From Geoalkalibacter subterraneus (lineage in GTDB: Bacteria; Desulfobacterota; Desulfuromonadia; Desulfuromonadales; Geoalkalibacteraceae), in assembly GCF_000827125.1 (NCBI RefSeq), contig NZ_CP010311.1:1798001-1862000 (forward strand): a stretch of 64,000 nt of DNA. The letters run 5' to 3'. Below the pieces are notes generated by a model. The model was not told the origin of the DNA. It ran no database searches and worked only from the letters and a program-made list of their open reading frames with translations. Positions within the stretch are counted from its first letter, which is position 1, and every line of letters starts with the position of its first letter. The position numbers were made by a program, and so were the translations under genes. This document shows, piece by piece, positions 1 to 64,000 of this stretch.

Positions 1-2
1 TC

Positions 3-185
3 AGTGAATGGCAGGGGCGGGTGCTGAAGCTTCTCTCCGGGACAATGATGTTCATGCTTGGGATGGTCCTGGTGCTGCGCCCTATGCTGCTCAACCAGAT
101 GCTGGTCTCCATTGGACTGCTGGGGACTTCAGTAGTGATAACCTGGCTGGTGGCTGGAGTGTGGCAGAGATTCGTGCACGAGTAA
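3..185 (+). CDS. C-terminal end of an integral membrane protein (partial)
   Basis: The window opens inside a gene. The third frame is open from base 3 to a TAA at 183-185 and encodes about 60 residues. Two hydrophobic stretches, roughly residues 14-29 and 36-53, are separated by a short polar turn, and the protein ends with a charged tail (WQRFVHE). This looks like the last helical hairpin of an inner-membrane protein. No start codon or diagnostic motif is in view, so the family cannot be named. The shorter alternative frame starting at base 8 has no hydrophobic pattern and was not chosen. Confidence 0.55.
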   Translation, partial: SEWQGRVLKLLSGTMMFMLGMVLVLRPMLLNQMLVSIGLLGTSVVITWLVAGVWQRFVHE

Positions 186-452
186 TGATCCCCTGGAATT
201 GTGCAAGAACCGAAACAGACCAAAACTCATGCCGAGAAGATCGGCAACCCCGCCCATGGTCAGCCGCATCCTGATATAGCCCCGGTTGGTTTCTCCCGTA
301 TCATGCCCAGCCAAAAGGGTTGCGGCCGTTTCACTAACAGCCTGCGGCAGAGTGGTGTAAGGTTCGGTCCCGAAGAAGCGTTGTTTGATATGAAAAAAAC
401 ATAGCATGCTGAAAATGTATACCCTAGCTCGAATTATTCTGAATCTTTCCAT
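129..452 (-). pseudogene. Possible coding remnant antisense to the end of the membrane-protein gene
   Basis: A 107-codon frame on the minus strand fills the gap downstream of msrA. Its middle part (roughly residues 35-80) has a protein-like composition, with a run resembling TLPQAVSETAATLL followed by an Arg/Met-rich segment. Its start overlaps the msrA stop and its end overlaps the neighbouring gene on the other strand. No family is recognised. It may be a decayed gene or chance; confidence is low. Confidence 0.2.
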
Positions 453-1072
453 GTTTTCTCCAGGAAAAGATCGCGGCCGGACCCCGAGCGGTAGAAGCGG
501 TATCTCAAAGGGTTTTCCTTGTAGTAATCCTGGTGATAGGCTTCAGCCGGATAGAACGCCGACGCCGGAAGGATTTCAGTGACGATGGGTCGCTTGAATT
601 TTCCCGATCGCGCTAACTCTTCCCGGGACTGTTCCGCCTGGCGGCGCTGCTCTTCATCCAGGTAGAAGATGGCGCTGCGATACTGACTGCCACGATCAAT
701 GAACTGTCCTCCATCATCGGTCGGGTCGATGTTCCTCCAGAACACCTCCAACAATTCCGGGTAGCTGATTTGCTCAGGGTCATAGCTGATTTCAACCGCC
801 TCAAGGTGGCCGGTTATTCCAGATGTCACCTGTTCATAGGAAGGATTTTTTACAGTTCCCCCTGTGTATCCTGAAACGACGGAAACAACTCCCGGCAGTT
901 TTTCAAAAGGCGGTTCCATACACCAGAAGCATCCTCCGGCAAAAATGGCTTTTTTGATGGTCTGCGGTTCTTTATCCATATCGTAACTCTCCTCTGCGGC
1001 ATGCGCTGAAAAAGAAGATGTCACAGCCATGACCGTAAATATGCCAAATGAAATGAAAAGTGTTCTTAACAT
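434..1072 (-). CDS. msrA: Peptide-methionine (S)-S-oxide reductase MsrA, exported form
   Basis: Reduces the S-epimer of methionine sulfoxide in proteins. The 212-residue product carries the family signature [10 protein letters not shown], with catalytic Cys48 and a nearby Cys51. Downstream are family-typical blocks such as [21 protein letters not shown] and the AYHQDYY segment. A 25-residue N-terminal hydrophobic stretch ending SAHA is a probable Sec signal peptide, so the enzyme likely repairs periplasmic proteins. An AGAGGGA ribosome-binding site precedes the ATG at 1072. No MsrB partner is adjacent. Identification is secure; export is inferred from the leader. Confidence 0.93.
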
Positions 1073-1129
1073 GGCGTCCCTCTGAAATCAGATGGTCTCG
1101 TTCTGTGAAGAGCAGATTCCGGTCTTCAG

Positions 1130-1157
1130 AATCTACACCAAAATTATTGCGTTACAA
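1130..1157 (-). promoter_or_regulatory. Candidate sigma-70 promoter of msrA
   Basis: Read on the minus strand, a TTGTAA box (1152-1157) is followed after 16 bp by TAGATT (1130-1135), about 60 bp before the msrA start. It is a consensus-like match only. Confidence 0.4.
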
Positions 1158-1278
1158 GGATACGATTTGACTCGACGGTGAATGAGCACCGTTTTCGACC
1201 GCGCAATTTGCCTTCGTTCTCTCATGAGATAAGATGATAATGTCAAAGTGAAAGAACTACTTTTCGGGAGGTTATGGC

Positions 1279-1995
1279 ATGTCCTTGCTGGAAATGCGCA
1301 ATATCGTTTACCGGACCCCTGACCGCACCATTATCGACCACCTGGATATGTCCCTTGATTCCGGCGAGGTGCATGCCCTGATCGGGACCAATGGCACAGG
1401 AAAAAGCACCCTTGCATATCTGATCATGGGGTGCAGCAGACAGAGCCCGCAGCAAGGGGAGATTGTTTTTGACGGACAAAAAATCAACGATCTTGAAATC
1501 CACGAACGTGCGCGTCTTGGGATCTCGCTGGCCTGGCAGGAACCGGTTCGATTCGAAGGCCTGAGGGTGGATGAGTATCTTTGCCTGCATGACAAAACAC
1601 TCGACGCCGATTCGTACCTGAAACAGGTTGGACTGGATCCCTCTTCGTACGCCAAACGAATGGTCGACAAGAATCTCAGCGGTGGTGAACGGAAACGGAT
1701 AGAACTCGCATCGGTGCTGGCGCTTAAACCTCGCCTAGCGATTCTCGACGAGCCTGATTCAGGCATCGATATGCTGTCGACCCGGGATATCCTCCAGGTG
1801 ATCGATTCTTTCAGGCAATCCGGTGCGGCAGTTCTGCTCATCACTCACCGCGAAGAGATTGCCGGCTGCGCCGATCATGCCTCCCAGATCTGTGACGGCC
1901 GCATCGTGTGCACCGGCGATCCTCGGCATGTGGCCGCTCACTATCAGAACAGAAAATGTCTTTTGTGCGACGGAGTGGAGTGTGGATATGAGTGA
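1279..1995 (+). CDS. sufC: SufC-like ABC ATPase of a minimal Fe-S cluster assembly system
   Basis: ATPase partner of the SufB-type scaffold that follows; the complex builds Fe-S clusters in the cytoplasm. The 238 residues show Walker A GTNGTGKST (36-44), signature LSGGE (133-137), Walker B LAILDEPDSG (153-162) and a switch His at 190. The family's usual LDEIDSG appears here as LDEPDSG. A C-terminal tail ends with three cysteines at 227, 230 and 235 (CX2CX4C), which is not typical of SufC and might bind a metal or cluster. GGGAGG precedes the ATG. The gene overlaps the next by 8 bp. No sufS, sufE, sufU, iscU or regulator is adjacent. The pair resembles the two-gene SMS (SmsC-SmsB) systems proposed as ancestral SUF relatives. 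Confidence 0.88.
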   Translation: MSLLEMRNIVYRTPDRTIIDHLDMSLDSGEVHALIGTNGTGKSTLAYLIMGCSRQSPQQGEIVFDGQKINDLEIHERARLGISLAWQEPVRFEGLRVDEYLCLHDKTLDADSYLKQVGLDPSSYAKRMVDKNLSGGERKRIELASVLALKPRLAILDEPDSGIDMLSTRDILQVIDSFRQSGAAVLLITHREEIAGCADHASQICDGRIVCTGDPRHVAAHYQNRKCLLCDGVECGYE

Positions 1996-2923
1996 AAATG
2001 ACCTTCTGCTGGAAGCTTTCGGTTCAAGCGGCGGCGACCGTGAGGTTTTCGAAGACCTGGAGGTGGCGCATCTTCTGGCCGTCGAGCACCGCATCCTGAG
2101 CGCACGGCAGGTGCAAGGACTGAAGGTGGACACCGAGGAAACCCCACACGGCATTGTTGCGAGAATCAGGGTAGCTGAGGACGTTAGAATCTCCAATCCC
2201 GTTCATCTCTGTTTCGGAGTCGTTCATTCTGAAGGCCTTCAGCAGATCGAAATGGACATTGTGCTCGAGCCTTACTCCTCGGTTGATTTTATCGCCCACT
2301 GCCTGTTTCCTAATGCCGAGAAGGTTCGTCATGCAATGATTGCCCGGGTTGAAATCGGGGAGGGAGCCAGGTTGCGCTATAACGAAACTCACGTACATGG
2401 CCCTCAGGGTGGGGTTGAAGTTGTCCCGAAAAGCCAGGTGCAGGTAGGTGAGGGCGGTCGCTTCAACAGCGAGTTCAACCTGACAAGCGGTCGCGTCGGC
2501 AGCCTGGATATGGATTATACCATCACCGGCTATGCCGACTCGGTTACGGAACTGATCGCACGCGTTTCCGGCAGCGGCAGCGATATGATCAAAATCCGTG
2601 AAAAGATTGTTCTCGAAGGAGAGAACTCCCGTGGTCTGATTAAATCAAGAATCGCTTTGCGGGATCATGCTTCGGCCGAGATCATCGGTTCGACCTCAGG
2701 AAACGCTGCCGGCGCACGGGGACATGTGGACTGCATGGAACTGGTCAGAGATCAGGCGGTCGCCCGGGCCGTCCCGATTGTCAACGTCACTCATCCGCTG
2801 GCGAAAGTGACTCATGAGGCAGCTATCGGCACGGTCGACCAGCGCCAGCTGGAGACGCTTCTGGCCCACGGGCTTTCCCCCGATGAGGCTGTGGACGTAA
2901 TCATAAGAGGGGTGCTGCGATGA
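1988..2923 (+). CDS. SufB/SufD-family Fe-S scaffold protein
   Basis: Scaffold subunit expected to pair with the upstream SufC-like ATPase. The ATG at 1988 lies inside the end of sufC, giving 311 residues; a longer in-frame opening upstream is only sufC antiframe. This is much shorter than SufB (about 480) or SufD (about 420) of the full SUF operon, because the N-terminal region is reduced to some 30-60 residues. The rest is the repetitive beta-helix core, with family-like segments such as LIKSRIALRDHASAEI and a C-terminal block (HPLAKVTHEAAIGTVDQRQ) matching the SufB/D hallmark around the conserved His and Glu. A single SufBD-type subunit encoded with SufC fits the SMS-type minimal organisation. 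Naming it SufB or SufD specifically is not justified. Confidence 0.85.
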   Translation: MSENDLLLEAFGSSGGDREVFEDLEVAHLLAVEHRILSARQVQGLKVDTEETPHGIVARIRVAEDVRISNPVHLCFGVVHSEGLQQIEMDIVLEPYSSVDFIAHCLFPNAEKVRHAMIARVEIGEGARLRYNETHVHGPQGGVEVVPKSQVQVGEGGRFNSEFNLTSGRVGSLDMDYTITGYADSVTELIARVSGSGSDMIKIREKIVLEGENSRGLIKSRIALRDHASAEIIGSTSGNAAGARGHVDCMELVRDQAVARAVPIVNVTHPLAKVTHEAAIGTVDQRQLETLLAHGLSPDEAVDVIIRGVLR

Positions 2924-2966
2924 GGGCTAACAGAACCTACGGTATCGCTTCTCGAGGAGTTCAAGT

Positions 2967-4463
2967 ATGAAAATTCTTCTGGTTTATCCTCATTATCCGA
3001 CCACTTTCTGGAGCTTTCGCTATGCGATGAAATTCATCGACCGTAAAGCCAGTTTTCCGCCGTTGGGATTGTTGACCATTGCTGCAATGCTGCCTGGAGA
3101 TTGGGAAAAGAAACTGGTCGACATGAATGTCCGCTCCCTTTCAGACGCAGATCTGATGTGGGCGGATTACGTTTTCATCAGTGCCATGACGATTCAGAAA
3201 GAATCGGCATGCGAAGTTATCGAACGGTGTCGACGCCTTGGGGTCAAGACTGTTGCCGGAGGGCCGCTGTTCACCTCCTATCATGAAACCCTGCCCGAGG
3301 TCGATCACCTGGTGCTGGGGGAAGGGGAGGTGACCCTGCCGCCTTTTCTGCAGGATCTGCAGCAGGGCGAACCCCGTCATATTTACCGTGCAGAGCAGTG
3401 GGCGCAGATCGAACAGACGCCGATTCCTCTGTGGGACCTGATCGACATGAAAGATTACGCGGCCATGAACATCCAGTACGGGCGGGGTTGTCCCTTCGAC
3501 TGCGAGTTCTGCGATATCACCGCTCTGTTTGGACGCCGGCCCCGCAACAAAAAAGTTGGCCAGATTATCGATGAGTTGGAGAGTCTGTATGCGCGCGACT
3601 GGCGTGGCGCGATCTTTTTTGTCGATGACAACTTTATCGGCGATAAGCCGACCCTCAAGAATGAGGTGCTGCCCGCCATCGTCGAATGGATGAAGGAGAA
3701 GGATTACCCCTTTTATTTCTATACGGAGGCGTCTGTCGATCTTGCAGACGACCCGCAGTTGATGGAATGGATGGTGCTCGCCGGATTTGAAGAGGTCTTT
3801 GTCGGCATCGAAACTCCCGACGATGCAGGGCTTGCGGAAACTTGCAAACTCCAGAACAGAAACCGCGACCTGATCGATTCCGTCAAACGCATTCAGCAGG
3901 CCGGATTACAGGTTCATGGTGGTTTTATTGTCGGATTTGACAGCGATACGCCGGGAATTTTCGAAAAACAGATCAGGTTCATTCAGGAAAGCGGCATTGT
4001 GACCGCTATGGTCGGCGTACTTTCCGCGCTGCGTGGAACCCGTCTCTACCAGCGGCTGGAGGGCGAGGGTCGCTTGCTTAAGGATTCGTCTGGTGAGAAT
4101 ACGATTTTTGACGTCAATTTTATTCCGCGCATGAATCCGGAAGCACTTCGCCTTGGCTATCAGAAAATTCTCGATACCATTTACGATCCTAAACAGTACT
4201 ACCAGCGGGTGATCAGCTTGTTCAAGGAATACAATCCTCGCCCGAAGGGAAAATTCCATTTGCAGAAGGGACATATCGGCGCATTGTTCAAGTCGATTCT
4301 CTGGTTGGGAGTAATTGGTAAGGAGCGCCTCCAGTTCTGGAAACTGTTTTTCTGGTCCCTGTTCAGAAAGCCGCGCCTTTTCCCCCTGGCCATTACCTAT
4401 GCCGTCTATGGTTTCCATTTTCGCAAGGTCGCAGAACGGGTCAGGGAGGGGGATTCTTTTTGA
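2967..4463 (+). CDS. B12-binding-domain radical SAM enzyme with a DUF4070-like C-terminus
   Basis: A 498-residue cytoplasmic radical SAM protein. Residues 1-140 form a cobalamin-binding-like Rossmann region (VYPHYP start, VAGGP, LGEGE). The radical SAM core follows, with cluster motif C175-X3-C179-X2-C182 in GRGCPFDCEFCD. Later core blocks are VDDNFIG, YTEASVDLA and GIETPD. The last 150 residues, with ALRGTRLYQRL and an Arg/Lys-rich amphipathic tail, match the DUF4070 type. Such proteins include hopanoid-modifying methylases and many uncharacterised members, so the substrate is unknown. It starts 43 bp after the suf-like pair, so co-expression with its cluster-assembly source is plausible but not shown. 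Confidence 0.85.
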   Translation: MKILLVYPHYPTTFWSFRYAMKFIDRKASFPPLGLLTIAAMLPGDWEKKLVDMNVRSLSDADLMWADYVFISAMTIQKESACEVIERCRRLGVKTVAGGPLFTSYHETLPEVDHLVLGEGEVTLPPFLQDLQQGEPRHIYRAEQWAQIEQTPIPLWDLIDMKDYAAMNIQYGRGCPFDCEFCDITALFGRRPRNKKVGQIIDELESLYARDWRGAIFFVDDNFIGDKPTLKNEVLPAIVEWMKEKDYPFYFYTEASVDLADDPQLMEWMVLAGFEEVFVGIETPDDAGLAETCKLQNRNRDLIDSVKRIQQAGLQVHGGFIVGFDSDTPGIFEKQIRFIQESGIVTAMVGVLSALRGTRLYQRLEGEGRLLKDSSGENTIFDVNFIPRMNPEALRLGYQKILDTIYDPKQYYQRVISLFKEYNPRPKGKFHLQKGHIGALFKSILWLGVIGKERLQFWKLFFWSLFRKPRLFPLAITYAVYGFHFRKVAERVREGDSF

Positions 4464-4837
4464 TCAGCTTAAATACCAGATTTTTGGTGGAGGCCGATAT
4501 GGTTCGTCTTCAGAGCCACCCAATCCTTCGGAAGCGCAACATTTCTTTAGGTTCACCTGGGGTGCCCACTTCCATCGCACCTTCAGGAATGGCTTTTTAC
4601 ACCGGCGATAAATTCCCCCGCTGGCAGGGGGATCTGTTTGTTGGAGCATTGGCGGGGCAGATGCTGGTCCGCTTGAGATTTGACGGAGAAGAACTGGTCG
4701 AGGAGGACCACCTTCTGAAAGATGAACTGGGACGCATCCGCGATGTGCGCGTCGGACCGGACGGCTTAATCTACCTGCTGACCGACCATGGAAACGGTGT
4801 GCTGGCGCGTCTGGAGCCGGTTGAGGATGAGAAGTAA
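4460..4837 (+). pseudogene. C-terminal remnant of a PQQ-dependent aldose sugar dehydrogenase (YliI type)
   Basis: The last 85 residues (from SIAPSGMAFYTG through FVGALAG, the RIRDVRVGPDG block and the GVLARLEP end) match the C-terminal blades of soluble quinoprotein glucose/sorbosone dehydrogenases. That family is normally about 350-400 residues. Only 125 codons are open here, and the first 40 do not look like the family, so most of the beta-propeller is missing. It starts 4 bp inside the end of the radical SAM gene. Read as a degraded, probably inactive remnant; it may be translated by coupling. Confidence 0.7.
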
Positions 4838-4858
4838 ATCAAGAGATAACTAGTGAGG

Positions 4859-4913
4859 CCGCAGTGCGTGACGACATCGTTTGCGATGACAAACACGCCT
4901 GCGGCTCAAACAG
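4859..4913. repeat. 55-bp structured repeat, copy 1 (between convergent genes)
   Basis: A 55-bp sequence that recurs at 13521-13575 with 48 of 55 bases identical. It folds on itself: CCGCAG at the left pairs with CTGCGG, the adjacent GCGTG pairs with CACGC, and CATCG/CGATG form an inner hairpin. It lies exactly between the sugar-dehydrogenase remnant (+) and the pilY1 stop codon (-), so it could act as a bidirectional terminator or be a REP-like element. Confidence 0.6.
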
Positions 4914-7900
4914 TCAGCGCAGTTGCCTCCAGGAGCGTCGGCCCAGCTCATCGGCATCGCCTCCTTTTTCGCGTATAACGGCGATCCCTCCCTCCGATCC
5001 ACCGAAGTATTTATATTCCAGGTCACCTGCTTCGATAACTGCCGGGGTTTTGATAATGCCGACCTGGGACTGAATGCCACTGGCAGCAACCGTCATGGTT
5101 GTGCCATCGACAATGATGGTGATTTTGTCATCGTCGTCGATTTCCGTATCGTCGTTCACGTCAAAAACCGATTCATCCAGGCGTGAGCCCATCACGGCGT
5201 CGAGTTCCATAAGCCAGCTCGTTCCGCCCGCAGAGCAGGGGTCCGCCAGAGGGATCAGAGTCGAAAAGATGACCCGTCCGCGACGCAGCACCGGCGCGCT
5301 GACGACACGCTCTCCCTGCAGGCCGGCAACCGGAGAGACGAGGTCGATGAACCAGCCGCGCTGAGGTGAGGGGTTGGCATTGTAATCGACGGAATTCTGA
5401 GAGACCGCCCGCAGCTGATCGTCGGATGAATCGTGCAGGACGCCTTCTGCCAGGATGGTCTGGGAGACAAGGGAGCTTCGATCCGTTTCCGTGATGCGGG
5501 AGTCGTTGTCCCATATCCCGTAAAAGGATTGAACAGGTGGGTTGGCCCCGACAATGTTGTCGCCGACTTCAAAGTATTTACCGGTGCCGAAGTAGACCAT
5601 CACGCCTCCTTCAGGGTGTGCGCCGAGCTCCAACGGAGCGGTAATGGGCTGCATCTGCCCCGAATTGTCGCGGGCAGTGAACAGGGGGCGTCTTACTGCG
5701 CCGGGGTTGGTGACAAAGGGGATGTCCCAGTCCGAAGCCAATTCGTCGTTTAGATCGAATTTCCAGAGATTCCCATGCAGGTCTCCGGCATAGGCCGTGG
5801 TCACGGTGCGATGGGCGTCGGTCAGCAGCGCCGGAACGGACAGGCCGTTGGGATCTCCGGCTGAGCCCGCACCCGTATCGATCCGGCGGATAAGCTCCCC
5901 GGATTGCGCATCAACAATGAACAGTTGCGCGCGGTGGCTGTCGCCGCCGTAACCGTTGCCGAACAGAACCGCCCACTGGCCGTTCTGCAGGCGCGCAAGG
6001 ACCGGTTTTCCGATGGCGTAGCCCATATCCGGATGGGAGAACTCCCACAGGACATTGCTCTCATCGAAAGTGTCCGGATCGGTGACATCGAGGGCGAAGA
6101 CGCTGCGCCCGCCGCCCCCCATGGTGCCGATGAGGATAGTTTTCCAGGAATCATTCAGGTATGCATCGCCGACACTGGGAGAACCGTCGACGTAATACCG
6201 GTGAACATAATCCGGGTCGCTCAGGTTGGCGAGCCCCGCCGAGGAAGCTGCGGCAGGGACATAGGCAAACTGTTCAACGCCGGTGTTGGCATCGAAGGCG
6301 TGCAGCATCCCATCATTGCCGCCGATATAGAGCAGGCGCGTCCGTGCGGCATTGTCGATGCGAAAAGACTTGTAGGTGTCCCTGCCCGGGGTGCCGGCGG
6401 GTAAATCCTGATACTGGAAATCGGGTGCGCCGACAATCAGGGGGTCGGAATTGACGATGTCGCCCAGGATATGTTCCCGCGGGCGCAGGTATCCGCCCTC
6501 CTGATCGTTTTCCATGCTCTGATCGCCGCGCAGCCAGTTGAGTCGATCTTTGCCCTGATCGTCCGAGCCTCCGGCACGCAGGTCCGTGCGCTGCACGCTT
6601 GAAAGGTTGTCCCACCCCGCCACGGTGAAGGGGACCCCGTCCGTGCCGTTCCAGGTAAAGATGCTGCGATCCCCATGCGCAGGGACCTTGCCGGAGTCAT
6701 GCGTATCCCATTCCACCTCTCCCACCGATCCATCGCTGTTGATGTTGTAGGCCAGGATCTGTCCGCTCCATGTTTCACTGTCGAAACGTGCCTGATAGAT
6801 GAGGGTGTTATCGATCAGGCGTGTGGAGTTGGTGGCGATAGCCGCAGCAGTCCCCGTCTTCCTGTCGACGAGGGACGCCAACAGGCCGCCAAGCTTTTCG
6901 GAAAAAATTTCGGGGTCCATGGCGCTGAAGAAATCGCCCCTGCTGTTGAGAGATGCATGCCAGAGATCGTCAATTTTGGCTCCCCTCGGGGTGGCATCCG
7001 TAGTCGGGTCGGGCCAGTCAAGGTCTCCGGACTTGAGAGAGCCCAGATCCGTTTTCTGGTCGAGAGTCCCCGAAACCCCGAGGCCGACGCCGAAGGTCAC
7101 CATGCTCTGCCAGTAGGCTTCGTTGAAAACTGAAGTCGGTACGCGGTTGGAAATATTCGGGCAGAGATCACGGTTCCAGTAATACATCGCGACATCGGCA
7201 AGCGTGTCGGACCAATCGTCCTGATAGGGAGGTTCGGGGGTGTATTGAAAATTTTCAGCCAGGGGGACGGGGTTGAGAATGCTCGGCCCGTTCTGGTCGT
7301 CAACGTTGGCCCGCCTCGAAGAATGGCGGGCGGCGTGCTCGTTGCCGACATTCCAGTAACCGTCCGTCATCAGAACCGTATAGCTGTTGCGACAGGCGAG
7401 ATTTGACCCGCCGGTGGCCCCGGGCGTTGTGTTCCAGGGGCCGCGGGCATCCTCGCGGGTGTAATACTGGCCGACATCATCAAGTGCACGTCGCAGGGGA
7501 GTGCCGGACAAGGGAATGTCGCGTTCATACAGAAGAGAAAAAAACTCCTCCCGATCGGTACCGGAGAATGACCTGACTCCGCGCACCATGGTTCCTGGAC
7601 TGGCTTCGGAGTCCAGATAGGAACTGCCCGCGTTGATCGTACCGTATCCGACGCGAATGTCTTCGCCCTGGGCGGCAAAAGCACGGCCGATGCCACCGCG
7701 CGAAGTGAGGATGCGGGAGCGGTGGTAGGTGTACCAGTTGGCGAAATTCTGAATCTCCTCTTCATAGGTGCAGGCGTCGGGGTCTGCGCAGTCCGTGCGT
7801 TTGGGACCCCCGATAAAGGGACCGTTGCCCGCTTTTATCTCGATGCGTTCATAGCTCGAGGCTTCGTTGACATCTCCGCCTTGATAATTGAAATAAGTCG

Positions 7901-8546
7901 CTGGATAGAAACTGCGGCTCTCCGAAGAACACAGCCCCCAGTTTGAAGTCCAGTTGTTGGCTGCCGGATTGATCCAGCAGCCATATTGCCAGTTATTGGC
8001 GGTGAGATTGCGGCTGCCCTTGTCTGTATCGGCAGGGTTGTGGTAGGCGGCGCCGGGATCGGCGTCCGGCCAGGGCGTTCCGTCCGCTGAGACCCAGGGC
8101 AGATACCTTGTCTGCGGGTTGTAATACATGGCGTTGTTGTGGTGGGAACGAAAAAACGCGGCCCAGCGATCGGTGGCTCCGAATCCGGGGATATTGTGCA
8201 GATTGAAACCCCGATAGGTGCTGCTGCGCCAGTAATCGGTGTCGCCGCCGTAGATACGGTCGGCGGGAGGAAACATGTAGAAAACGCCGCGGTGCCACCA
8301 TTCGAGTCCGCCGAAGGTATCCATGGACACTTCATCGGGAAGCGTCTCAAAGTGCATGGAGCCCGAATCGTCGATGACGAAAACGATATTGGGCTCGACT
8401 TCCACGGTGAGAAACAGCGGAACCTGGGATATTTCAGCCTGAACGCCGGTTGAGCCTGCAAAAATCAGCAACGGGGCCAGTAGGGCACTCAGGACTGTAG
8501 AGATCAACCAGGAGGCAGCTTTGTTCTGTTTTCCGGCATCGGACAT
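4914..8546 (-). CDS. pilY1: Type IV pilus tip/biogenesis adhesin PilY1
   Basis: A 1210-residue secreted pilus-associated protein that primes and tips type IV pili and modulates retraction. After a signal peptide (about residues 12-37) comes a von Willebrand A-like region with an intact MIDAS-type D59-x-S61-x-S63. The C-terminal half is the PilY1 beta-propeller, with hallmark blades such as LYIGGNDGMLHAFDA, IGTMGGGGRSVFALD and LFGNGYGGD. An Asp-rich calcium loop (DVNDDTEIDDDDK) lies near residue 1130. It ends in the GRRSWRQLR-type terminus common in this family. It is the last gene of the minor-pilin operon, separated from the preceding small gene by a palindromic repeat. Confidence 0.95.
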   Translation of the reverse strand: MSDAGKQNKAASWLISTVLSALLAPLLIFAGSTGVQAEISQVPLFLTVEVEPNIVFVIDDSGSMHFETLPDEVSMDTFGGLEWWHRGVFYMFPPADRIYGGDTDYWRSSTYRGFNLHNIPGFGATDRWAAFFRSHHNNAMYYNPQTRYLPWVSADGTPWPDADPGAAYHNPADTDKGSRNLTANNWQYGCWINPAANNWTSNWGLCSSESRSFYPATYFNYQGGDVNEASSYERIEIKAGNGPFIGGPKRTDCADPDACTYEEEIQNFANWYTYHRSRILTSRGGIGRAFAAQGEDIRVGYGTINAGSSYLDSEASPGTMVRGVRSFSGTDREEFFSLLYERDIPLSGTPLRRALDDVGQYYTREDARGPWNTTPGATGGSNLACRNSYTVLMTDGYWNVGNEHAARHSSRRANVDDQNGPSILNPVPLAENFQYTPEPPYQDDWSDTLADVAMYYWNRDLCPNISNRVPTSVFNEAYWQSMVTFGVGLGVSGTLDQKTDLGSLKSGDLDWPDPTTDATPRGAKIDDLWHASLNSRGDFFSAMDPEIFSEKLGGLLASLVDRKTGTAAAIATNSTRLIDNTLIYQARFDSETWSGQILAYNINSDGSVGEVEWDTHDSGKVPAHGDRSIFTWNGTDGVPFTVAGWDNLSSVQRTDLRAGGSDDQGKDRLNWLRGDQSMENDQEGGYLRPREHILGDIVNSDPLIVGAPDFQYQDLPAGTPGRDTYKSFRIDNAARTRLLYIGGNDGMLHAFDANTGVEQFAYVPAAASSAGLANLSDPDYVHRYYVDGSPSVGDAYLNDSWKTILIGTMGGGGRSVFALDVTDPDTFDESNVLWEFSHPDMGYAIGKPVLARLQNGQWAVLFGNGYGGDSHRAQLFIVDAQSGELIRRIDTGAGSAGDPNGLSVPALLTDAHRTVTTAYAGDLHGNLWKFDLNDELASDWDIPFVTNPGAVRRPLFTARDNSGQMQPITAPLELGAHPEGGVMVYFGTGKYFEVGDNIVGANPPVQSFYGIWDNDSRITETDRSSLVSQTILAEGVLHDSSDDQLRAVSQNSVDYNANPSPQRGWFIDLVSPVAGLQGERVVSAPVLRRGRVIFSTLIPLADPCSAGGTSWLMELDAVMGSRLDESVFDVNDDTEIDDDDKITIIVDGTTMTVAASGIQSQVGIIKTPAVIEAGDLEYKYFGGSEGGIAVIREKGGDADELGRRSWRQLR

Positions 8547-8591
8547 AATAACGTCCCTTCAGTGGCAACCTGTTTTTGTACCTATTTACGT

Positions 8592-8700
8592 CCTGGGGAC
8601 GCAGCTCCCATGACAAGGGACACTTTTCGCCCTCCATGGCCGTTTGACTGGCGCCCTCCCTGACGCCAGACACCCTTGCCATGGAAGCTGCGACCCCAGG
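8592..8700. repeat. MITE-like palindromic repeat, copy A (inside the pilus operon)
   Basis: 109 bp bounded by a 28-bp terminal inverted repeat that starts CCTGGGG and has four mismatches between arms. An inner palindrome (TGGCG ... CGCCA) sits in the middle. Homologous copies lie at 11226-11324 and, as a half element, 26481-26549. It is in the 176-bp gap between the PilY2-like gene and pilY1, so the operon mRNA would carry a long hairpin there. It encodes no protein. Confidence 0.75.
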
Positions 8701-8722
8701 CCGGACAGGTATCTGTTATCTA

Positions 8723-9025
8723 TTAATCCTGTATGACAAGAACCTTGATCCTGGGTGACTGGCCCGACGGATAACTCAGATCGTAGACGACTTTTTGCCC
8801 TCCGCGCAGGGCGGAGAGTTCCAGCGTCTGTTCTGGATCGGACTCAAGATATATTCTGACGTCCTCGGCCAGGGAGTAATTCTGGCGATCGATCACAACC
8901 TCCCGGCGTTCAGCATGAATGGCGTCGAGGGTTCCCTGCGGTACGACCATGGCGGAGAGGGGCCCGACAGGTACAATAAACAGCAAAAGCAGGGCGAAAC
9001 CGAAAAAATACCGTCTCATCTTCAA
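8723..9025 (-). CDS. Small exported PilY2-like protein of the minor-pilin operon
   Basis: A 100-residue protein with a clear N-terminal signal peptide (KMRRYFFGF followed by a leucine-rich core and PLSA). The mature part of about 75 residues is beta-rich, with a segment resembling GTLDAIHAERREVVIDRQ followed by SGQSPRIKVLVI. Size, signal peptide and position between pilX and pilY1 match PilY2 of the Pseudomonas minor-pilin cluster, which supports pilus assembly. The sequence alone gives only weak support for the name, so the symbol is left blank. Confidence 0.7.
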   Translation of the reverse strand: MKMRRYFFGFALLLLFIVPVGPLSAMVVPQGTLDAIHAERREVVIDRQNYSLAEDVRIYLESDPEQTLELSALRGGQKVVYDLSYPSGQSPRIKVLVIQD

Positions 9026-9039
9026 AACTCTGACCTCTC

Positions 9040-9567
9040 TCAGCGAATAAATGTTGTTTGCAGGATGACCGTACTGCGTCCGTTGGGACCGACTCCGCGG
9101 CTGGTAATGCGAAAGATCCTTGGAGCGTCGCCTGCGGCAGGTGCAAATTTAATCGAATCGTTGCCGCTGACATCGACCTCGGCCATGAACTCGATGATGT
9201 AGCGGGGCAAAGGAAAGGGGAGAGGGTCACCGAGGTCGTCACCCTGGTAGGTGATATAATTTGCAGGAGTTTCATCCGCCCAGATGCCGGCCTGGAAGGC
9301 AAGCTGGGGGGCTGGCTGATAGAGCCCATTGCTGTTATTGAATTCAGGCAGAACGACCGTGTTTTCCAGCCAGGCTTCCGCGTCGCGCAGTCCGGCTTCG
9401 GCTGCCTGAAAGGCAAGCTCTTGCTGGACGAAATCTCCCGCCATTCGATATTGATTCGTGGTGCCCTGCAGGGCTGCTGCTCCCAACAGAGTAAGCACCA
9501 GTAAAAGCATAAGCCCGCTGATCAGCACCGCGCCTTGTTGATCAGATAATGTTCTTGCTGGATTCAT
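9040..9567 (-). CDS. pilX: Minor pilin PilX-like protein
   Basis: 175 residues. The short basic leader ends at Gly12 (DQQG), followed by the hydrophobic helix AVLISGLMLLLVLTLLG, the layout of PilX N-terminal domains. The +5 residue is not the usual Glu, as is common in PilX/GspK-type pilins. The following segment (TNQYRMAGDF, AFQAAEAGLRDAEAWL) is the typical PilX amphipathic helix. Likely part of the minor-pilin priming complex with PilV, PilW and PilY1. It lies 10 bp after pilW and 14 bp before the PilY2-like gene. Confidence 0.88.
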   Translation of the reverse strand: MNPARTLSDQQGAVLISGLMLLLVLTLLGAAALQGTTNQYRMAGDFVQQELAFQAAEAGLRDAEAWLENTVVLPEFNNSNGLYQPAPQLAFQAGIWADETPANYITYQGDDLGDPLPFPLPRYIIEFMAEVDVSGNDSIKFAPAAGDAPRIFRITSRGVGPNGRSTVILQTTFIR

Positions 9568-9577
9568 CGACAGCCTC

Positions 9578-10657
9578 TCAGCGCAAATGGTTGCGCAATC
9601 CGATCGTTGTGGTCAGGACTCTGCGCAGACGCCGGTCTCCGGGTGCGGTAAAATCGATGTTGCCGTCTGCGCTGATGTCATACCCTGCGTTGTCGACAGG
9701 CCTGCCGGGCACCTCGGAAACAGTGCGCTGCAGCAGGGCGATATGGACACTGACCACAGTATTCCAGTCGGTCACGGCATTGGCATCGACGTAGGTGTCG
9801 GCGGCACCATCCCCGTCGAGATCTTCTCCAAAGCGTACCTGCATATTTTCCATGCCACCGACCAACTCCCGCGCGTCGGCCAAACCAACCTTGCGGAAAA
9901 GGGAGGGTTGCCCGGCCGCATTTTTCGCGATGAAATAGAGAGTCGTTGCCGGCTTATGAAGCTGGGCCCCTGGAGGATAGGCGTGCCCAAGATCTTTGGT
10001 GAAGTTTCCCGGGGTGCCCGTGCCCGTATTATGGACAAGGTTGCCGTTAACGGCCGTATAGTTGGTGGTTTGAAAGACTGAAGCATGCCGGCAATCGGTG
10101 ATCATCAGGATGTCGCCATCGTCGATTCCGGTCGTCCCGTCTTCAAGTTTCATGTCTGCGGAGGTGCTCGGCATGGGCGTTTCGAGAAAAAAGAGCTGGT
10201 TGCCCATCATGCCGCGGATGGCCAGAATGTCGCTGCCGCCAGTAGGGTCAGCCAGGTTCATGCCATCAAAACCGATGGCCGTCGGGTCTGCCGGACCGAG
10301 TTCGTCTGCCCAGGTTGTCGCAGAAGTGGCCTCAAGACCGTAGACGGCCTGATTGAAATTGAAGAGAAAGTCGGTTGGATCATTCAATGTATTGGTGTAG
10401 GCGGCATTATCCTGAAGACACCCCAGATAGCCGGCCTGTCGAATGTCGCGCCGCAGAATCTTTATGGCATAACGGCTGTTTTCCTGCAGGTGCGCCAGCC
10501 CTTCGTTCAAAGCGTAGCTTCGAGTGCTGCTGATAAAGATCTGATAAAGAGCGCCGGCGAGAACAAGGCTGATCGCCATCGCAACAATCAGCTCAACGAG
10601 AGTCATCCCGCTTTTGGAGTGCAGCCTGCCCGTCATTGTTTGGAGAGGATTTTTCAT
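9578..10657 (-). CDS. pilW: Minor pilin PilW-like protein
   Basis: Type IV pilus minor pilin of 359 residues from the ATG at 10657, which overlaps the pilV stop as ATGA (10654-10657); a longer upstream reading would run into pilV. The prepilin peptidase site is SKSG followed by MTLVELIVAMAIS, with Glu at +5. The large C-terminal domain includes an NMQVRFGEDLDGDG segment and ends in a block (TTIGLRNHL) usual for PilW. Expected to prime pilus assembly with PilV and PilX. Confidence 0.9.
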   Translation of the reverse strand: MKNPLQTMTGRLHSKSGMTLVELIVAMAISLVLAGALYQIFISSTRSYALNEGLAHLQENSRYAIKILRRDIRQAGYLGCLQDNAAYTNTLNDPTDFLFNFNQAVYGLEATSATTWADELGPADPTAIGFDGMNLADPTGGSDILAIRGMMGNQLFFLETPMPSTSADMKLEDGTTGIDDGDILMITDCRHASVFQTTNYTAVNGNLVHNTGTGTPGNFTKDLGHAYPPGAQLHKPATTLYFIAKNAAGQPSLFRKVGLADARELVGGMENMQVRFGEDLDGDGAADTYVDANAVTDWNTVVSVHIALLQRTVSEVPGRPVDNAGYDISADGNIDFTAPGDRRLRRVLTTTIGLRNHLR

Positions 10658-11094
10658 AAGCGAGTCACCACGGTCAGATCCTTGGTTCCGTCCGGCTCCG
10701 TCCACTGAACAACCACCGTGCAGACATCTCCATCAATTGTGACGGAGCCGTCACCCATGGAAAGGCTCTGGGACAGCAGTTCCCTCCATTCCTGGAGATC
10801 AACCAGAACAATTCCCGAATAAGCGGGCGCCGCTGGGTTTAACCCCATCCCGATGGTGTAGGCTCCATCCAGGGCTTCAGCGCGGTTGGCGCGCATCCGA
10901 TCGACGATATTCTCTACCTGGTTGACAGCCTGCGTCCGCATAGCGGCACTGTGGTTGCCCCGCAGGCTCTGGCCCTGCAGTGCGGCAAGTCCCAGCAGCC
11001 CGACCGAAATAATCACCAACGCGGCCAGGACTTCAACCAGGGTGAAGCCGCGATTGCTGGAGACAGGAAGAAGGTTGCCTGGTCTGAAACTCAT
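10654..11094 (-). CDS. pilV: Minor pilin PilV-like protein, first gene of the operon
   Basis: 146 residues from the ATG at 11094, preferred over an in-frame ATG at 11121 because GGGAG sits 7 bp upstream. The prepilin cleavage motif is SNRG with FTLVEVLAALVIISVG after it (Glu at +5). The helix is followed by GLAALQGQSL and a segment with the VDRMRANR pattern common in PilV. It is first in the minor-pilin operon and has a good sigma-54 element about 60 bp upstream. No fimT/fimU/gspH or pilE gene is present in this operon. Confidence 0.9.
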   Translation of the reverse strand: MSFRPGNLLPVSSNRGFTLVEVLAALVIISVGLLGLAALQGQSLRGNHSAAMRTQAVNQVENIVDRMRANRAEALDGAYTIGMGLNPAAPAYSGIVLVDLQEWRELLSQSLSMGDGSVTIDGDVCTVVVQWTEPDGTKDLTVVTRL

Positions 11095-11152
11095 GGAACG
11101 CTCCCATCGCGAAAATAACACTTTTTGTCTTTGGGTGATGAAGGTTTGTCAA

Positions 11153-11166
11153 GCAAGATTAGTGCC
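11153..11166 (-). promoter_or_regulatory. Sigma-54 (-24/-12) promoter of the pilV-W-X-Y operon
   Basis: On the minus strand the sequence GGCACTAATCTTGC has GG and GC separated by exactly 10 bp and matches the GGCAC-N5-TTGC consensus. The GC lies about 60 bp before the pilV ATG, leaving room for a start site and leader. Type IV pilus genes are often RpoN/PilR-dependent, which fits. Confidence 0.7.
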
Positions 11167-11225
11167 TTGTAAAAATACTGTAATTTTCTGAAAATATTGA
11201 GCCGTGGTATCTATTCACTTCGCAA

Positions 11226-11324
11226 GGTCGTAACTCCCATGTCAAGATTGTCTGGCCCCAGGGATGGCGCCAATCAAACGACCAGGGATGGAGCAAAGTG
11301 TCCCTTGTCATGGGAGTTACGACC
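11226..11324. repeat. MITE-like palindromic repeat, copy B
   Basis: About 99 bp with near-perfect terminal arms (GGTCGTAACTCCCATG at both ends in inverted orientation). In reverse complement it aligns with the copy at 8592-8700 along its whole length, including the central TTTGATTGGCGCC block. It lies between the pilus promoter and the GIDE gene. The rest of the gap 11167-11535 holds no gene that I can support. Confidence 0.75.
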
Positions 11325-11535
11325 CCATGCTGAACAGTTACGACACGTTAGAAACAAGTACGCAAAATTTGGCATAAAGTGGTCATTTCGCGTCATGCTT
11401 CTCCTGGGTGACGACAATTGATCTCTCAGTTTTAATGCGGGCCTGAAAATTGCTTAATTCTAAGCATCCCTAAGACAGAACATGTTTTTCTGACAGTACA
11501 GCCCAGCCTGTTGAGTTAACGAATATGAGCATCCT

Positions 11536-13464
11536 ATGAGTGATACTGACTATCTGATCGTCGTCCGTTCTTCTTCCGAAAACGATGAAATCCAGAACCT
11601 GCTGACACTTCTGGGGGATAAACATCAGATTGATTCTTTCACTGCCCGACAACGACTGGTGGGGCGCGGTGCGGCGCTGTTGGCCCGGAGCGAACCTGGA
11701 AAACTCGCAGGACTGGCCGAACTGGTGGGACAACATGGCATCCAGGCACATATAATTCGTCCGAAGACGCCTCCTCATGCGCCATTTCGCGTGCGGCAGG
11801 TCACCATTTGTGACGATTACCTGGAATTTTCCGAGCCCGCCGAGCCGCTGCGCATTGAACGCGGCAGCCGGGTTCTTGCGATCCTTGCCGATCTTTCCGG
11901 CCGCATTATCAGCAAAAATCTCAGTCAGCTGATGGTGCAGAACACCTATCGCGGTATGGCGGGCATCTCCCCCATGACCGATCTCGAATTGAAGAAAGAA
12001 GTCCTGCGCAGTCATTCCGTCCTCGATCTCTATGTGCTCGATGAAAAGCAGGGGGTTGTGACCGCCCTGCGTCTGGTCACGGGGGGATTCAATCCGCAAG
12101 GTTTGGGTGAGCGCGCCTGTTTGAGCAGCACCGGGAACATGGAGCAGCTTCTGAAGCTGGTCGGTGAGTATGCCGGGGAGTTCATCCTCGATTGCGATTT
12201 CGGCCTTGCGCTTCTGCCCGGCTGTCAGTTGCGCCGCCCCGATGATGGAGATGACGCCCGAGCGGCCAATTTGAAAGCCCTGACGCGCTATGGCTGGTTG
12301 ATGAGTGATCTGGTGCTGCAGAAAGAAGCGCACCAAGACTCACAGCCGGGAGTTGAGGTTTCTGCCTTCCCATTGCATGCGGTGATCAGGGAAGAGATCG
12401 AAAAAGACGATGAGGCCTCTTCTCCCTCCGAAGGGGATTCGGAAAAGGTCACTTTGCCGCCTCCCCCCGAACAGGCTCTTGCCTCGCGCCGCTGGAGCTG
12501 GACGCGGGTGCTGCCGGTGGCTGTGGCCGTTGTTGCCGGGGCAGGTGTTTTTTCGCAGGGGGCGCATGAACTGATCGGGAAAGTTTTTTACGAGGGGCTG
12601 CGGACCGGAGCACTGCCTGCATTACTCAGCGCCGCCCTGTTTGTCGGCGGCTTTTATTGCCTGCGCCTCAAGCGCCTGATCGAGAACACCCCCACCAGCC
12701 GCATCCGCTCCATGGCGATGGGGATGGTGGAACTTCACGGCCGTGCCCGCCGCAAGTACGCGCTTGTTTCTCCGGCCACTCAGACCGCCTGTGTGTGGTA
12801 TCGTCTCAGGCGTTATCGCCGCAACCGAAAGTCCGGCTGGCAGCTGTTTCGTCAGAGCGACAGCGGTGCGGTGCCCTTCCTGCTTGAGGACGGTACCGGG
12901 GCCGTGACCATTAATCCGGAGGGGGCGCGGGTAAGCGCACGGGTCCGTCATGAAGGATTTCCCGGTCAGGAGGGGTTGATGGTGCGATCCTGGAGCGGCA
13001 CGGACCCCGATGAAAAATGGGTGGAAGAGGTGATTCACGAGGGAGCGTTTCTTTATATTCTCGGAACCGCCCGGCCGCTTAAAAAGGTTGGGCCGAGTCT
13101 GGGGGAACGCCTGCGCGAGGCTTTACGGGAACTCAAGAACGATCCGCAGATGCTGAAAAAATATGACCGCAACGGCGATGGTCGCATCGATACGGATGAG
13201 TGGGACGCGGCGCGTGCCGATGTGGAAGAGAAGATTCTGCACGCTCAACTACGCCAACGTCAGACTCCGCAGTCCGGCTCTGCCACTGTGGAGATAGGCC
13301 GAAGCTACAGCCATACACGGCCTTTTATCATCTCGCAGACGGAATCGGAGGTGCATCTGACACGGTCGTATACATGGAGCATGGCCGGGCTGTTTTTGGG
13401 AGCGCTGTTTGCCGCTGTCTGGGCGCTGAAAAATTTTCTGGAGACTGTCGGATTCGTTGGCTGA
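11536..13464 (+). CDS. Membrane protein with GIDE-type domain and an EF-hand
   Basis: 642 residues. The N-terminal 280 residues are soluble and unrecognised. Two transmembrane helices follow at about 325-342 and 358-378, then a GIDE-like region (about 385-525) with the ACVWYRLRRYRR core seen in bacterial and mitochondrial GIDE (MUL1-like) proteins. A canonical 12-residue EF-hand loop lies at 544-555 (DRNGDGRIDTDE). A last hydrophobic helix is near 615-637. There is no RING finger, so ubiquitin-ligase activity is not implied. The next gene is lemA, and GIDE-domain proteins often neighbour LemA proteins. A role in membrane or envelope stress is inference. Confidence 0.75.
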   Translation: MSDTDYLIVVRSSSENDEIQNLLTLLGDKHQIDSFTARQRLVGRGAALLARSEPGKLAGLAELVGQHGIQAHIIRPKTPPHAPFRVRQVTICDDYLEFSEPAEPLRIERGSRVLAILADLSGRIISKNLSQLMVQNTYRGMAGISPMTDLELKKEVLRSHSVLDLYVLDEKQGVVTALRLVTGGFNPQGLGERACLSSTGNMEQLLKLVGEYAGEFILDCDFGLALLPGCQLRRPDDGDDARAANLKALTRYGWLMSDLVLQKEAHQDSQPGVEVSAFPLHAVIREEIEKDDEASSPSEGDSEKVTLPPPPEQALASRRWSWTRVLPVAVAVVAGAGVFSQGAHELIGKVFYEGLRTGALPALLSAALFVGGFYCLRLKRLIENTPTSRIRSMAMGMVELHGRARRKYALVSPATQTACVWYRLRRYRRNRKSGWQLFRQSDSGAVPFLLEDGTGAVTINPEGARVSARVRHEGFPGQEGLMVRSWSGTDPDEKWVEEVIHEGAFLYILGTARPLKKVGPSLGERLREALRELKNDPQMLKKYDRNGDGRIDTDEWDAARADVEEKILHAQLRQRQTPQSGSATVEIGRSYSHTRPFIISQTESEVHLTRSYTWSMAGLFLGALFAAVWALKNFLETVGFVG

Positions 13465-13516
13465 GGGCTGGGGGCAATGGTCAACATTGATGTACAAGGA
13501 TTGTAACTGTTCAGCA

Positions 13517-13611
13517 GGGACCGCAGGGCACGACGGCATCGTTTTCGGTGACAAACTCGCCTGCGGCTCAAACAGCTACCTCAGAACTCAACCGTCGTGC
13601 CCTGCGGTCCC
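13517..13611. repeat. 95-bp perfect-arm inverted repeat containing copy 2 of the 55-bp structured repeat
   Basis: Arms at 13517-13536 and 13592-13611 are perfect 20-bp inverted repeats (GGGACCGCAGGGCACGACGG and its complement). Inside, 13521-13575 is a second copy of the 55-bp element at 4859-4913. In RNA this forms a long hairpin between the GIDE gene and lemA, so it may separate their transcripts. There is no clear T tract for a simple terminator. Confidence 0.7.
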
Positions 13612-13644
13612 TCGGACAATATCTCTATGTTAAACTTGAATCCT

Positions 13645-13740
13645 TGAGGCGTGAGGCTAAAGAGTGAAGAGAAAAAGCGTAAAAGCTGATTTCGTCCTTG
13701 ATTCTACGCCTTACTCCTCACCCCTCACTCCTCACTCGGT
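13645..13740. repeat. Simple degenerate GTGAGG/CCTCAC inverted repeat
   Basis: The stretch begins GAGGCGTGAGGC and ends with repeated CTCACTCCTCACC units, so the two sides are loosely complementary. Similar CCTCACTCCTGACGCCTCACC text sits before recC at 49955-49987. It occupies the lemA upstream region; the whole gap 13465-13815 holds only this and the hairpin repeat. Confidence 0.45.
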
Positions 13741-13815
13741 GAAATCCGGGAAGCCGCTTCAAATCGGCAGTTCCTTGGCGATCTCACGGATCTAGATTAA
13801 AGAAAGGGTTTTACC

Positions 13816-14382
13816 ATGACTGGATGGATTGTCCTGGGCGTGTTTGCCTTGATCCTGGCCGCGCTGGTGCTTTATGTCATCGTGATCTACAACGGTTTCA
13901 TCAGCATGAGAAACAACATCGACAAGGCGTGGAGTAATATCGATGTGCTGCTCAAGCAGCGCTTTGATGAGTTGCCCAAGCTGATCAAGGTGTGCGAAGG
14001 CTACATGCAGCATGAACAGCGCACCCTGGAGGCGGTGGTCAAGGCGCGTTCCATGGTCGACCAGGCCGGCAGCACCGAGGAGAAGTTGCAGGCTCAGAAT
14101 GCGCTGACCGACACCCTGAGGTCGCTGTTCATGGTCGTCGAGCGCTACCCCGAGCTCAAGGCGGATAAAGCCTTTCGCAATCTGCAAGCGCGCATTACGG
14201 AGATCGAAGACCAGATCGCCGACCGTCGCGAGTTTTTCAACGATGCGGTCAATATCTACAACATCCGCCTCGATCAGTTCCCCGATGTGCTGGTGGCGCG
14301 GCTGTTCAACTTCACGCGGCGCACCCTGTGGAAGATCGACCCCGCGCACCGGGCGGATGTGCAGGTGGCGTTTCAGGGATGA
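13816..14382 (+). CDS. lemA: LemA family membrane-anchored protein
   Basis: 188 residues. An N-terminal transmembrane helix (about 4-26) is followed by the LemA helical domain: YNGFISMRNNIDKAWSNIDVLLKQR, then KVCEGYM and the ERYPELKAD block, all family hallmarks. LemA proteins have an extracytoplasmic-oriented N-terminus and a cytoplasmic helical bundle; their function is unclear. An AAAGAAAGG site precedes the ATG. The GIDE-domain protein upstream suggests a shared membrane-associated role. Confidence 0.92.
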   Translation: MTGWIVLGVFALILAALVLYVIVIYNGFISMRNNIDKAWSNIDVLLKQRFDELPKLIKVCEGYMQHEQRTLEAVVKARSMVDQAGSTEEKLQAQNALTDTLRSLFMVVERYPELKADKAFRNLQARITEIEDQIADRREFFNDAVNIYNIRLDQFPDVLVARLFNFTRRTLWKIDPAHRADVQVAFQG

Positions 14383-14448
14383 AGAAACGAACAGGGCATT
14401 TGAGGCTGTCGTTTGCAGGTTGTTGAAGGTTGCAGGCAGGAGTGGTAT

Positions 14449-14479
14449 ACATAAGGTTATGAAAATAGTCACCTTATGT
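14449..14479. promoter_or_regulatory. Inverted-repeat operator of the abiE operon
   Basis: ACATAAGGT (14449-14457) and ACCTTATGT (14471-14479) are perfect 9-bp inverted repeats with a 13-bp spacer, ending 11 bp before the ATG at 14491. AbiEi antitoxins bind inverted repeats in their own promoter and repress it, so this is the likely site. Confidence 0.7.
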
Positions 14480-14490
14480 GAACTTTGCCT

Positions 14491-15039
14491 ATGCAGCCGA
14501 TGAAAAAGATCAGCACAATTCTGGATCGCTATGCCAATGCAGACAATTATCTGTTTGCCTTGAACGATCTGCGGGGCATTCTTCCGAATACCGATTCGGG
14601 GGCTTTCAAAACACTGCTGAGCCGTGCTCAACGGGCCGGGGTGTTGAAACGGATCTGCAAAGGAATCTATCTTTATCCGCGGGTCAATTACCCTGCAGGA
14701 CGCGTTCTGTTTCATACCGCAGCGAAACTGCGCGCCGATTCGTTTAATTACCTGAGCCTTGAAACAGTCCTGAGTGATGCCGGGGTTATCTCCCAGGTAC
14801 CCCTGAACTGGATTACCCTGATGTCTTCCGGGCGCAGCCATATTGTGAATTGCGGCGATTTCGGACATATTGAATTCATCCACACCAAACGAAAACCAGC
14901 CGATGTTGCCGATCAGTTAAGTTACGATCCGGATTGTCGCCTCTGGCGGGCCAGTGTGAAGCTGGCTTTACTGGATATGAAGCTGACTCGACGCAGCATG
15001 GATCTGATCGATTGGAGCCTCGCCGATGAGCTTGTTTGA
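14491..15039 (+). CDS. abiEi: AbiEi antitoxin (type IV toxin-antitoxin, transcriptional repressor)
   Basis: About 182 residues. It has an N-terminal winged-helix region (FALNDLRGIL, LSRAQRAGVLKRICKGIYLYP) that binds DNA. The C-terminal AbiEi domain starts at YLSLETVLSDAGVISQVP and includes ITLMSSGRSH and EFIHTKR. It counters the AbiEii toxin encoded by the next gene, whose ATG lies 14 bp before this stop. Alternative starts are a TTG at 14485 and an ATG at 14500. No ribosome-binding site is evident, and 14491 is chosen as the first ATG after the operator. AbiE pairs act in phage abortive infection. Confidence 0.88.
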   Translation: MQPMKKISTILDRYANADNYLFALNDLRGILPNTDSGAFKTLLSRAQRAGVLKRICKGIYLYPRVNYPAGRVLFHTAAKLRADSFNYLSLETVLSDAGVISQVPLNWITLMSSGRSHIVNCGDFGHIEFIHTKRKPADVADQLSYDPDCRLWRASVKLALLDMKLTRRSMDLIDWSLADELV

Positions 15040-15898
15040 TCAACTGGTCGATGAAACGATCCACAGCTTGCCGCAGTTCGGCTCTTTACGGGCTGTTGTG
15101 GAAAAAGAGTTGTTGCAGCATGACATTCTGCGTGAGATGAGCCGTGCAGGATTCCTCCAGAAATTGACATTTATTGGCGGGACTTGTCTGCGAACCTGCT
15201 ACGGTTCACCGCGTTTGAGTGAGGATCTGGATTTCACAGGCGGAGGCGACTTTGCCAGAGCCGCTCTGGAAGACCTTGGCCCCCTTTTGGTGGAGCGGCT
15301 TAAAATCAAATATGGATTGCCCGTGGATGTCAGTGCGCCGGTTCGCGATGAGGGCAACGTCGATACATGGAAAATACGGGTTGTGACGCGCCCCGGTCGC
15401 AAACACCTGCCTGCCCAGCGCATCAATATCGATATCTGCGCGCTTCCCAGCCATGATCGGCGTCCGATGATGCTGCGCAATCATTATGCGGTGGATATGG
15501 GAACGTCGGGTCTGATCCTGCAGGCACAGAGCCGAGAAGAGATCTTCGCTGACAAAATGGTCGCTTTTGCGATGCGACCGAATCGGCTGAAAAACCGCGA
15601 TTTGTGGGATATTGTATGGTTGCACCAGGAGGGTATTGCTCTGCCGGTTGAATTGGTTTTGCGCAAAGTTGCAGATCGGCGCCTGGATCTTTCCGATTTT
15701 TTGAGCCGTTTGGAAGAACGTCAGACTTTTCTGCAGACACAGCCGGCTTCTCGTAAAGATTTTTTATCGGAAATGCGCCGTTTCCTGCCTCCGGCCGTTG
15801 TTGCGGAAACCCTTGAGCAGAATGCGTTCTGGGCATTTCTGGTTGATCTTGTCACGAATCAATGCAGCCGAGTGAAGCGAGCAGCGCTGGAAGCATGA
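15026..15898 (+). CDS. abiEii: AbiEii nucleotidyltransferase toxin
   Basis: 290 residues of the AbiEii/AbiGii family. The nucleotidyltransferase motif is complete: GGT at 51-53 and SEDLDF with D67 and D69. Later family blocks are INIDICALP, the SREEIFADKM segment and KNRDLWDIVWL. It is translated from an ATG inside the end of abiEi, so the two are coupled. Enzymes of this type are thought to inhibit growth by modifying RNA (related toxins act on tRNA), and phage infection releases them from AbiEi control. It looks intact. Confidence 0.9.
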   Translation: MSLFDQLVDETIHSLPQFGSLRAVVEKELLQHDILREMSRAGFLQKLTFIGGTCLRTCYGSPRLSEDLDFTGGGDFARAALEDLGPLLVERLKIKYGLPVDVSAPVRDEGNVDTWKIRVVTRPGRKHLPAQRINIDICALPSHDRRPMMLRNHYAVDMGTSGLILQAQSREEIFADKMVAFAMRPNRLKNRDLWDIVWLHQEGIALPVELVLRKVADRRLDLSDFLSRLEERQTFLQTQPASRKDFLSEMRRFLPPAVVAETLEQNAFWAFLVDLVTNQCSRVKRAALEA

Positions 15899-15948
15899 AA
15901 ATGAGAAGCTGATTTCAAAGGGGTTCTTTCTGTGGGGGCAACACGGGA

Positions 15949-16629
15949 TCAATCCTGAGAGTGGGGCTTGAGTCTGCTGTAAAGGGAAGGGATCAGGCAA
16001 AGCAGGCCAATCAGGGACAGGGATAAAATGACCCGTGTAGAAACAATATCGCTCAATTCCGAGATCGCCGCGAGGCTGGCGCCGGCATTGACGTAAACCA
16101 GCCCGCCGGGAATCATGCCGAAGAAGCTGCCCGTGACGAAGGTGCGCAGGGGCATGCGGGTCAGGCCTGCGGCCAGATTGATAAGAAAGAAGGGGAAAAC
16201 AGGGACCAGCCGCACAAAGAGGAGATAGCTCAGGCCCCGTTTCTTTAATTCTTGATTGATTTTATCAAGGGAAGAGCCGAAACGCTTGGAGGCTTTTTCG
16301 GAAAACAGGTGGCGCACAGCGAGAAAACAGAGCGACGCCCCGATAGTTGCGGAAGAAACAGCGTAGAGAACGCCGGGGAAGAGCCCGAAAACCGCGCCCG
16401 CTGTCAGCGCGAAGATTGTTGCGCCGGGAAGAGACAGGGCGCTCTGCAGGATATAGAGCAGCATGAACGCCGCAACCATCAAGGTTTTGTTGTCAGCGTA
16501 GAAATCCATCAGATTCCGCTGGTTGGCCTTGAGGGCCTCCAGGGTCAGATATTGCTCAAGGTTCAGCCAAAAGAAGAGGGCAGCCAGCAGAAGAACGCTG
16601 CACAGGATCAGGATTCTGGAGCGGGTCAT
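15949..16629 (-). CDS. TVP38/TMEM64 (SNARE-associated) inner-membrane protein
   Basis: 226 residues with about five hydrophobic segments. The family core is clear: LSLPGATIFALTAGAVFG, then GASLCFLAVRHLF, FVRLVPVFPFFLINLAAG and the GMIPGGLVYVNAGASL block. It belongs to the DedA-like superfamily, whose members include lipid scramblases/flippases. It is the last gene of a four-gene operon and overlaps DUF3047 by 4 bp. Downstream is convergent abiEii. Confidence 0.92.
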   Translation of the reverse strand: MTRSRILILCSVLLLAALFFWLNLEQYLTLEALKANQRNLMDFYADNKTLMVAAFMLLYILQSALSLPGATIFALTAGAVFGLFPGVLYAVSSATIGASLCFLAVRHLFSEKASKRFGSSLDKINQELKKRGLSYLLFVRLVPVFPFFLINLAAGLTRMPLRTFVTGSFFGMIPGGLVYVNAGASLAAISELSDIVSTRVILSLSLIGLLCLIPSLYSRLKPHSQD

Positions 16630-17282
16630 GGCGTGGCCGATAAAGTGATGTCGCCGTACCAGGCGGTTGCTTCGGCACCGGTGTTGTCCGTATCGGTCAT
16701 GATGGCGATGGCACCGGCCTGCGGCGGGTCCTCGCCGAAAAGACGCCGAAAATCGGCGACGATATCGCGCTGTTCACTGAGCCATTGGCCGGCCTGTTCA
16801 TTGCCGGAGCGCACCGCCAGCATGCGGGCGTTGGAAGTAAATGCGTTGGGGACGAACTCCCCCTGCGACAGACGGTTGGCCCAAATGTAGTTCAGCGCCC
16901 GGGTCTGCCAGAAGAAACGTCCGGGGAACACCACATAGATGCGCGCCGCGTAATCGTCCCCCTGTTTGCTCCGGGCATCGCCGCCGGCCACGGTGTGGCG
17001 GATCTTCCAGGACCAGTTCAGGTAACGGTATTTTTTCGGATCAAAGGACAGCTCGCGGATCAGGCCGGAAGCCGCTCCTTGAGCCTGTGCCTCGAGAACT
17101 GTGCGGCCATCCATCTCCACCAGGCGATAGTTTGTCTGCCCTTCGAATTTTTTGACTTTCCATTCAGAGAGATCTTCCTGCGCGAAACGTGCGACCGCAA
17201 TTTCGTCGGCAGACTGAGCGGCTGCGGATGTCGCCATTAGCATCGCCGTCAGAACTGGCAGAATGAATCTGGAGACGACCAT
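16626..17282 (-). CDS. Secreted DUF3047 family protein
   Basis: About 218 residues with a signal peptide (ILPVLTAMLMATSAAA). The mature part has DUF3047 features: the FDPKKYRYLNWSWKI strand block, DDYAARIYVVFPG, NYIWAN and the near-C-terminal IMTDTDNTGAEATAWYGDI. Function is unknown; the fold is probably a beta-sandwich. The ATG at 17282 forms TGATG with the upstream stop; a GTG one codon earlier is also possible. Tight coupling on both sides puts it in one operon with the Fe-S protein and TVP38 protein. Confidence 0.85.
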   Translation of the reverse strand: MVVSRFILPVLTAMLMATSAAAQSADEIAVARFAQEDLSEWKVKKFEGQTNYRLVEMDGRTVLEAQAQGAASGLIRELSFDPKKYRYLNWSWKIRHTVAGGDARSKQGDDYAARIYVVFPGRFFWQTRALNYIWANRLSQGEFVPNAFTSNARMLAVRSGNEQAGQWLSEQRDIVADFRRLFGEDPPQAGAIAIMTDTDNTGAEATAWYGDITLSATP

Positions 17283-18385
17283 CACTTCAGCCTCGCAAAT
17301 TTCAATTTAAGCCGATTCAGCCATCGACCGGCGGAAGACTTCGATTGGGCGGGAGCTTTGATTCCCGAAGATTGAAGTTCAGCAACGTGCATGGTCGGCA
17401 GATGGCGTTCGAGGCTGTCGACACAAGCCGCGCAGGACGTGACTACGGGGTGTCCCCCGGCCAGCTCCATGATCATTTTCCCCTCCTGCGCCAGGGTGCT
17501 CGGCACGCATCCCTCCACCATGCCGCCTTGTCCGCAGCAGCGCGTTCTTCGTCCCGTCTCCGCCATTTCCTCGACCCTGAAACCGGCTTGGGATACCAGG
17601 GTTCGCACCGCCTGCTGCTGCGCTTCATCGAAGCGGGCAGGGCAGGCGTCGTGAACGGTGACAACCGGCGCATCATCCGCAACGGCAGATGTCTGCCCGT
17701 TTGTCGCCAGCACTTCGTAAAGACTCAGGACATCATATTGGGCCCCGGATTTTCGCAGGATCTTGCTGCACCCCGGACAGCTCGTCAGGATGCACTTGAT
17801 GCCGCGATTTGCCAGGCGCTGTTCAAGTTTTGAGATTGTCGTAGAGAAATTTTTTTCCAATCCCAGGTCATGGGAGATCTTTCCGCAGCAATCCAGCATC
17901 AGCCCCGCGGAGGGTTCGAGGTGCCGCAGTCGTTTATAGAGGTCAAGGACAATCTGCGGACTGCGGCCGGGAAGGGCACAGCCTGGAAAGAAAACCGTGG
18001 TGCACCCTTCCGGGATATGGCCGCGGCGAAACAGGGCGCTGCCGCCCGACTTCTCGTAATTCAGCCAGGGTTTGTAGGCCCTGCGGTCAAAAAGTCCGTA
18101 AGCAACAGCCTGCCGGCGCATATTTAGAAACATGGCGGCAGGGGAGAGCTTCTCCGGACAGAGCGCATCACAGAGCCCGCACAAGGAACATTGAAAGGCC
18201 TTGCGCAGGTTATGATGCTCCCCGGAGCCACGTTCGGCAATAGCGCCCGGTGTTCCCTCCCGCTGAAGAAAGGCACAGGGCGCAACGCATTCGCCGCAGG
18301 ACGTACAAAGGGCGGCCATCTCTTCCATTGACCGCTCCCATTCCTGCATAGACCTTTTCCGTTTTTCAGGATTCCCGTTGGGCAT
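17282..18385 (-). CDS. HdrD/GlpC-like Fe-S oxidoreductase subunit with CCG domains
   Basis: 367 residues, no transmembrane helix. Two [4Fe-4S] ferredoxin motifs lie near the N-terminus: CTSCGECVAPC and CSLCGLCDALCP. Two cysteine-rich CCG domains follow (FFPGCALPG, LDCCGK and SCPGC in the first; VHDACPAR, RCCGQGG and SCAAC in the second). This architecture occurs in heterodisulfide-reductase-like, glycolate and glycerol-3-phosphate dehydrogenase electron-transfer subunits. The partner dehydrogenase is not in the operon. Between a secreted rhodanese and membrane proteins, it may handle thiol/disulfide or sulfur-linked electrons; that is inference. Confidence 0.85.
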   Translation of the reverse strand: MPNGNPEKRKRSMQEWERSMEEMAALCTSCGECVAPCAFLQREGTPGAIAERGSGEHHNLRKAFQCSLCGLCDALCPEKLSPAAMFLNMRRQAVAYGLFDRRAYKPWLNYEKSGGSALFRRGHIPEGCTTVFFPGCALPGRSPQIVLDLYKRLRHLEPSAGLMLDCCGKISHDLGLEKNFSTTISKLEQRLANRGIKCILTSCPGCSKILRKSGAQYDVLSLYEVLATNGQTSAVADDAPVVTVHDACPARFDEAQQQAVRTLVSQAGFRVEEMAETGRRTRCCGQGGMVEGCVPSTLAQEGKMIMELAGGHPVVTSCAACVDSLERHLPTMHVAELQSSGIKAPAQSKSSAGRWLNRLKLKFARLK

Positions 18386-18391
18386 GAAGGA

Positions 18392-18808
18392 TCAACGCTT
18401 CTGCGTCATCAGGTCATCATGGGGCCATCCGGAGATTCCACCTTCGAGAATGACCAGCCTCTCTTCCGCGACACCCTGGGATTTCAGATAATCGTAAGCT
18501 TTCTGAGCTCCTCCGCCCCCACGAGGGCAGACCACAACAACCGGAGCCGTGGAATCTTCAATCAGAGGAAGGGTCTTGTCGAGTTTGGTTTTGTCTTTTG
18601 CGCTTTTTACGGGGTAAGCGTTGGTTTCGATGGAGCCGATCAGGTGATGCTCGGCGAAATCCTTCTCCGGCTGAATATCCACAAGAATCACAGCCTCCTG
18701 TTGTTCGATAAGGCCCTTGACCCGATCGGCAGAGATGGTGTTGTAGGCGAATGCCGTGCCAGCCATAAAAAAAGTAAGAACCAGGGCCAGGAATAAAGGT
18801 TTGCGCAT
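18392..18808 (-). CDS. Exported single-domain rhodanese-like protein
   Basis: 138 residues. A signal peptide (LFLALVLTFFMAGTAFA) is followed by one rhodanese domain. The active-site loop reads CPRGGGGA, giving a catalytic Cys near residue 94. Earlier motifs are ILVDIQPEKDF and HLIGSIE, and the end motif is EGGISGWPH. It should carry persulfide sulfur or another thiol-bound chalcogen in the periplasm. A strong AAGGAG precedes the ATG. It heads the operon, 6 bp before the Fe-S protein. Confidence 0.9.
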   Translation of the reverse strand: MRKPLFLALVLTFFMAGTAFAYNTISADRVKGLIEQQEAVILVDIQPEKDFAEHHLIGSIETNAYPVKSAKDKTKLDKTLPLIEDSTAPVVVVCPRGGGGAQKAYDYLKSQGVAEERLVILEGGISGWPHDDLMTQKR

Positions 18809-18853
18809 GTTTGAATTCTCCTTGAGGTATTATTTCCCATGAAAAACGGTGAA

Positions 18854-18882
18854 ATAGTGGCATGGGATTTCAAGCTCGTCAA
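18854..18882 (-). promoter_or_regulatory. Candidate sigma-70 promoter of the rhodanese operon
   Basis: On the minus strand TTGACG (18877-18882) and CACTAT (18854-18859) are 17 bp apart, about 45 bp upstream of the start. The -35 is good and the -10 weak. Confidence 0.4.
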
Positions 18883-19068
18883 GAAAAAATATCAGGATTT
18901 TTCTATATCAGGTATTGGAGAATTCGATGATGGGTCGAGTTCCTGAGCGACTTCAGCCGCGATTGGTTTATCGTCTCCCAGAGGGGACTCCTATGTGCCG
19001 AAAGCTCGGGATTTTTATCGATCTGAATTCCATTGCACCAGATAGTGAGTGGTGTAATATGCCTTTTC

Positions 19069-20280
19069 ATGACATACATTGAATTTATCCGCCAAAACCC
19101 CCGTCTGGCGTTTTTCGGACCGCTGTTTTCCTTCTTTTCCAATTTCGGCCAGACGTTTTTCCTGTCGCTTTTTCTGCCGTTTCTGATCGCAGCGTTCAAT
19201 CTGACGAATACCTCTTTCGGGGGGATCTATTCAGCGGCGACTTTGAGCGGGGCGCTGACCCTGATGTGGGTCGGTCAGTATATCGATCGCTACGACCTTA
19301 AGCATTTCAGTGCTCTGGTGGCTCTGGGTCTGGCCGGTGCGGCACTGCTGATGTCGGCGACCGTCTCGGTGTGGATGTTGTTTCTGGCTCTGTTCGGCCT
19401 GCGTCTGTTCGGTCAGGGGCTGGCCAATCACACTGCACAGACCACCATGGCGCGCTACTTTGTTACGGTACGCGGCAAGGCGTTGAGCGTGTCGGCGCTG
19501 GGGCTGCCTCTGGGGGAGGCGATTCTGCCGTCGCTGGGCGCCTTTTTCATCGCCTGGCTGGGGTGGCGCGGGTCATGGCTCGCAATCGGCGTCCTCATTT
19601 TGATAGTGCTGGTGCCCTTACAGCGAATCCTGCTCGGCTCCCTCGAAACGCATCCGGAACTCTGGGCAAAAAAACAAAGCGAATCGGCGGTTGATGCCGG
19701 TAAAAAATGGAATCGCCGTGGCGTCCTGCGGGACCCCCGCTTCTATTTCATCCTTCCCGCGACACTGCTTTCCCCATTCCTGCTCACCGGCCTGTTTCTC
19801 TATCAGATGGTGCTGGCCGACCATAAAGGCTGGTCCATGGAGATCATGGCCAGCGCATTTGTCCTTTTTGCCACGTCCCGGGTGGTTTGTTCTTTAACGG
19901 TCGGCCCCCTTGTCGATCGATTCAGCGCGCGGCGAGTGTTTCCTTTTCTGCTGCTGCCGCTGCTGGCGGGGCTCTTAATCCTGTGGTGGATGGACACCTG
20001 GTGGACGCCCTTTGTGTACCTGCTTTTTGCCGGTATGACCGAGGGGATGGGAGTCAGCGTCAAGAATGCACTCTGGGCCGAGTTGTACGGCGTGCGAACC
20101 CTGGGCGCCATCCGCAGCATGCTGTCCACTTTTCTGCTGATCGGTACTGCGGTCAGCCCCTTGCTGTTCGGCTGGTTGCTGGACAGGGGGATCGGTTTTG
20201 ATCAGATCCTTGTTGCGGCCTGCGTGGTGATCGCCTGCTCGATTCTGCTGGCGCTGCGGCTCTTCGCCCCGGATCAGTGA
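19069..20280 (+). CDS. Major facilitator superfamily transporter
   Basis: 403 residues with about 12 hydrophobic segments. The cytoplasmic loop after helix 2 reads GQYIDRYDLK, a form of the MFS GxxxDRxxxR motif. A repeated form in the second half is GPLVDRFSARR. Segments such as LFGQGLANHTAQTTMARYF are typical of the oxalate/monocarboxylate-like branch; the substrate is unknown. The ATG at 19069 is preferred to an upstream in-frame TTG because the protein aligns from MTYIEFIRQNP. No clear ribosome-binding site is present. The 3' end overlaps the convergent cfa gene by 7 bp. Confidence 0.85.
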   Translation: MTYIEFIRQNPRLAFFGPLFSFFSNFGQTFFLSLFLPFLIAAFNLTNTSFGGIYSAATLSGALTLMWVGQYIDRYDLKHFSALVALGLAGAALLMSATVSVWMLFLALFGLRLFGQGLANHTAQTTMARYFVTVRGKALSVSALGLPLGEAILPSLGAFFIAWLGWRGSWLAIGVLILIVLVPLQRILLGSLETHPELWAKKQSESAVDAGKKWNRRGVLRDPRFYFILPATLLSPFLLTGLFLYQMVLADHKGWSMEIMASAFVLFATSRVVCSLTVGPLVDRFSARRVFPFLLLPLLAGLLILWWMDTWWTPFVYLLFAGMTEGMGVSVKNALWAELYGVRTLGAIRSMLSTFLLIGTAVSPLLFGWLLDRGIGFDQILVAACVVIACSILLALRLFAPDQ

Positions 20281-21599
20281 TGGCCGTTGGGGCAGGGGCG
20301 GTACCAGTCACAGCGGGTCAGGGGCACGGGACCCTCTTTGCTCTCAGATCGGGCCAGAAGCGTCTGGTGCAGGCTGATACGGCCGGTTTTAAAGCCATGA
20401 GCCGATCCGCTCATGTAAATGCGCCAGATTCGATAGGTGACCGGGGACGTCAAGCTGATGGCTGCGTCGCGGTTGGCTTCCAGGCGTTCGACCCAGTTCC
20501 GCAGAGTCAGGGCATAGTGTTCTCGCAGGCACTCTACGTCCCGGATTTCAAAGCGGCTCTGTTCCGCGATGCGCAGTGACGTGCTCACAGGGAGTAGATC
20601 GCCATCCGGGAAAACATACTTGTCGATGAATGTGGGGCCTTTGGTAGGCGGATTCATCATCGATAGCGTAATGCCGTGATTGAGGAAGACACCGCCGGGT
20701 TTAAGTAGATTATAAGCCTTTTCAAAGTACGTGGGCAGGTTCTGCTCGCCGACGTGTTCGAACATGCCGATGCTTACCAGCTTGTCGAAAGGTTCGCTCT
20801 CATCCAGATCGCGATAATCACAGACTTCGACCCTGCAGCGATCCTCCAGCCCCGCTTCGCGGATGCGTGCATTGGCCAACTGCGCCTGAGGCTCGCTCAG
20901 GGTGATGCCTAGAGCGTTCACCCCGTAATTCTGAGCGGCGTGGATTATCATTCCGCCCCATCCGCATCCGATATCGAGAAGCCTTTCACCGGGTTTGAGT
21001 CTCAATTTTCTGCAGATGTAGTCGAGTTTGCGAAGCTGTGCTTCGTCGAGGCTGTCCTGCGGGCTGTGGAAGAAAGCACAGGAATAGACCATGCGCTGGT
21101 CAAGCCAGAGACGATAAAAGTCGTTGGAGACATCATAATGGTAACGAACCGCTTCAGCGTCCCGTTGCCTTGAGTGCGGTCGCCCGCGGAGTCGGGCGGC
21201 CTGGTTCTCAGCGGGGCCTCTTCTGCGGACGGCTCGCAGGCGGAAGATCTGTCCGGCCAGACGCAGTTTTTCGCTCATGCTTCTTGATTGACCGATCAGG
21301 TGGTCGCCAAAATAGAAACAGGCCTCCAGGTCGCCCTGGATGTCGAAATCATCGTAGATATAAGCTTCACCGAGGGTCAATTCCGTCGGGCGTCGGAAAA
21401 GGGCGTCCAGGGCGCCGGGATGTTTGAGCTCCAGGGTGAATTTCGGGTCCTGGTTGCCGTAATTCCAGGTCGAGCCTTCCCAGAGCCTTATGGCAAACGG
21501 GGGCAAAGATGCATTGTTGAAGACCTCATCGAAAAACGAAAAAATGGCCGGTATCTGCCCATTGCTTTCGGGGCTGTTGCGAGCGGCTGCTTTCAACAT
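20274..21599 (-). CDS. cfa: Cyclopropane-fatty-acyl-phospholipid synthase
   Basis: 441 residues. Uses S-adenosylmethionine to cyclopropanate unsaturated acyl chains in membrane phospholipids. Visible features are YDVSNDFYRLWLD and MVYSCAFF (both CFA hallmarks), the SAM site LLDIGCGWGG, then GMFEHVG and the TFIDKYVFPDG block. The N-terminal 120-residue domain with DALFRRP and LGEAYIYDD is the usual lipid-binding domain. It is transcribed alone, divergent from yhaO. Membrane cyclopropanation typically protects against acid and stationary-phase stress. Confidence 0.93.
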   Translation of the reverse strand: MLKAAARNSPESNGQIPAIFSFFDEVFNNASLPPFAIRLWEGSTWNYGNQDPKFTLELKHPGALDALFRRPTELTLGEAYIYDDFDIQGDLEACFYFGDHLIGQSRSMSEKLRLAGQIFRLRAVRRRGPAENQAARLRGRPHSRQRDAEAVRYHYDVSNDFYRLWLDQRMVYSCAFFHSPQDSLDEAQLRKLDYICRKLRLKPGERLLDIGCGWGGMIIHAAQNYGVNALGITLSEPQAQLANARIREAGLEDRCRVEVCDYRDLDESEPFDKLVSIGMFEHVGEQNLPTYFEKAYNLLKPGGVFLNHGITLSMMNPPTKGPTFIDKYVFPDGDLLPVSTSLRIAEQSRFEIRDVECLREHYALTLRNWVERLEANRDAAISLTSPVTYRIWRIYMSGSAHGFKTGRISLHQTLLARSESKEGPVPLTRCDWYRPCPNGHH

Positions 21600-21761
21600 A
21601 GGTAGGCACTCCTGATTTTGAGATAAGTGGTTCTCATGCCGTCAAACCCATTGTATCTACGAATAAATGATTTTCACAAAAATGCAAATGGTGAGTCGGG
21701 CATCCAGTTGTGCTAAAATCGATTTTCTTTTAACAAATACCCCCAGGATTTGGTTTTGCCG

Positions 21762-23006
21762 ATGTTTAAATTCCTCCATGCCGCTGACCTTCATCTCGAC
21801 AGCCCCTTGCGCGGGCTTGAAACCTATCCAGATGCGCCGGTAGAACAGATCCGGGGCGCCACGCGCCGCGCGCTGGCAAACCTGGTTGACCTCGCCATAG
21901 AGGAACGCGTGGCGTTTGTTCTTCTGGCGGGCGATATCTACGACGGCGACTGGAAGGATTACAACACCGGACTGTTTTTCTCGCGCTGCATGGGGCGCTT
22001 GCGCGATGCCGGCATCGGCGTCTTTCTCATCTCAGGCAACCACGATGCAGCCAGCGTTGTGGCCCGCAACCTTTCTCCCCCCGACAACGTGCGTGTTTTT
22101 TCGACACGTCATGCTGAAACCCATCTGCTGCCGGACCTCGGTGTGGCAGTCCACGGGCAGGGTTATGCCGTGCGCGAGGTACGTGAGGACCTGACCTGCG
22201 ATTATCCTGAGCCTGAACCCGGGATGTTCAACATCGGTCTTCTGCATACGGCATTAAGCGGACGCCCCGGCCACGAACCCTACGCTCCGACCACGCTCGA
22301 TCGCCTTCGCGGAAAAGGCTACGATTACTGGGCTCTGGGCCATGTTCACCAGCATGAAGTGGTGTGCGACGATCCCTGGGTTGTGTTTCCCGGCGCGTTA
22401 CAGGGACGGCACATCCGCGAGACCGGGACCAAGGGCTGTACGCTGGTTCACGTGGAAGAAGGGAGAGTCGCTTCGGTTGAGCAGCGTGAACTCGATGTGT
22501 TCCGCTGGTTCGAAAATGAGGTATGCCTGCAGGGGTGTGAAACTTACGAGGATCTGCTTTACAGGGTACGCGAATCTTTTGAAAAGGCCCGAGAGCAGGC
22601 CGATGGACGACCTCTGGCTGTTCGCCTGACGCTTTCGGGATCAAGCGCGATGCATGAGTACCTGCATCGTGAAAAATCTCACTGGATCGAGGAATGCCGC
22701 AACCTGGCGGTAGGGCTCGGCGATGTGTGGCTCGAAAACGTCATCCTGCGGACGCGCCCTGAACGCGATCCTGCCGCTGAACTTGAATCCGGATCCTCTC
22801 TTGATGAGTTGGTGCAGGCGGTCGGCGCTTCAGAACTGACCCCGGAATTTTTTGAAGAGATTCCCGAAATTGCCGAATTGCGCGCCAAACTGCCCCCGGA
22901 ACTGGCTGAGACCTTTGTTTTTGATCAGGATTCCTTCGATCTTTTTCGCGATGAGATCCGCGATCTGCTGCGGGCGCGTTTGATAGGGGAGGGGAGCCCA
23001 TCATGA
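21762..23006 (+). CDS. yhaO: SbcD/YhaO-like metallophosphoesterase nuclease subunit
   Basis: 414 residues from MFKFLHAADLHLDSPL. Calcineurin-type motifs are present: DLHLD, the LLAGDIYD block, SGNHD and the C-terminal GHVHQHE. It is the Mre11/SbcD-like partner of the large ATPase encoded next (ATGA overlap at 23003-23006). YhaO-YhaN pairs are SbcCD relatives found in Bacillus and many others, expected to process DNA ends or hairpins. The ATG at 21762 is chosen over an in-frame TTG four codons earlier. Confidence 0.87.
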   Translation: MFKFLHAADLHLDSPLRGLETYPDAPVEQIRGATRRALANLVDLAIEERVAFVLLAGDIYDGDWKDYNTGLFFSRCMGRLRDAGIGVFLISGNHDAASVVARNLSPPDNVRVFSTRHAETHLLPDLGVAVHGQGYAVREVREDLTCDYPEPEPGMFNIGLLHTALSGRPGHEPYAPTTLDRLRGKGYDYWALGHVHQHEVVCDDPWVVFPGALQGRHIRETGTKGCTLVHVEEGRVASVEQRELDVFRWFENEVCLQGCETYEDLLYRVRESFEKAREQADGRPLAVRLTLSGSSAMHEYLHREKSHWIEECRNLAVGLGDVWLENVILRTRPERDPAAELESGSSLDELVQAVGASELTPEFFEEIPEIAELRAKLPPELAETFVFDQDSFDLFRDEIRDLLRARLIGEGSPS

Positions 23007-26000
23007 GAATCAGGCGTCTCGAACTTAAAGCCTTCGGCCCGTTTACAGACCGAGTGCTTGCCTTTGATGGTGAGGCGTCAGGGCTGCATATTATCTACGG
23101 CCCCAACGAGGCCGGCAAAAGCAGCACCCTCAGGGCATTGTCCGCTCTCTTCTATGGTTTCCCGGAGAGAACAAGCGATAATTTCATCCACCCCAATGAT
23201 CGGCTGCTGGTCGCAGGCGTCCTGGAGGATGGCCGAGGAAACCCGCACTTTTTTGCGCGGCGCAAAAAGCGCAAGGCGGACTTGCTGGACGCCGACCAAA
23301 ATCCTGTCGATCCTGCTCAACTCGATGCGTTGCTGCATGGGATCGATCATGCCATGTTCAGCCATCTTTTCGGCATGGATCATGACACCCTGGTGGCCGG
23401 CGGCGCCGCGCTCCTCCAGGACAAGGGCCATGCCGGCAGCACCCTGTTCTCCGCCGGCACAGGAATCGTCGCACCCCGGCGAATTCTCAACGAACTGCAG
23501 CAAGAAAGTGACGCCCTGTTCAAGACCAGAGCCTCAAAGCCCGTGCTCAACGCGGCGCTGCGCGATTTCACAAGCCTGAAAAGCGAAATCAATCGATTGT
23601 CGCTCAGCAGCCGCGAATTCAAGGAGCATGACAAGGCTTTGCGTGAGGCGCTGCAGTCCCTGGAAAAAGCCCAGCAGGAGCGCGCCGAGATCAGCCGCTC
23701 TCAGCGGCACCTCGAACGCATCCGGCAGGCGTTTACACCTTTGGGCCTGAGGCGCGAACTTCAGGTAAAGCTCAAGGAACTCGGCGAGGTGCGACCATTG
23801 CCCGACGATTTTCACCAACGCCGCGAGCAGGCCCTCAATCAGCTGCGTTCAGCGCGGCAAAGCCTGAGTGCCGCACAGGAGCGATATAAAGACTTCTCAG
23901 CCAGGATTGATGAACTGAATCCTCCCCGCGGGTTGATTGATCAGGCCGAAACCGTGGGGCATCTTCATCAACGTGTCGGGGCCTACCGCAAAGCCATGGT
24001 GGACCGCCCTGTGCTTGAAGGCAAAAGAGTGCAGGCAAAAACAGAAGCTGGCCGAATTCTGCGCAGCGTGCTGCCAGGATTGTCGCTGGAGCAGGCGGAT
24101 GAACTGCGCAACCTTCTGCGGCGTCGGTCCGCTGTCAAGAGGCTTGGTCAAGAGCACCTGCTCGCAACGGAAAAGCTGGAGCATGCCCGACAGGCCCGGA
24201 CAAAACTCGAAAATGAACAATCCGCTCTTGAGTCCTCGCTGCGCGCGCTCAACACTGCACCGGATGTCCAGCAGCTCAAATCCCTATTGGCCCGTGCCCA
24301 GGCCCTGGGGGAGATTGATCGGGATCTTGGTCTGCGACGTCAGGATCTTGAGAAACGGCAGAATAATTTCGACATCGAAATCCGTCGCCTCGGTTTGTGG
24401 CAGGGGACTCCCGACCAACTCGTCTCATTAGCTCTGCCTTTTGCTGAAACGGTGGATCGTTTCGTTTCTCTTGCCCGCGAACTTGCCCAGGAGAGCCGCA
24501 ATCTCAGGAGCCGCAGGCAGGAGGTTGAACAAAAGCTGCGGGAAACCTCCCATGAACTTGAAGCTCTGGAAAATACGGGCGATCTCCTGACCGAAAACGA
24601 TTTAAAGCGCTTGCGCCAGTACCGGGATCGCGGCTGGCATCTGTTGCGGCGGCAATGGCTTGACGGGGAAGAGGTAACAGCGTCGAGCCGTGAATACCAC
24701 GAGCATCTGCCTCTTCATGACGCCTATGAAGAAGCTGTGGACCAGGCTGATGCGGTTGCAGATCGCCTGCGGCGAGAAGCGGATCGCGTCCAGGCTTTTG
24801 CGCACCTGACAGCCCGGCGCAATGAAATGAACGCTTTGCGGGAACAACTCGATGCCGACCACACGGAACTCGAGGCACGAAAACGGGAATTCGAGCAGGA
24901 GTGGCGCGAACTCTGGCATGAATGCGGTGTTGCACCAACCCCCCCTGAAGAAATGGCTGGTTGGCTGTCGCGTATCGAGACGTTGCGGGTTTCCGCGGTG
25001 CGCATCGTCGAGGACAGGCAGCGCATGGAAGAGCTCACCCGTCAGCGCAGCGAGGCGGCTAAACCTGTGCGCCTCGAGATCGTGCGCCTGCAGAAGAGCG
25101 CTCCTGAGGGTGAAGAACTCAATCCCCTCATAGATACGGCCTTGGCTCTGGTGCGGACTTCCGAAGAATCTGCGCAGCAGCGCCGCTCCCTGCAGCAGCG
25201 TCTCGATACGATCGAGCAGGAACTGCAGCAGGCTGACCAGGAGGTTGCCCGTGGGGAGCGGATCCTCAATGACTGGAAGCGATCCTGGCAGACAATTCTC
25301 AAAGAGTTCGGCCTTGAAACCAGCATCATGCCCGCCGAGATGGAAGAGATCCTTGAAGGCGTTGAGAGTTGCCTGAATCAGCTTGATAAAGCCACCGAAC
25401 ATGCCGGACGCATCGCTGGAATCGACCGTGACACCGAACAACTCAAACAGGATGTTCAGGCGCTGCTGCAGCTCGTCGCTCCACAGTTACAATCACTGCC
25501 TGTCGATCAGGCCGTCGAGCAGCTCAATGCGTTGCTGAGTCGTGCCCGCGAACAGCAGACCCGGTTGCAGGCCTATCGGGATGCGATCGAAGAAGCCGAA
25601 GCCGAGATCCGTACGGCATCGGCTGCTGCCGAGACGGCGCAGGCGGAACTCGATGAGTTGTGCGCTCTGGCGGGGTGCGGAAGCGAGGAGGGGCTCGAGG
25701 CCGCTGAAAAGCTCTGGCTTCAGAAACAGGACCTGGAGCAGCGTATCGCCGAAGAGGAAAAACGCTTGACGGAGTTGGCCGAAGGGATGTCCCTGGCCGA
25801 ATTTGAGCAGCAGGTGTGCGCCGTCGACCCGGACAGCCTGCCGGAGCGTCTGCGACGCATGACTGAAAAACTGGATGCGTTGGACCATTCTATACAGGAC
25901 TTTGCTGAGCAGGTCGGTCGGGGGCGCACGGAACTTGCGCGCATGGACGGTCGAGCGGAAGCGGCACTTAAAGCACAGCAGGCCGAAGAGAAGCTGAGCG

Positions 26001-26494
26001 AAATCAGACGCCTGAGTGATCGTTACGTTCGCCTGCGGGTCGCTGCGAGGGTGCTCGAAGAAGAGATCGAACACTACCGTGCCCGTAACCAGGATCCCGT
26101 TCTGAAGCTGGCAGGCAGCTATTTTGCCGAACTGACCCTGAATTCATTCGACGGTCTGCGTGCCGATGTCGATGACCGGGGCGAGCCGATTATTGTCGGA
26201 TTGCGCAACGAAGGGGAGCAGGTCACAAGCGACAACATGAGCTCTGGAACGCGCGACCAGATGTTTCTGGCTCTGCGGTTGGCATCCCTCGAACACCGCC
26301 TGGAGCGCAATGAACCCATGCCGTTTATCGTGGACGACATCCTCATCAATTTCGACGAGGAGCGGGCCTGCGCTACCCTGGCAGCCCTTTCACGGCTGGC
26401 CGCCCGCAACCAGGTGATTCTTTTCACTCACCACCGCCAGGTTGCGGAAGAAGCTGAAAAAATTAACGCTCAAGTCATTTCCCTGGCCGTTTGA
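23003..26494 (+). CDS. yhaN: YhaN/SbcC-like AAA ATPase with long coiled coils
   Basis: 1163 residues in the Rad50/SbcC/YhaN style. The N-terminal ATPase half has Walker A GPNEAGKS (about 33-40). The C-terminal half has the signature-like SSGTRDQMFLALRLA and Walker B PFIVDDILINFDEE. Between lie some 850 residues rich in Glu, Gln, Arg and Leu heptads, predicted as long coiled coils. It partners the preceding nuclease subunit. The last codons and TGA lie inside a half copy of the palindromic repeat found at 8592 and 11226, so the natural C-terminus may have been changed slightly. Confidence 0.87.
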   Translation: MRIRRLELKAFGPFTDRVLAFDGEASGLHIIYGPNEAGKSSTLRALSALFYGFPERTSDNFIHPNDRLLVAGVLEDGRGNPHFFARRKKRKADLLDADQNPVDPAQLDALLHGIDHAMFSHLFGMDHDTLVAGGAALLQDKGHAGSTLFSAGTGIVAPRRILNELQQESDALFKTRASKPVLNAALRDFTSLKSEINRLSLSSREFKEHDKALREALQSLEKAQQERAEISRSQRHLERIRQAFTPLGLRRELQVKLKELGEVRPLPDDFHQRREQALNQLRSARQSLSAAQERYKDFSARIDELNPPRGLIDQAETVGHLHQRVGAYRKAMVDRPVLEGKRVQAKTEAGRILRSVLPGLSLEQADELRNLLRRRSAVKRLGQEHLLATEKLEHARQARTKLENEQSALESSLRALNTAPDVQQLKSLLARAQALGEIDRDLGLRRQDLEKRQNNFDIEIRRLGLWQGTPDQLVSLALPFAETVDRFVSLARELAQESRNLRSRRQEVEQKLRETSHELEALENTGDLLTENDLKRLRQYRDRGWHLLRRQWLDGEEVTASSREYHEHLPLHDAYEEAVDQADAVADRLRREADRVQAFAHLTARRNEMNALREQLDADHTELEARKREFEQEWRELWHECGVAPTPPEEMAGWLSRIETLRVSAVRIVEDRQRMEELTRQRSEAAKPVRLEIVRLQKSAPEGEELNPLIDTALALVRTSEESAQQRRSLQQRLDTIEQELQQADQEVARGERILNDWKRSWQTILKEFGLETSIMPAEMEEILEGVESCLNQLDKATEHAGRIAGIDRDTEQLKQDVQALLQLVAPQLQSLPVDQAVEQLNALLSRAREQQTRLQAYRDAIEEAEAEIRTASAAAETAQAELDELCALAGCGSEEGLEAAEKLWLQKQDLEQRIAEEEKRLTELAEGMSLAEFEQQVCAVDPDSLPERLRRMTEKLDALDHSIQDFAEQVGRGRTELARMDGRAEAALKAQQAEEKLSEIRRLSDRYVRLRVAARVLEEEIEHYRARNQDPVLKLAGSYFAELTLNSFDGLRADVDDRGEPIIVGLRNEGEQVTSDNMSSGTRDQMFLALRLASLEHRLERNEPMPFIVDDILINFDEERACATLAALSRLAARNQVILFTHHRQVAEEAEKINAQVISLAV

Positions 26495-26549
26495 CTGGCG
26501 CCCTCCCTGGCGCCAGACACCCTTGTCATGGGAGCTGCGTCCCCACAGG
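26481..26549. repeat. Half copy C of the MITE-like palindromic repeat, overlapping the yhaN stop
   Basis: These 69 bp match bases 8634-8700 of copy A with only a few differences, including the TTTGACTGGCGCC core and the GGGAGCTGCG terminal arm. The left arm is missing. The yhaN stop codon (26492-26494) is the TGA within TTTGACTGG. The rest of the gap up to 26571 has nothing further. Confidence 0.75.
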
Positions 26550-26570
26550 TTGAACGAGTCACTCCGCCTG

Positions 26571-28361
26571 TCACATCTTCTGCGGGTCAAAGCCCACGCG
26601 CAATGCTCCCCAGTGGCGGCCTCCAACCGTTAACGGCACTGAAAGGTCGCAAAGAATTTCGCCGGTATCACGCATGTAGGTCTGCAACAGAACTTCCCGG
26701 GTGTTGCGCGCGGCGCGAATCCCGGTGGGGTCATCGAACATGCGCTTGTCGCGGCTGGCTTTCAGATCATGCTCGTGATCGCCGGTCAGCGGCTGGGCGA
26801 ATTTGCTGTTGTGCGTCGGCGCATAGCCGTTTTCGTCCACGCACAGGGAGAAAGTCGCCGGACCGATTTCAGCCACGATCTGGTCGTAGACTTTTTGGAA
26901 CTGCTTCTCAATCGCCTGATCGTAGGCGGTGCGGTACTTGGGTGGCTCGACATCGGGGACGCGCTGATAATTGCGGTCGAAAACATTGAGCCCGCGCTGC
27001 CGCAGTTCATCGAGCTGTTCCATGAAGATGCCGGCATACTTCTTAGTGGTATCGACCATCTCTTCCAGGATTCCTTCACCCACTTTGAATCCCGCCATAA
27101 GCTCCTGCAGCTTTTCCGTGGTCGCTGTCAAATCGCGGGAGGCGGTTTCGGATTGGGACATCAGCACGGTGACTTCCTGGCTGCCGGAATGAATCGAAGT
27201 CACTTTCTGGTGAATTTCCTCGTTGGCCGCCGAAAGCTGTTCGATGGCCGCTGTAATGCCCTGCAGACGGTTGTCGTTCTGCTCGAAATCACCGATCAGC
27301 CTGGAAAAACTGCGGCATGAACCGTCGATCGTGACCCCGGCCGTTTTGGCAAATTCTTGAATTTCCTGAGTTTCACTCAGGCTTGTCTGCACATGAGCAA
27401 GAATACCATTGACTTTGACCTCGATATTTTCACTCGCCTTGTTGACCTGTTCGGCAAGTTTTTTTACCTCGTCGGCCACCACCGCAAACCCTTTTCCGGC
27501 CTGCCCGGCACGCGCCGCTTCGATCGCCGCATTGAGAGACAGCAGTGAGGTCTGGAAAGAGATGCTTTTGATCAGCCCGACAATATGCTGGATTTCCTGG
27601 GATTCGGTATCGAGCGTCTGAATCGTCTCGGCGTAGCGTGCAATTTTTTGGTTCATGATCTGTATGCCGTCATTGGCTTGCTCAAGCTCGCCGAAGGACT
27701 TTCTCGCGACATCGATGCTTTCGGAAGTCGAAGCGCAGACCTGCTGAGTGTTGTCTGAAATATCGGAATGGGCCGATTTCGATTGTTCACTGCTGACGAA
27801 GATGTCGTTGGCCATCATGTTCTGCTCATCGGCGGTTTTAGAGGCATCCTTGACCTGTTTGGCCACGCCGACGGAATTGACCGCAATATGGATTCCCATG
27901 CGGCGGATTTCTACGATTGTTTTGCGCAGTTTATCGAGAAATCTGTTGCAGTTTTCGGCCAGCTCCCTAAATTCATCGTAGGTGATCGAGTGGATGTTCT
28001 CAGAAAGGTCGCCCTCTTTGCCCCCCATGCGTCCGAAATAATCGCGCAAATGCCGGACCGGCCGGACAACCAGAAACCACAGGAAGGCAAAAGTGAAGAT
28101 AAATGCAACAGCGATCAGGCCGTACACCACCAGCGACTCAAACCAGACCTGTTTCTGGATTGAAGCAATGGTCTCGGCTGTTTCCGGCGGCAAACCAGCG
28201 CTGCTCATGGCGGCCTTCATTTTTTCGAGACCGCGATAAAGGATCAGGAGAAGCACAGTCGGCAAGGCAAACAGGAAAAGGAGATTTCCCCCCAGTTTGC
28301 GCGACAGTGTGCTGAAAAACGATTTTTCCAGAGCCTGATAAACTTGTACAATTGGTTTCAC
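26571..28361 (-). CDS. Methyl-accepting chemotaxis protein with a C-terminal Cache-like domain
   Basis: 596 residues from a GTG at 28361 (GGAGG 5 bp upstream); a TTG at 28373 is also in frame. Transmembrane helices at about 23-43 and 75-99 enclose only some 30 residues, so there is no periplasmic sensor domain. A HAMP domain follows ([10 protein letters not shown]), then the signalling domain with the conserved hairpin tip [16 protein letters not shown]. The last 135 residues are an extra domain with [22 protein letters not shown] and [16 protein letters not shown], resembling Cache domains normally seen outside the cell. Sensing is therefore probably cytoplasmic. Confidence 0.88.
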
Positions 28362-28374
28362 TGGATCCTCCAAA

Positions 28375-28404
28375 ATTAGTGCTAAAAAATTTATTTACAC
28401 TAAT
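28375..28404. promoter_or_regulatory. Inverted repeat upstream of the chemoreceptor gene
   Basis: ATTAGTG (28375-28381) and CACTAAT (28398-28404) are perfect 7-bp inverted repeats 16 bp apart in AT-rich DNA, immediately before the ribosome-binding site. It is a possible operator. Nothing else recognisable lies in the roughly 300-bp gap before the SH3-domain gene. Confidence 0.3.
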
Positions 28405-28670
28405 CACAATTAAGCCATGGATTTTCGTAAAAATCAAACATTGTTTTTTATGAAGTGGAATTTTCTTTAAAAATGTTTCAATTTGCTGTTTTAACTTGTT
28501 CTGATACAATTTTCATGCTGAAAATACTGCTGTTTTGAGCGTTGAAACTGGTCGCATTGCTTCGTAGCTTGACAAGTTTATTGCTCAGGCAAGAAGTTGG
28601 CATCGGCTAATCCCAGCCTCCAACTTAAGACATAAAATCGTTGGAGTTGTATTCAAGGAGAGCGCAAATC

Positions 28671-29234
28671 ATGTTTCGCCGTCTGTTTTTTCTGCTTTTC
28701 ATCTGCCTTTTTCTCGATGTCGCCGGCGGTGTCGCCGCAAGCGGCGATCGTCTTTTCGTGACCGGTTCCGGAGTCAACGTGCGATCGGGGCCTGAAACCA
28801 CTCGATCCGTTCTGATGCAGATCGGCGAGGGGCACGAGTTGACGGAAATTGAACGCCAGCAAGACTGGGTTCGCGTCAAAATCGCCTGGATCGGGGGAAG
28901 CGGCTGGATCCATGAATCCCTTTTGACTTCGGAAGTGCCCGCCGATGCCGCCCGGCAGAGGCCGCCTGCATATCACAATTTTGTTCAGGATATCGAACAG
29001 CTCAATCTGGATATTCTCGACATTCTTGGTGACGTTTTTTTCGCCCGAGTTGCCTATCGAGGCGAGGGCAGGGTTGAATTGACGGCAACCCCCGCCTGGC
29101 TGTCCGCCCCCGCAGAGGAGCGCCGCAGAGACGTTGAAGCCTTGTATGCCCTTTGGAAGGCTCACTACGACGGCGATGAAAGCACTCTTGTTATCGTCGA
29201 TCCCCGTGGCGAACCGGTGACTCAGCACCCTTAA
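28671..29234 (+). CDS. Exported SH3-domain protein
   Basis: 187 residues from the ATG at 28671, with AAGGAG 10 bp upstream; an ATG-like frame start at 28641 has no such site. A signal peptide (FFLLFICLFLDVAGGVAA) is followed by a bacterial SH3 domain, residues about 25-90 (VTGSGVNVRSGPETT, LMQIGEGHELT, DWVRVKI, GWIHESLL). The C-terminal 90 residues (FVQDIEQLNLDILDILG, VDPRGEPV) are unrecognised. Likely periplasmic, possibly binding cell wall or a protein partner. Confidence 0.8.
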   Translation: MFRRLFFLLFICLFLDVAGGVAASGDRLFVTGSGVNVRSGPETTRSVLMQIGEGHELTEIERQQDWVRVKIAWIGGSGWIHESLLTSEVPADAARQRPPAYHNFVQDIEQLNLDILDILGDVFFARVAYRGEGRVELTATPAWLSAPAEERRRDVEALYALWKAHYDGDESTLVIVDPRGEPVTQHP

Positions 29235-29306
29235 TGGCTCGACAGCATTCGGAGGTGCTTGTTTTTCCAGGCTTAAGCCACTGAACGGTTGAAAGGGAAG
29301 GATGCC

Positions 29307-32060
29307 ATGAAGAACAGCTTTGATGCACGGTCCACCCTGCGCATCGGGGGCGTGGATTACGAAATCTTCCAACTTGCGGCCCTGGAAAATAAAGGCTATG
29401 AACCCAGCCGCCTTCCTTATTCCCTGCGCATTTTGTTGGAGAACCTGCTGCGGCGTGAGGACGGATCGATTGTACGCGCGCAAGACATCGAGGCGTTGGC
29501 GGGGTGGCGGCCGGGAACCGATTCTTCCCGCGAAATCACTTTTCTGCCGTCGCGCATCCTCATGCAGGATTTTACCGGCGTGCCTGCGGTTGTGGATCTT
29601 GCCGCCATGCGTGATGCCATGGCTGACCTGGGAGGTGACCCCCAGAAAATCAACCCCGTTCAACCGGTCGAACTCGTCATCGATCATTCCATTCAGGTCG
29701 ATGCTTTTGCTTCCTCTGACGCCTACGCGATCAATCAGAAATTTGATTACCAGAGAAACGGCGAGCGTTATGCCTTCCTGAAATGGGGTCAGCAGGCTTT
29801 CGGCAACTTCAAGGTCAGTCCTCCCAATGCAGGCATCTGCCACCAGGTCAACCTTGAACTGCTGGCGCGGGTTGTGTTCGGCCTCAAAGAGGATGGCACT
29901 CCGCAGAACGACGGCAATCCGCAAATCTATCCGGACACCCTGGTGGGAACCGATTCACATACGCCGATGGTCAACGGTCTGGGCGTACTGGGCTGGGGAG
30001 TCGGAGGGATCGAGGCGGAAGCGGCGATGCTCGGCCAACCCGTTACCATGCTGATCCCGAAGGTGGTTGGTTTCCGGCTTACGGGCCGTCTTCGTCCCGG
30101 CGTGACCGCCACGGATCTGGTTCTGACCGTCACCGAAAAATTGCGCCGGCATGGTGTGGTCGGCAAATTCGTTGAATTTTTCGGTCCGGGCATCGCACGT
30201 CTGACGGTGGCCGACCGTGCCACCATCGGCAACATGTCGCCGGAATACGGTGCGACCTGTGCGATCTTCCCGGTGGATGATAAAACCCTTGAATACCTGC
30301 GCTTTACCGGCCGTTCTGCCGAGCGTGTGGAGCTGGTGGAGCAGTATATGCGAGCGCAGGGGCTTTTCCATGATGCTCAGTCCCCTGAGCCGCTTTTTGA
30401 CGAAACGCTCGAACTTGATCTTTCGACCGTCGCTCCGAGTCTCGCCGGGCCGCGCCGTCCTCAGGACCATATCGCGATGACCGAAGCAGCGGAGGCTTTC
30501 CGCCGGGATCTGCCCGGCCTGCTGCCGCCGGCTGCAAAACAATCCGAAAATGAATCGATCCGTGCTGTCGCCACCTGTCGTATCAATGGCGAAGAGGTCT
30601 CCATCGGACATGGAGCGGTTGTCATCGCAGCCATCACCAGCTGCACCAATACGTCAAACCCTGCCGTCATGACGGCCGCAGGGTTGCTTGCCCGCAATGC
30701 GGTTGCCAAGGGGCTGCGCTGCAAACCCTGGGTGAAAACCTCCCTTGCTCCCGGCTCCCGTGTCGTCACGGATTATTATCGAAAAAGTGGGCTGGATGAA
30801 CCGCTGGAAAAGCTTGGCTTTCACGTAGTGGGGTATGGTTGCACCACCTGCATCGGCAACTCGGGACCTTTGCCGGAGCCTGTTTCCCGTGCCATCCGCG
30901 AAAAGGATCTGGTCGCGGCTTCGGTGCTTTCCGGCAATCGCAACTTCGAGGGACGCATCAATCCCGAAGTGCGCGCCAACTACCTGATGTCGCCGCCGCT
31001 TGTGGTGGCATTTGCCTTGGCGGGCCGCATCGACATTAATCTCGAAAAAGAACCTCTGGGAGAGGATGATCAGGGCAATCCTGTTTATCTGCGCGATATC
31101 TGGCCGTCCGACGAAGAAATAACACAGGTGGTGGCCGCGTCGATTGACACCGAAATGTACCGCAGAAACGCCCGTGAAATTTACTTAGGTGATGAAGCCT
31201 GGAACAGCTTGAGTGTTCCCTCCGGAAATCGCTTTGCCTGGCAACCCGATTCCACCTATATCCGGCAGCCGACCTTTTTCCAGGGAATGACCCGCGCGGT
31301 TCCGGAAATAAAGCCCCGTCTTGAAAACGCGCGCGCACTGGCCGTGTTCGGTGACAGCATTACCACGGATCACATTTCGCCGGCGGGCAGCATCCGGGAC
31401 GATTCGCCTGCAGGCATATATCTTAAGAATCACGGGGTAACGCCGAGCGATTTCAACTCCTACGGCTCCCGCCGCGGCAACCATGAGGTCATGGTGCGCG
31501 GCACTTTTGCCAACGTGCGCATTCGCAACCGGCTTGTTCCCGAAGTGGAAGGGGGCTACACGCGCCATTTGCCCGGCGATGAGGTTGTGAGTATTTATGA
31601 TGCCGCGATTGATTATCAGCGGGAGGCAACGCCCTTGCTGATTCTTGCCGGTAAAGAATACGGGTCCGGGTCGAGCCGTGACTGGGCCGCCAAGGGACCT
31701 TTCCTGCAAGGTATCAAGGTGGTTATTGCCGAAAGCTTTGAACGCATTCACCGCTCCAACCTGATCGGCATGGGGATTCTGCCTCTGGAGTTTATGCCCG
31801 GAGATTCCATCGCCTCGCTGAATTTAACCGGAGAAGAGAGATTTGATTTTGATCTGTCGCCGTTGTGCGCATCGACAGGAGAAGCAGAGGCAGGGCGACG
31901 TGAAGTCAAGGTATGCGCCACTCGCCAGGTCGGCGACCAGGTCCATTTTTCCGCAAAGGTCCGAATCGACACCCCGCTGGAGATGGAATATTATCGTCAT
32001 GGCGGGATTCTGCATTACGTTCTTCGTCAATTATGCAGCGAAGGCCGGAGTGAGAGCTGA
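29307..32060 (+). CDS. acnA: Aconitate hydratase A
   Basis: 917 residues, the AcnA/IRP1 length. Interconverts citrate and isocitrate in the TCA cycle using a [4Fe-4S] cluster. Cluster ligands are visible at C446 (TSCTNTSNP), C512 and C515 (GCTTCIGNS). Other family blocks are GTDSHTPM, GVGGIEAEAAM, FGDSITTDHISPAG and KEYGSGSSRDWAAKGP. The ATG at 29307 follows GAAAGGGAAGGA. It lies 72 bp after the SH3 gene and may be independently transcribed. The sequence looks complete and functional. Confidence 0.97.
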   Translation: MKNSFDARSTLRIGGVDYEIFQLAALENKGYEPSRLPYSLRILLENLLRREDGSIVRAQDIEALAGWRPGTDSSREITFLPSRILMQDFTGVPAVVDLAAMRDAMADLGGDPQKINPVQPVELVIDHSIQVDAFASSDAYAINQKFDYQRNGERYAFLKWGQQAFGNFKVSPPNAGICHQVNLELLARVVFGLKEDGTPQNDGNPQIYPDTLVGTDSHTPMVNGLGVLGWGVGGIEAEAAMLGQPVTMLIPKVVGFRLTGRLRPGVTATDLVLTVTEKLRRHGVVGKFVEFFGPGIARLTVADRATIGNMSPEYGATCAIFPVDDKTLEYLRFTGRSAERVELVEQYMRAQGLFHDAQSPEPLFDETLELDLSTVAPSLAGPRRPQDHIAMTEAAEAFRRDLPGLLPPAAKQSENESIRAVATCRINGEEVSIGHGAVVIAAITSCTNTSNPAVMTAAGLLARNAVAKGLRCKPWVKTSLAPGSRVVTDYYRKSGLDEPLEKLGFHVVGYGCTTCIGNSGPLPEPVSRAIREKDLVAASVLSGNRNFEGRINPEVRANYLMSPPLVVAFALAGRIDINLEKEPLGEDDQGNPVYLRDIWPSDEEITQVVAASIDTEMYRRNAREIYLGDEAWNSLSVPSGNRFAWQPDSTYIRQPTFFQGMTRAVPEIKPRLENARALAVFGDSITTDHISPAGSIRDDSPAGIYLKNHGVTPSDFNSYGSRRGNHEVMVRGTFANVRIRNRLVPEVEGGYTRHLPGDEVVSIYDAAIDYQREATPLLILAGKEYGSGSSRDWAAKGPFLQGIKVVIAESFERIHRSNLIGMGILPLEFMPGDSIASLNLTGEERFDFDLSPLCASTGEAEAGRREVKVCATRQVGDQVHFSAKVRIDTPLEMEYYRHGGILHYVLRQLCSEGRSES

Positions 32061-32098
32061 AAAACTCCGCGTAATTCTATTTCTTTTTGATGGGGGCT

Positions 32099-32944
32099 TC
32101 AAGCTTCCAGCACCGCTCCCACCGAGGCGAACAGAAACCGCGAACCAAAATGGGCCTGAAGCTGTGCTGCGCGGGGCAGGCTGGTGCAGTGCGCGGTGCC
32201 GATGCGCTGTACTGAAAATTCCTCCAGTGCTTCAATCGTTGCCGCCACGCGGTCATCATCGGCGCCAACCAGATGCGTTCCGCCGATCACCGCGTAAAAA
32301 TTCTCCCATCCCTTGCATTCACGCACATGATGCATGATATTGATGAGCCCGGCGTGAGCACATCCCAGCAGCAGGATAGGGCCTTTTGCGCTTTCGATGA
32401 CGATCGACAGGTCGTCGGTGAGTGAATCCTGGACCCGCGAGCCGTCATCCATCACCCGCACCATGTTCTTCTCCGGTTTTTCCACCGGATTTAGGCGCGG
32501 CACCTCGCCGGTAAGCCAGAGCCCCGGAGCGACCTCGCAGAAACCGGATTCAAAACGGAAGCGCGCCCCCAGACTCTCGAGATAAGGGCGTTTAAAGGGG
32601 ATGCCGATATAACGGGTCGGCCCTTGTCCTGCCCAGTACCGATCGATAAAGATATCGGGGTGAGCAACCACCTCGATTTCGCCTGTTGCGCTCAGAAGAT
32701 CGGGCAGACCGCCGGTATGATCATAATGACCATGGCTGATGATGACTTTTTTAACCGCTGAGAGATCCTTGCGAAGGGCTCGTGCATTGCGCAGCAGGCC
32801 AAAACCCTGGCCGGTGTCGAAAAGATAGGCCCCCGATGCAGTCTCGATCAGGCAGGAAAAACCATGTTCGCCAACCGCAGCCAGAGGCCGGCCGATGGAA
32901 TTTTCACATAAAACAGTCAGGCAAACTGAATTTTTGTGAATCAT
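32099..32944 (-). CDS. Metallo-beta-lactamase-fold hydrolase (dihydropteroate-synthesis-related type)
   Basis: 281 residues from the ATG at 32944 (AAGAGGAAT upstream). The metal motif HxHxDH is at 71-76 (SHGHYDHTGG). Other features are YLFDTGQGFGLL, LLLGCAHAGL with a metal-ligand His, and GGTHLVGADDDR near the C-terminus. This pattern fits the archaeal/bacterial branch annotated as 7,8-dihydropterin-6-yl-methyl-4-(beta-D-ribofuranosyl)aminobenzene 5'-phosphate synthase-like. The substrate in this organism is unknown. Confidence 0.85.
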   Translation of the reverse strand: MIHKNSVCLTVLCENSIGRPLAAVGEHGFSCLIETASGAYLFDTGQGFGLLRNARALRKDLSAVKKVIISHGHYDHTGGLPDLLSATGEIEVVAHPDIFIDRYWAGQGPTRYIGIPFKRPYLESLGARFRFESGFCEVAPGLWLTGEVPRLNPVEKPEKNMVRVMDDGSRVQDSLTDDLSIVIESAKGPILLLGCAHAGLINIMHHVRECKGWENFYAVIGGTHLVGADDDRVAATIEALEEFSVQRIGTAHCTSLPRAAQLQAHFGSRFLFASVGAVLEA

Positions 32945-33051
32945 TTGTATTCCTCTTTTGCGAAACTTCACTGTTCCGTGTGGAAATGTTCAAAGGATAG
33001 CACAAAATAATCCGGCTGAATGCGAGTAGGTGAAAAAGATGAGCAAAACGA

Positions 33052-33351
33052 ATGGAGAACAACGAAAATATGATGAAGTACGAGCAGATTTACCAGAAAA
33101 CACTCGATAAATGGGGACGTGAGGCACAATTTGACCAGGCGGTGGAGGAATGCGCCGAATTGATTGCGGTCCTCAAGCACTGGCGTCGGGGCAAGGTCAA
33201 CGAGGAGCAGGTTGTGGATGAACTGGCCGATGTCTGGCTGATGGTGGGGCAGCTGGTTTACATGTTCGGCGAGCAGCGTGTGTCACGTTCCGTAGAGCAG
33301 AAAATCGACAAGTTGAATGTGCTGCTGGATCAGGAAGAGTCCACAGCGTAG
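33052..33351 (+). CDS. MazG-like NTP pyrophosphohydrolase domain protein
   Basis: 99 residues with the all-alpha MazG/dUTPase-like motif: QAVEECAELI in the first helix and DELADVWLMVGQ in the second, giving the EExxE and ExxD metal ligands. It should hydrolyse a nucleoside triphosphate to the monophosphate. It is a short single-domain form. ATGs at 33070 and 33073 are possible alternative starts, with GGAGAA about 10 bp before the former. It converges with the Cache-domain gene. Confidence 0.82.
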   Translation: MENNENMMKYEQIYQKTLDKWGREAQFDQAVEECAELIAVLKHWRRGKVNEEQVVDELADVWLMVGQLVYMFGEQRVSRSVEQKIDKLNVLLDQEESTA

Positions 33352-33355
33352 AGAT

Positions 33356-34396
33356 TCAGCGCTCATCCTCGTAGTAGCCGGCCCCGATAACCCAGTCCCA
33401 GGGTTCGAAATAGACCACAGCCGCTGTTTTATAGCGTGGCTGCAGGTCTCCTGGGTTTTTCCAGGGATAACGCTCAAAAGCAATGGGTACGGAGATGCGA
33501 TCGGGATTTTTTTTGAGTGCCAGCGCTTCATTGATCATGCTCTGGATAAAAGGTCTTCCGGACGCATCTCTGGCGTTCCAGATATTTTCTCCATCGCGCT
33601 CGCCGTTGAATGAGATCTGGTATTGACCGCAACGGGCCCCGGTCCCTTTGAGAGCATAGACATAGCCGCTCGGCCCGATATGGAGGTCGATAATATCGTT
33701 GCGCAAGCGTTCGAGGTCAGGATCTTTGACTCGAACGACCAGAGTCGCGATGTTTTTTTGATCGGCAAAAATTGGGTAATAATAGCTTATCTGCAGGGTT
33801 CCCTCTACAATTTCAGGTCTTAGGACGGTTTTGCCTTGATCGAGGTTTTCAAGGCACGTCTCCTTTTCCCCATTGCCGATTCGGGCGGGTATCAGGCGGG
33901 TATGATCGGCTGAGCTTTCAACGCCTGATATGGAGCAGTAAGCCGCAAGGTGGTCGCCTGTTTCATTCACTCGTTGCAGAATAGTGACTTCGCCGCCGGT
34001 GAAACGCCGCAACGCTTCTCCAAGATTTTCAAGGTCGCGTTTTTGGCCACCGCTGGTCTTGACTGCCATCCGGGGGAGAACCCGGTGATCAGTCGAGGGC
34101 TTGCCTGCAATTGCGACCTGCCAGGATTTTGATTCATCCAGGAGAACTGGATATCCAGCGACTGAAAGAGCTTTCTGGACCTGGTCGGCAATTTCGGATT
34201 CACGCTTCTGGAGGAGACGGTCAGTCACCTGGCACATCAGGAAAGCGCTTTGAACCACCTCTTCCGCCTGGTGCCGATCTCGGCGGGTCAGATCCAGGGT
34301 ATAGAAGGAGTTATAATAGAGATAGTACGCTAGGCACGCTACGGCCAGGGCCACCACTCCCAGAAGGGAGTATCGGAACAAACGGGAGGACATCAA
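33356..34396 (-). CDS. Membrane-anchored Cache-domain protein without an output domain
   Basis: 346 residues. One transmembrane helix (about 7-26) anchors an extracytoplasmic domain of the Cache_3/Cache_2 fused type. It carries YYPIFADQKNIATLVVRV, then GPSGYVYALKGTG, and ends in YFEPWDWVIGAGYYEDE, the usual closing strand of Cache_2. Chemoreceptors with this sensor continue with a second helix, HAMP and signalling domain; here a stop follows immediately. It is either a truncated receptor or a stand-alone ligand-binding protein. It converges with the MazG-like gene 4 bp away. Confidence 0.75.
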   Translation of the reverse strand: MMSSRLFRYSLLGVVALAVACLAYYLYYNSFYTLDLTRRDRHQAEEVVQSAFLMCQVTDRLLQKRESEIADQVQKALSVAGYPVLLDESKSWQVAIAGKPSTDHRVLPRMAVKTSGGQKRDLENLGEALRRFTGGEVTILQRVNETGDHLAAYCSISGVESSADHTRLIPARIGNGEKETCLENLDQGKTVLRPEIVEGTLQISYYYPIFADQKNIATLVVRVKDPDLERLRNDIIDLHIGPSGYVYALKGTGARCGQYQISFNGERDGENIWNARDASGRPFIQSMINEALALKKNPDRISVPIAFERYPWKNPGDLQPRYKTAAVVYFEPWDWVIGAGYYEDER

Positions 34397-34758
34397 AATG
34401 GAATCCCAGAATTCACAAGAGTTGAGTGTTGAACACGGTTACAGGTTTTTCTCCCTGATTCAAATTAAATAACCGCATAACCCGTACATTTTTGCGACAA
34501 TTTAGCGCAAAGTCAATATAACTTTCCCTCATGCTGCCGGGTTTTGAGAGGGCTTTCTTCCAAATGTCCATTCCTGTTTTTTTCTTGTCCCTGACTGCCG
34601 TGCGTTTTATGCTCGCCTGCACGAATGGTCTCCACTGAGTCCATTCAGGGTCGAGGGTTTTCTTTCCCCAACAGAAAACGGTATGATGGACGGGTCGTGG
34701 CAAAGCTTCTCACGCGGATCATAACGCAGCTCAATGTGTCGGGAAAGGCGAATAACTT
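34397..34758. other. Intergenic region without a supported gene
   Basis: This 362-bp gap between the divergent Cache-protein and DUF4126 genes contains an open minus-strand frame (34413-34703) whose translation is basic and low in structure. I do not consider it a gene. It likely holds the two promoters, but none is clear. Confidence 0.4.
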
Positions 34759-35451
34759 ATGCAGGAACTTCATCAGGTCGTATCCGTGATCGCCCTGACT
34801 ATGGGCGTCGCCTGGGCCAGCGGCATCAATTTATATGCCGCCATCCTTGTGCTCGGGCTCCTTGGCTCTTCCGGCAACATGACTCTGCCTCCCGATCTTC
34901 AGATCCTCACCCATCCAGTGGTGCTGATGGCTGCGGGTTTCATGTATTTCGTTGAATTTTTTGCCGACAAAACACCGGGGGTAGATACCTCCTGGGATGT
35001 CCTGCATACCTTTATCAGGATACCGGCGGGCGCGGCGCTTGCGGCTGGAGCAGTGGGTGATGTCGACCCGGCCATCTCTCTTTCCGCGGCGCTGATCGGC
35101 GGCACCCTGACGGCCGGTGTTCATGCCACGAAAGCAGGGGGGCGCGTATTGATCAACGCTTCACCTGAGCCTTTTTCCAATTGGGGGGCGTCGCTTGCAG
35201 AGGATGTCGGTGTCGTGGCGGGATTGCTCGTAGCGCTGCATTATCCCTGGATCTTTCTCGGGCTCTTGGTGGTCTTTCTGATCGTCATGATCTGGCTTCT
35301 CCCGCGGATCTGGCGTGGGGTCCGCAGGCTGGCGCAGATTATCGCAAACTTTTTCCGCGGCGGTCCCTCATCGGGTTCCCGTTACGATGAAGACGAGGTC
35401 AGGTTGCCGCCGCCGCAGCTTCCTGAACCGGGCAAAGATAAAAATCCATAG
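34759..35451 (+). CDS. DUF4126 family membrane protein
   Basis: 230 residues with about five hydrophobic segments. Family-like features include GVAWASGINLYAAILVLGLLG near the start, FFADKTPGVDTSWD in a loop, and GGTLTAGVHATKAGGRVLINASPEP with the following VGVVAGLLVAL helix. The C-terminal 40 residues are polar and Pro-rich (PPPQLPEPGKDKNP), probably cytoplasmic. Function is unknown. The nitroreductase gene follows 54 bp later. Confidence 0.85.
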   Translation: MQELHQVVSVIALTMGVAWASGINLYAAILVLGLLGSSGNMTLPPDLQILTHPVVLMAAGFMYFVEFFADKTPGVDTSWDVLHTFIRIPAGAALAAGAVGDVDPAISLSAALIGGTLTAGVHATKAGGRVLINASPEPFSNWGASLAEDVGVVAGLLVALHYPWIFLGLLVVFLIVMIWLLPRIWRGVRRLAQIIANFFRGGPSSGSRYDEDEVRLPPPQLPEPGKDKNP

Positions 35452-35505
35452 TGATACTTTTGCAACAAAGCACTGCATTGAAGTTCGTAGCAAGGAGAAT
35501 GTTGA

Positions 35506-36057
35506 ATGGTTCTTGATCTACTCAAAAAACGTCGCAGCATCCGCAAATATGAAGACCGTCAGGTGGAGCAGGAGAAGGTCGACCAGCTTCTGGAGGCAGC
35601 GCTGCGCTCACCTTCGTCGCGCGGTCGCAATCCCTGGGAGTTCGTCGTTACAACGGACCCTGAAGCGCGCCGACGCATCGCCCTGGCGAAGGAGCATGGC
35701 TCGGCCTTTCTTGCCGAGGCGCCCCTGGTTATCGCGGTTGTTGCGGACCCTGAAAAGTGCGACGTGTGGGTTGAGGATTGCTCCATCGCCTCCATCATTC
35801 TGCAACTGACAGCTGAATCCTTGGGACTTTCAAGCTGCTGGTCCCAGATTCGCATGCGTGACCATAATGAGGAGATCAGCGCAGAACAGTACCTCAAAGA
35901 ATTGCTTGATCTGCCGGAGCGCTATGTCGTGGAAGCTGTCATCGGCATCGGTTACCCTGGGGAGTCCAAACCCGGGCACCCCGTTGAATCGCTTGACTGG
36001 GATAAAATCCACATCAATCGTTTTACCCAGGGTCGAGGTTTGCGCCGACCATGCTGA
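35506..36057 (+). CDS. Nitroreductase family flavoprotein
   Basis: 183 residues. Recognised by the N-terminal FMN-binding pattern RRSIRKYEDRQV, then LEAALRSPSSRGRNPWEFVV and the C-terminal AVIGIGYPGE block. The middle segment DCSIASIILQLTAESLGLSSCW is typical of NAD(P)H-dependent FMN reductases of the NfsA/NfnB fold. The substrate is unknown. AAGGAG precedes the ATG, and the end overlaps the next gene by 7 bp. Confidence 0.9.
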   Translation: MVLDLLKKRRSIRKYEDRQVEQEKVDQLLEAALRSPSSRGRNPWEFVVTTDPEARRRIALAKEHGSAFLAEAPLVIAVVADPEKCDVWVEDCSIASIILQLTAESLGLSSCWSQIRMRDHNEEISAEQYLKELLDLPERYVVEAVIGIGYPGESKPGHPVESLDWDKIHINRFTQGRGLRRPC

Positions 36058-36590
36058 GACAACAGGACCTGGAACAACTTCAATCCAATCTCGCGAGCCA
36101 GAAAACCCTCTGGGCAATGATGCTGCTCGCACCTTTTATTTACCTGACGATAGGTTATTTTCTCGGCCCCGTGTGGCAGGATCGTTCCTGGGGAGGAGAA
36201 TGGCTGCTTCCGTCGATGCGTCTTTCCCTTGCTATACTTGCGTTGGCCAATGTGCTGGTTTGCCGTCATGTACGTGCCAGGGTGCTGCGCGGTCATCCCG
36301 GTCGACTTGTGAAGCGTATTTGTGCAAAACTTGAAAAATCAGCGGGCGACACACTGCATCCGGCGGCCTGTCTTTATCAGGCTGTCCTTGTATTCTGCCT
36401 CGGTCTCGCGGAGAGTATCGCTCTTTTCGGGGTGGCTTTATTCGTGTTCGGCGACAGCCTGGTTTATCTTTTTCTTTTTGCCAACTTTTCCGCTGTCGTA
36501 ATCATCTATTTTCGTCCCCGCATGGTGGATCTGATCTCCATTGCCGCACATCTGGATGCCGGAAAAGACACTGATGAACATTCGGAATAA
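36051..36590 (+). CDS. Four-helix membrane protein of unknown function
   Basis: 179 residues. Hydrophobic segments lie at about 20-40, 60-75, 105-133 and 137-155. The N-terminal 17 residues and the C-terminal tail (DAGKDTDEHSE) are polar, suggesting both ends are cytoplasmic. No family motif is recognised. It overlaps the nitroreductase gene by 7 bp and the aminopeptidase gene by 17 bp, so the three are translationally coupled. Confidence 0.7.
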   Translation: MLRQQDLEQLQSNLASQKTLWAMMLLAPFIYLTIGYFLGPVWQDRSWGGEWLLPSMRLSLAILALANVLVCRHVRARVLRGHPGRLVKRICAKLEKSAGDTLHPAACLYQAVLVFCLGLAESIALFGVALFVFGDSLVYLFLFANFSAVVIIYFRPRMVDLISIAAHLDAGKDTDEHSE

Positions 36591-37686
36591 ACCTCTGATA
36601 CGCCTGTGTTCAGGATTGGCGGCGGGCGCATTGTTGCTTGCCTCCTGCACTGATGTCGGATATTACGCTCAGTGCGTTTCGGGGCATTGGCAGCTGATGT
36701 CTCAGCGGCGTGATATCGACAAGATTCTCAATGCGCCCGATACACCGGAAGCGTTGGCGCAAAGACTGCGCACGGTGCTTGAGATCCGGGATTTCGCATC
36801 GCAGGAGCTGCTTCTGCCGGACAATAAAAGTTATCGTTCCTACGCGGACCTTGGCCGTGCGCATGCTGTCTGGAATGTCGTTTCCACACCGGAGTTTTCC
36901 CTGGAACCCGTGTCGTGGTGTTTCCCTGTCGTTGGCTGCGTGTCCTACCGGGGGTATTTCCAGGAAGAAGACGCACGCGAATTCGCTGAAGATATGCGAC
37001 GCAGAGGACATGACGTGCATCTATATGGCGTACCGGCCTATTCGACACTTTCCTGGTTCGACGATCCGGTTCTGAACACCTTCTGCTTTGCCGACGACCC
37101 GCGCCTTGCCGGCCTGATCTTTCATGAACTGGCCCATCAGCTTCTTTACGTCAAAGGAGATACGGCCTTCAGCGAGGCTTTTGCGCAGACAGTTGAACAG
37201 GTCGGTGTTGAACGGTGGCTTGAAAGCCGCGGGCAACAGGAACAGATCGAGCAGTACAATCAACGCCTGCAGCGACAGAAAGATTTTCTCGCGCTGCTGC
37301 AGCAGACCCGCAGCAAACTTGACGACATCTACCAGAGCCCTTTTGACCCGGAAGCCATGAGGGCAGAGAAAGCCCGAGCTATAAATGAATTCCGCTTGGG
37401 GTATGATAAGCTACGCTCCAGCTGGGGAGGAGAGGGCGGGTACGACCGCTGGGTTGAGGGCCCCTTGAACAATGCGCATTTTGCCTCGGTCAGTATGTAT
37501 CACGATCTTGTGCCTGCATTTAGATTGTTGCTGGATGAACACAAGGGCGATTTAAGTGCCTTTTACCGGGCGGTCTCCGAGTTGGCGGATCTTGCTCCCG
37601 ATGAGCGGCACCAGGCGCTGGATGCATGCCGGGATGAAACGGCCCTGGCGCAGCGTGAACAATCTTCCGAGGCTCGATCCCGGTAA
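36574..37686 (+). CDS. Putative zinc aminopeptidase lipoprotein
   Basis: 370 residues. A lipobox LLASC ends the signal peptide, so the protein is probably a lipoprotein. The thermolysin-like motif HELAHQ lies in the middle (near residue 190), followed by SEAFAQTVEQVGVERWL with the third zinc ligand Glu. These features match the predicted aminopeptidase family PF10023. The C-terminus is helical. The ATG at 36574 lies within the preceding gene. Confidence 0.85.
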   Translation: MNIRNKPLIRLCSGLAAGALLLASCTDVGYYAQCVSGHWQLMSQRRDIDKILNAPDTPEALAQRLRTVLEIRDFASQELLLPDNKSYRSYADLGRAHAVWNVVSTPEFSLEPVSWCFPVVGCVSYRGYFQEEDAREFAEDMRRRGHDVHLYGVPAYSTLSWFDDPVLNTFCFADDPRLAGLIFHELAHQLLYVKGDTAFSEAFAQTVEQVGVERWLESRGQQEQIEQYNQRLQRQKDFLALLQQTRSKLDDIYQSPFDPEAMRAEKARAINEFRLGYDKLRSSWGGEGGYDRWVEGPLNNAHFASVSMYHDLVPAFRLLLDEHKGDLSAFYRAVSELADLAPDERHQALDACRDETALAQREQSSEARSR

Positions 37687-37703
37687 AAAGGATGATTCCG
37701 ACG

Positions 37704-38114
37704 ATGAATTTTGAAAAAGATCGCGGTTGTTTCGTCTGCGGACCCGATAACGCACAGGGAATGCACGCAGATTTCACTCTTGATGAGCAGCAGCAAGCGG
37801 CGTACTGCGAAATGGAATTGGGCCCCTCCTACCAGGGGTGGCAGGGGGTTGTGCATGGCGGCATTACCAGCACCCTTCTTGATGAGGCCGGGATCTACGC
37901 CTGCCGCACTCAAGGCGAGACCTTCGTCACCGCCGAACTCAATGTCCGTTTTCGCAAGCCCGTTCCCGTCGGCAAAAAAGTACGGGTCAGCGCTCAGGTC
38001 AAGACCCGCCGCCGCAGCATTTATAAAGTTGTGTCGCAGCTGACCATCGAAGATGAAATTTATGCGGAAGCAGAGGCGCGCGTTATGTGCCTCGATTCTT
38101 CGCGTTCCCAGTAG
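37704..38114 (+). CDS. PaaI/YbgC-type hotdog thioesterase
   Basis: 136 residues. The hotdog-fold active-site helix is GWQGVVHGGITSTLLDEA, with His-Gly-Gly as in PaaI-type acyl-CoA thioesterases. Preceded by a CFVCGPDN start found in many members, and followed by AELNVRFRKPVPVG. The ATG at 37704 is chosen because AAAAGGA lies 11 bp upstream; an ATG at 37692 is too close to it. The physiological acyl-CoA is unknown. Last gene before the HEPN/MNT island. Confidence 0.88.
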   Translation: MNFEKDRGCFVCGPDNAQGMHADFTLDEQQQAAYCEMELGPSYQGWQGVVHGGITSTLLDEAGIYACRTQGETFVTAELNVRFRKPVPVGKKVRVSAQVKTRRRSIYKVVSQLTIEDEIYAEAEARVMCLDSSRSQ

Positions 38115-38231
38115 GCTGTCGAACTTTTCCAAAAATAGGGTTCATTCGCATTTAAGTTGAAAGCCTCGGACTCAGCAGCCCGCAGTGCTGATGACTTTAT
38201 CTGCGTTCACCTGGATTTTTGCATTATCTGG

Positions 38232-38249
38232 GACGAGTAAACAACGCCC
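38232..38249. repeat. Short repeat (GTAAACAACG type), copy 1, upstream of MNT module 1
   Basis: GACGAGTAAACAACGCCC here matches GACAAGTAAACAACGTCCC at 39789-39807 apart from two changes. Both copies lie 15-30 bp before the start of an MNT gene. Confidence 0.5.
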
Positions 38250-38275
38250 TGGTATTAAATCGGGAGGGTAGAGTG

Positions 38276-38617
38276 ATGCTGACCGACGCCCTAACAGAAC
38301 AATTGGTCGAAAAGCTTAAGAACGCTGACCCCTATAAAATTATTCTGTTTGGATCCCATGCGTATGGGAATCCAGGCCCGGAAAGTGATATCGACCTGCT
38401 GGTTGTCACGGAAGATGATTACCTGCCAGCGAATTTTGCCGAGAAAAATGCCATTTATCTTCGAGTCGCCAACACGATCATCGACATTGAAAAAAAGATT
38501 CCGGTTGACCTGATTGTTCATACCAAAGCCATGCATCGGAAATTCGTCGAGATGCAAAGCATGTTCTCCAGGAAAATTACCTCCGAAGGAAAAGTTTTGT
38601 ATGAAAAAGCTCACTGA
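38276..38617 (+). CDS. MNT-type nucleotidyltransferase, module 1
   Basis: 113 residues. Minimal nucleotidyltransferase fold with GSHAYG at 26-31 and the catalytic pair in SDIDL (D38, D40). Proteins like this are antitoxins that AMPylate or otherwise restrain a partner HEPN protein. The partner follows with a 17-bp overlap. GGGAGGG precedes the ATG at 38276; a longer upstream opening is not used. A third acidic residue may be the Asp in IPVDLIVH. Confidence 0.88.
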   Translation: MLTDALTEQLVEKLKNADPYKIILFGSHAYGNPGPESDIDLLVVTEDDYLPANFAEKNAIYLRVANTIIDIEKKIPVDLIVHTKAMHRKFVEMQSMFSRKITSEGKVLYEKAH

Positions 38618-38969
38618 GGAATGGCTTCGAGCCGCCAAAGACGATCTTGATGTTATGGAAAAGATTCTCGGCGAGGCCCACCTTTCCCATATCACTGCTT
38701 TTCATGCTCAGCAGTGTATTGAAAAGGCTTTTAAGGCAGTGTATGAAGAACATGGGATTGAATCTCGAAAAATTCACAACCTGATCACATTATATGGCGG
38801 AATAGAAGAAGTGCTGAGCCAGGAAATGGATCTTGCGTTGCTGAAAACCCTGGACTCCCTTTATATTGAAGCTCGGTATCCCGGTGAGTTGGGACTGCTG
38901 CCGAGCGGCCGCCCATCTTTGGCAGATGCCGAAAAGTTTTACGATTATGCAAAGTTCTGGCAGAGTTGA
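38601..38969 (+). CDS. HEPN-domain protein, module 1
   Basis: 122 residues of the HEPN (PF05168-like) class: [42 protein letters not shown] and EARYPGELG. There is no R-X4-H-X-Y ribonuclease motif, so it may be a substrate-binding form or act differently from HepT. Its ATG is inside the MNT gene. The last few residues (FWQS) and the stop lie in DNA shared with the HEPN remnant that follows, so the C-terminus may be altered by recombination. Confidence 0.85.
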
Positions 38970-39294
38970 CGGAACTCGAATTGGCCGGCGTCGCGGCGCT
39001 GCTTCACAATTTTTACAACGGGATCGAAAATATCCTCAAGCAGGCTTGCAGGGCTAAGGGCATTATCCTGCCGCAGCGGCCTCTTGGCACCGGGATCTTT
39101 TGCTGGTGGCCGTAAAGGAATGCATTATTTCCCCGGCAGCTGCTGACGACCTTCTCCGATTCCTTGCATTTCGCCATTTTTTCAGCCATGGTTACGCATT
39201 GGATCTCTTCCCGGGCCGTATGGAGCCGCTGGCTCAAGAGGCTCCGGGGTTGTTTGAACGCTTCAGAGCTGAAATTGATCATTTGCAGTTATAG
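38957..39294 (+). pseudogene. C-terminal half of a HepT-like HEPN gene, frameshifted
   Basis: From 38957 one frame reads [17 protein letters not shown] then [12 protein letters not shown] and stops at a TAA near 39114. The adjacent frame, from about 39090, continues as [25 protein letters not shown] and MEPLAQEAPGLFERF to a TAG at 39294. Together they give the C-terminal two-thirds of one HEPN family, split by a frameshift around 39075-39090. There is no start codon or N-terminus. A matching N-terminal remnant lies at 42039-42143. Confidence 0.7.
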
Positions 39295-39315
39295 ACTTTG
39301 CACGGGATTGTGTAG

Positions 39316-39370
39316 GCGCAGCGAACGGGCGAGAGATAGTCTTGATTTTGATGGGCTTGGTCCGACCCCA
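39316..39370. repeat. Partial copy of the 131-bp island repeat (internally deleted)
   Basis: Begins GCGCAGCGAACGGGCGAGAGAT and ends GCTTGGTCCGACCCCA, matching both ends of the full repeats at 40608 and 43372 but lacking about 75 bp of the middle. Confidence 0.7.
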
Positions 39371-39402
39371 AGGGTCAGGGGCTTCAGGAGGGGGGAGGCG
39401 AC

Positions 39403-39753
39403 ATGGAAGAAAGAGAGTTTCGACGAATCGAAGAAATGATGGGCGGCATGATGGGCCGCTTCCGGGCTGAGCTCGGCCAGGAACTGACGCAACTCCGCAG
39501 CGAGATTGTCGAGGAGTTCCGACACCAGATAGGCGTTCAGCGCGAAGATCTCCAGCATAAACTCGACTTGGTGGTCGAAGGGCAGCAGATGCTGGCAGAA
39601 AAGCTGGAAGAAACACGATCTGAGTTGAAGGTGGACATAGGCAAGATCGATCAGAGAGTTACTGCAGTCGCCGCTGACCTCGCCGCCCACCGCCGCGACA
39701 CCGAGGCGCATCGGAAAGGGTGGCGGGTGAGGGAGAAGGAAGGCGGGGAGTGA
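39403..39753 (+). CDS. Small coiled-coil protein in the HEPN/MNT island
   Basis: 116 residues with a strong GGAGG 5 bp before the ATG. It is highly charged and almost entirely helical, with heptad-like stretches (FRAELGQELTQLRSEIVEEF, LDLVVEGQQMLAEKLEE) and an end motif AAHRRDTEAHRKGWRVRE. Probably a coiled-coil oligomer. No catalytic motif is visible. Its place between toxin-antitoxin modules suggests an accessory or passenger gene; no function can be assigned. Confidence 0.72.
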   Translation: MEEREFRRIEEMMGGMMGRFRAELGQELTQLRSEIVEEFRHQIGVQREDLQHKLDLVVEGQQMLAEKLEETRSELKVDIGKIDQRVTAVAADLAAHRRDTEAHRKGWRVREKEGGE

Positions 39754-39788
39754 CTGATACGCGTTGGTGGCTGGAAGATAATCTGGTT

Positions 39789-39807
39789 GACAAGTAAACA
39801 ACGTCCC
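39789..39807. repeat. Short repeat (GTAAACAACG type), copy 2, upstream of MNT module 2
   Basis: Second copy of the sequence at 38232-38249, ending 14 bp before the ATG of the module 2 MNT gene. Confidence 0.5.
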
Positions 39808-39821
39808 CAATGGGTCCACTT

Positions 39822-40148
39822 ATGAAAAACGCCAACGAAGAACTGCTTAAAGAAATGACCAGCCGGCTGGTTGCGGAATTCAACCCCGACCAAGTGATCC
39901 TTTTCGGTTCTCAAGCCTGGGGGGCACCTACCGAAGACAGTGATATAGATTTATTCGTTGTCGTTCCCGACAGTAAGGAGAGGCCCTTGGCGAGGATGCG
40001 CCGTGCTTTGGCCTGTCTTGAGGGTATGGGGGTTTCCAAAGATGTTCTAGTAAAAACGCGCCGTGAAGTGGAGAGGTTTCGCACTGTGCGCGCTTCCCTC
40101 GAAAGCCAGGTGTTGGAAGAAGGCCGAATTCTCTATGAACGCCATTAA
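39822..40148 (+). CDS. MNT-type nucleotidyltransferase, module 2
   Basis: 108 residues from the ATG at 39822; an ATG at 39810 lies at the repeat edge and has no ribosome-binding site either. The motif is GSQAWG (29-34) with SDIDLFVV (D41, D43). The C-terminal third (DVLVKTRREVERFR, ILYERH) is typical of MNT antitoxins paired with HEPN. The partner overlaps by 14 bp. Confidence 0.87.
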   Translation: MKNANEELLKEMTSRLVAEFNPDQVILFGSQAWGAPTEDSDIDLFVVVPDSKERPLARMRRALACLEGMGVSKDVLVKTRREVERFRTVRASLESQVLEEGRILYERH

Positions 40149-40542
40149 GGACGATCTCACAAAGGGCTGGCTCATTAAGGCCAAAAGGGACCTCCTTTCA
40201 GCGCGGCAATTGGCGCAGGGTCCTGCACCTTTGCTGGACACCGCTGCTTATCATTGCCAGCAGGCGGGCGAGAAAGCCATCAAGGGATTTCTCGTCTTTC
40301 ACGATATTCGTTTTGAAAAAACTCACGATCTGGATGTGCTGATATCCCAGGCCGCTGAAATCGAGACGGGGTTTCTTGCCTGTCGTCAGGCAGGACGAAT
40401 CCTGACCCCATTAGCTGTCGCCTTTCGTTATCCGGGTGATTATATTGAGCCAGAATTGGAGGAGTACCAGGAGGCTTTTTCCGCAGCGCAGGAAATCTAC
40501 GATTTTGTTACAGATTTGCTACCCGAGCGGCTGAACGCATAA
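40135..40542 (+). CDS. HEPN-domain protein, module 2
   Basis: 135 residues. HEPN core blocks are GWLIKAKRDLLSARQL, AAYHCQQAGEKAIKGFLVF, THDLDVLISQA and AFRYPGDYIEPE. As in module 1, the R-X4-H-X-Y motif is absent; the conserved RYPGDY is present instead. It begins inside the MNT gene and is probably made in a fixed ratio to it. Toxin or substrate-binding function is inferred from the pairing. Confidence 0.87.
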   Translation: MNAIKDDLTKGWLIKAKRDLLSARQLAQGPAPLLDTAAYHCQQAGEKAIKGFLVFHDIRFEKTHDLDVLISQAAEIETGFLACRQAGRILTPLAVAFRYPGDYIEPELEEYQEAFSAAQEIYDFVTDLLPERLNA

Positions 40543-40607
40543 TGATAATTCCCTGTATTGTTTGCACGACCTTGGGATTGGATTTCCTTCAGCGACTTTG
40601 CTCTCTG

Positions 40608-40738
40608 GAGAGAGCGCAGCGAACGGGCGAGAGATGATCTTGATTTTGATGGTGAAATGGGGCTTTTAAGGCCGAAATGGCGGTCTTTTTTGGTTTATTG
40701 TGTAGTGGAAACAGTCGGTTGGCTTGGTCCGACCCCAG
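40608..40738. repeat. 131-bp island repeat, full copy 1
   Basis: Starts GAGAGAGCGCAGCG and ends GGCTTGGTCCGACCCCAG. It matches 43372-43502 at all but three of 131 positions. It lies downstream of module 2. No protein is encoded and no clear inverted repeat spans it. Bases 40739-40821 hold nothing recognised. Confidence 0.85.
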
Positions 40739-40821
40739 AAGGCACAGAAGGCACAGCAAAATATCGGGGCGGTGGCCGTTGATGCGCATTCGTTTTTGCC
40801 CGAAGCCGAGGCTGAACTCGT

Positions 40822-40851
40822 GGGCTTGTCAACAATAAAGATTTGACCCCG
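40822..40851. repeat. 30-bp island repeat (CAACAATAAAG type), copy 1
   Basis: Reads GGGCTTGTCAACAATAAAG and ends TTTGACCCCG; identical to 41730-41759. It ends 26 bp before the ATG of MNT module 3. Confidence 0.8.
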
Positions 40852-40877
40852 TTTCCATCTCTGCCCCGGGAGAAATC

Positions 40878-41192
40878 ATGGGAAGGATAAAAAAAGAAAA
40901 TCTCGATGTGCAACAGGTGGCTGAACGTCTCCGTCAGGAAATCCCGCGCCTGCGCCGTGACTACGCAGTTCGGTCTCTTGGCCTATTTGGGTCATACGTT
41001 CGTGGTGAGCAGCGTCGCGGCAGCGATCTCGATGTTCTGGTTGAGTTTTCTGAAGTGCCCGGAATGCTGCGCTTTCTTGATCTTGAACGAGATATCTCAC
41101 AGTTAGTTGGCATACCTGTCGACCTGGTGCAGAAGGAAGCTCTCAAACCCGCTATCGGCCGGCGAATCGAAAAAGAGGTTCTGCCGATATGA
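40878..41192 (+). CDS. MntA-like nucleotidyltransferase antitoxin, module 3
   Basis: 104 residues. Nucleotidyltransferase motif GSYVRG at 38-43 with [10 protein letters not shown] (D50, D52) and the later [11 protein letters not shown] block. This fits MntA, which polyAMPylates a tyrosine in the HepT active-site motif to silence it. A good GGGAGAAA site precedes the ATG. The HepT partner overlaps by 4 bp (ATGA). Confidence 0.9.
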
Positions 41193-41557
41193 AAGAGCCG
41201 CGCGTGGTTCAAGATTATCTGGGCGATATTCTCGATGCGATGGACAAAGCTGAGGAGTTCACTGACTCGATGAACCTTCAGGCATTCAAGAAAGATGATA
41301 AAACCGTTTTTGCTGTCATTCGGAGCTTGGAAATCATTGGCGAAGCGGCTAAAAAGATACCGGCTAATTTGAGACGAAGATTCCCTGATATCCCGTGGAA
41401 AAGTTTAGCGGGAATGCGCGACAAGTTGATTCATGATTATGTCGGTGTAAGTCTTGAGGTTGTCTGGCGTACCGTAAAAGAAGATATCCCAACAGTGCGG
41501 CCACGTTTGAACGATATGCTGGAGACAGTTCGGGATGAAGAGGCTAATCGTCCTTGA
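41189..41557 (+). CDS. HepT-like HEPN ribonuclease toxin, module 3
   Basis: 122 residues (DUF86/HepT). The ribonuclease motif R-X4-H-X-Y is complete: R77, H82 and Y84 in RDKLIHDY. Preceding blocks are [13 protein letters not shown] and [17 protein letters not shown]. In studied HepT-MntA pairs the tyrosine is the AMPylation target, so this module looks functional and MntA-regulated. The gap that follows (41558-41729) holds only short intergenic text, including a GGTTTTCACGCAAAGCCGC scar. Confidence 0.9.
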
Positions 41558-41729
41558 ACCATGGAAGATGGCTCTAAACGGTGTAGTCCTGGCTCCTTGG
41601 CTTATTTCTTCGCATTCTTTGGGGCTTGAGGGAGGGTTAGCGAACGGGCGTGAGGCAGGTTTTATGGGGCGGTTTTCACGCAAAGCCGCAAAGAAAGTCA
41701 TATTCCACCCGCGGACAAAGAGGGATGAA

Positions 41730-41759
41730 GGGCTTGTCAACAATAAAGATTTGACCCCG
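41730..41759. repeat. 30-bp island repeat (CAACAATAAAG type), copy 2
   Basis: Identical to 40822-40851, ending 17 bp before the ATG of MNT module 4. Confidence 0.8.
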
Positions 41760-41776
41760 CCCAGCGAGAGGCTTTT

Positions 41777-42046
41777 ATGATCGAGGAAAAAGACCTGCAG
41801 GCCATCCGGGCGATTGCACGCAAATATCAGGTTTCCAGAGTTTTGCTCTTCGGCTCCTCTTTATCCGCGAGTTGCGACAGCCGGGATATCGATTTGGCCG
41901 TCGAAGGCCTTGCTGATGCCGACTATTTCGCTTTTTACGGCGATTTGATGCGCAGCCTCTCAAAACCCGTCGATGTGGTCGACCTTTCACGCGCGTCCAA
42001 GTTCGTGGAAATGATCGAGCGCGAAGGGATTCGTCTCGATGCCTGA
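41777..42046 (+). CDS. MNT-type nucleotidyltransferase, module 4 (partner broken)
   Basis: 89 residues. Motif GSSLSA at 26-31 and RDIDLAVEG with D37 and D39; the usual second Gly is replaced, so activity is uncertain. GAGAGG lies upstream of the ATG. The stop overlaps the start of the HEPN partner remnant at 42039, as expected for an intact pair, but that partner is cut off after about 30 codons. This leaves an antitoxin without an intact toxin. Confidence 0.8.
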   Translation: MIEEKDLQAIRAIARKYQVSRVLLFGSSLSASCDSRDIDLAVEGLADADYFAFYGDLMRSLSKPVDVVDLSRASKFVEMIEREGIRLDA

Positions 42047-42143
42047 TTATCGCCTTCGCATCGAAGCCGAATATGAAGCAATTGAACGCACTTTGGCACT
42101 GCTGCCTACCCGCCCCCTGCAGAGTTGGCGGAGCTCCGCTTGA
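42039..42143 (+). pseudogene. N-terminal remnant of the HEPN partner of module 4
   Basis: The ATG at 42039 overlaps the MNT stop and opens 34 codons (MPDYRLRIEAEYEAIERTL start, then ALLPTRPL) before a TGA. The break falls in a sequence (CTGCAGAGTTGGCGGAGCTC) closely similar to the first bases of the C-terminal remnant at 38957, less one base. Together the two remnants would complete one HEPN protein. Alternatively the last bases belong to a lost antitoxin of the ParE fragment that follows. Confidence 0.6.
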
Positions 42144-42147
42144 AAAA

Positions 42148-42402
42148 GTGGCTCACCGAATAGTATGGTCCCCGCAGGCGTTGTCCGACGTGGAGGGGAT
42201 TGCTGAATATATAGAGCAGGACTCTCCTTTTTATGCGCGAACCGTTGTCGCCAGGATCGTCGCTGCGACCAGGAATCTGGTACAGTTTCCCATGACGGGG
42301 CGTGTTGTCCCTGAAATGATGGATTTCGCTTTAGGTGTTTGGCTTGGTCCGACCCCAGTGTCAGCGTTCATTCTGCAGAGGAAACTTCAAGGGTCGAAAT
42401 AA
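42148..42402 (+). pseudogene. Truncated ParE/RelE-family toxin
   Basis: From a GTG at 42148 the frame reads AHRIVWSPQALSDVEGIAEYIEQ, followed by ARIVAATRNLVQFPMTGRVVPEM, the first two-thirds of a ParE toxin. After that the family sequence (the final strands with the usual YRI block) is missing. Instead the frame enters the GGCTTGGTCCGACCCCAG tail of the island repeat at 42339-42358 and continues with unrelated residues to a stop. No antitoxin gene is intact upstream. Probably inactive. Confidence 0.7.
42339..42358. repeat. Tail of the 131-bp island repeat at the ParE truncation point
   Basis: TTGGCTTGGTCCGACCCCAG matches the last 20 bp of the repeats at 40608-40738 and 43372-43502. Confidence 0.7.
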
Positions 42403-42456
42403 TGAGTCTCCCTTATCGGAAGCGATGCAAAACTGGATGTTCAAGAGGACAATGTG

Positions 42457-42864
42457 ATGGACGAAAAAGATATTCGTTGGCAACAGAGGTTCGCAAATTA
42501 TGAGAAAGCCTATCTGCGTCTTGAAGAAGCCATCAATCAGGAAAATTTGAATGAGCTGGAGCGTAATGGTCTGATCCAGCGCTTTGAGTTTACCCTTGAT
42601 CTAGCCTGGAAGGTATTAAAAGACTTTTTACAGGAAAAAGGTTTTGTTTTTAAACCGTCCCCCAAAGATACCCTGCGCATGGCCCAGCAGGGAGAATACA
42701 TCTCTTACGCCCAGGAGCTGATTGACGGCCTTGAGATAAGAAACGAACTGTCCCACGATTACAGTGGTGAAAAATTTGAACGGTCAGAAAAGATTCTGCG
42801 TGAACAAACATTTGTTGCCCTGAAAAAGCTGTACCAATTTTTAAAGGACGAGAGCTTACGATGA
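42457..42864 (+). CDS. HI0074-type nucleotidyltransferase-binding HEPN protein, module 5
   Basis: 135 residues of the nucleotidyltransferase substrate-binding (HI0074) family: DIRWQQRFANYEKAYLRLEE, FEFTLDLAWKVLKDFL and the RNELSHDY motif. That motif is R95-X4-H100-X-Y102, the same R-X4-H-X-Y pattern as HepT. It precedes its MNT gene (overlap 4 bp), the reverse of modules 1-4. AGAGGA lies before the ATG at 42457; a GTG one codon earlier is possible. Confidence 0.9.
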   Translation: MDEKDIRWQQRFANYEKAYLRLEEAINQENLNELERNGLIQRFEFTLDLAWKVLKDFLQEKGFVFKPSPKDTLRMAQQGEYISYAQELIDGLEIRNELSHDYSGEKFERSEKILREQTFVALKKLYQFLKDESLR

Positions 42865-43187
42865 GTTTGCCTGATAAAAACCGGTTTGGCCTCACCGCAA
42901 GGGATATGCAGACGCTGCGAGAAATTTTTGACCAATATCCAGAGGTCAAAACGGTTGTCGTTTTTGGAAGCCGTGCCAAAGGAACATTTGCCGCCGGCAG
43001 CGATATCGATCTGGCGATTATGGACAGGTTGAAGAGCGAAGACGTCATCCGTCGCATTAAAAGCGCTCTGGATGACAGTACATTGCCCTATTTTGTGGAT
43101 CTTGTCGGGTATCACTTTTTGCAGGACGCGGCATTCAAAGAACATATCGACCGGGTTGGAGTCGATTTATTTTGCCGCGGGAACTGA
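42861..43187 (+). CDS. HI0073-type nucleotidyltransferase, module 5
   Basis: 108 residues. Motif GSRAKG at 36-41 and GSDIDLAI with D48 and D50; the third acidic residue is in PYFVDLVGY. Partner of the preceding HI0074-type protein. Pairs of this kind (HI0074/HI0073) form heterocomplexes. Looks intact. Confidence 0.9.
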   Translation: MSLPDKNRFGLTARDMQTLREIFDQYPEVKTVVVFGSRAKGTFAAGSDIDLAIMDRLKSEDVIRRIKSALDDSTLPYFVDLVGYHFLQDAAFKEHIDRVGVDLFCRGN

Positions 43188-43371
43188 TGCCTGGTGACCG
43201 TCCAATTTCATTTGCGGCTCAGAAGCTGTCGCGAAAAGAGAGTCAGACATTGACAGCTGCCCGCATCCACTTTATTGGTTCGCCTTTGTTTTGATTGTAA
43301 TGTTTCCATCTGCGCAAATCCGCCTTTATCTGCGTTCAAGAAAAAGTTCTTCTCCGCGTTCTTTGTGTTTT

Positions 43372-43502
43372 GAGAGAGCGCAGCGAACGGGGGAGAGATG
43401 CTCTTGATTTTGATGGTGAAATGGGGCTTTTAAGGCCGAAATGGCGGTCTTTTTTGGTTTATTGTGTCGTGGAAACAGTCGGTTGGCTTGGTCCGACCCC
43501 AG
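43372..43502. repeat. 131-bp island repeat, full copy 2
   Basis: Differs from 40608-40738 at three positions and has the same length. It separates modules 5 and 6. The flank 43188-43371 has no gene, but contains CATCTGCGCAAATCCGCC-like intergenic text, part of which (TTTATCTGCGTTCA) recurs at 38198. Confidence 0.85.
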
Positions 43503-43565
43503 ACGGGCCAGTCGCCCCAGAAGGGCCAGTCTGCAGGAGTGGGGATTAAGGATTAGGGAGAAATT

Positions 43566-43982
43566 ATGTCGGGCCAGGATGTCCGCTGGCAACAGCGGCT
43601 TAACAACCTTAAAAAGGCGTTCGCTCAACTCGAAAAGTTCATCGTCAAAGGAGATCTGTCAGAACTGGAAATGCAGGGGCTGGTCAAGGCTTTTGAATAC
43701 ACCTACGAGCTGGCCTGGACGACGATGAAGGATTTTTTGGAATTTCGCGGTCAGACTGGTATCTATGGTTCCAGGGATGCAATTCGCAAGGCATTTCAGC
43801 TTGCCTTGGTAGAGGACGGCAACCTTTGGATGGATATGCTGCAAAGCCGGAATAAAACCTCACATACCTACAATGAAGAGACTGCCAGAGAAATTTGTCA
43901 GGCAGTCACAGAGGACTATTATCCGGCTTTCGCACAACTGATAGATAAGCTTGATGGCCTCAGGTCGGAATATGACAGCTGA
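43566..43982 (+). CDS. HI0074-type nucleotidyltransferase-binding HEPN protein, module 6
   Basis: 138 residues, paralogous in layout to module 5: DVRWQQRLNNLKKAFAQLEK, FEYTYELAWTTMKDFLEFRG, and RNKTSHTY with R95, H100 and Y102 forming R-X4-H-X-Y. AGGGAGAAATT precedes the ATG. Its MNT partner begins 11 bp before its stop. Probably the toxin-like or substrate-binding half of the pair. Confidence 0.9.
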   Translation: MSGQDVRWQQRLNNLKKAFAQLEKFIVKGDLSELEMQGLVKAFEYTYELAWTTMKDFLEFRGQTGIYGSRDAIRKAFQLALVEDGNLWMDMLQSRNKTSHTYNEETAREICQAVTEDYYPAFAQLIDKLDGLRSEYDS

Positions 43983-44322
43983 CAATGAATTTGGTATCTC
44001 ACCAACCGACTTAGCCAGAATTGTCGGTGTGTTTGAGCACCATGAAGATATTGACGAGGTTGTCCTCTATGGTTCGCGTGCCAAGGGCAATTATCGGCCA
44101 GGATCAGATATCGATCTGACCCTGTGCGGGGAGAATCTCAATCTTAGGACTCTAAACCGGGTCAGCAATGATCTGGATGACCTGTTGCTCCCATACAGTT
44201 TTGATGTCTCGATCTACAGTCAAATAGAAAATGAGGATTTAATTGATCATATTCAGAGGGTTGGAGTGACGATTTATCGCGTGTCTGGTGAGCGTCTGAG
44301 ACAAGTGAACCCTTTGGGTTGA
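43972..44322 (+). CDS. HI0073-type nucleotidyltransferase, module 6
   Basis: 116 residues from the ATG at 43972. Motif GSRAKG at 34-39, GSDIDLTL with D46 and D48, and a later FDVSIYSQI with the third acidic residue. Partner of the HI0074-type protein of module 6. It is the last gene of the island; the following 190 bp have no gene. Confidence 0.9.
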   Translation: MTADNEFGISPTDLARIVGVFEHHEDIDEVVLYGSRAKGNYRPGSDIDLTLCGENLNLRTLNRVSNDLDDLLLPYSFDVSIYSQIENEDLIDHIQRVGVTIYRVSGERLRQVNPLG

Positions 44323-44421
44323 TAAAATGTGTGCTCCGCTTGCCCTTCATTGACTGCGTTACCCCATAAATGGTGCTGGCTCTGCAGGAACCTGGTCCCC
44401 TGGTAAATTACATAAGGTAAT

Positions 44422-44440
44422 CCCCCGGCTTTGCCGGGGG
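44422..44440. repeat. Perfect short palindrome CCCCCGG-N5-CCGGGGG
   Basis: A 7-bp stem with a 5-base loop, without a following T tract, downstream of module 6. It may be a REP-like element or a weak terminator. The adjacent TTACATAAGGTAAT resembles the abiE operator half-site, possibly by chance. Confidence 0.45.
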
Positions 44441-44513
44441 TACCTGACTGTGACCTCGATGGGATCTGCTTTCCCGCCTGCCCCCATTCGGCAATTTATT
44501 TCGAAGACTGAAG

Positions 44514-45173
44514 ATGAATTTGAATGCGGGACACGAACGTGAAGGGGTTATTAAGTTCAACTGCCTTCATACAGAAGGCCCCCTGCCTGTCGAAAAAGGG
44601 CTGCCGCAGCTTCTGGCCTGGCGCAGGATTCTTCATGGCCTGGGCCTGATTGGGCAGACCCCCGAGCGTTACGATGGGTACGGATTCGGCAATATCAGCG
44701 TGCGTGTCGGCGAAAGCGGGTTTCTCGTTACGGGAACCCAGACCGGTGCGCCGCTTGCACTGACCCCGCAGCAATGCGTTTTGGTTACGGCCTGGGATAC
44801 CCGCCGCAATGAGATCCGCTCCCAGGGGCCGGTTCGCCCCTCATCGGAATCCATGACTCATGCTGTTCTGTATGAACTCGACCCTTTGCTGGGCTGCGTG
44901 ATTCATGCCCATTGCCCGGATATCTGGCACAAGGGAGATGCGCTGGGGTTGCCGGCCACCCGCAGTGAAGTGCCTTACGGCACACCGGAGATGGCCGAGG
45001 AGGTTCGCCGGTTATGGCGTGAAACCGATGCACCGTCCCGGGGGATTTTTGTCATGGCGGGGCATGAGGATGGGGTTGTGTCTTATGGGGACGATGCTCA
45101 GGCCGCAGGAAATATAATGGTTGATCATCTGGCGCGCGCCTACGCCCTCGAACATGAAGAAAGCCGCCGCTGA
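44514..45173 (+). CDS. Class II aldolase/adducin family protein
   Basis: 219 residues. Family marks are GFGNISVR, FLVTGTQTGAP, the SSESMTHAVLYEL block with HAHCPDIW (zinc-binding His pair) and IFVMAGHEDGVVSYG with a further His. Such enzymes cleave or form aldol bonds on sugar phosphates, or do related chemistry (for example methylthioribulose dehydratase). The substrate is unknown here. The next element is an IS, so its downstream context is lost. Confidence 0.88.
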   Translation: MNLNAGHEREGVIKFNCLHTEGPLPVEKGLPQLLAWRRILHGLGLIGQTPERYDGYGFGNISVRVGESGFLVTGTQTGAPLALTPQQCVLVTAWDTRRNEIRSQGPVRPSSESMTHAVLYELDPLLGCVIHAHCPDIWHKGDALGLPATRSEVPYGTPEMAEEVRRLWRETDAPSRGIFVMAGHEDGVVSYGDDAQAAGNIMVDHLARAYALEHEESRR

Positions 45174-45186
45174 ACTTCATCCGGGC

Positions 45187-47108
45187 AAGGCAAATTTGTT
45201 CTAATTGCATCCAGCAGCCGAGCGCCTGCTTCTTGTATTATCGGTCATTCGCAGGTAGTCGAAGACGGCGCGGGGGTTCATGGCGAGCATCCTCATTTTC
45301 TGCGCAACGCTGCCGACGCTTTTTGATTTAATCAGACCGACCGCGAAGCGTCGGAGCCGGGTGATGTTTTCCGGCCCATGGCCGGTGCGTATCCGGCTTC
45401 GGTCTTCGTCGTAATTCCAGTCAATGATGTAGTGGCAGCTGTTTTCTATGCACCAGTGGTTGCGATTAGTCTTGAGGATGCGCTGGGCGTCGGCCTGCTG
45501 CGGTGTGTGGCTGGTGATTCCGTAAACGGTTTCGGTTGAGACTTTCCCGCTCTTTTTGTTGACCCTTTCGCGTTCGACCATGAAAGCCTGACCGACGTGA
45601 GGAAAGTCGAGATAGTCGTTGAGCTCGGCGGTGACCCAGATCCTCCGCGTCTCGATTCGGCCATGGTCGGAGTCGACGGTGACAGCGTGAGGTTCTTGGC
45701 GGCCATGAAAATACAGGGTGAGGTCTTCGAGGAGCCGGGGCTGATTGCCTTTGACGGTGAAATGGTAATGGGCCTGCCTGTCTTCGACCAGGTAGCGGGC
45801 CAATCGGCGTTGCGTCAATAGGGCGTCGGCGCTGATGGTCTTGCCTTCGATGCTGATCGCCTCGAGCAAGGGGATGGCCATTTTGATTTCGTTCGTTTGC
45901 TTGACCTCGTCGCTGCCATCGTCTATCGGCAGGAGGCCGACTTTTTTTGGGTGTGGCAGGTTTTGGTCTCGTGGCCGATCGCGCTCATGATATGCGTCTT
46001 GCGGCCTTGCTCGTCGGTGGCGTTGCACATGGTCTTGCCGTCGATGGCGAGGCTTTCATCCGCGCCTGCGTAAGCCTCGTTCCAACGTTGAAAGCTGCGG
46101 TCGAGATGATCCGGATCGACCCTGATGAGGATATCGCGGATGATGTATTCGCTCGGGACAAGGTACTGCCCTTGTTTTTTACGGCATCCGAAGCGCTCGC
46201 GCGCCTTGGGGCCAAGACTTTTGGCCCAATCGGAAATCGCCTTGTACCCGCGCATCCCGCAAAGCGTCGCCCCGGCGGCAATGGCCAAAACGGTGGACAG
46301 CCGGTGGCGTTTCCCTGCGGCGCGGCGCGGGTCGGGGATGTCGGTGAAAAACTCTGGCAAGGATCGCATTTGATCGGCTGTCAACAACATTTTCACGTCT
46401 CCTGGACAATAGGGCGCCCCAAGCAGGGGGCGGGACAAGAGCGATTGGGCATTGGACTGCAGCGCACGAACAAACACCATCTTCGGGGACTGTGCGAGGT
46501 TGCTATAACCTTGACGGGTTCGGCGAAATCCCTTGGTCTGACCCAGGCATAGCCAATTGGCCGCCTTGTAAACCGTGCCTTGATAGCGCTGCGGATCGAC
46601 AAAGGTCTCCATCAGCACAAGCGGATGGCCAAAGCGCTCCAGCCAGTCGCGCTGGATTCTTTGTTCGCACAGCGCCAAGACGCGCGAGCCCAGATTGGGC
46701 AAATGCCACTGCGGCAGGATCAGAAAACGGCTATTGTTGGCAACCAGCTTCAAGCGGTCATATTGGCGCCGATGATCCCAGCCAATCCACTGGTCGCGAA
46801 CGGCGCACTTCAAGGCCGCAGCGGAAAAGCTCAGCAAAGCGACCCACTGCTGGCGCAATATGGCAACGTACCAGAGGGTTTCGCCGATCTTGGGCAGATC
46901 TCCCAGATAATGATGCGCTTGCATTGTCTCCCGATATCGGTCCTCCTCGAGGGCTGAAACGGGTCGTACATGGATTTCTTTCAGATTCACGACAGGGTCT
47001 CCAAGGGCAAAGGACGAACCCTTTATACCCCATCGGAGAACAAATGACCAGAACTTTATGCTGGGGCAAGGCTTAGAGCGTGTTCCCGGGAGGGAACAAA
47101 TTCGCCCT
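45187..47108 (-). mobile_element. ISAs1-family insertion sequence with a DUF4338 fusion
   Basis: Ends are placed by imperfect inverted repeats reading inward: AGGCAAATTTGTTC on the left and AGGGCGAATTTGTTC on the right. The single transposase gene runs on the minus strand and ends within the left repeat region. No clear target-site duplication is visible. The right end is only about a dozen bases from the next IS. Confidence 0.65.
45201..46990 (-). pseudogene. DUF4338 (DruA-like)-ISAs1 transposase fusion, frameshifted at A7
   Basis: Reading starts at a GTG at 46990 (GGAGA upstream). About 215 residues of DUF4338 come first (SRFLILPQWHLPNLGSRVL, LMETFVDPQRYQG, AANWLCLG). The ISAs1 domain follows with LPEFFTDIPDPRRAAGKRHRL, the first catalytic Asp in LAIDGKTMCN, and, after a frameshift, ISADALLTQR and the C-terminal SRIRTGHGPENITRLRR. 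The two frames join at a run of seven A (T7 at 45942-45948). One extra A would restore a single frame, so this is a disabling deletion, a slippage site or an assembly error. Confidence 0.75.
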
Positions 47109-47271
47109 GCTGGCACTCATCAGTGCTGACGCATGAAATTCCCTACGCCGATAAACAGCGCTACTCCGGGGGGACTCTAAAATATTTTGTCGCAAAACAA
47201 CCCTAGACAACGCTTCGGCTTTTCGCTAAGGTAGCGTGGCATGACTGTGATTTCACCCAGGAGGCTGCGCC

Positions 47272-48156
47272 ATGAGAGACGAGAGGAAGCAACTGGTTCA
47301 CTGCGGGAGAACCATCGGTCCTGAAGAAGTGGAGGCGATTCAGGAAACGGTTTCGACATGTTCAGGATTGAGCCGATTCGAACTGGCATTTACCATTTGT
47401 GAGCACCTGGATTGGCGCACCGCTTCGGGGAGTTTGAAGAGGGATGCCTGCCTGAAGCTACTGGAGAAGCTCGAACAGCAGGGATTGCTGAAGCTTCCGC
47501 GGAAGCGGACCATCGCCCCGGGAGCGGGGCTGAAGAAGCAGCCGAAGCCGACGCGCAGAACGGAGGCGACCACGGCGGTAAAAGGCAGCGTCGCAGAGAT
47601 CGGACCGGTTCGGCTGGCAGGGGCGGACAGCAAGGATGCGGCCGATCTATGGAACGAGTATGTGAGCCGCTATCACTACCTGGGGTACACGCCTCCCATC
47701 GGCTGTTTCCAACGCTACTTCATCGAGAGCGAGAGGGGGCTTTTGGGGTGTCTGCTGTTTTGCGGCGCGGCGAAGTCGTTGCAGGAGCGGGATCGCTTTA
47801 TCGGCTGGAGCAAGGATGAGCGACTGAGGAACCTGGGGTTCGTCATCAACAACAGCCGTTTTCTGGTGTTTCCCTGGGTACAGGTGAAAAACCTGGCAAG
47901 CCACACCTTAGGGAAGGCGGCAAGGCGCATCGGGGACGATTGGCACAAACGTTGGGGATATCGGCCGCTGCTGTTGGAAACGTTCGTGGACCCTGAGCTT
48001 TATGCAGGGACCTGTTATCTGGCAGCGAACTGGCAGTACCTGGGGATGACGACCGGCCAAGGTCTGGCGCGCAGGGGAAAGAGCTACAGCACGACCCCCA
48101 AGAAGATCTTCGTGAAGCCGCTTGCGGGAGATTTCCGCGGCGCGCTTTGCTCGTAG
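47272..48156 (+). CDS. DUF4338 (DruA-like) protein carried by an IS
   Basis: 294 residues. The N-terminal 80 residues look like a winged-helix-type region (GLSRFELAFTICEHLDWR, LEKLEQQGLL). The DUF4338 domain follows, with RYHYLGYTPPIG, NNSRFLVFPWVQVKNLASH, LLLETFVDPELYAGT and AANWQYLG. DUF4338 is the domain of DruA in the Druantia anti-phage system; here it sits 18 bp upstream of a transposase inside inverted repeats, so a role in transposition or target choice is likelier than defence. Activity is unknown. Confidence 0.85.
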   Translation: MRDERKQLVHCGRTIGPEEVEAIQETVSTCSGLSRFELAFTICEHLDWRTASGSLKRDACLKLLEKLEQQGLLKLPRKRTIAPGAGLKKQPKPTRRTEATTAVKGSVAEIGPVRLAGADSKDAADLWNEYVSRYHYLGYTPPIGCFQRYFIESERGLLGCLLFCGAAKSLQERDRFIGWSKDERLRNLGFVINNSRFLVFPWVQVKNLASHTLGKAARRIGDDWHKRWGYRPLLLETFVDPELYAGTCYLAANWQYLGMTTGQGLARRGKSYSTTPKKIFVKPLAGDFRGALCS

Positions 48157-48174
48157 CAGGCAGGGGGTGGCGCC

Positions 48175-49704
48175 ATGGGCAAAGCGAGCCGCCGTGCGAA
48201 CCGCGAAGAGATCAAGGCGAAGGCAAGGCAGAGAAAACGCGCGCAGAAGGAACTCGGACGCAAGCAGGAAGAAGAGGGGTTGAAGAGGGCCTCCCACGCC
48301 ACGATCGCCAACCGCAAGAGCGGCTATAAAAGCGTGGAGGAGGAGGGTCTTGCCCGCAACGAGGCGGCCTGGGAGCAGCTCAAGGTGTTTCGCGGCCAGT
48401 TGCCGGTGCTTTTGAGGCGATTGTCGGCGATACCGGATCCGAGAACCGCGAAGAAGACCAAGCACAAGCTATCCGTGCTGCTGATGTTGGGAATTCTGTC
48501 GTTCGTGCTGCAGATGGCATCCTCGCGGGAGGTGACCAGGGAAATGAGCCGTCCGATGCTCTGGGAGAACCTGAAGGCCCTGTTTCCCGAACTCGAAGAG
48601 ACCCCCCACCATGACACCCTCAAGAGGGTATTGTCACAAATCGAGGTGGACCAGATCGCGTCGGTACAGCTGGAATTGATCCGGAAGTGGATACGAAACA
48701 AGAAGTTTTCCCGATACTTGGTCAATAATTGCTATCCCGTTGCGGTAGACGGTACGCAGAAGATGGCGCGCGGCTGGCTTTGGGACGAAGAATGCCTGCA
48801 ACGCACGTTCAATAGAGGGCAGAGCGCGGAGCAGACGCAGTACTACGTCTATGTCCTGCAGGCGAATCTCGCCTTTTCCGGCGGGATGAGCATTCCCTTG
48901 ATGAGCGAGTTCCTGTGCCATACGCAAGGAGATTCGCACAGGAGCAAGCAGGACTGCGAGCTGAAAGCTTTTTATCGATTGGCTGCGAGGCTCAAAGAGG
49001 CGTTTCCGGCGCTGCGGATCATGTTGTTGCTGGACGGGCTCTATGCGAACGGGCCAGTCATGGAGCTGTGCCGCCGGAACAAATGGCAGTACATGATCGT
49101 GCTGAAGGACGACGCCTTGCCGAGCACGGTGAAGGAATTTCAGGCCCTGGCACGGCTTGAGCCGAAGAACCGGCATTTTCAAACCTGGGGCGGCAGGCAG
49201 CAGCGTTTCAGATGGGCAAACAGGATAGAGTACAGCTTCGGGGCGAACGGCAGGAAGCGGGAGATCGTAAACGTCGTCGAATGTCTGGAGAGCTGGCAAG
49301 AGATTGGCAACCAGGGGTGCGACGTGGTGGAAAAGACCAGCCGGCACCTCTGGCTATCGAGTGAGCCCCTCGACCGATGGAACCTCCACGAGCGGTGCAA
49401 TCTGGGCGCACGCTCGCGCTGGGGGGTCGAAACAGGCTTCCTGGTAGAGAAGCACCACGGCTACCAATACGAGCACTGTTTTAGCCATGATTGGAACGCG
49501 ATGAAGGGTTTCCATTATCTGATGCAATTGGGGCACATGTTCAACATCATGGCGAGGTATTCGGAAAAGATCGCCAGAATCATTCGGGAGACCGGGGTGC
49601 GGGGATTGATCCGCTTGGTACGCGAAACGATAGCGAGTCCGTGGCTCAATCAGGCGTGGATCCGCGAGCAGATTGCTGCCCCTTTCCAGTTACGGCTGAC
49701 ATAA
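48175..49704 (+). CDS. DDE transposase of the 47.1-49.9 kb IS
   Basis: 509 residues. A very basic N-terminus (KASRRANREEIKAKARQRK) suggests DNA contact. The IPDPRTAKKTKHKLSVLLML block resembles the ISAs1 N-terminal region, but the catalytic core differs: D192 in AVDGTQKMARG, D287 in LLLDGLYANG, and a probable Glu in RWGVETGFLVEKHHGY. The family is not resolved; it may be related to IS4/ISAs1. No frameshift is seen, so this IS could be active. Confidence 0.85.
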   Translation: MGKASRRANREEIKAKARQRKRAQKELGRKQEEEGLKRASHATIANRKSGYKSVEEEGLARNEAAWEQLKVFRGQLPVLLRRLSAIPDPRTAKKTKHKLSVLLMLGILSFVLQMASSREVTREMSRPMLWENLKALFPELEETPHHDTLKRVLSQIEVDQIASVQLELIRKWIRNKKFSRYLVNNCYPVAVDGTQKMARGWLWDEECLQRTFNRGQSAEQTQYYVYVLQANLAFSGGMSIPLMSEFLCHTQGDSHRSKQDCELKAFYRLAARLKEAFPALRIMLLLDGLYANGPVMELCRRNKWQYMIVLKDDALPSTVKEFQALARLEPKNRHFQTWGGRQQRFRWANRIEYSFGANGRKREIVNVVECLESWQEIGNQGCDVVEKTSRHLWLSSEPLDRWNLHERCNLGARSRWGVETGFLVEKHHGYQYEHCFSHDWNAMKGFHYLMQLGHMFNIMARYSEKIARIIRETGVRGLIRLVRETIASPWLNQAWIREQIAAPFQLRLT

Positions 49705-50001
49705 AAGAGGGTCAACCACACCTATCGCCGCAGGCGAAGGGGTAGGTACGCCCTGAATCAGGGGAAACAGCACGTGAGAAGCTCCGCCCACCCTGGGGCA
49801 GATGTCTCTGGGGTCATTCGGACAGCATTACGCCTCAAATTTCCCGCCGAGGCGTTGAGCACAGGCGCGGGTCATCGCTTCATGCGTCAGCACTGAGTAA
49901 AAGGCTCTTTGCAAGGCAGATGAATCTGTCCTATGTTAATGCCGTGAGGGACAACAACCCCTCACTCCTGACGCCTCACCCCTCACGACCCACAGGTGCC
50001 C

Positions 50002-53000
50002 ATGTCGCATTTTCGCCTCCATACCAGTAATCGCCTCGAAACCCTCTTCGACCGCCTGGCCGAAATTGTGGCGGTGCCGGCCGGCTCGCCGCTGACCCCG
50101 GAAGTGATCGTCGTGCAGAGCCGCGGCATGCAGCGCTGGCTGTCTCTGCGTCTGGCAGAGCGTTTCGGGGTGTGGAGCAACGACGAGAAAAGCTTTCCCT
50201 TCCCCAATGCGTTTATCTGGGATATCTTCCGTCGCCTTCTGCCCGAGCTGCCGCGCAGCAGCGCATTCGAGCCGGATACCCTGACCTGGCGCATCATGGC
50301 GGCCCTGCCGGAGTTGATCGAAGAGGGCGGATTCGATGCCCCCCGCCGATATTTCCGAAGCGGCAGCGACCCTCTCAAGCTGTACCAGTTCGCCCGGCGC
50401 ATGGCCGATCTTTTTGATCAGTACACGGTTTATCGACCGGAAATGCTGCGTGCCTGGGAGCAGGGCGGCGGCGATGAGGACGAGCCCTGGCAGGCGGTTC
50501 TATGGCGCCGCCTGGCGGGAGAGGGTCGCCCGGCGCACAAAGGCGCGGTACTGGAGACTTTTCTGGAAATGGCCGAGTCGGGCGCTGTCGCACAGGAGCA
50601 GCTTCCTGCCCGGGTTGCCATTTTCGGCATTCCTTCGCTGCCCCCCATGCATCTGGCGGTCTTCCAGGCACTGGCGCATTACGTCGAAATCAACCTGTTT
50701 CTGCTCAATCCCTCCCGGGAGTACTGGGGGGATATCGTCTCCGCCAGGGAGGCGGTGAGGCGCAAGCGTCAGCTTTCTTTCGACGGGTTCATCGAGTCCG
50801 ATCTTTATTTAAGCGCGGGCAATCCCCTGCTGGCTTCCCTGGGCGGGCTGGGACGGGATTTTTTCCGCATGCTGCTTGAAAATCTCGATTTCGAAGAGGA
50901 GCATTCCTGCTTCGGAGAACCCGTCGAGAACAGTCTCCTGCACGCCTTGCAGTCCGACATCCTCATGCTGCGGGAGCGTCCCGGCCGCAATGCTCCCCGG
51001 CTGACGATCGGCGCTGACGATCCTTCCGTGCGGATTCACTCCTGCCACAGCCCTCTGCGGGAGATGGAGATTCTGCACGATCAGCTGCTTGATCTCTTTA
51101 ACCGCAATGCCGACCTGAAACCCAACGATATCGTGGTGATGATTCCGGACATCGAGACGTATGGGCCATATATCAGCGCTGTTTTCGAGGGGATGGGCGA
51201 TGAGCGTCGCATCCCGTTCCGCATCGCCGACCGCGGCATGCGCGGGCAGAACGAGGCGGCGGATGCCTTTCTCAAGATTCTCGCTCTGCCCGGCGGACGC
51301 TGCGGCGCTGCCCAGGTGCTTGATATTCTGGAAGCGCCTGCGGTGCTGCATTCGGCAGGGATGACCGTTGGCGACCTCGATGTGGTGCGCGGCTGGGTGC
51401 GTGAAACGGGCATTCGCTGGGGGATCGACGCACAGGACCGGCAGCGGCAGGGCGTCCCCGCCTATGAGCAGAACAGCTGGCGCGCCGGCCTCGATCGCCT
51501 GCTGCTCGGTTATGCCTGCGGCGATGGGGATCGCCTGCTGGACGGGATTCTTCCCTTCGCCCCGGTTGAAGGAGGCCAGGCCCATCCGCTCGGTTCATTT
51601 GTCGATTACGCTGAAAAACTTTTCGCCGTCGCCGGCGATCTGCATAAGTTACGCTCTCCCGCGCAGTGGGCCGATTTTCTTGAAGAGGTGCTTGATCTCT
51701 TTTTTCAGCCCAGCCGTGATTTCGAGGAAGAGCTGGAAGCGCTGCGGCAGCAGGTGCGGCGGCTGCGTGAGCATGCCGGCGCGGCCCAGTACGAGACTGA
51801 TATCCCGTTGGAGGTGGTGCGCAACTGCCTGGACGAGGCGCTGCAGCAGAGTGCGTCCGCGCATGGGTTTCTGGCCGGCGGGGTGACCTTCTGCGCTTTG
51901 CTGCCGATGCGCGCCATTCCGTTCCGAGTGGTGGTTCTTGCGGGAATGAACGACGGCGTTTTCCCACGCACGCCCCAGCCGGCAGGGTTCGATCTTATTG
52001 CGCGGCGGCCCCGGCCCGGGGATCGCTCGGTGCGCTCCGAGGACCGTTACCTCTTTCTCGAAGCTCTGGTCTCCGCGCGGGAACATCTGCTGATCTCCTA
52101 CGTGGGGCAGAGCGTGCGTGACGGCAGTTCCCTTCCGCCCTCGGTGCTGGTCAGCGAGCTGCTCGATGTGATCGAGCGGGGCTTTCAACTGAAAGAGGGC
52201 CGCCTGCTCGATCAGCTGGTGGTTGAGCACCGGCTGCAGGCCTTTCATCCTGCCTATTTCGCCGAGAACAGCGGGTTATTCAGCTACTCGCGGGAAAATG
52301 CAGCCGCCCGTGTTGCGCGTTCCTCCGCCTCCCGCAGCCCGCAGTCGCTGGTCGGCGATCCCCTGGAAGTGACTGATGACACGAATGATGTTTCGGTGGA
52401 CGACCTGGTTCGCTTCTTTCGTCACCCGACGCGCTTTTTCCTCGACCGCCGCCTGGGAATCAGGTTGGGGGAGGCGCAGGCGCCGCTGAACGAGCGTGAA
52501 CCGCTGGAACTTGACGGACTCGAAAATTTCCGCCTGATGAATGCCCTGGTTGAAGATCATCTGGCCGAGCGGGCCCATGCCCACGATACGCGGTACTACC
52601 AGGCCCAGGGTGTGCTGCCGCCGGGCGCTGCCGGTGAAGCGCTGTTTGCCCGATGTTCCCGCCAGGCGCAGCAGTTTTCCGAACGGCTGCAGTCATGGCG
52701 AGACGAACAATCCCCCCGGCTCGACATCGAACTTAGTCTGGGCGGGTATCGTCTGCATGGGCGCCTGAATCCTGGCGGACGGGAGAGTCTTCTGCGTTGC
52801 CGCTTCGGCAGAATCCGCGGGGGCGACCTTCTGGAAGCGTGGATCTGTCATCTGATCATGGCGTGCTGCGGCAACGCGTGCGAAACCGTTCTTGTGGGGC
52901 GTGACGAAGGATGGCGAATTCCTCCGCCGGATGATGGGGTGACTCCGCTTGAAGCTTTGCTCAGCCTCTATGGAGAGGGCTGCCGCCGCCTGCTGCACTT

Positions 53001-53235
53001 CTACCCGGACAGCTCGCTTGCTTACGCAAAACAGATCCACAAGGGCAGTTCGCCCCCGCAGGCGCTCAGCTCCGCCGTCAAAGCATGGAAGGGCGGCTAC
53101 CATGTGCCCGGCGAGGGGGATGACAACTGGCTGCGGTATGCCCTGCGAGACACGCCGCCGTTCGATGAAGACTTCGAATACCTGGCTGTTCAGATATTTC
53201 AGCCTCTGCTTGCGGTGCGGGAAAAACTGGCATGA
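50002..53235 (+). CDS. recC: Exodeoxyribonuclease V subunit RecC
   Basis: 1077 residues, slightly shorter than E. coli RecC (1122). Recognises Chi and splits the strands in the RecBCD complex. Recognised by the N-terminal HFRLHTSNRLETL, QSRGMQRWL and FPFPNAFIWD motifs, IPFRIADRG, and the central AIPFRVVVLAGMNDGVFPR block. First gene of recC-recB-recD; the ATG at 50002 is one of two in-frame choices. The upstream IS and a GTGAGG-type repeat occupy its promoter region. Confidence 0.95.
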   Translation: MSHFRLHTSNRLETLFDRLAEIVAVPAGSPLTPEVIVVQSRGMQRWLSLRLAERFGVWSNDEKSFPFPNAFIWDIFRRLLPELPRSSAFEPDTLTWRIMAALPELIEEGGFDAPRRYFRSGSDPLKLYQFARRMADLFDQYTVYRPEMLRAWEQGGGDEDEPWQAVLWRRLAGEGRPAHKGAVLETFLEMAESGAVAQEQLPARVAIFGIPSLPPMHLAVFQALAHYVEINLFLLNPSREYWGDIVSAREAVRRKRQLSFDGFIESDLYLSAGNPLLASLGGLGRDFFRMLLENLDFEEEHSCFGEPVENSLLHALQSDILMLRERPGRNAPRLTIGADDPSVRIHSCHSPLREMEILHDQLLDLFNRNADLKPNDIVVMIPDIETYGPYISAVFEGMGDERRIPFRIADRGMRGQNEAADAFLKILALPGGRCGAAQVLDILEAPAVLHSAGMTVGDLDVVRGWVRETGIRWGIDAQDRQRQGVPAYEQNSWRAGLDRLLLGYACGDGDRLLDGILPFAPVEGGQAHPLGSFVDYAEKLFAVAGDLHKLRSPAQWADFLEEVLDLFFQPSRDFEEELEALRQQVRRLREHAGAAQYETDIPLEVVRNCLDEALQQSASAHGFLAGGVTFCALLPMRAIPFRVVVLAGMNDGVFPRTPQPAGFDLIARRPRPGDRSVRSEDRYLFLEALVSAREHLLISYVGQSVRDGSSLPPSVLVSELLDVIERGFQLKEGRLLDQLVVEHRLQAFHPAYFAENSGLFSYSRENAAARVARSSASRSPQSLVGDPLEVTDDTNDVSVDDLVRFFRHPTRFFLDRRLGIRLGEAQAPLNEREPLELDGLENFRLMNALVEDHLAERAHAHDTRYYQAQGVLPPGAAGEALFARCSRQAQQFSERLQSWRDEQSPRLDIELSLGGYRLHGRLNPGGRESLLRCRFGRIRGGDLLEAWICHLIMACCGNACETVLVGRDEGWRIPPPDDGVTPLEALLSLYGEGCRRLLHFYPDSSLAYAKQIHKGSSPPQALSSAVKAWKGGYHVPGEGDDNWLRYALRDTPPFDEDFEYLAVQIFQPLLAVREKLA

Positions 53236-56200
53236 CACATCGACCGACTGCATTCGACCTTGAGAAAAGCCCGCTGCATGGCCGCAACCTGATCGAGGCC
53301 AGCGCCGGCACCGGCAAAACCTACACCCTGGCGGCGCTTTTCGTACGACTGATCCTCGAAAAAGGACTGCGCGTCGATCAGATCCTGGTGGTGACCTTCA
53401 CCGAAGCCGCGACCGAAGAACTGCGCGACCGCGTCCGCAGGCGATTGCGTGAAGCCTGTGATGTTTTTGCCGACGCCTGTGACGACCCCGATCCGCTGCT
53501 CGCGCATCTGCACGGCATGAGCCGCAATCCAAAGCGCGACCTGGGGCGGCTGCAGGAGGCGCTGGTCAGTTTCGACCAGGCGGCTATTTTCACCATCCAC
53601 GGATTCTGCCAGCGCACCCTGCAGGAGAAGGCCTTCGAGAGCGGGGCGCTGTTCAACACCGAACTGGTCACCGACCAGCAGAGCCTGCTGCGGGAGACGG
53701 TGGATGATTTCTGGCGGAATCAATTCATCGAAGCGGGGCCGCAGTGGGCCGCCTGGGCTCAGCGTCAGGGGGCGGCCCCCGGCGCGTTGTACCAATTCGC
53801 CCGGGATCATCATGCCTTCGATGCGCCTGAGATCATTCCGCCGCCACAACAAAGAACCGACGACGAAAGTGTTTTCGAAGCCGCCCGATGCTCTTTTGAA
53901 CGGACCGCGGACACCTGGCGCGATCAGCGGGAATCGATCAGCGACCTGCTGATGAACAGTCCGGCTCTCAATCGGGGGAAGTACCGGTTAGACTGGCTGA
54001 CAAACTGGATCGCTGATCTGGATCAGTATCTTGCCGGAGAAGATCTTTTTCCACCCCCTGAAAAGCTCGAAAAATTCTCACAGAGTATTATCCAAACTTC
54101 TGTAAAAAAAGGAGAATATCCTCTCCGGCATTCTTTCTTCGAGCAGGTGGAGGAACTCAGCGAAGCCCTGGATGATCTGCAGCAGTGTTGGCGGCAACGC
54201 CTGATCGAACTGCGCCGGGAGCTGCTGACTTTTGTCGACACTGAACTGCCGCGCCGCAAGCGTAAGCAGAACATCCGGGCTTTCGACGATCTGCTGCGGG
54301 ATCTGCGCCAGGCCCTGTTAAAGGAGGGCGGCGATTATCTCGCCCGCACCCTGCGCATGCGCTATCCGGCGGCCCTGATCGATGAATTCCAGGATACCGA
54401 TCCGGTGCAGTACGGCATTTTCCGCAGTATTTACCCCGACACATCGGCGCTGCTGTTTCTCATCGGCGACCCCAAGCAGGCGATCTACAGCTTTCGAGGC
54501 GCGGACATTTTCGCCTACCTTCAGGCGACCCACGAAATCGATCACCATTACACCCTCGACACCAACTACCGGTCCGACGGCCCCCTCGTTCAGGCGGTGC
54601 AGCACCTGTTTGCTCATCATCCCCGGCCTTTCTGGTTCGATCAGATCAGACTCACCGATGTCCACCCGGCGCCCGGTCGCGATGAACTGTCCCTCGTTCA
54701 TCAGGGCGCGGCAGACAATGCCAGCCTGCACCTGTGGTTCATGCCCCGGGGGGCGGATGGCAAGCCTGTCGCGGTGGAGACCGCAGTGGAAAGGATCGCC
54801 GAATCGGTCGCTACCGAGATCGTCCGCCTGCTGGAGGAGGCGCGCGCCGATCGTCTGCTTCTCGACGGGCGAGAGGTGCGTCCCGGCGATATTGCCGTAC
54901 TGACCCGCAAGAACGCGCAGGCTGCGCTGGTGCAGAAATGTCTGCGCGCCCGCGGGGTGCCCAGCGTCCTGCACGGCAGTGAGAGCCTGTTCGCATCTCA
55001 CGAAATGGAGGAGTTGCGACTGGTGCTGGCGGCGGTGGCTGACCCGGTGCGCGACAGTGCCGTGCGTGCCGCCCTGGGGACGGAGATGCTTGGATTTGAC
55101 GGCCGGGAGCTTGAACATCTCGCTGCGGATGAAGACGCCTGGAACGAACGCCTCGATCGTTTTGTAGCCGACCATGATGCCTGGGCGCGCCGCGGTTTTA
55201 TCCTGATGGCCAACCGGATGCTGGCGCGTGAGGGTGTTCGCGAGCGGCTTCTGGCCTACCCGGATGGAGAGCGCCGGCTGACCAACCTGCTGCATGGCAT
55301 CGAGCTGCTGCACAGGGTTGGCCTGGAGCGGCATCTGGGGATGGAAGGGGTGTTGAGCTGGCTTGACAACCAGCTTAACGAGAAGCCGACCCGCGAGGAA
55401 TACCAGATGCGGCTGGAAACGGACGAAGAGGCCGTCAAACTCGTCACCATCCATCGCAGCAAGGGTTTGGAATATCCCATCGTCTTCTGCCCCTTCGCCT
55501 GGGAGCACTCCAGGCCGCGCTCCGACGACAGCCTGCTTTTTCACGACCAGAACAGCGGGCGTCTGACCCTGGATCTCGATCCGGAAAAAGAGGGCGAGCA
55601 CTACCAGTGGACCCTGCAGGAAAACCTGGCTGAAAATCTACGGCTGATGTACGTGTCCGTGACCCGTGCCCGCAATCGCTGCTACCTGCTGTGGGGGGCG
55701 ATCAACCAGAGTGAATCCTCGGCACCCGCCTACCTGTTTCACACCGCTGACCAGACAGAGGAGAGGGCGCTGGAAGAGCAGGTCCGGATGGTCAAGGGGA
55801 TGGATGATGAAGAGATGCGCCGACACTTGGAGAAACTGGTGGCAGGCAGCGGCGGCAATCTGACCCTGACCGATCTGCCGCAACCGGACGAGCGTTCATG
55901 GCAGGCGCCGCCCGCAGAAGGAGGTTCGCCGAATTGTCGCGAATTCAGGGGAGAAATCCCCCTGGACTGGCGTATTGCCAGTTTCTCTTCGCTGGTGGCG
56001 GGGCAGGGCGAAGAGCGCCTTCTCCCCGATCGCGACCCGCTGGTGCTGAGCGCGCCGGAAACGGGCGAGGAGGATGAAGAACCGGCCGGGGGACGCTTCG
56101 ACGATATCCTTTATTTCCCTCGCGGAGCCAGACCTGGCAGCTGCCTGCACGAAATCTTCGAGGAGATCGACTTCACCCGCCCCGATGACGGTGTGACGCG

Positions 56201-56852
56201 GGACGTGATCGATCGCAAGCTGCGCCTGTTCGGTTTCGATCCGCAATGGGGGGATGCTGTACATGCCATGGTCCGCCGCGTGCTGGGGGCCGAGCTGCCG
56301 GGGGACTTCGGCACGGTCTGCCTGGGCTCCCTGTCCGCCGGGGATCGCCTGGCCGAGATGGAATTTCATTTCCCCGCAGGGCGGGTATCCGCTCCAGGTC
56401 TGCGGCAGGTGTTCGCTTCCGGCGATCTCAATGTGGAGGCGGTCAGCGGTCCCCTGTTCGGGGGGCTTGAGTTCGCACCGGTGCAGGGCTTTATCAAAGG
56501 GTACATCGACCTGGTGTTTGTTCACGACGGGCGTTACTACCTGGTGGACTGGAAGTCCAATCATCTGGGCAACCGCCGCGTCCACTATCACCCCGGGGCC
56601 CTGCGCCGCACTATGGTTCGCGATCATTACCTGCTGCAGTACCATCTTTACAGCGTCGCCCTGCACCGCCTGCTGCGCGCGCGCCTGCCCGGCTATGAGT
56701 ACGACCGGCATTTCGGCGGGGTCTATTACCTGTTCCTGCGGGGCGTTGCGCCGGAGGAGATGCCCGGCGCCGGAGTCTATTACGATCGTCCGAGCCCGCG
56801 CCTGCTGACGGCTTTGGATGGCTTTTTAAGGGAAGGGGAGAAGCTGACATGA
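53232..56852 (+). CDS. recB: Exodeoxyribonuclease V subunit RecB (helicase-nuclease)
   Basis: 1206 residues. The UvrD-like 3'-5' helicase has Walker A ASAGTGKT (24-31), TFTEAATEELRDRV, LIDEFQDTDPVQY, GDPKQAIYSFRGAD and TIHRSKGLEYPIVF. The C-terminal nuclease has its motif in GYIDLVFVH and LVDWKSNHLG (about residues 1090-1108). It starts 4 bp inside recC and ends 4 bp inside recD, so the three subunits are translationally coupled. Loads onto double-strand ends for recombination repair. Confidence 0.96.
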   Translation: MTHRPTAFDLEKSPLHGRNLIEASAGTGKTYTLAALFVRLILEKGLRVDQILVVTFTEAATEELRDRVRRRLREACDVFADACDDPDPLLAHLHGMSRNPKRDLGRLQEALVSFDQAAIFTIHGFCQRTLQEKAFESGALFNTELVTDQQSLLRETVDDFWRNQFIEAGPQWAAWAQRQGAAPGALYQFARDHHAFDAPEIIPPPQQRTDDESVFEAARCSFERTADTWRDQRESISDLLMNSPALNRGKYRLDWLTNWIADLDQYLAGEDLFPPPEKLEKFSQSIIQTSVKKGEYPLRHSFFEQVEELSEALDDLQQCWRQRLIELRRELLTFVDTELPRRKRKQNIRAFDDLLRDLRQALLKEGGDYLARTLRMRYPAALIDEFQDTDPVQYGIFRSIYPDTSALLFLIGDPKQAIYSFRGADIFAYLQATHEIDHHYTLDTNYRSDGPLVQAVQHLFAHHPRPFWFDQIRLTDVHPAPGRDELSLVHQGAADNASLHLWFMPRGADGKPVAVETAVERIAESVATEIVRLLEEARADRLLLDGREVRPGDIAVLTRKNAQAALVQKCLRARGVPSVLHGSESLFASHEMEELRLVLAAVADPVRDSAVRAALGTEMLGFDGRELEHLAADEDAWNERLDRFVADHDAWARRGFILMANRMLAREGVRERLLAYPDGERRLTNLLHGIELLHRVGLERHLGMEGVLSWLDNQLNEKPTREEYQMRLETDEEAVKLVTIHRSKGLEYPIVFCPFAWEHSRPRSDDSLLFHDQNSGRLTLDLDPEKEGEHYQWTLQENLAENLRLMYVSVTRARNRCYLLWGAINQSESSAPAYLFHTADQTEERALEEQVRMVKGMDDEEMRRHLEKLVAGSGGNLTLTDLPQPDERSWQAPPAEGGSPNCREFRGEIPLDWRIASFSSLVAGQGEERLLPDRDPLVLSAPETGEEDEEPAGGRFDDILYFPRGARPGSCLHEIFEEIDFTRPDDGVTRDVIDRKLRLFGFDPQWGDAVHAMVRRVLGAELPGDFGTVCLGSLSAGDRLAEMEFHFPAGRVSAPGLRQVFASGDLNVEAVSGPLFGGLEFAPVQGFIKGYIDLVFVHDGRYYLVDWKSNHLGNRRVHYHPGALRRTMVRDHYLLQYHLYSVALHRLLRARLPGYEYDRHFGGVYYLFLRGVAPEEMPGAGVYYDRPSPRLLTALDGFLREGEKLT

Positions 56853-58723
56853 AAAATGATACCGTTTTCTCTTCCCTCTCACCCATGAGCCGTCGCTTTG
56901 CTGAATTTATCTGCCGTCTGGCCGCAGATGAGTCGCCGAAACTGGTATGGGCGGCAGCGCTGCTGTGCCGCGCGGCGGAGCAGGGGCATGTCTGTCTCGA
57001 CCTGGACCATGCGCAAAGCCTGGTCCCGCATCTGGAGGAAGAGGGCGAAGATTCTCCCGGCCTGAGCCTGCCCGAGGTCGCTTCCTGGACTCGCACCCTG
57101 GGGGAGACTTCGGTGGTGGGCGACCCGGGAACAGATCGACCGCTGATACTCTCGGACCGGCGCTTGTACCTGCAGAGATTCTGGAACCAGGAGGAATCGC
57201 TGTGCCGGGAGATCCGGAAGAGGGCGGCGGAGCCTGTGGCACCTGCAGATGTGGAGCTTGTGCGCGACGGGGTTCGTCGGCTGTTCGGAAGCAGCAGCCT
57301 GGAGATCGACTGGCAGCGGGTTGCCGCCGTCACGGCGTTGACGCATCGCTTCTGCGTCATCTCCGGCGGTCCCGGCACAGGAAAAACCTCCACAGTGGTC
57401 AAGATTCTGGCCCTGCTGCTGGAGCAGAATCCGTCTTCCCTGCGAATCGCCCTGGCGGCTCCCACCGGCAAGGCCGCTGCCCGCCTGGCTGAATCCATTG
57501 GTGCCGCACGCGATCGGCTCGATGTCCCCGCAGAGATCCGTGACGCGATTCCGACAGAGGCGTTGACCCTTCACCGTCTGCTGGGACGTTCCGCCCGCAA
57601 GCGGGGCTTTGTCCACGATGCGGAAAACCCCCTCGACTGTGACCTTGTGGTCGTGGATGAAGCCTCCATGGTGGATCTGCCGCTGATGGCGGCTCTTTTT
57701 GCGGCATTGCCGCCTCATGCCCGGCTGATTTTACTGGGGGACCGTGACCAGTTGGCATCGGTGGAGGCCGGAGCGGTGCTGGCCAATATCTGCGGCCCGT
57801 CGCGAGAGGCCGCCTATTCACCGCCTCATGTGGACAGGGTCTCAGCTTTGGCCGGGGATAAACTTCCCGCTGCTTCCGTTTCGAACCTGAGCGACTCGGT
57901 CGTTTTTCTGCGCAGAAGTTATCGTTTCAGTGACGACAGCGGCATCGGTGCGCTGGCGCGCGCCGTCAACGGCGGCGATGCGCAGGTGGCGCTCAGGTTG
58001 TTGGCTGAGCCTGAACAGGAGGATCTCAATTGGGAGGATCTGCCTCCTGCCGAGCAGATGGCCGAAGTGTTCGAGCCGCTGATCGACGAAGCGTTCCGCC
58101 CCTACCTATCCGCGTCCTCTGCCGTCGAGGCGCTGGCCCGGTTCGATCAGTTCCGTTTTCTTTGCGCCTTGCGCCGCGGGCCCTGGGGGGTGGAAGGACT
58201 TAACCGGTTGACCCAGGCGGCGCTGGCGCGCCGGAGGCTTATCGTGCCGCGCCATGAATTTTATCGCGGACGCCCCATTCTGATCACCGGCAATGACTAT
58301 CGTCTGGGACTGTTCAACGGAGATGTCGGCCTGATCTGGCCGGATGATGAGGCAGGAGGGGCCTTGCGGGCTTTTTTCCCGCGACAGGGCGGGCCGCCGC
58401 GCGCCTTGTCGCCGCAGCGGCTGCCTGCCCACGAAACGGTGTACGCCATGACGGTGCACAAAAGCCAGGGCAGCGAATTCGACCGTGTGCTTCTCCTGCT
58501 CCCCGACCGCCACAGCGAACTGCTGACCCGCGAGCTGCTCTACACCGCCATCACCCGCGCCCGGCACAGCGTAACGATTCGCGGTACGCGCGAGGTCTTT
58601 GAAAAGACCGTTGATGCGCGGGTCCATCGGCATACGGGGTTGATGGAGAAGTTGTGGGGAGGCGGAGAAGTGCGGGACGAGGGACGCGGAACGCAGGACG
58701 CGAAAGACGAAAGAAGGCTTTAG
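56849..58723 (+). CDS. recD: Exodeoxyribonuclease V subunit RecD (5'-3' helicase)
   Basis: 624 residues. SF1B helicase motifs: SGGPGTGKTST (about 171-181), APTGKAAARLAES, VVDEASMVDLPLM, LLGDRDQLASVEAGAVLA, YAMTVHKSQGSEFD and LYTAITRAR. The last 15-20 residues (VRDEGRGTQDAKDERR) are low-complexity and come from GGGACGCGG-type repeat DNA, so the original stop may have been lost and the protein extended. A hairpin terminator follows. Confidence 0.95.
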   Translation: MKNDTVFSSLSPMSRRFAEFICRLAADESPKLVWAAALLCRAAEQGHVCLDLDHAQSLVPHLEEEGEDSPGLSLPEVASWTRTLGETSVVGDPGTDRPLILSDRRLYLQRFWNQEESLCREIRKRAAEPVAPADVELVRDGVRRLFGSSSLEIDWQRVAAVTALTHRFCVISGGPGTGKTSTVVKILALLLEQNPSSLRIALAAPTGKAAARLAESIGAARDRLDVPAEIRDAIPTEALTLHRLLGRSARKRGFVHDAENPLDCDLVVVDEASMVDLPLMAALFAALPPHARLILLGDRDQLASVEAGAVLANICGPSREAAYSPPHVDRVSALAGDKLPAASVSNLSDSVVFLRRSYRFSDDSGIGALARAVNGGDAQVALRLLAEPEQEDLNWEDLPPAEQMAEVFEPLIDEAFRPYLSASSAVEALARFDQFRFLCALRRGPWGVEGLNRLTQAALARRRLIVPRHEFYRGRPILITGNDYRLGLFNGDVGLIWPDDEAGGALRAFFPRQGGPPRALSPQRLPAHETVYAMTVHKSQGSEFDRVLLLLPDRHSELLTRELLYTAITRARHSVTIRGTREVFEKTVDARVHRHTGLMEKLWGGGEVRDEGRGTQDAKDERRL

Positions 58724-58734
58724 GCTGAGGGCTT

Positions 58735-58780
58735 AAGGCATGGGGCAACCCAAAGCCCCAAGCCCAAAGCCTTATTTTTT
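58735..58780 (+). terminator. Rho-independent terminator after recD
   Basis: AAGGC (58735-58739) pairs with GCCTT (58769-58773), and GGGGC with GCCCC inside it; ATTTTTT follows. The T run overlaps the stop codon of the convergent porin gene. Confidence 0.6.
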
Positions 58781-60143
58781 AAAACGTGTACGTGGCGGAC
58801 AAGGTTACAATATCGATATCGTTCTCATAATCGGCGTCGAGGTTGCCGCGGAAGGTATCGTTGGTGGGGGTCGCTTCCAGTTCGATCGAGGAATCCTCCA
58901 CCCAGATATGGGTGTAGCCTGCGTCGAATCCCCAGGAGTCATTCAGCTTGTAATGCCCGCCGAGTGCCAGCCAGGTCCGGTCTGTGGCAGGAATGCGGGG
59001 GGTGCGGGTACGGTCGGGAATCGGGGTTTCGTCGTGGGCGACGCCGATGCGCAAGGCGTATTTTTCTGAAGGTTTCCAGGTCAGACCCAGGGCGTAGAAC
59101 CAGCTGTCATTCCAGTCTTCGATGGTGACGTTGTCCTCTTCGGCCGGGTTGTCGAACTGCACGCGCAGTTCATCGAAGCGGCTCCAGCGGGTCAGCGTGG
59201 CATCAGCCATGACGGCCCAGCGGGGGGTGATTTCGTGATACAGACCGATGGAGACTGTTTCCGGCGTGGTAAGATCGGCGGTGATGCGTGAATCGACAAA
59301 GCGCCCGGTTGCCTGACTGAGCGCAGCGCCCACCCCGTCATTGTCCAGTCTGAAATCGATATCGCCGCGCAGATTATGATGCACCTTGGAGCGATAGGCG
59401 AGGCCGATTCTTGTCCCTTCTCGAGGTTCGATCATTAAACCCAGGTTGTAGCCGAAGCCCCAGTCATCGCCCTCCATCTTGGCGTAGCCGTCATGGCCGG
59501 CCGGAGTTGCATCAGGAAGCTCGATATCTTTTCCATCGGCTTGGGCCTTGGCTTTAGCCGCCATGGCGATGGTGCCGAAATCAATGGCGTTGGTCAGTTC
59601 AGCTTCGGCATACTGAGCCTGGAATCCGAAAGCAAGGGTCACCTTTTCGTTGGCTTTCCAGGCCAGCACCGGATTGATGTTCATGGTCTGCAGTCGTGAG
59701 TTCACCGCGTGGTAGCGTCCGATCCAGTCCCTGTCGTAATTGGTCTCCAGGCCGTAAGGGACAGTAACGGCCAAACCGAAGCGCCACTCATCGGTCAGCG
59801 CCCAGGACACATAGCCCGCCGGCAGCACCACATTTTTGGCCGCATCGCCTTCACTGCTGTTCCCTCCGATAGGCGTCCCGAGAATGGTGGTTGCAGTCCC
59901 GTCCTTCATCTCCGACGAAGGCGCGATGTAGCTGCCGACTACACTGAGTTGGTTGCCCTCGAGCTGCCCGAGGGCGGCGGGATTGAAAAACATGTAGCTG
60001 ACGTCTTCCGCGGCGGCGGTCGCGCCGGCGAAAGCATTGCCCAGCGCCGAGGCGCTCTGCTCCTTCAGTGCAAACCCGGCGGAAAATGCTGGTTGCGCCA
60101 TGACGATAAAAAAAGTCGAAACCAGAAAAACGAACAGAGTGCG
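58779..60143 (-). CDS. OmpP1/FadL family outer-membrane channel
   Basis: 454 residues from the ATG at 60143 (GGAGG upstream). A signal peptide (about 1-22, ending AFSA) is followed by the typical FadL N-terminus GFALKEQSASALGNAFAG and the NPAAL hatch motif. The remainder is a beta-barrel with alternating pattern and a C-terminal Phe (ATYTF). These proteins import long-chain fatty acids or other hydrophobic compounds such as aromatics. The substrate is not evident. Confidence 0.93.
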   Translation of the reverse strand, partial: RTLFVFLVSTFFIVMAQPAFSAGFALKEQSASALGNAFAGATAAAEDVSYMFFNPAALGQLEGNQLSVVGSYIAPSSEMKDGTATTILGTPIGGNSSEGDAAKNVVLPAGYVSWALTDEWRFGLAVTVPYGLETNYDRDWIGRYHAVNSRLQTMNINPVLAWKANEKVTLAFGFQAQYAEAELTNAIDFGTIAMAAKAKAQADGKDIELPDATPAGHDGYAKMEGDDWGFGYNLGLMIEPREGTRIGLAYRSKVHHNLRGDIDFRLDNDGVGAALSQATGRFVDSRITADLTTPETVSIGLYHEITPRWAVMADATLTRWSRFDELRVQFDNPAEEDNVTIEDWNDSWFYALGLTWKPSEKYALRIGVAHDETPIPDRTRTPRIPATDRTWLALGGHYKLNDSWGFDAGYTHIWVEDSSIELEATPTNDTFRGNLDADYENDIDIVTLSATYTF

Positions 60144-60372
60144 CATGGGTGAAGACCTCCAGAAGGATAAATTAAAAATTCTGAAACTCAAAATATCGGC
60201 ACAAAATAGCTATATTGATTATTCATTTCAAGTTTTTTGTAAAACGTCGGTTTGGATTTTTCCGCTCAGGAAATTTTTTGAAAGATTGCCGGAACAAAAA
60301 ATTCCCACTCTCAACGAAAATTTGTTACCCTTGATTTGTCGGTTTCAATTTTTTGCAAGGTGAACTCAATCC

Positions 60373-61224
60373 ATGAGCACAGATTTTCAAAGAGTCGTAA
60401 ATTCCGTTGGCGATCTTCCTCCCATGCCTGCGGTTGCGGTCAAGTTGATCGAGCTGCTGCAGGATCCCAATGCCTCCGCCGGGAGGCTCGCCCGCACCAT
60501 TGCCCATGACCCCGCACTCTCTGCGCGGGTTCTCAAAATCGCCAACTCTTCCTTTTATTCCATGAAGCGTCAGGTGCGGACCCTTGAGAGCGCGATTGTC
60601 GTCATGGGTGAAAAAACCCTGCGCAGCCTGGTGCTGGCCGCCAGCCTCAAGGGGATGAACAAGAGTTTCGGCCTGCTGGAAAAGATGCTGTGGGAGGATT
60701 CCATCGGCTGCGCGATCGGAGCAAGAATTATTGCCCAGCACATGGAAGAGGTGGATACGGAAGAAGCCTTCGTCGCCGGCCTGTTCAGACACCTGGGCAA
60801 AGTGGTCCTGAATTACAGCCATCCTCAGGAATTCCAGTCTTTGATGCAGGCCGTTTACAACGGCGAAGGTTCGCTTCTTGATCTGGAGGGAATATACTTC
60901 CCCTATTCACACGCATTGGTGGGCGCTGCGGTGCTTAACAAGTGGAATTTCTCCGATGGATTGGTCCAGTCCGCGCTGCATCATGCCGACCTGGATATTG
61001 ATGCCGAGGAGGAACCTGCAATCCTGCATCTGGCGGCTGTTGTCAATGTGGCCGGATGCCTGTGCCAGAGGCTGGGGATCGGGCAGCGCGAGCCCGCCCC
61101 GCATCTTGACGTTGCCGAGTCCAAAGGGGCACTGATCCTGGAATTCAGCAGTCGTTACCTGGAAGAGATCGAGAAAGAGATCGGCAGGACTTTTTCTGAA
61201 AACCGGGAATATTTTCTGGGGTAG
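60373..61224 (+). CDS. HDOD-domain signalling protein
   Basis: 283 residues. The HDOD domain spans about 10-215: LPPMPAVAVKLIELLQDPN, DPALSARVLKIANSSFY, ESAIVVMGEKTLRSLVL, FRHLGKVVLNYSHPQEF and HALVGAAVLNKWNF. HDOD proteins are non-catalytic relatives of HD phosphohydrolases and act in stress or motility signalling. No output domain is fused; the C-terminal 70 residues are helical. A shared terminator follows. Confidence 0.9.
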   Translation: MSTDFQRVVNSVGDLPPMPAVAVKLIELLQDPNASAGRLARTIAHDPALSARVLKIANSSFYSMKRQVRTLESAIVVMGEKTLRSLVLAASLKGMNKSFGLLEKMLWEDSIGCAIGARIIAQHMEEVDTEEAFVAGLFRHLGKVVLNYSHPQEFQSLMQAVYNGEGSLLDLEGIYFPYSHALVGAAVLNKWNFSDGLVQSALHHADLDIDAEEEPAILHLAAVVNVAGCLCQRLGIGQREPAPHLDVAESKGALILEFSSRYLEEIEKEIGRTFSENREYFLG

Positions 61225-61294
61225 ATTCACTGCGGGGTTTTTCGGAGGAAAAGTCGAGATGTTTTGAATTTCTCAGAAGGGATCTGTCTAAAGC

Positions 61295-61319
61295 AAGGGG
61301 CCATGCGCCCCTTTTTTTA
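61295..61319. terminator. Bidirectional terminator between the HDOD and HD-GYP genes
   Basis: Stem GGGGC/GCCCC (61297-61301 with 61307-61311) with loop CATGC, followed by seven T. A-rich DNA precedes the stem, so it may serve both convergent genes. Confidence 0.75.
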
Positions 61320-61329
61320 TTAAATTGGT

Positions 61330-62352
61330 TCAGAATCTGAAAAGTTTGAGGAAATGGGTGAAAAGCTGCTGGTCGATATCGGCCAGGATGTGATTTTTCA
61401 TCAACTTCAAGGCATCGAAAGTGCTTTTGCGGGTATGGTAGGGACGGTCTGAAGTCAGGGCTTCATACACATCGGCCAGGCGGCAGATTCGGGCATAGGG
61501 GTGGATGTCCCTGGCTCCCCGCCCATTGGGATAGCCGGTGCCGTCATCTTTTTCATGATGCTCCAGGATGATGATACGTGCCTCGTCGGTCATGTGTCCG
61601 GTCTGCTCAAGCAGCTCATACCCCAGCTGGGGGTGTGTCTGCATCACTTCCCATTCCTGCTGGTCGAGCTTTCCCGGTTTGTTGAGGATCTTCAACGGAA
61701 CTTTACATTTCCCCAGATCGTGAAGAAAAAATCCCGCTGATAATTTGTGCAGGTCGTGATCGGCGCTATCGCCATACAAGATCTTTGTCAGGGCAATGCT
61801 GAAGATGCCGACATTGGTGCAATGGGTGTAGGTGCTCACGTCATGTGCCGTCAATTGAACCAGGCAGCGAGTCGCACGGTCGTCGTGTACGATCAGGTCG
61901 ACTGCCGGCTCAAGCATCTCATGGGCCTGGGTGATAAAGCTGGCGCGGGGGTCAGTGTACACCTTGGACATGATATCGCGACATGCCGAATGTACAAAAT
62001 GGGCTTTGGTTTCCGACGGGCAGTTCGGGTCACGCACCACCATCGACAGCGCATCTTTGAGGTAGTGATAAAAGATTTCGGAATCTTCTTCCCGGATATA
62101 GAGCTCTTCAACGCCGCTATCGAGCATATTCTGGCGGTCCCGGGGTGAAAACGCCAGTCCCTTGCGGGCAAAAAGCGTGTAGCGCGACGTCAGGCGGATC
62201 TTGAGATAGAGGTCGCAGGGCGCGGTGAGTTCCGGGTGCAGACAATGCAGGTCTATAGGGCGAAATGTTTCCGCCTCATCATTCTCATCCTGTTTCAGTG
62301 CAAGATGATGAAGGATATGTTTCGGATGAGGATTTTGGACGAGATAATTCAT
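61330..62352 (-). CDS. HD-GYP domain protein (probable c-di-GMP phosphodiesterase)
   Basis: 340 residues. The HD-GYP domain has HDLGKCKVP, ILEHHEKDDGTGYPNGRG and YARICRLADVYEALTSDRPY; the signature is GTGYP. The metal-binding His/Asp residues appear intact, so it could hydrolyse cyclic di-GMP. The N-terminal 130 residues resemble a DUF3391-like sensory region (LYLKIRLTSRYTLFARKG, RQNMLDSGVEELYI). It faces the HDOD gene across a shared terminator. Confidence 0.92.
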   Translation of the reverse strand: MNYLVQNPHPKHILHHLALKQDENDEAETFRPIDLHCLHPELTAPCDLYLKIRLTSRYTLFARKGLAFSPRDRQNMLDSGVEELYIREEDSEIFYHYLKDALSMVVRDPNCPSETKAHFVHSACRDIMSKVYTDPRASFITQAHEMLEPAVDLIVHDDRATRCLVQLTAHDVSTYTHCTNVGIFSIALTKILYGDSADHDLHKLSAGFFLHDLGKCKVPLKILNKPGKLDQQEWEVMQTHPQLGYELLEQTGHMTDEARIIILEHHEKDDGTGYPNGRGARDIHPYARICRLADVYEALTSDRPYHTRKSTFDALKLMKNHILADIDQQLFTHFLKLFRF

Positions 62353-62563
62353 ACCAGCATGTCACGATGAGGATTGGCGTGAGAAGGAAATTGCTGCCAG
62401 ATACGTGCCATTATAGCACTTTCCAGCCGAACTTCAGACTGCTCATGCTCAACGGGCCGGGCTGCCAATCCCTCTCAGAAATGCTTTGCCCGCCTGCGAC
62501 AGCCATGTTAATCTTTTGTGCTCCGTGAAGGTTAAACTTGCTACCCCTTAATTGCCTTTAATA

Positions 62564-63364
62564 ATGTCACAAAAACAAAGACTTGACAAGCTCCTTGTGG
62601 AGCGCGGACTGATTTCTTCACGACAAAGGGCGCAGGGCCTGATCCTGGCAGGACAGGTTCTGGTCAATGACCGTGTCGTGGACAAGGTCGGAGCCGGGGT
62701 TGCCTTGGAGGCCGAAGTGCGGATCAAGGGCGAGCCTCTGCCCTACGTGTCCCGTGGCGGGCTTAAACTTGCTGCAGCACTCGATACTTTCGCCATCGAT
62801 GTAAAAGACCGCATTGCCATCGATGTTGGAGCCTCGACCGGAGGATTTACCGATTGCCTGCTGCAGCGCGGCGCCACGAAAGTTTATGCCGTCGATGTCG
62901 GTTATGGACAGCTTGCCTGGAGCCTGCGGCAGGACTCCCGGGTGGTCAACCTCGAACGCACCAATATTCGCGAGCTTTCTGCCGATGCGCTTGCCGAGAA
63001 ACCTGATTTGGCGGTTATCGACGCGTCGTTTATTTCGCTGGAAAAAGTGCTGCCGCCCACCCTGGCGCTGCTGGCGCCTGAGGCACGTCTGGTGGCGCTG
63101 ATCAAACCCCAGTTCGAAGTCGGAAAAGGGCAGGTGGGCAAGGGAGGCGTTGTGCGCGATCCCAACCGGCACGAGGCTGTGATCGAAAAGATCAGCCAGT
63201 TTGCCCATTCCCTGGGGTGTGCTGTGAAAGGTGTCTGCCCAAGTCCGATCCTGGGGCCCAAGGGCAACCGTGAATTTCTCATTTATCTGCAGGTGGGCGC
63301 TGCGCCGAATGACGCTGTCTCCTGTGAGATGGGCGAAATGCCGAATCCTGTCGAGAGTGATTGA
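62564..63364 (+). CDS. tlyA: TlyA family rRNA 2'-O-methyltransferase/hemolysin-like protein
   Basis: 266 residues from MSQKQRLDKLLVERGL. An S4 RNA-binding domain (about 3-63) is followed by an FtsJ-type methyltransferase with DVGASTGGFTDCLLQRGA, AVDVGYGQLAW, DLAVIDASFISLEK and LIKPQFEVGKG. TlyA methylates rRNA 2'-OH groups. The final 20 residues (CEMGEMPNPVESD) are an extra tail. The stop forms TGATG with the next start. Confidence 0.92.
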   Translation: MSQKQRLDKLLVERGLISSRQRAQGLILAGQVLVNDRVVDKVGAGVALEAEVRIKGEPLPYVSRGGLKLAAALDTFAIDVKDRIAIDVGASTGGFTDCLLQRGATKVYAVDVGYGQLAWSLRQDSRVVNLERTNIRELSADALAEKPDLAVIDASFISLEKVLPPTLALLAPEARLVALIKPQFEVGKGQVGKGGVVRDPNRHEAVIEKISQFAHSLGCAVKGVCPSPILGPKGNREFLIYLQVGAAPNDAVSCEMGEMPNPVESD

Positions 63365-64000
63365 TGATGGTGAATAAAGTTTATTTTATCGGCGCCGGAC
63401 CCGGCGACCCCGAAATGCTGACCCTTGCAGGTGCCCGTGCTCTCTCGCACTGCGGGGTGGTGTTTGCCGCCACCCCTTATGAGCAAACCTTTGCGGAGCA
63501 TCTGGCAGGCAAACAGGTTCTGGTGCCGTTCGATTATTATTTCGACGAACTTCTGGAGCGCATTGACGGTTTCCTCAACGAAAGCGACGTCGCTTTTCTC
63601 ATCCCGGGCGATCTGACTTTCTATTCCCCTTTCCAGGGGCTGGTCGATGCACTGGGAGAGCGCTGCGAGGTCATTCCAGGGGTCGGAACAGCCAATGCGG
63701 CCTCAGCGCGTCTGAAGAGAACCCTCGATCTGCCCGGGGTCTGCAAGAGCGCCGTCATCGTTTCGCCCCGCACGCTGGGGGATCGTCCCGGAGATCCCAC
63801 CCTGGCCGATTTCGCCCGTCCCGGCACGACCCTGCTGATCTACATGAACAATATGCCGCTGTCCGATCTCGTTGCGGAGCTGCGCGGAGGATATGGCAGC
63901 GACGTGGGCATCGCCCTGATCCACCGCCTCGGACTGCCGGGTGAGGAGATCGTAGAGGGATTACTGAGCGACATCGAAGGCAAGGTGGGGGAGCGCGATT
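63364..64000 (+). CDS. CobM-like tetrapyrrole (corrin/porphyrin) methylase, partial
   Basis: The frame runs off the window after about 212 residues. The N-terminal signature GAGPGDPEMLTLAGARAL is that of the SAM-dependent tetrapyrrole methylase family. Further blocks are LIPGDLTFYSP, EVIPGVGTANAASARL and LLIYMNNMPLSDLV. The pattern suits a cobalt-precorrin-4 C11-methyltransferase (CobM/CbiF) or a close relative in cobalamin synthesis. It is coupled to tlyA by TGATG. No other cobalamin gene is in view; the context may continue beyond 64000. Confidence 0.8.
   Translation, partial: MMVNKVYFIGAGPGDPEMLTLAGARALSHCGVVFAATPYEQTFAEHLAGKQVLVPFDYYFDELLERIDGFLNESDVAFLIPGDLTFYSPFQGLVDALGERCEVIPGVGTANAASARLKRTLDLPGVCKSAVIVSPRTLGDRPGDPTLADFARPGTTLLIYMNNMPLSDLVAELRGGYGSDVGIALIHRLGLPGEEIVEGLLSDIEGKVGERD

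What the first reader, a model, noticed from the sequence alone, without database searches (positions are those of the whole stretch)
1279..4463. Minimal SufC-SufB/D pair with a Cys-rich SufC tail next to a radical SAM enzyme
Only two Suf genes are present: a SufC with LDEPDSG and a C-terminal CX2CX4C tail, and a 311-residue SufB/D without the long N-terminus. No desulfurase or sulfur-transfer gene is nearby. This fits SMS-type minimal systems proposed as ancestral in anaerobes, which suggests sulfide as sulfur source. A cobalamin-type radical SAM protein follows within 45 bp. The Cys tail on an ATPase is unexpected and could be a cluster or metal site.
Basis: partly seen in the sequence, partly recalled or inferred. 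Interest (0 to 1): 0.65.

Follow-up and report, generated by a model that had tools for sequence, protein, structure and literature searches.

The report
Accessory SMS iron-sulfur scaffold, Cys-tailed SmsC
Two overlapping genes encode a two-protein iron-sulfur cluster builder of a recently described ancient kind, apparently kept here as an extra beside the cell's usual machinery; its cysteine tail is the expected cluster-binding site, with one additional conserved cysteine.

Summary
Window 1279-1995 and 1988-2923 encode a SufC-like ATPase (238 aa) and a short SufB/D-like protein (311 aa), overlapping by 8 bp. By sequence, fold and tree the pair is an SMS (SmsC-SmsB) of the Methanocaldococcus jannaschii type, not canonical SUF. 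The Cys tail is no surprise: two 2025 papers place the [4Fe-4S] cluster on three SmsC/SufC cysteines, and the M. jannaschii ligands C218/C239/C242 align with C205/C227/C230 here. C235 is extra: in 66 of 68 members of the window's mostly bacterial clade and in none of 15 nearest outgroup sequences. The genome also holds NifS and two NifU/IscU-type scaffolds, and 47 of 50 genomes with related SmsB hold a NifU/IscU domain, so this SMS looks accessory, not the sole or plainly inherited system. The radical SAM neighbour is not conserved. In a sub-clade that excludes the window, smsCB often lies beside arsenic-resistance genes (20 of 50 loci; 0 of 80 control stretches), a post-hoc finding that a held-out set replicated only weakly (2 of 20; 0 of 19). 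Verdict: a new member of a known kind with a clade-specific fourth cysteine and an unresolved accessory role.

The parts
1279..1995 (+). smsC: cytoplasmic ABC-type ATPase (238 aa), SmsC/SufC family
   Evidence: ABC_tran 4.7e-28; best solved relative MJ0035 SmsC, 220.6 bits against 122.3 for the next, Thermus SufC; the four best Foldseek hits are M. jannaschii SmsC chains, TM 0.88-0.89 by query length; below the TIGR01978 sufC cut-off, 165.9 of 212.8
1891..1992 (+). SmsC C-terminal region with C205, C227, C230 (aligned with MJ ligands C218, C239, C242) and the extra C235
   Evidence: alignment with MJ0035; C205 68/68, C227 67/68, C230 68/68, C235 66/68 in the clade, C235 0/15 in M. jannaschii/Methanosarcina-type and Chloroflexota SmsC; ligand data in PMC12192291
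1988..1995 (+). 8-bp overlap of the smsC end and smsB start (translational coupling inferred)
   Evidence: read in the sequence; with the smsB start inferred by alignment, the genes overlap by 1-40 bp in 68 of 84 relatives' loci, by exactly 8 in 48
1988..2923 (+). smsB: short SufB/D-core protein (311 aa)
   Evidence: SUFBD_core 4.7e-19; MJ0034 SmsB 224.9 bits, then 4dn7 83.3 and E. coli SufB 30.3; C105, C249, H276, E277 align with E. coli SufB C254, C405, H433 (and SufD H360), E434 and are kept in 79 of 79 aligned locus sequences
2967..4463 (+). B12-binding radical SAM protein with DUF4070 (498 aa), 43 bp downstream; possibly co-transcribed, not a conserved partner
   Evidence: domains; orthologues occur without smsCB and smsCB without it

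Best explanation
smsCB is a two-gene SMS operon. SmsC and SmsB form an SmsC2B2 heterotetramer that builds one [4Fe-4S] cluster on the C-terminal region of SmsC, held by C205, C227 and C230, with C235 as a possible fourth ligand or hand-off residue. It probably uses free sulfide and iron, with ATP and cluster binding mutually exclusive as in M. jannaschii, and passes the cluster to [4Fe-4S] clients. In this cell it is accessory to a housekeeping NifS/IscU system, like SUF beside ISC in E. coli. Shown here: family membership, aligned ligands, the clade-specific fourth Cys, coexistence with NifS and NifU/IscU-type genes. Inferred: assembly state, sulfide use, ATP antagonism, accessory role.
For: MJ0035/MJ0034 are the best solved relatives by a wide margin. 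The AlphaFold model (pLDDT 88.6, residues 231-238 below 50) matches M. jannaschii SmsC best; the apo tail is disordered in the solved structure too. The tree puts the window in a 68-row clade (100/99) next to M. jannaschii, Methanosarcina and Chloroflexota SMS; long-SmsB archaeal SMS and E. coli SufC fall outside. Ligand cysteines conserved. Experimental ligand data in PMC12192291 and PMC12584684 (passages). Own genome: NifS beside an IscU-type gene, plus a NifU-type gene; 47 of 50 genomes with related SmsB hold a NifU/IscU domain above cut-off.
Against: Nothing was measured on this protein. Deleting both sufCB pairs of Methanosarcina acetivorans, which also has IscSU, changed neither growth nor total Fe-S content, and its authors leave open that SufBC does something else there (PMC10500019). 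For Thermococcus kodakarensis the authors propose SmsB residues (C357, H385, E386) as cluster ligands instead (PMC12442378, passages), and window SmsB keeps the matching residues, so a SufBD-like site is not excluded. NCBIfam's SmsB model NF052511 is hit far below its cut-off (64.8 of 650). Coexistence with NifS leaves cysteine-derived sulfur possible.
Confidence: 0.8

Rival explanations
1. The clade's SMS is a stress device: an Fe-S assembly or repair scaffold kept for metal(loid), chiefly arsenic, or protein-damage stress, when the thiol-dependent NifS/IscU route is hit.
For: ACR3, ArsP_1 or ArsC in 20 of 50 smsCB loci against 0 of 40 IscU loci (15 of them from the 20 linked genomes) and 0 of 40 random 10-kb pieces; an arsR-family gene is the commonest same-strand next gene, 8 of 51 scanned; families named; the gene orders differ; an Hsp20-like gene in 6 of 84 (query's own included) and 5 of 20 loci against 1 of 79 control stretches.
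Against: Families were chosen after seeing the loci; related loci are not independent; 30 of the 40 random pieces come from five genomes whose smsCB shows no ars link. The other 30 loci gave 2 and the held-out set 2 of 20 against 0 of 19. None of the nine Geobacter/Desulfuromonas-type loci of the 50 gave a core hit, and the window plus 18 kb upstream has none. Co-transfer on resistance islands would give the same pattern.
Confidence: 0.2
2. SmsCB here mainly matures the adjacent B12 radical SAM enzyme as a dedicated client.
For: 43-bp gap, same strand. A radical SAM enzyme (MmpX) co-purifies with SufBC in M. maripaludis; its M. acetivorans homologue requires cobalamin by the title of a paper in that reference list (PMC12584684). 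AmmeMemoRadiSam-type radical SAM genes lie near smsCB in 5 of 84 loci with strong matches, the query's own included.
Against: The two genes occur without each other in the same family. A motif count gave 0.84-0.86 radical-SAM-like ORFs per 100 kb in sms loci against 0.47-0.82 in controls, though the pattern misses some known ones.
Confidence: 0.1
3. SMS is the cell's ancestral, sulfide-fed main Fe-S system.
For: SMS family membership; M. jannaschii SMS can use sulfide.
Against: NifS and NifU/IscU-type genes present; any SufB/D in 6 of 98 genomes; 36 of 245 genomes of the L018 genome's phylum (Nitrospirota) have the close type at E <= 1e-60; Ca. Methanoperedens SMS nests inside the bacterial clade, which suggests horizontal transfer.
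Confidence: 0.05
4. The Cys-rich tail binds As(III) or another soft metal and couples it to ATP hydrolysis, rather than holding an Fe-S cluster.
For: Conserved Cys cluster on an ATPase, and the arsenic-gene neighbourhood of part of the clade. The parallel with the ArsA ATPase is recalled, not tested.
Against: Three of the four cysteines align with shown Fe-S ligands; the window has none of the arsenic genes sought nearby.
Confidence: 0.04

Closest known systems
SMS (SmsC2B2) of Methanocaldococcus jannaschii, MJ0035-MJ0034; PDB 9h78, 9h7x, 9h7y, 9hbl (PMC12192291)
   Same: Two-gene SMS, short SmsB, aligned ligands C205/C227/C230, disordered tail, best sequence and fold match
   Different: Extra conserved C235; this host also has NifS and NifU/IscU-type genes and is a bacterium
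SufB2C2 of Methanococcus/Methanothermococcus (PMC12584684, passages)
   Same: Three C-terminal SufC cysteines (CXnCXXC) hold a labile, transferable [4Fe-4S] cluster
   Different: That paper calls the motif largely absent in bacterial homologues; the clade described here is largely bacterial and adds a fourth Cys
The two SufCB pairs of Methanosarcina acetivorans (PMC10500019)
   Same: SMS coexisting with IscSU; dispensable; role open
   Different: Archaeal; related Methanosarcina-type SmsC here have CX2C without the fourth Cys. Which M. acetivorans pair is of this type was not tested
Canonical SUF (SufBC2D, E. coli)
   Same: ABC-ATPase plus SufB/D core; Cys/His/Glu positions of SufB/SufD kept in SmsB
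   Different: No second SufB/D and no A-type carrier in this genome, no N-terminal SufB region; E. coli SufC lacks all four cysteines

Membership tests
SMS (SUF-like minimal system) | Only SufC-like and SufB-like genes, no SufD, in one operon | tested here: met
   one SufB/D match in the whole genome; overlapping genes
SMS (SUF-like minimal system) | SmsC and SmsB closer to known SMS than to SUF | tested here: met
   PDB scores, fold and SmsC tree; E. coli is the only canonical SUF row put into the tree, and no SmsB tree was built. NCBIfam's SmsB model NF052511 is hit far below its cut-off, 64.8 of 650
SMS (SUF-like minimal system) | SmsC C-terminal Cys ligands aligned with MJ C218/C239/C242 | tested here: met
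   C205, C227, C230
SMS (SUF-like minimal system) | Binds and transfers a [4Fe-4S] cluster; ATP and cluster exclusive; sulfide as sulfur source | not testable with these tools
   needs biochemistry
Canonical SUF | SufD, SufS and A-type carrier present | tested here: not met
   one SufB/D only, no PF01521 match; the two strongest desulfurases are NifS and EF2568 types, SufS model below cut-off for both; the 7 weaker Aminotran_5 matches were not named and SufE was not tested
Arsenic-linked SMS sub-group | ars genes beside smsCB | tested here: not met
   no hit of the ArsR, ArsP_1, ArsC, ACR3, Trx3 or DUF2703 representatives in the window or 18 kb upstream

The most novel reading that the evidence does not exclude
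A mostly bacterial SMS lineage has turned the ancestral three-cysteine, labile SmsC site into a four-cysteine site and uses it not for housekeeping but as a sulfide-fed Fe-S rebuilding scaffold under metal(loid) and thiol stress; it spread between Nitrospirota, Geobacter/Desulfuromonas-type and other bacteria and Ca. Methanoperedens, in part together with arsenic-resistance genes.
Probability: 0.15. Interest if true: 0.7.

Novelty: new member of a known kind. Interest (0 to 1): 0.4.

Why it matters
What SMS does in cells that already have IscSU is left open in print (PMC10500019). This clade offers a defined bacterial case with a clade-specific fourth cysteine at the cluster site and, in part of the clade, a testable link to arsenic stress. 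It also warns against reading SMS in an anaerobe as an inherited ancestral main system.

Tried and rejected
Rejected: canonical SUF. Rejected as a conserved unit: smsCB with the B12 radical SAM gene. Rejected: msrA/msrB as conserved partners, 0 of 84 and 0 of 20 loci. An arsenic link for the window itself was looked for and not found. The promoter/terminator scan of 1000-5000 was uninformative: no promoter-like site, 5 terminator-like sites against 4.3 expected. No Rfam match at gathering scores and no tRNA in the window. PMC12138975 gave nothing on suf genes (passages only). Full-text searches for an SMS-arsenic link (listings seen) found none; this says only that those term combinations found nothing in that library.

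Dropped or limited rows: the tool kept the best 80 of 300 relatives. The tree left out six loci by list (L006, L032, L061, L063, L066, L079) and any SmsC under 210 aa. IscU co-occurrence was asked for 50 of the 80 named loci. Of 52 downstream and 45 upstream neighbours listed, 51 and 44 were given to Pfam. L005 and L006 were in no ars scan, and the L003 and L004 stretches scanned are 3.9 kb. A representative's own locus was not counted for its own family. The random pieces come from seven genomes and lie on contigs that also carry IscU. One duplicate (L237 = L068) was dropped from the held-out set; in 3 of the 21 fetched no SmsC was found there, two being cut by contig ends and L231 not.
Full report
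What is there. SmsC (1279-1995) and SmsB (1988-2923) overlap by 8 bp and are followed after 43 bp by a B12-binding radical SAM protein with DUF4070 (2967-4463). msrA lies upstream on the other strand.

Family. SmsC scores below NCBIfam's sufC cut-off (165.9 of 212.8). The best solved relatives are M. jannaschii SmsC (220.6 bits; next Thermus SufC 122.3) and SmsB (224.9 bits; then 4dn7 83.3, E. coli SufB 30.3). An AlphaFold model of SmsC from 55 sequences (mean pLDDT 88.6, residues 231-238 below 50) has M. jannaschii SmsC chains as its four best PDB matches, TM 0.88-0.89 by query length. In a 110-row SmsC tree the window sits in a 68-row clade (100/99) of Nitrospirota, Geobacter/Desulfuromonas-type and other 'Deltaproteobacteria', a few Pseudomonadota and, nested inside, Ca. 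Methanoperedens. M. jannaschii, Methanosarcina and Chloroflexota SMS are nearest outside. Archaeal SMS with long SmsB (open frames mostly 370-440 aa) and E. coli SufC lie further off. The program warned that long branches (E. coli SufC, L007) meet, and E. coli is the only canonical SUF row.

The tail. In M. jannaschii SmsC one [4Fe-4S] cluster is held by C218, C239 and C242 (PMC12192291, abstract, passages and sections 4, 12, 13). These align with C205, C227 and C230 of the window (the chain numbering is offset by 3). Mutagenesis of M. thermolithotrophicus SufC found three ligands in the same kind of C-terminal motif (C218, C237, C240; PMC12584684, passages). For T. kodakarensis the authors instead propose ligands on SmsB (PMC12442378, passages). 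In the window's clade C205 is kept in 68 of 68, C227 in 67 of 68, C230 in 68 of 68 and C235 in 66 of 68; 65 of 68 have the full CX2CX4C. In 12 M. jannaschii/Methanosarcina-type and 3 Chloroflexota sequences the first three are kept in 15 of 15 and C235 in 0 of 15; the M. jannaschii row was typed only to its CX2C and shows a gap there. E. coli SufC has none. C235 therefore looks like a derived feature of the window's clade. That it supplies the fourth ligand, which the M. jannaschii authors suggest may be solvent, is inference. The same paper reports variable Cys number, position and spacing in SmsC tails, bacteria included in its models, so this arrangement may already be in its dataset.

Role. 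The genome (3.72 Mb, 99.99% complete) has one SufB/D, a NifS beside an IscU-type gene, a second NifU-type gene, an EF2568-type desulfurase, and no A-type carrier match. Any SufB/D is found in 6 of 98 genomes, own included, one of them distant at 26% identity. The close SmsB type is in 36 of 245 genomes of the phylum of the L018 genome (Nitrospirota; E <= 1e-60). In the phylum of a Ca. Methanoperedens genome 135 of 148 have some SmsB match, five of them a close one (E <= 1e-105), and three of those five also carry a second, longer-frame one. Of 50 genomes with related SmsB, 47 have a NifU/IscU domain above cut-off. Presence is patchy and accessory, which fits transfer or repeated loss better than steady inheritance of an ancestral main system. 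Dispensability of SMS beside IscSU has been shown in M. acetivorans (PMC10500019, abstract, introduction, discussion and passages).

Neighbours. The radical SAM gene is not a fixed partner: G003 has an 80% orthologue but no SufB/D, and G001 and G004 have smsCB but no orthologue at E <= 1e-40. In the published M. maripaludis system a radical SAM enzyme (MmpX) co-purifies with SufBC, and by a reference title its M. acetivorans homologue requires cobalamin (PMC12584684, passages), so the neighbour may be a client without being dedicated.

In relatives recurrent neighbours are arsenic genes: arsR (PF01022), ArsP_1, ACR3 (TIGR00832 above cut-off), arsenate-reductase-like (best model TIGR02691 just below cut-off) and ArsA-type. 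ArsP_1, ACR3 or ArsC lies within the locus in 20 of 50 smsCB loci (487 kb), in 0 of 40 IscU loci from 40 of the same 50 genomes (423 kb; 15 of these from the 20 linked genomes), and in 0 of 40 random 10-kb pieces from seven of them. Thirty of the 40 random pieces come from five genomes whose smsCB shows no link, so the IscU set is the better control. Fisher's p of about 1e-6 for each control is descriptive only: the families were picked after seeing the loci, and related loci are not independent. The other 30 loci gave 2. A held-out set of 20 further genomes of the same phylum gave 2 against 0 of 19 random stretches, which is no replication on its own; many of its SmsC tails resemble by eye those of the named Nitrospira loci (L085, L096, L097), which also lack the link. 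None of the nine Geobacter/Desulfuromonas-type loci among the 50 shows it (L039, L040, L044, L046, L051, L054, L062, L063, L065), nor does the window with 18 kb upstream. The link is a property of a sub-clade and is not evidence about the window's own pair.

Verdict. Ordinary in kind: a bacterial SMS whose Cys tail has a known function. What remains of interest is the clade's conserved fourth cysteine and the unexplained accessory role.

Noticed in passing
L018-L067 (e.g. L027, L050, L058, L053): smsCB in the same stretch as arsR, ArsP_1 permease, ACR3, arsenate-reductase-like and small thioredoxin genes in Nitrospirota, Ca. Methanoperedens and 'Deltaproteobacteria'.
   Followed up: yes
L005, L039, L040, L044, L054; weaker L065, L239, L246, L249: AmmeMemoRadiSam-type radical SAM gene near smsCB: 5 strong (query's own included) and 1 weak of 84 loci, 3 at about 40% identity of 20 new loci, 0 of 79 control stretches.
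   Followed up: partly
L039, L044, L062, L085, L096, L097; L236, L246-L248, L251: Hsp20-like gene (named by eye) near smsCB in 6 of 84 (query's own L085 included) and 5 of 20 loci, 1 of 79 control stretches.
   Followed up: partly
L003:417-1517 (-): In the close relative G001 a YedE/TsuA-like transporter (selenium or thiosulfate type, below cut-offs) directly follows smsB.
   Followed up: no
L231 (G307:C1:1959543-1972469): SmsB at 58.6% identity on a 2.37-Mb contig with no SmsC match (tblastn E <= 1e-5) in the 12.9 kb fetched around it: a possible orphan SmsB.
   Followed up: no
window 4460-4837: 125-aa ORF matching only the last quarter of a glucose/sorbosone dehydrogenase (PF07995 251-331 of 332); looks like a remnant gene.
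   Followed up: no
window 38514-44322: Run of short ORFs that read by eye like repeated HEPN/nucleotidyltransferase pairs, in a stretch of lower G+C (about 0.48-0.51 over 38-44 kb).
   Followed up: no
L098 6660-9659 and 15298-15813: Two consecutive genes that read by eye as sulfide-using O-acetylhomoserine sulfhydrylases, and an msrB-like gene, within 12 kb upstream of the window.
   Followed up: no
L172 (own genome C1:2414201-2415073): ArsP_1 permease match with one in-frame TGA: selenocysteine or broken gene.
   Followed up: no
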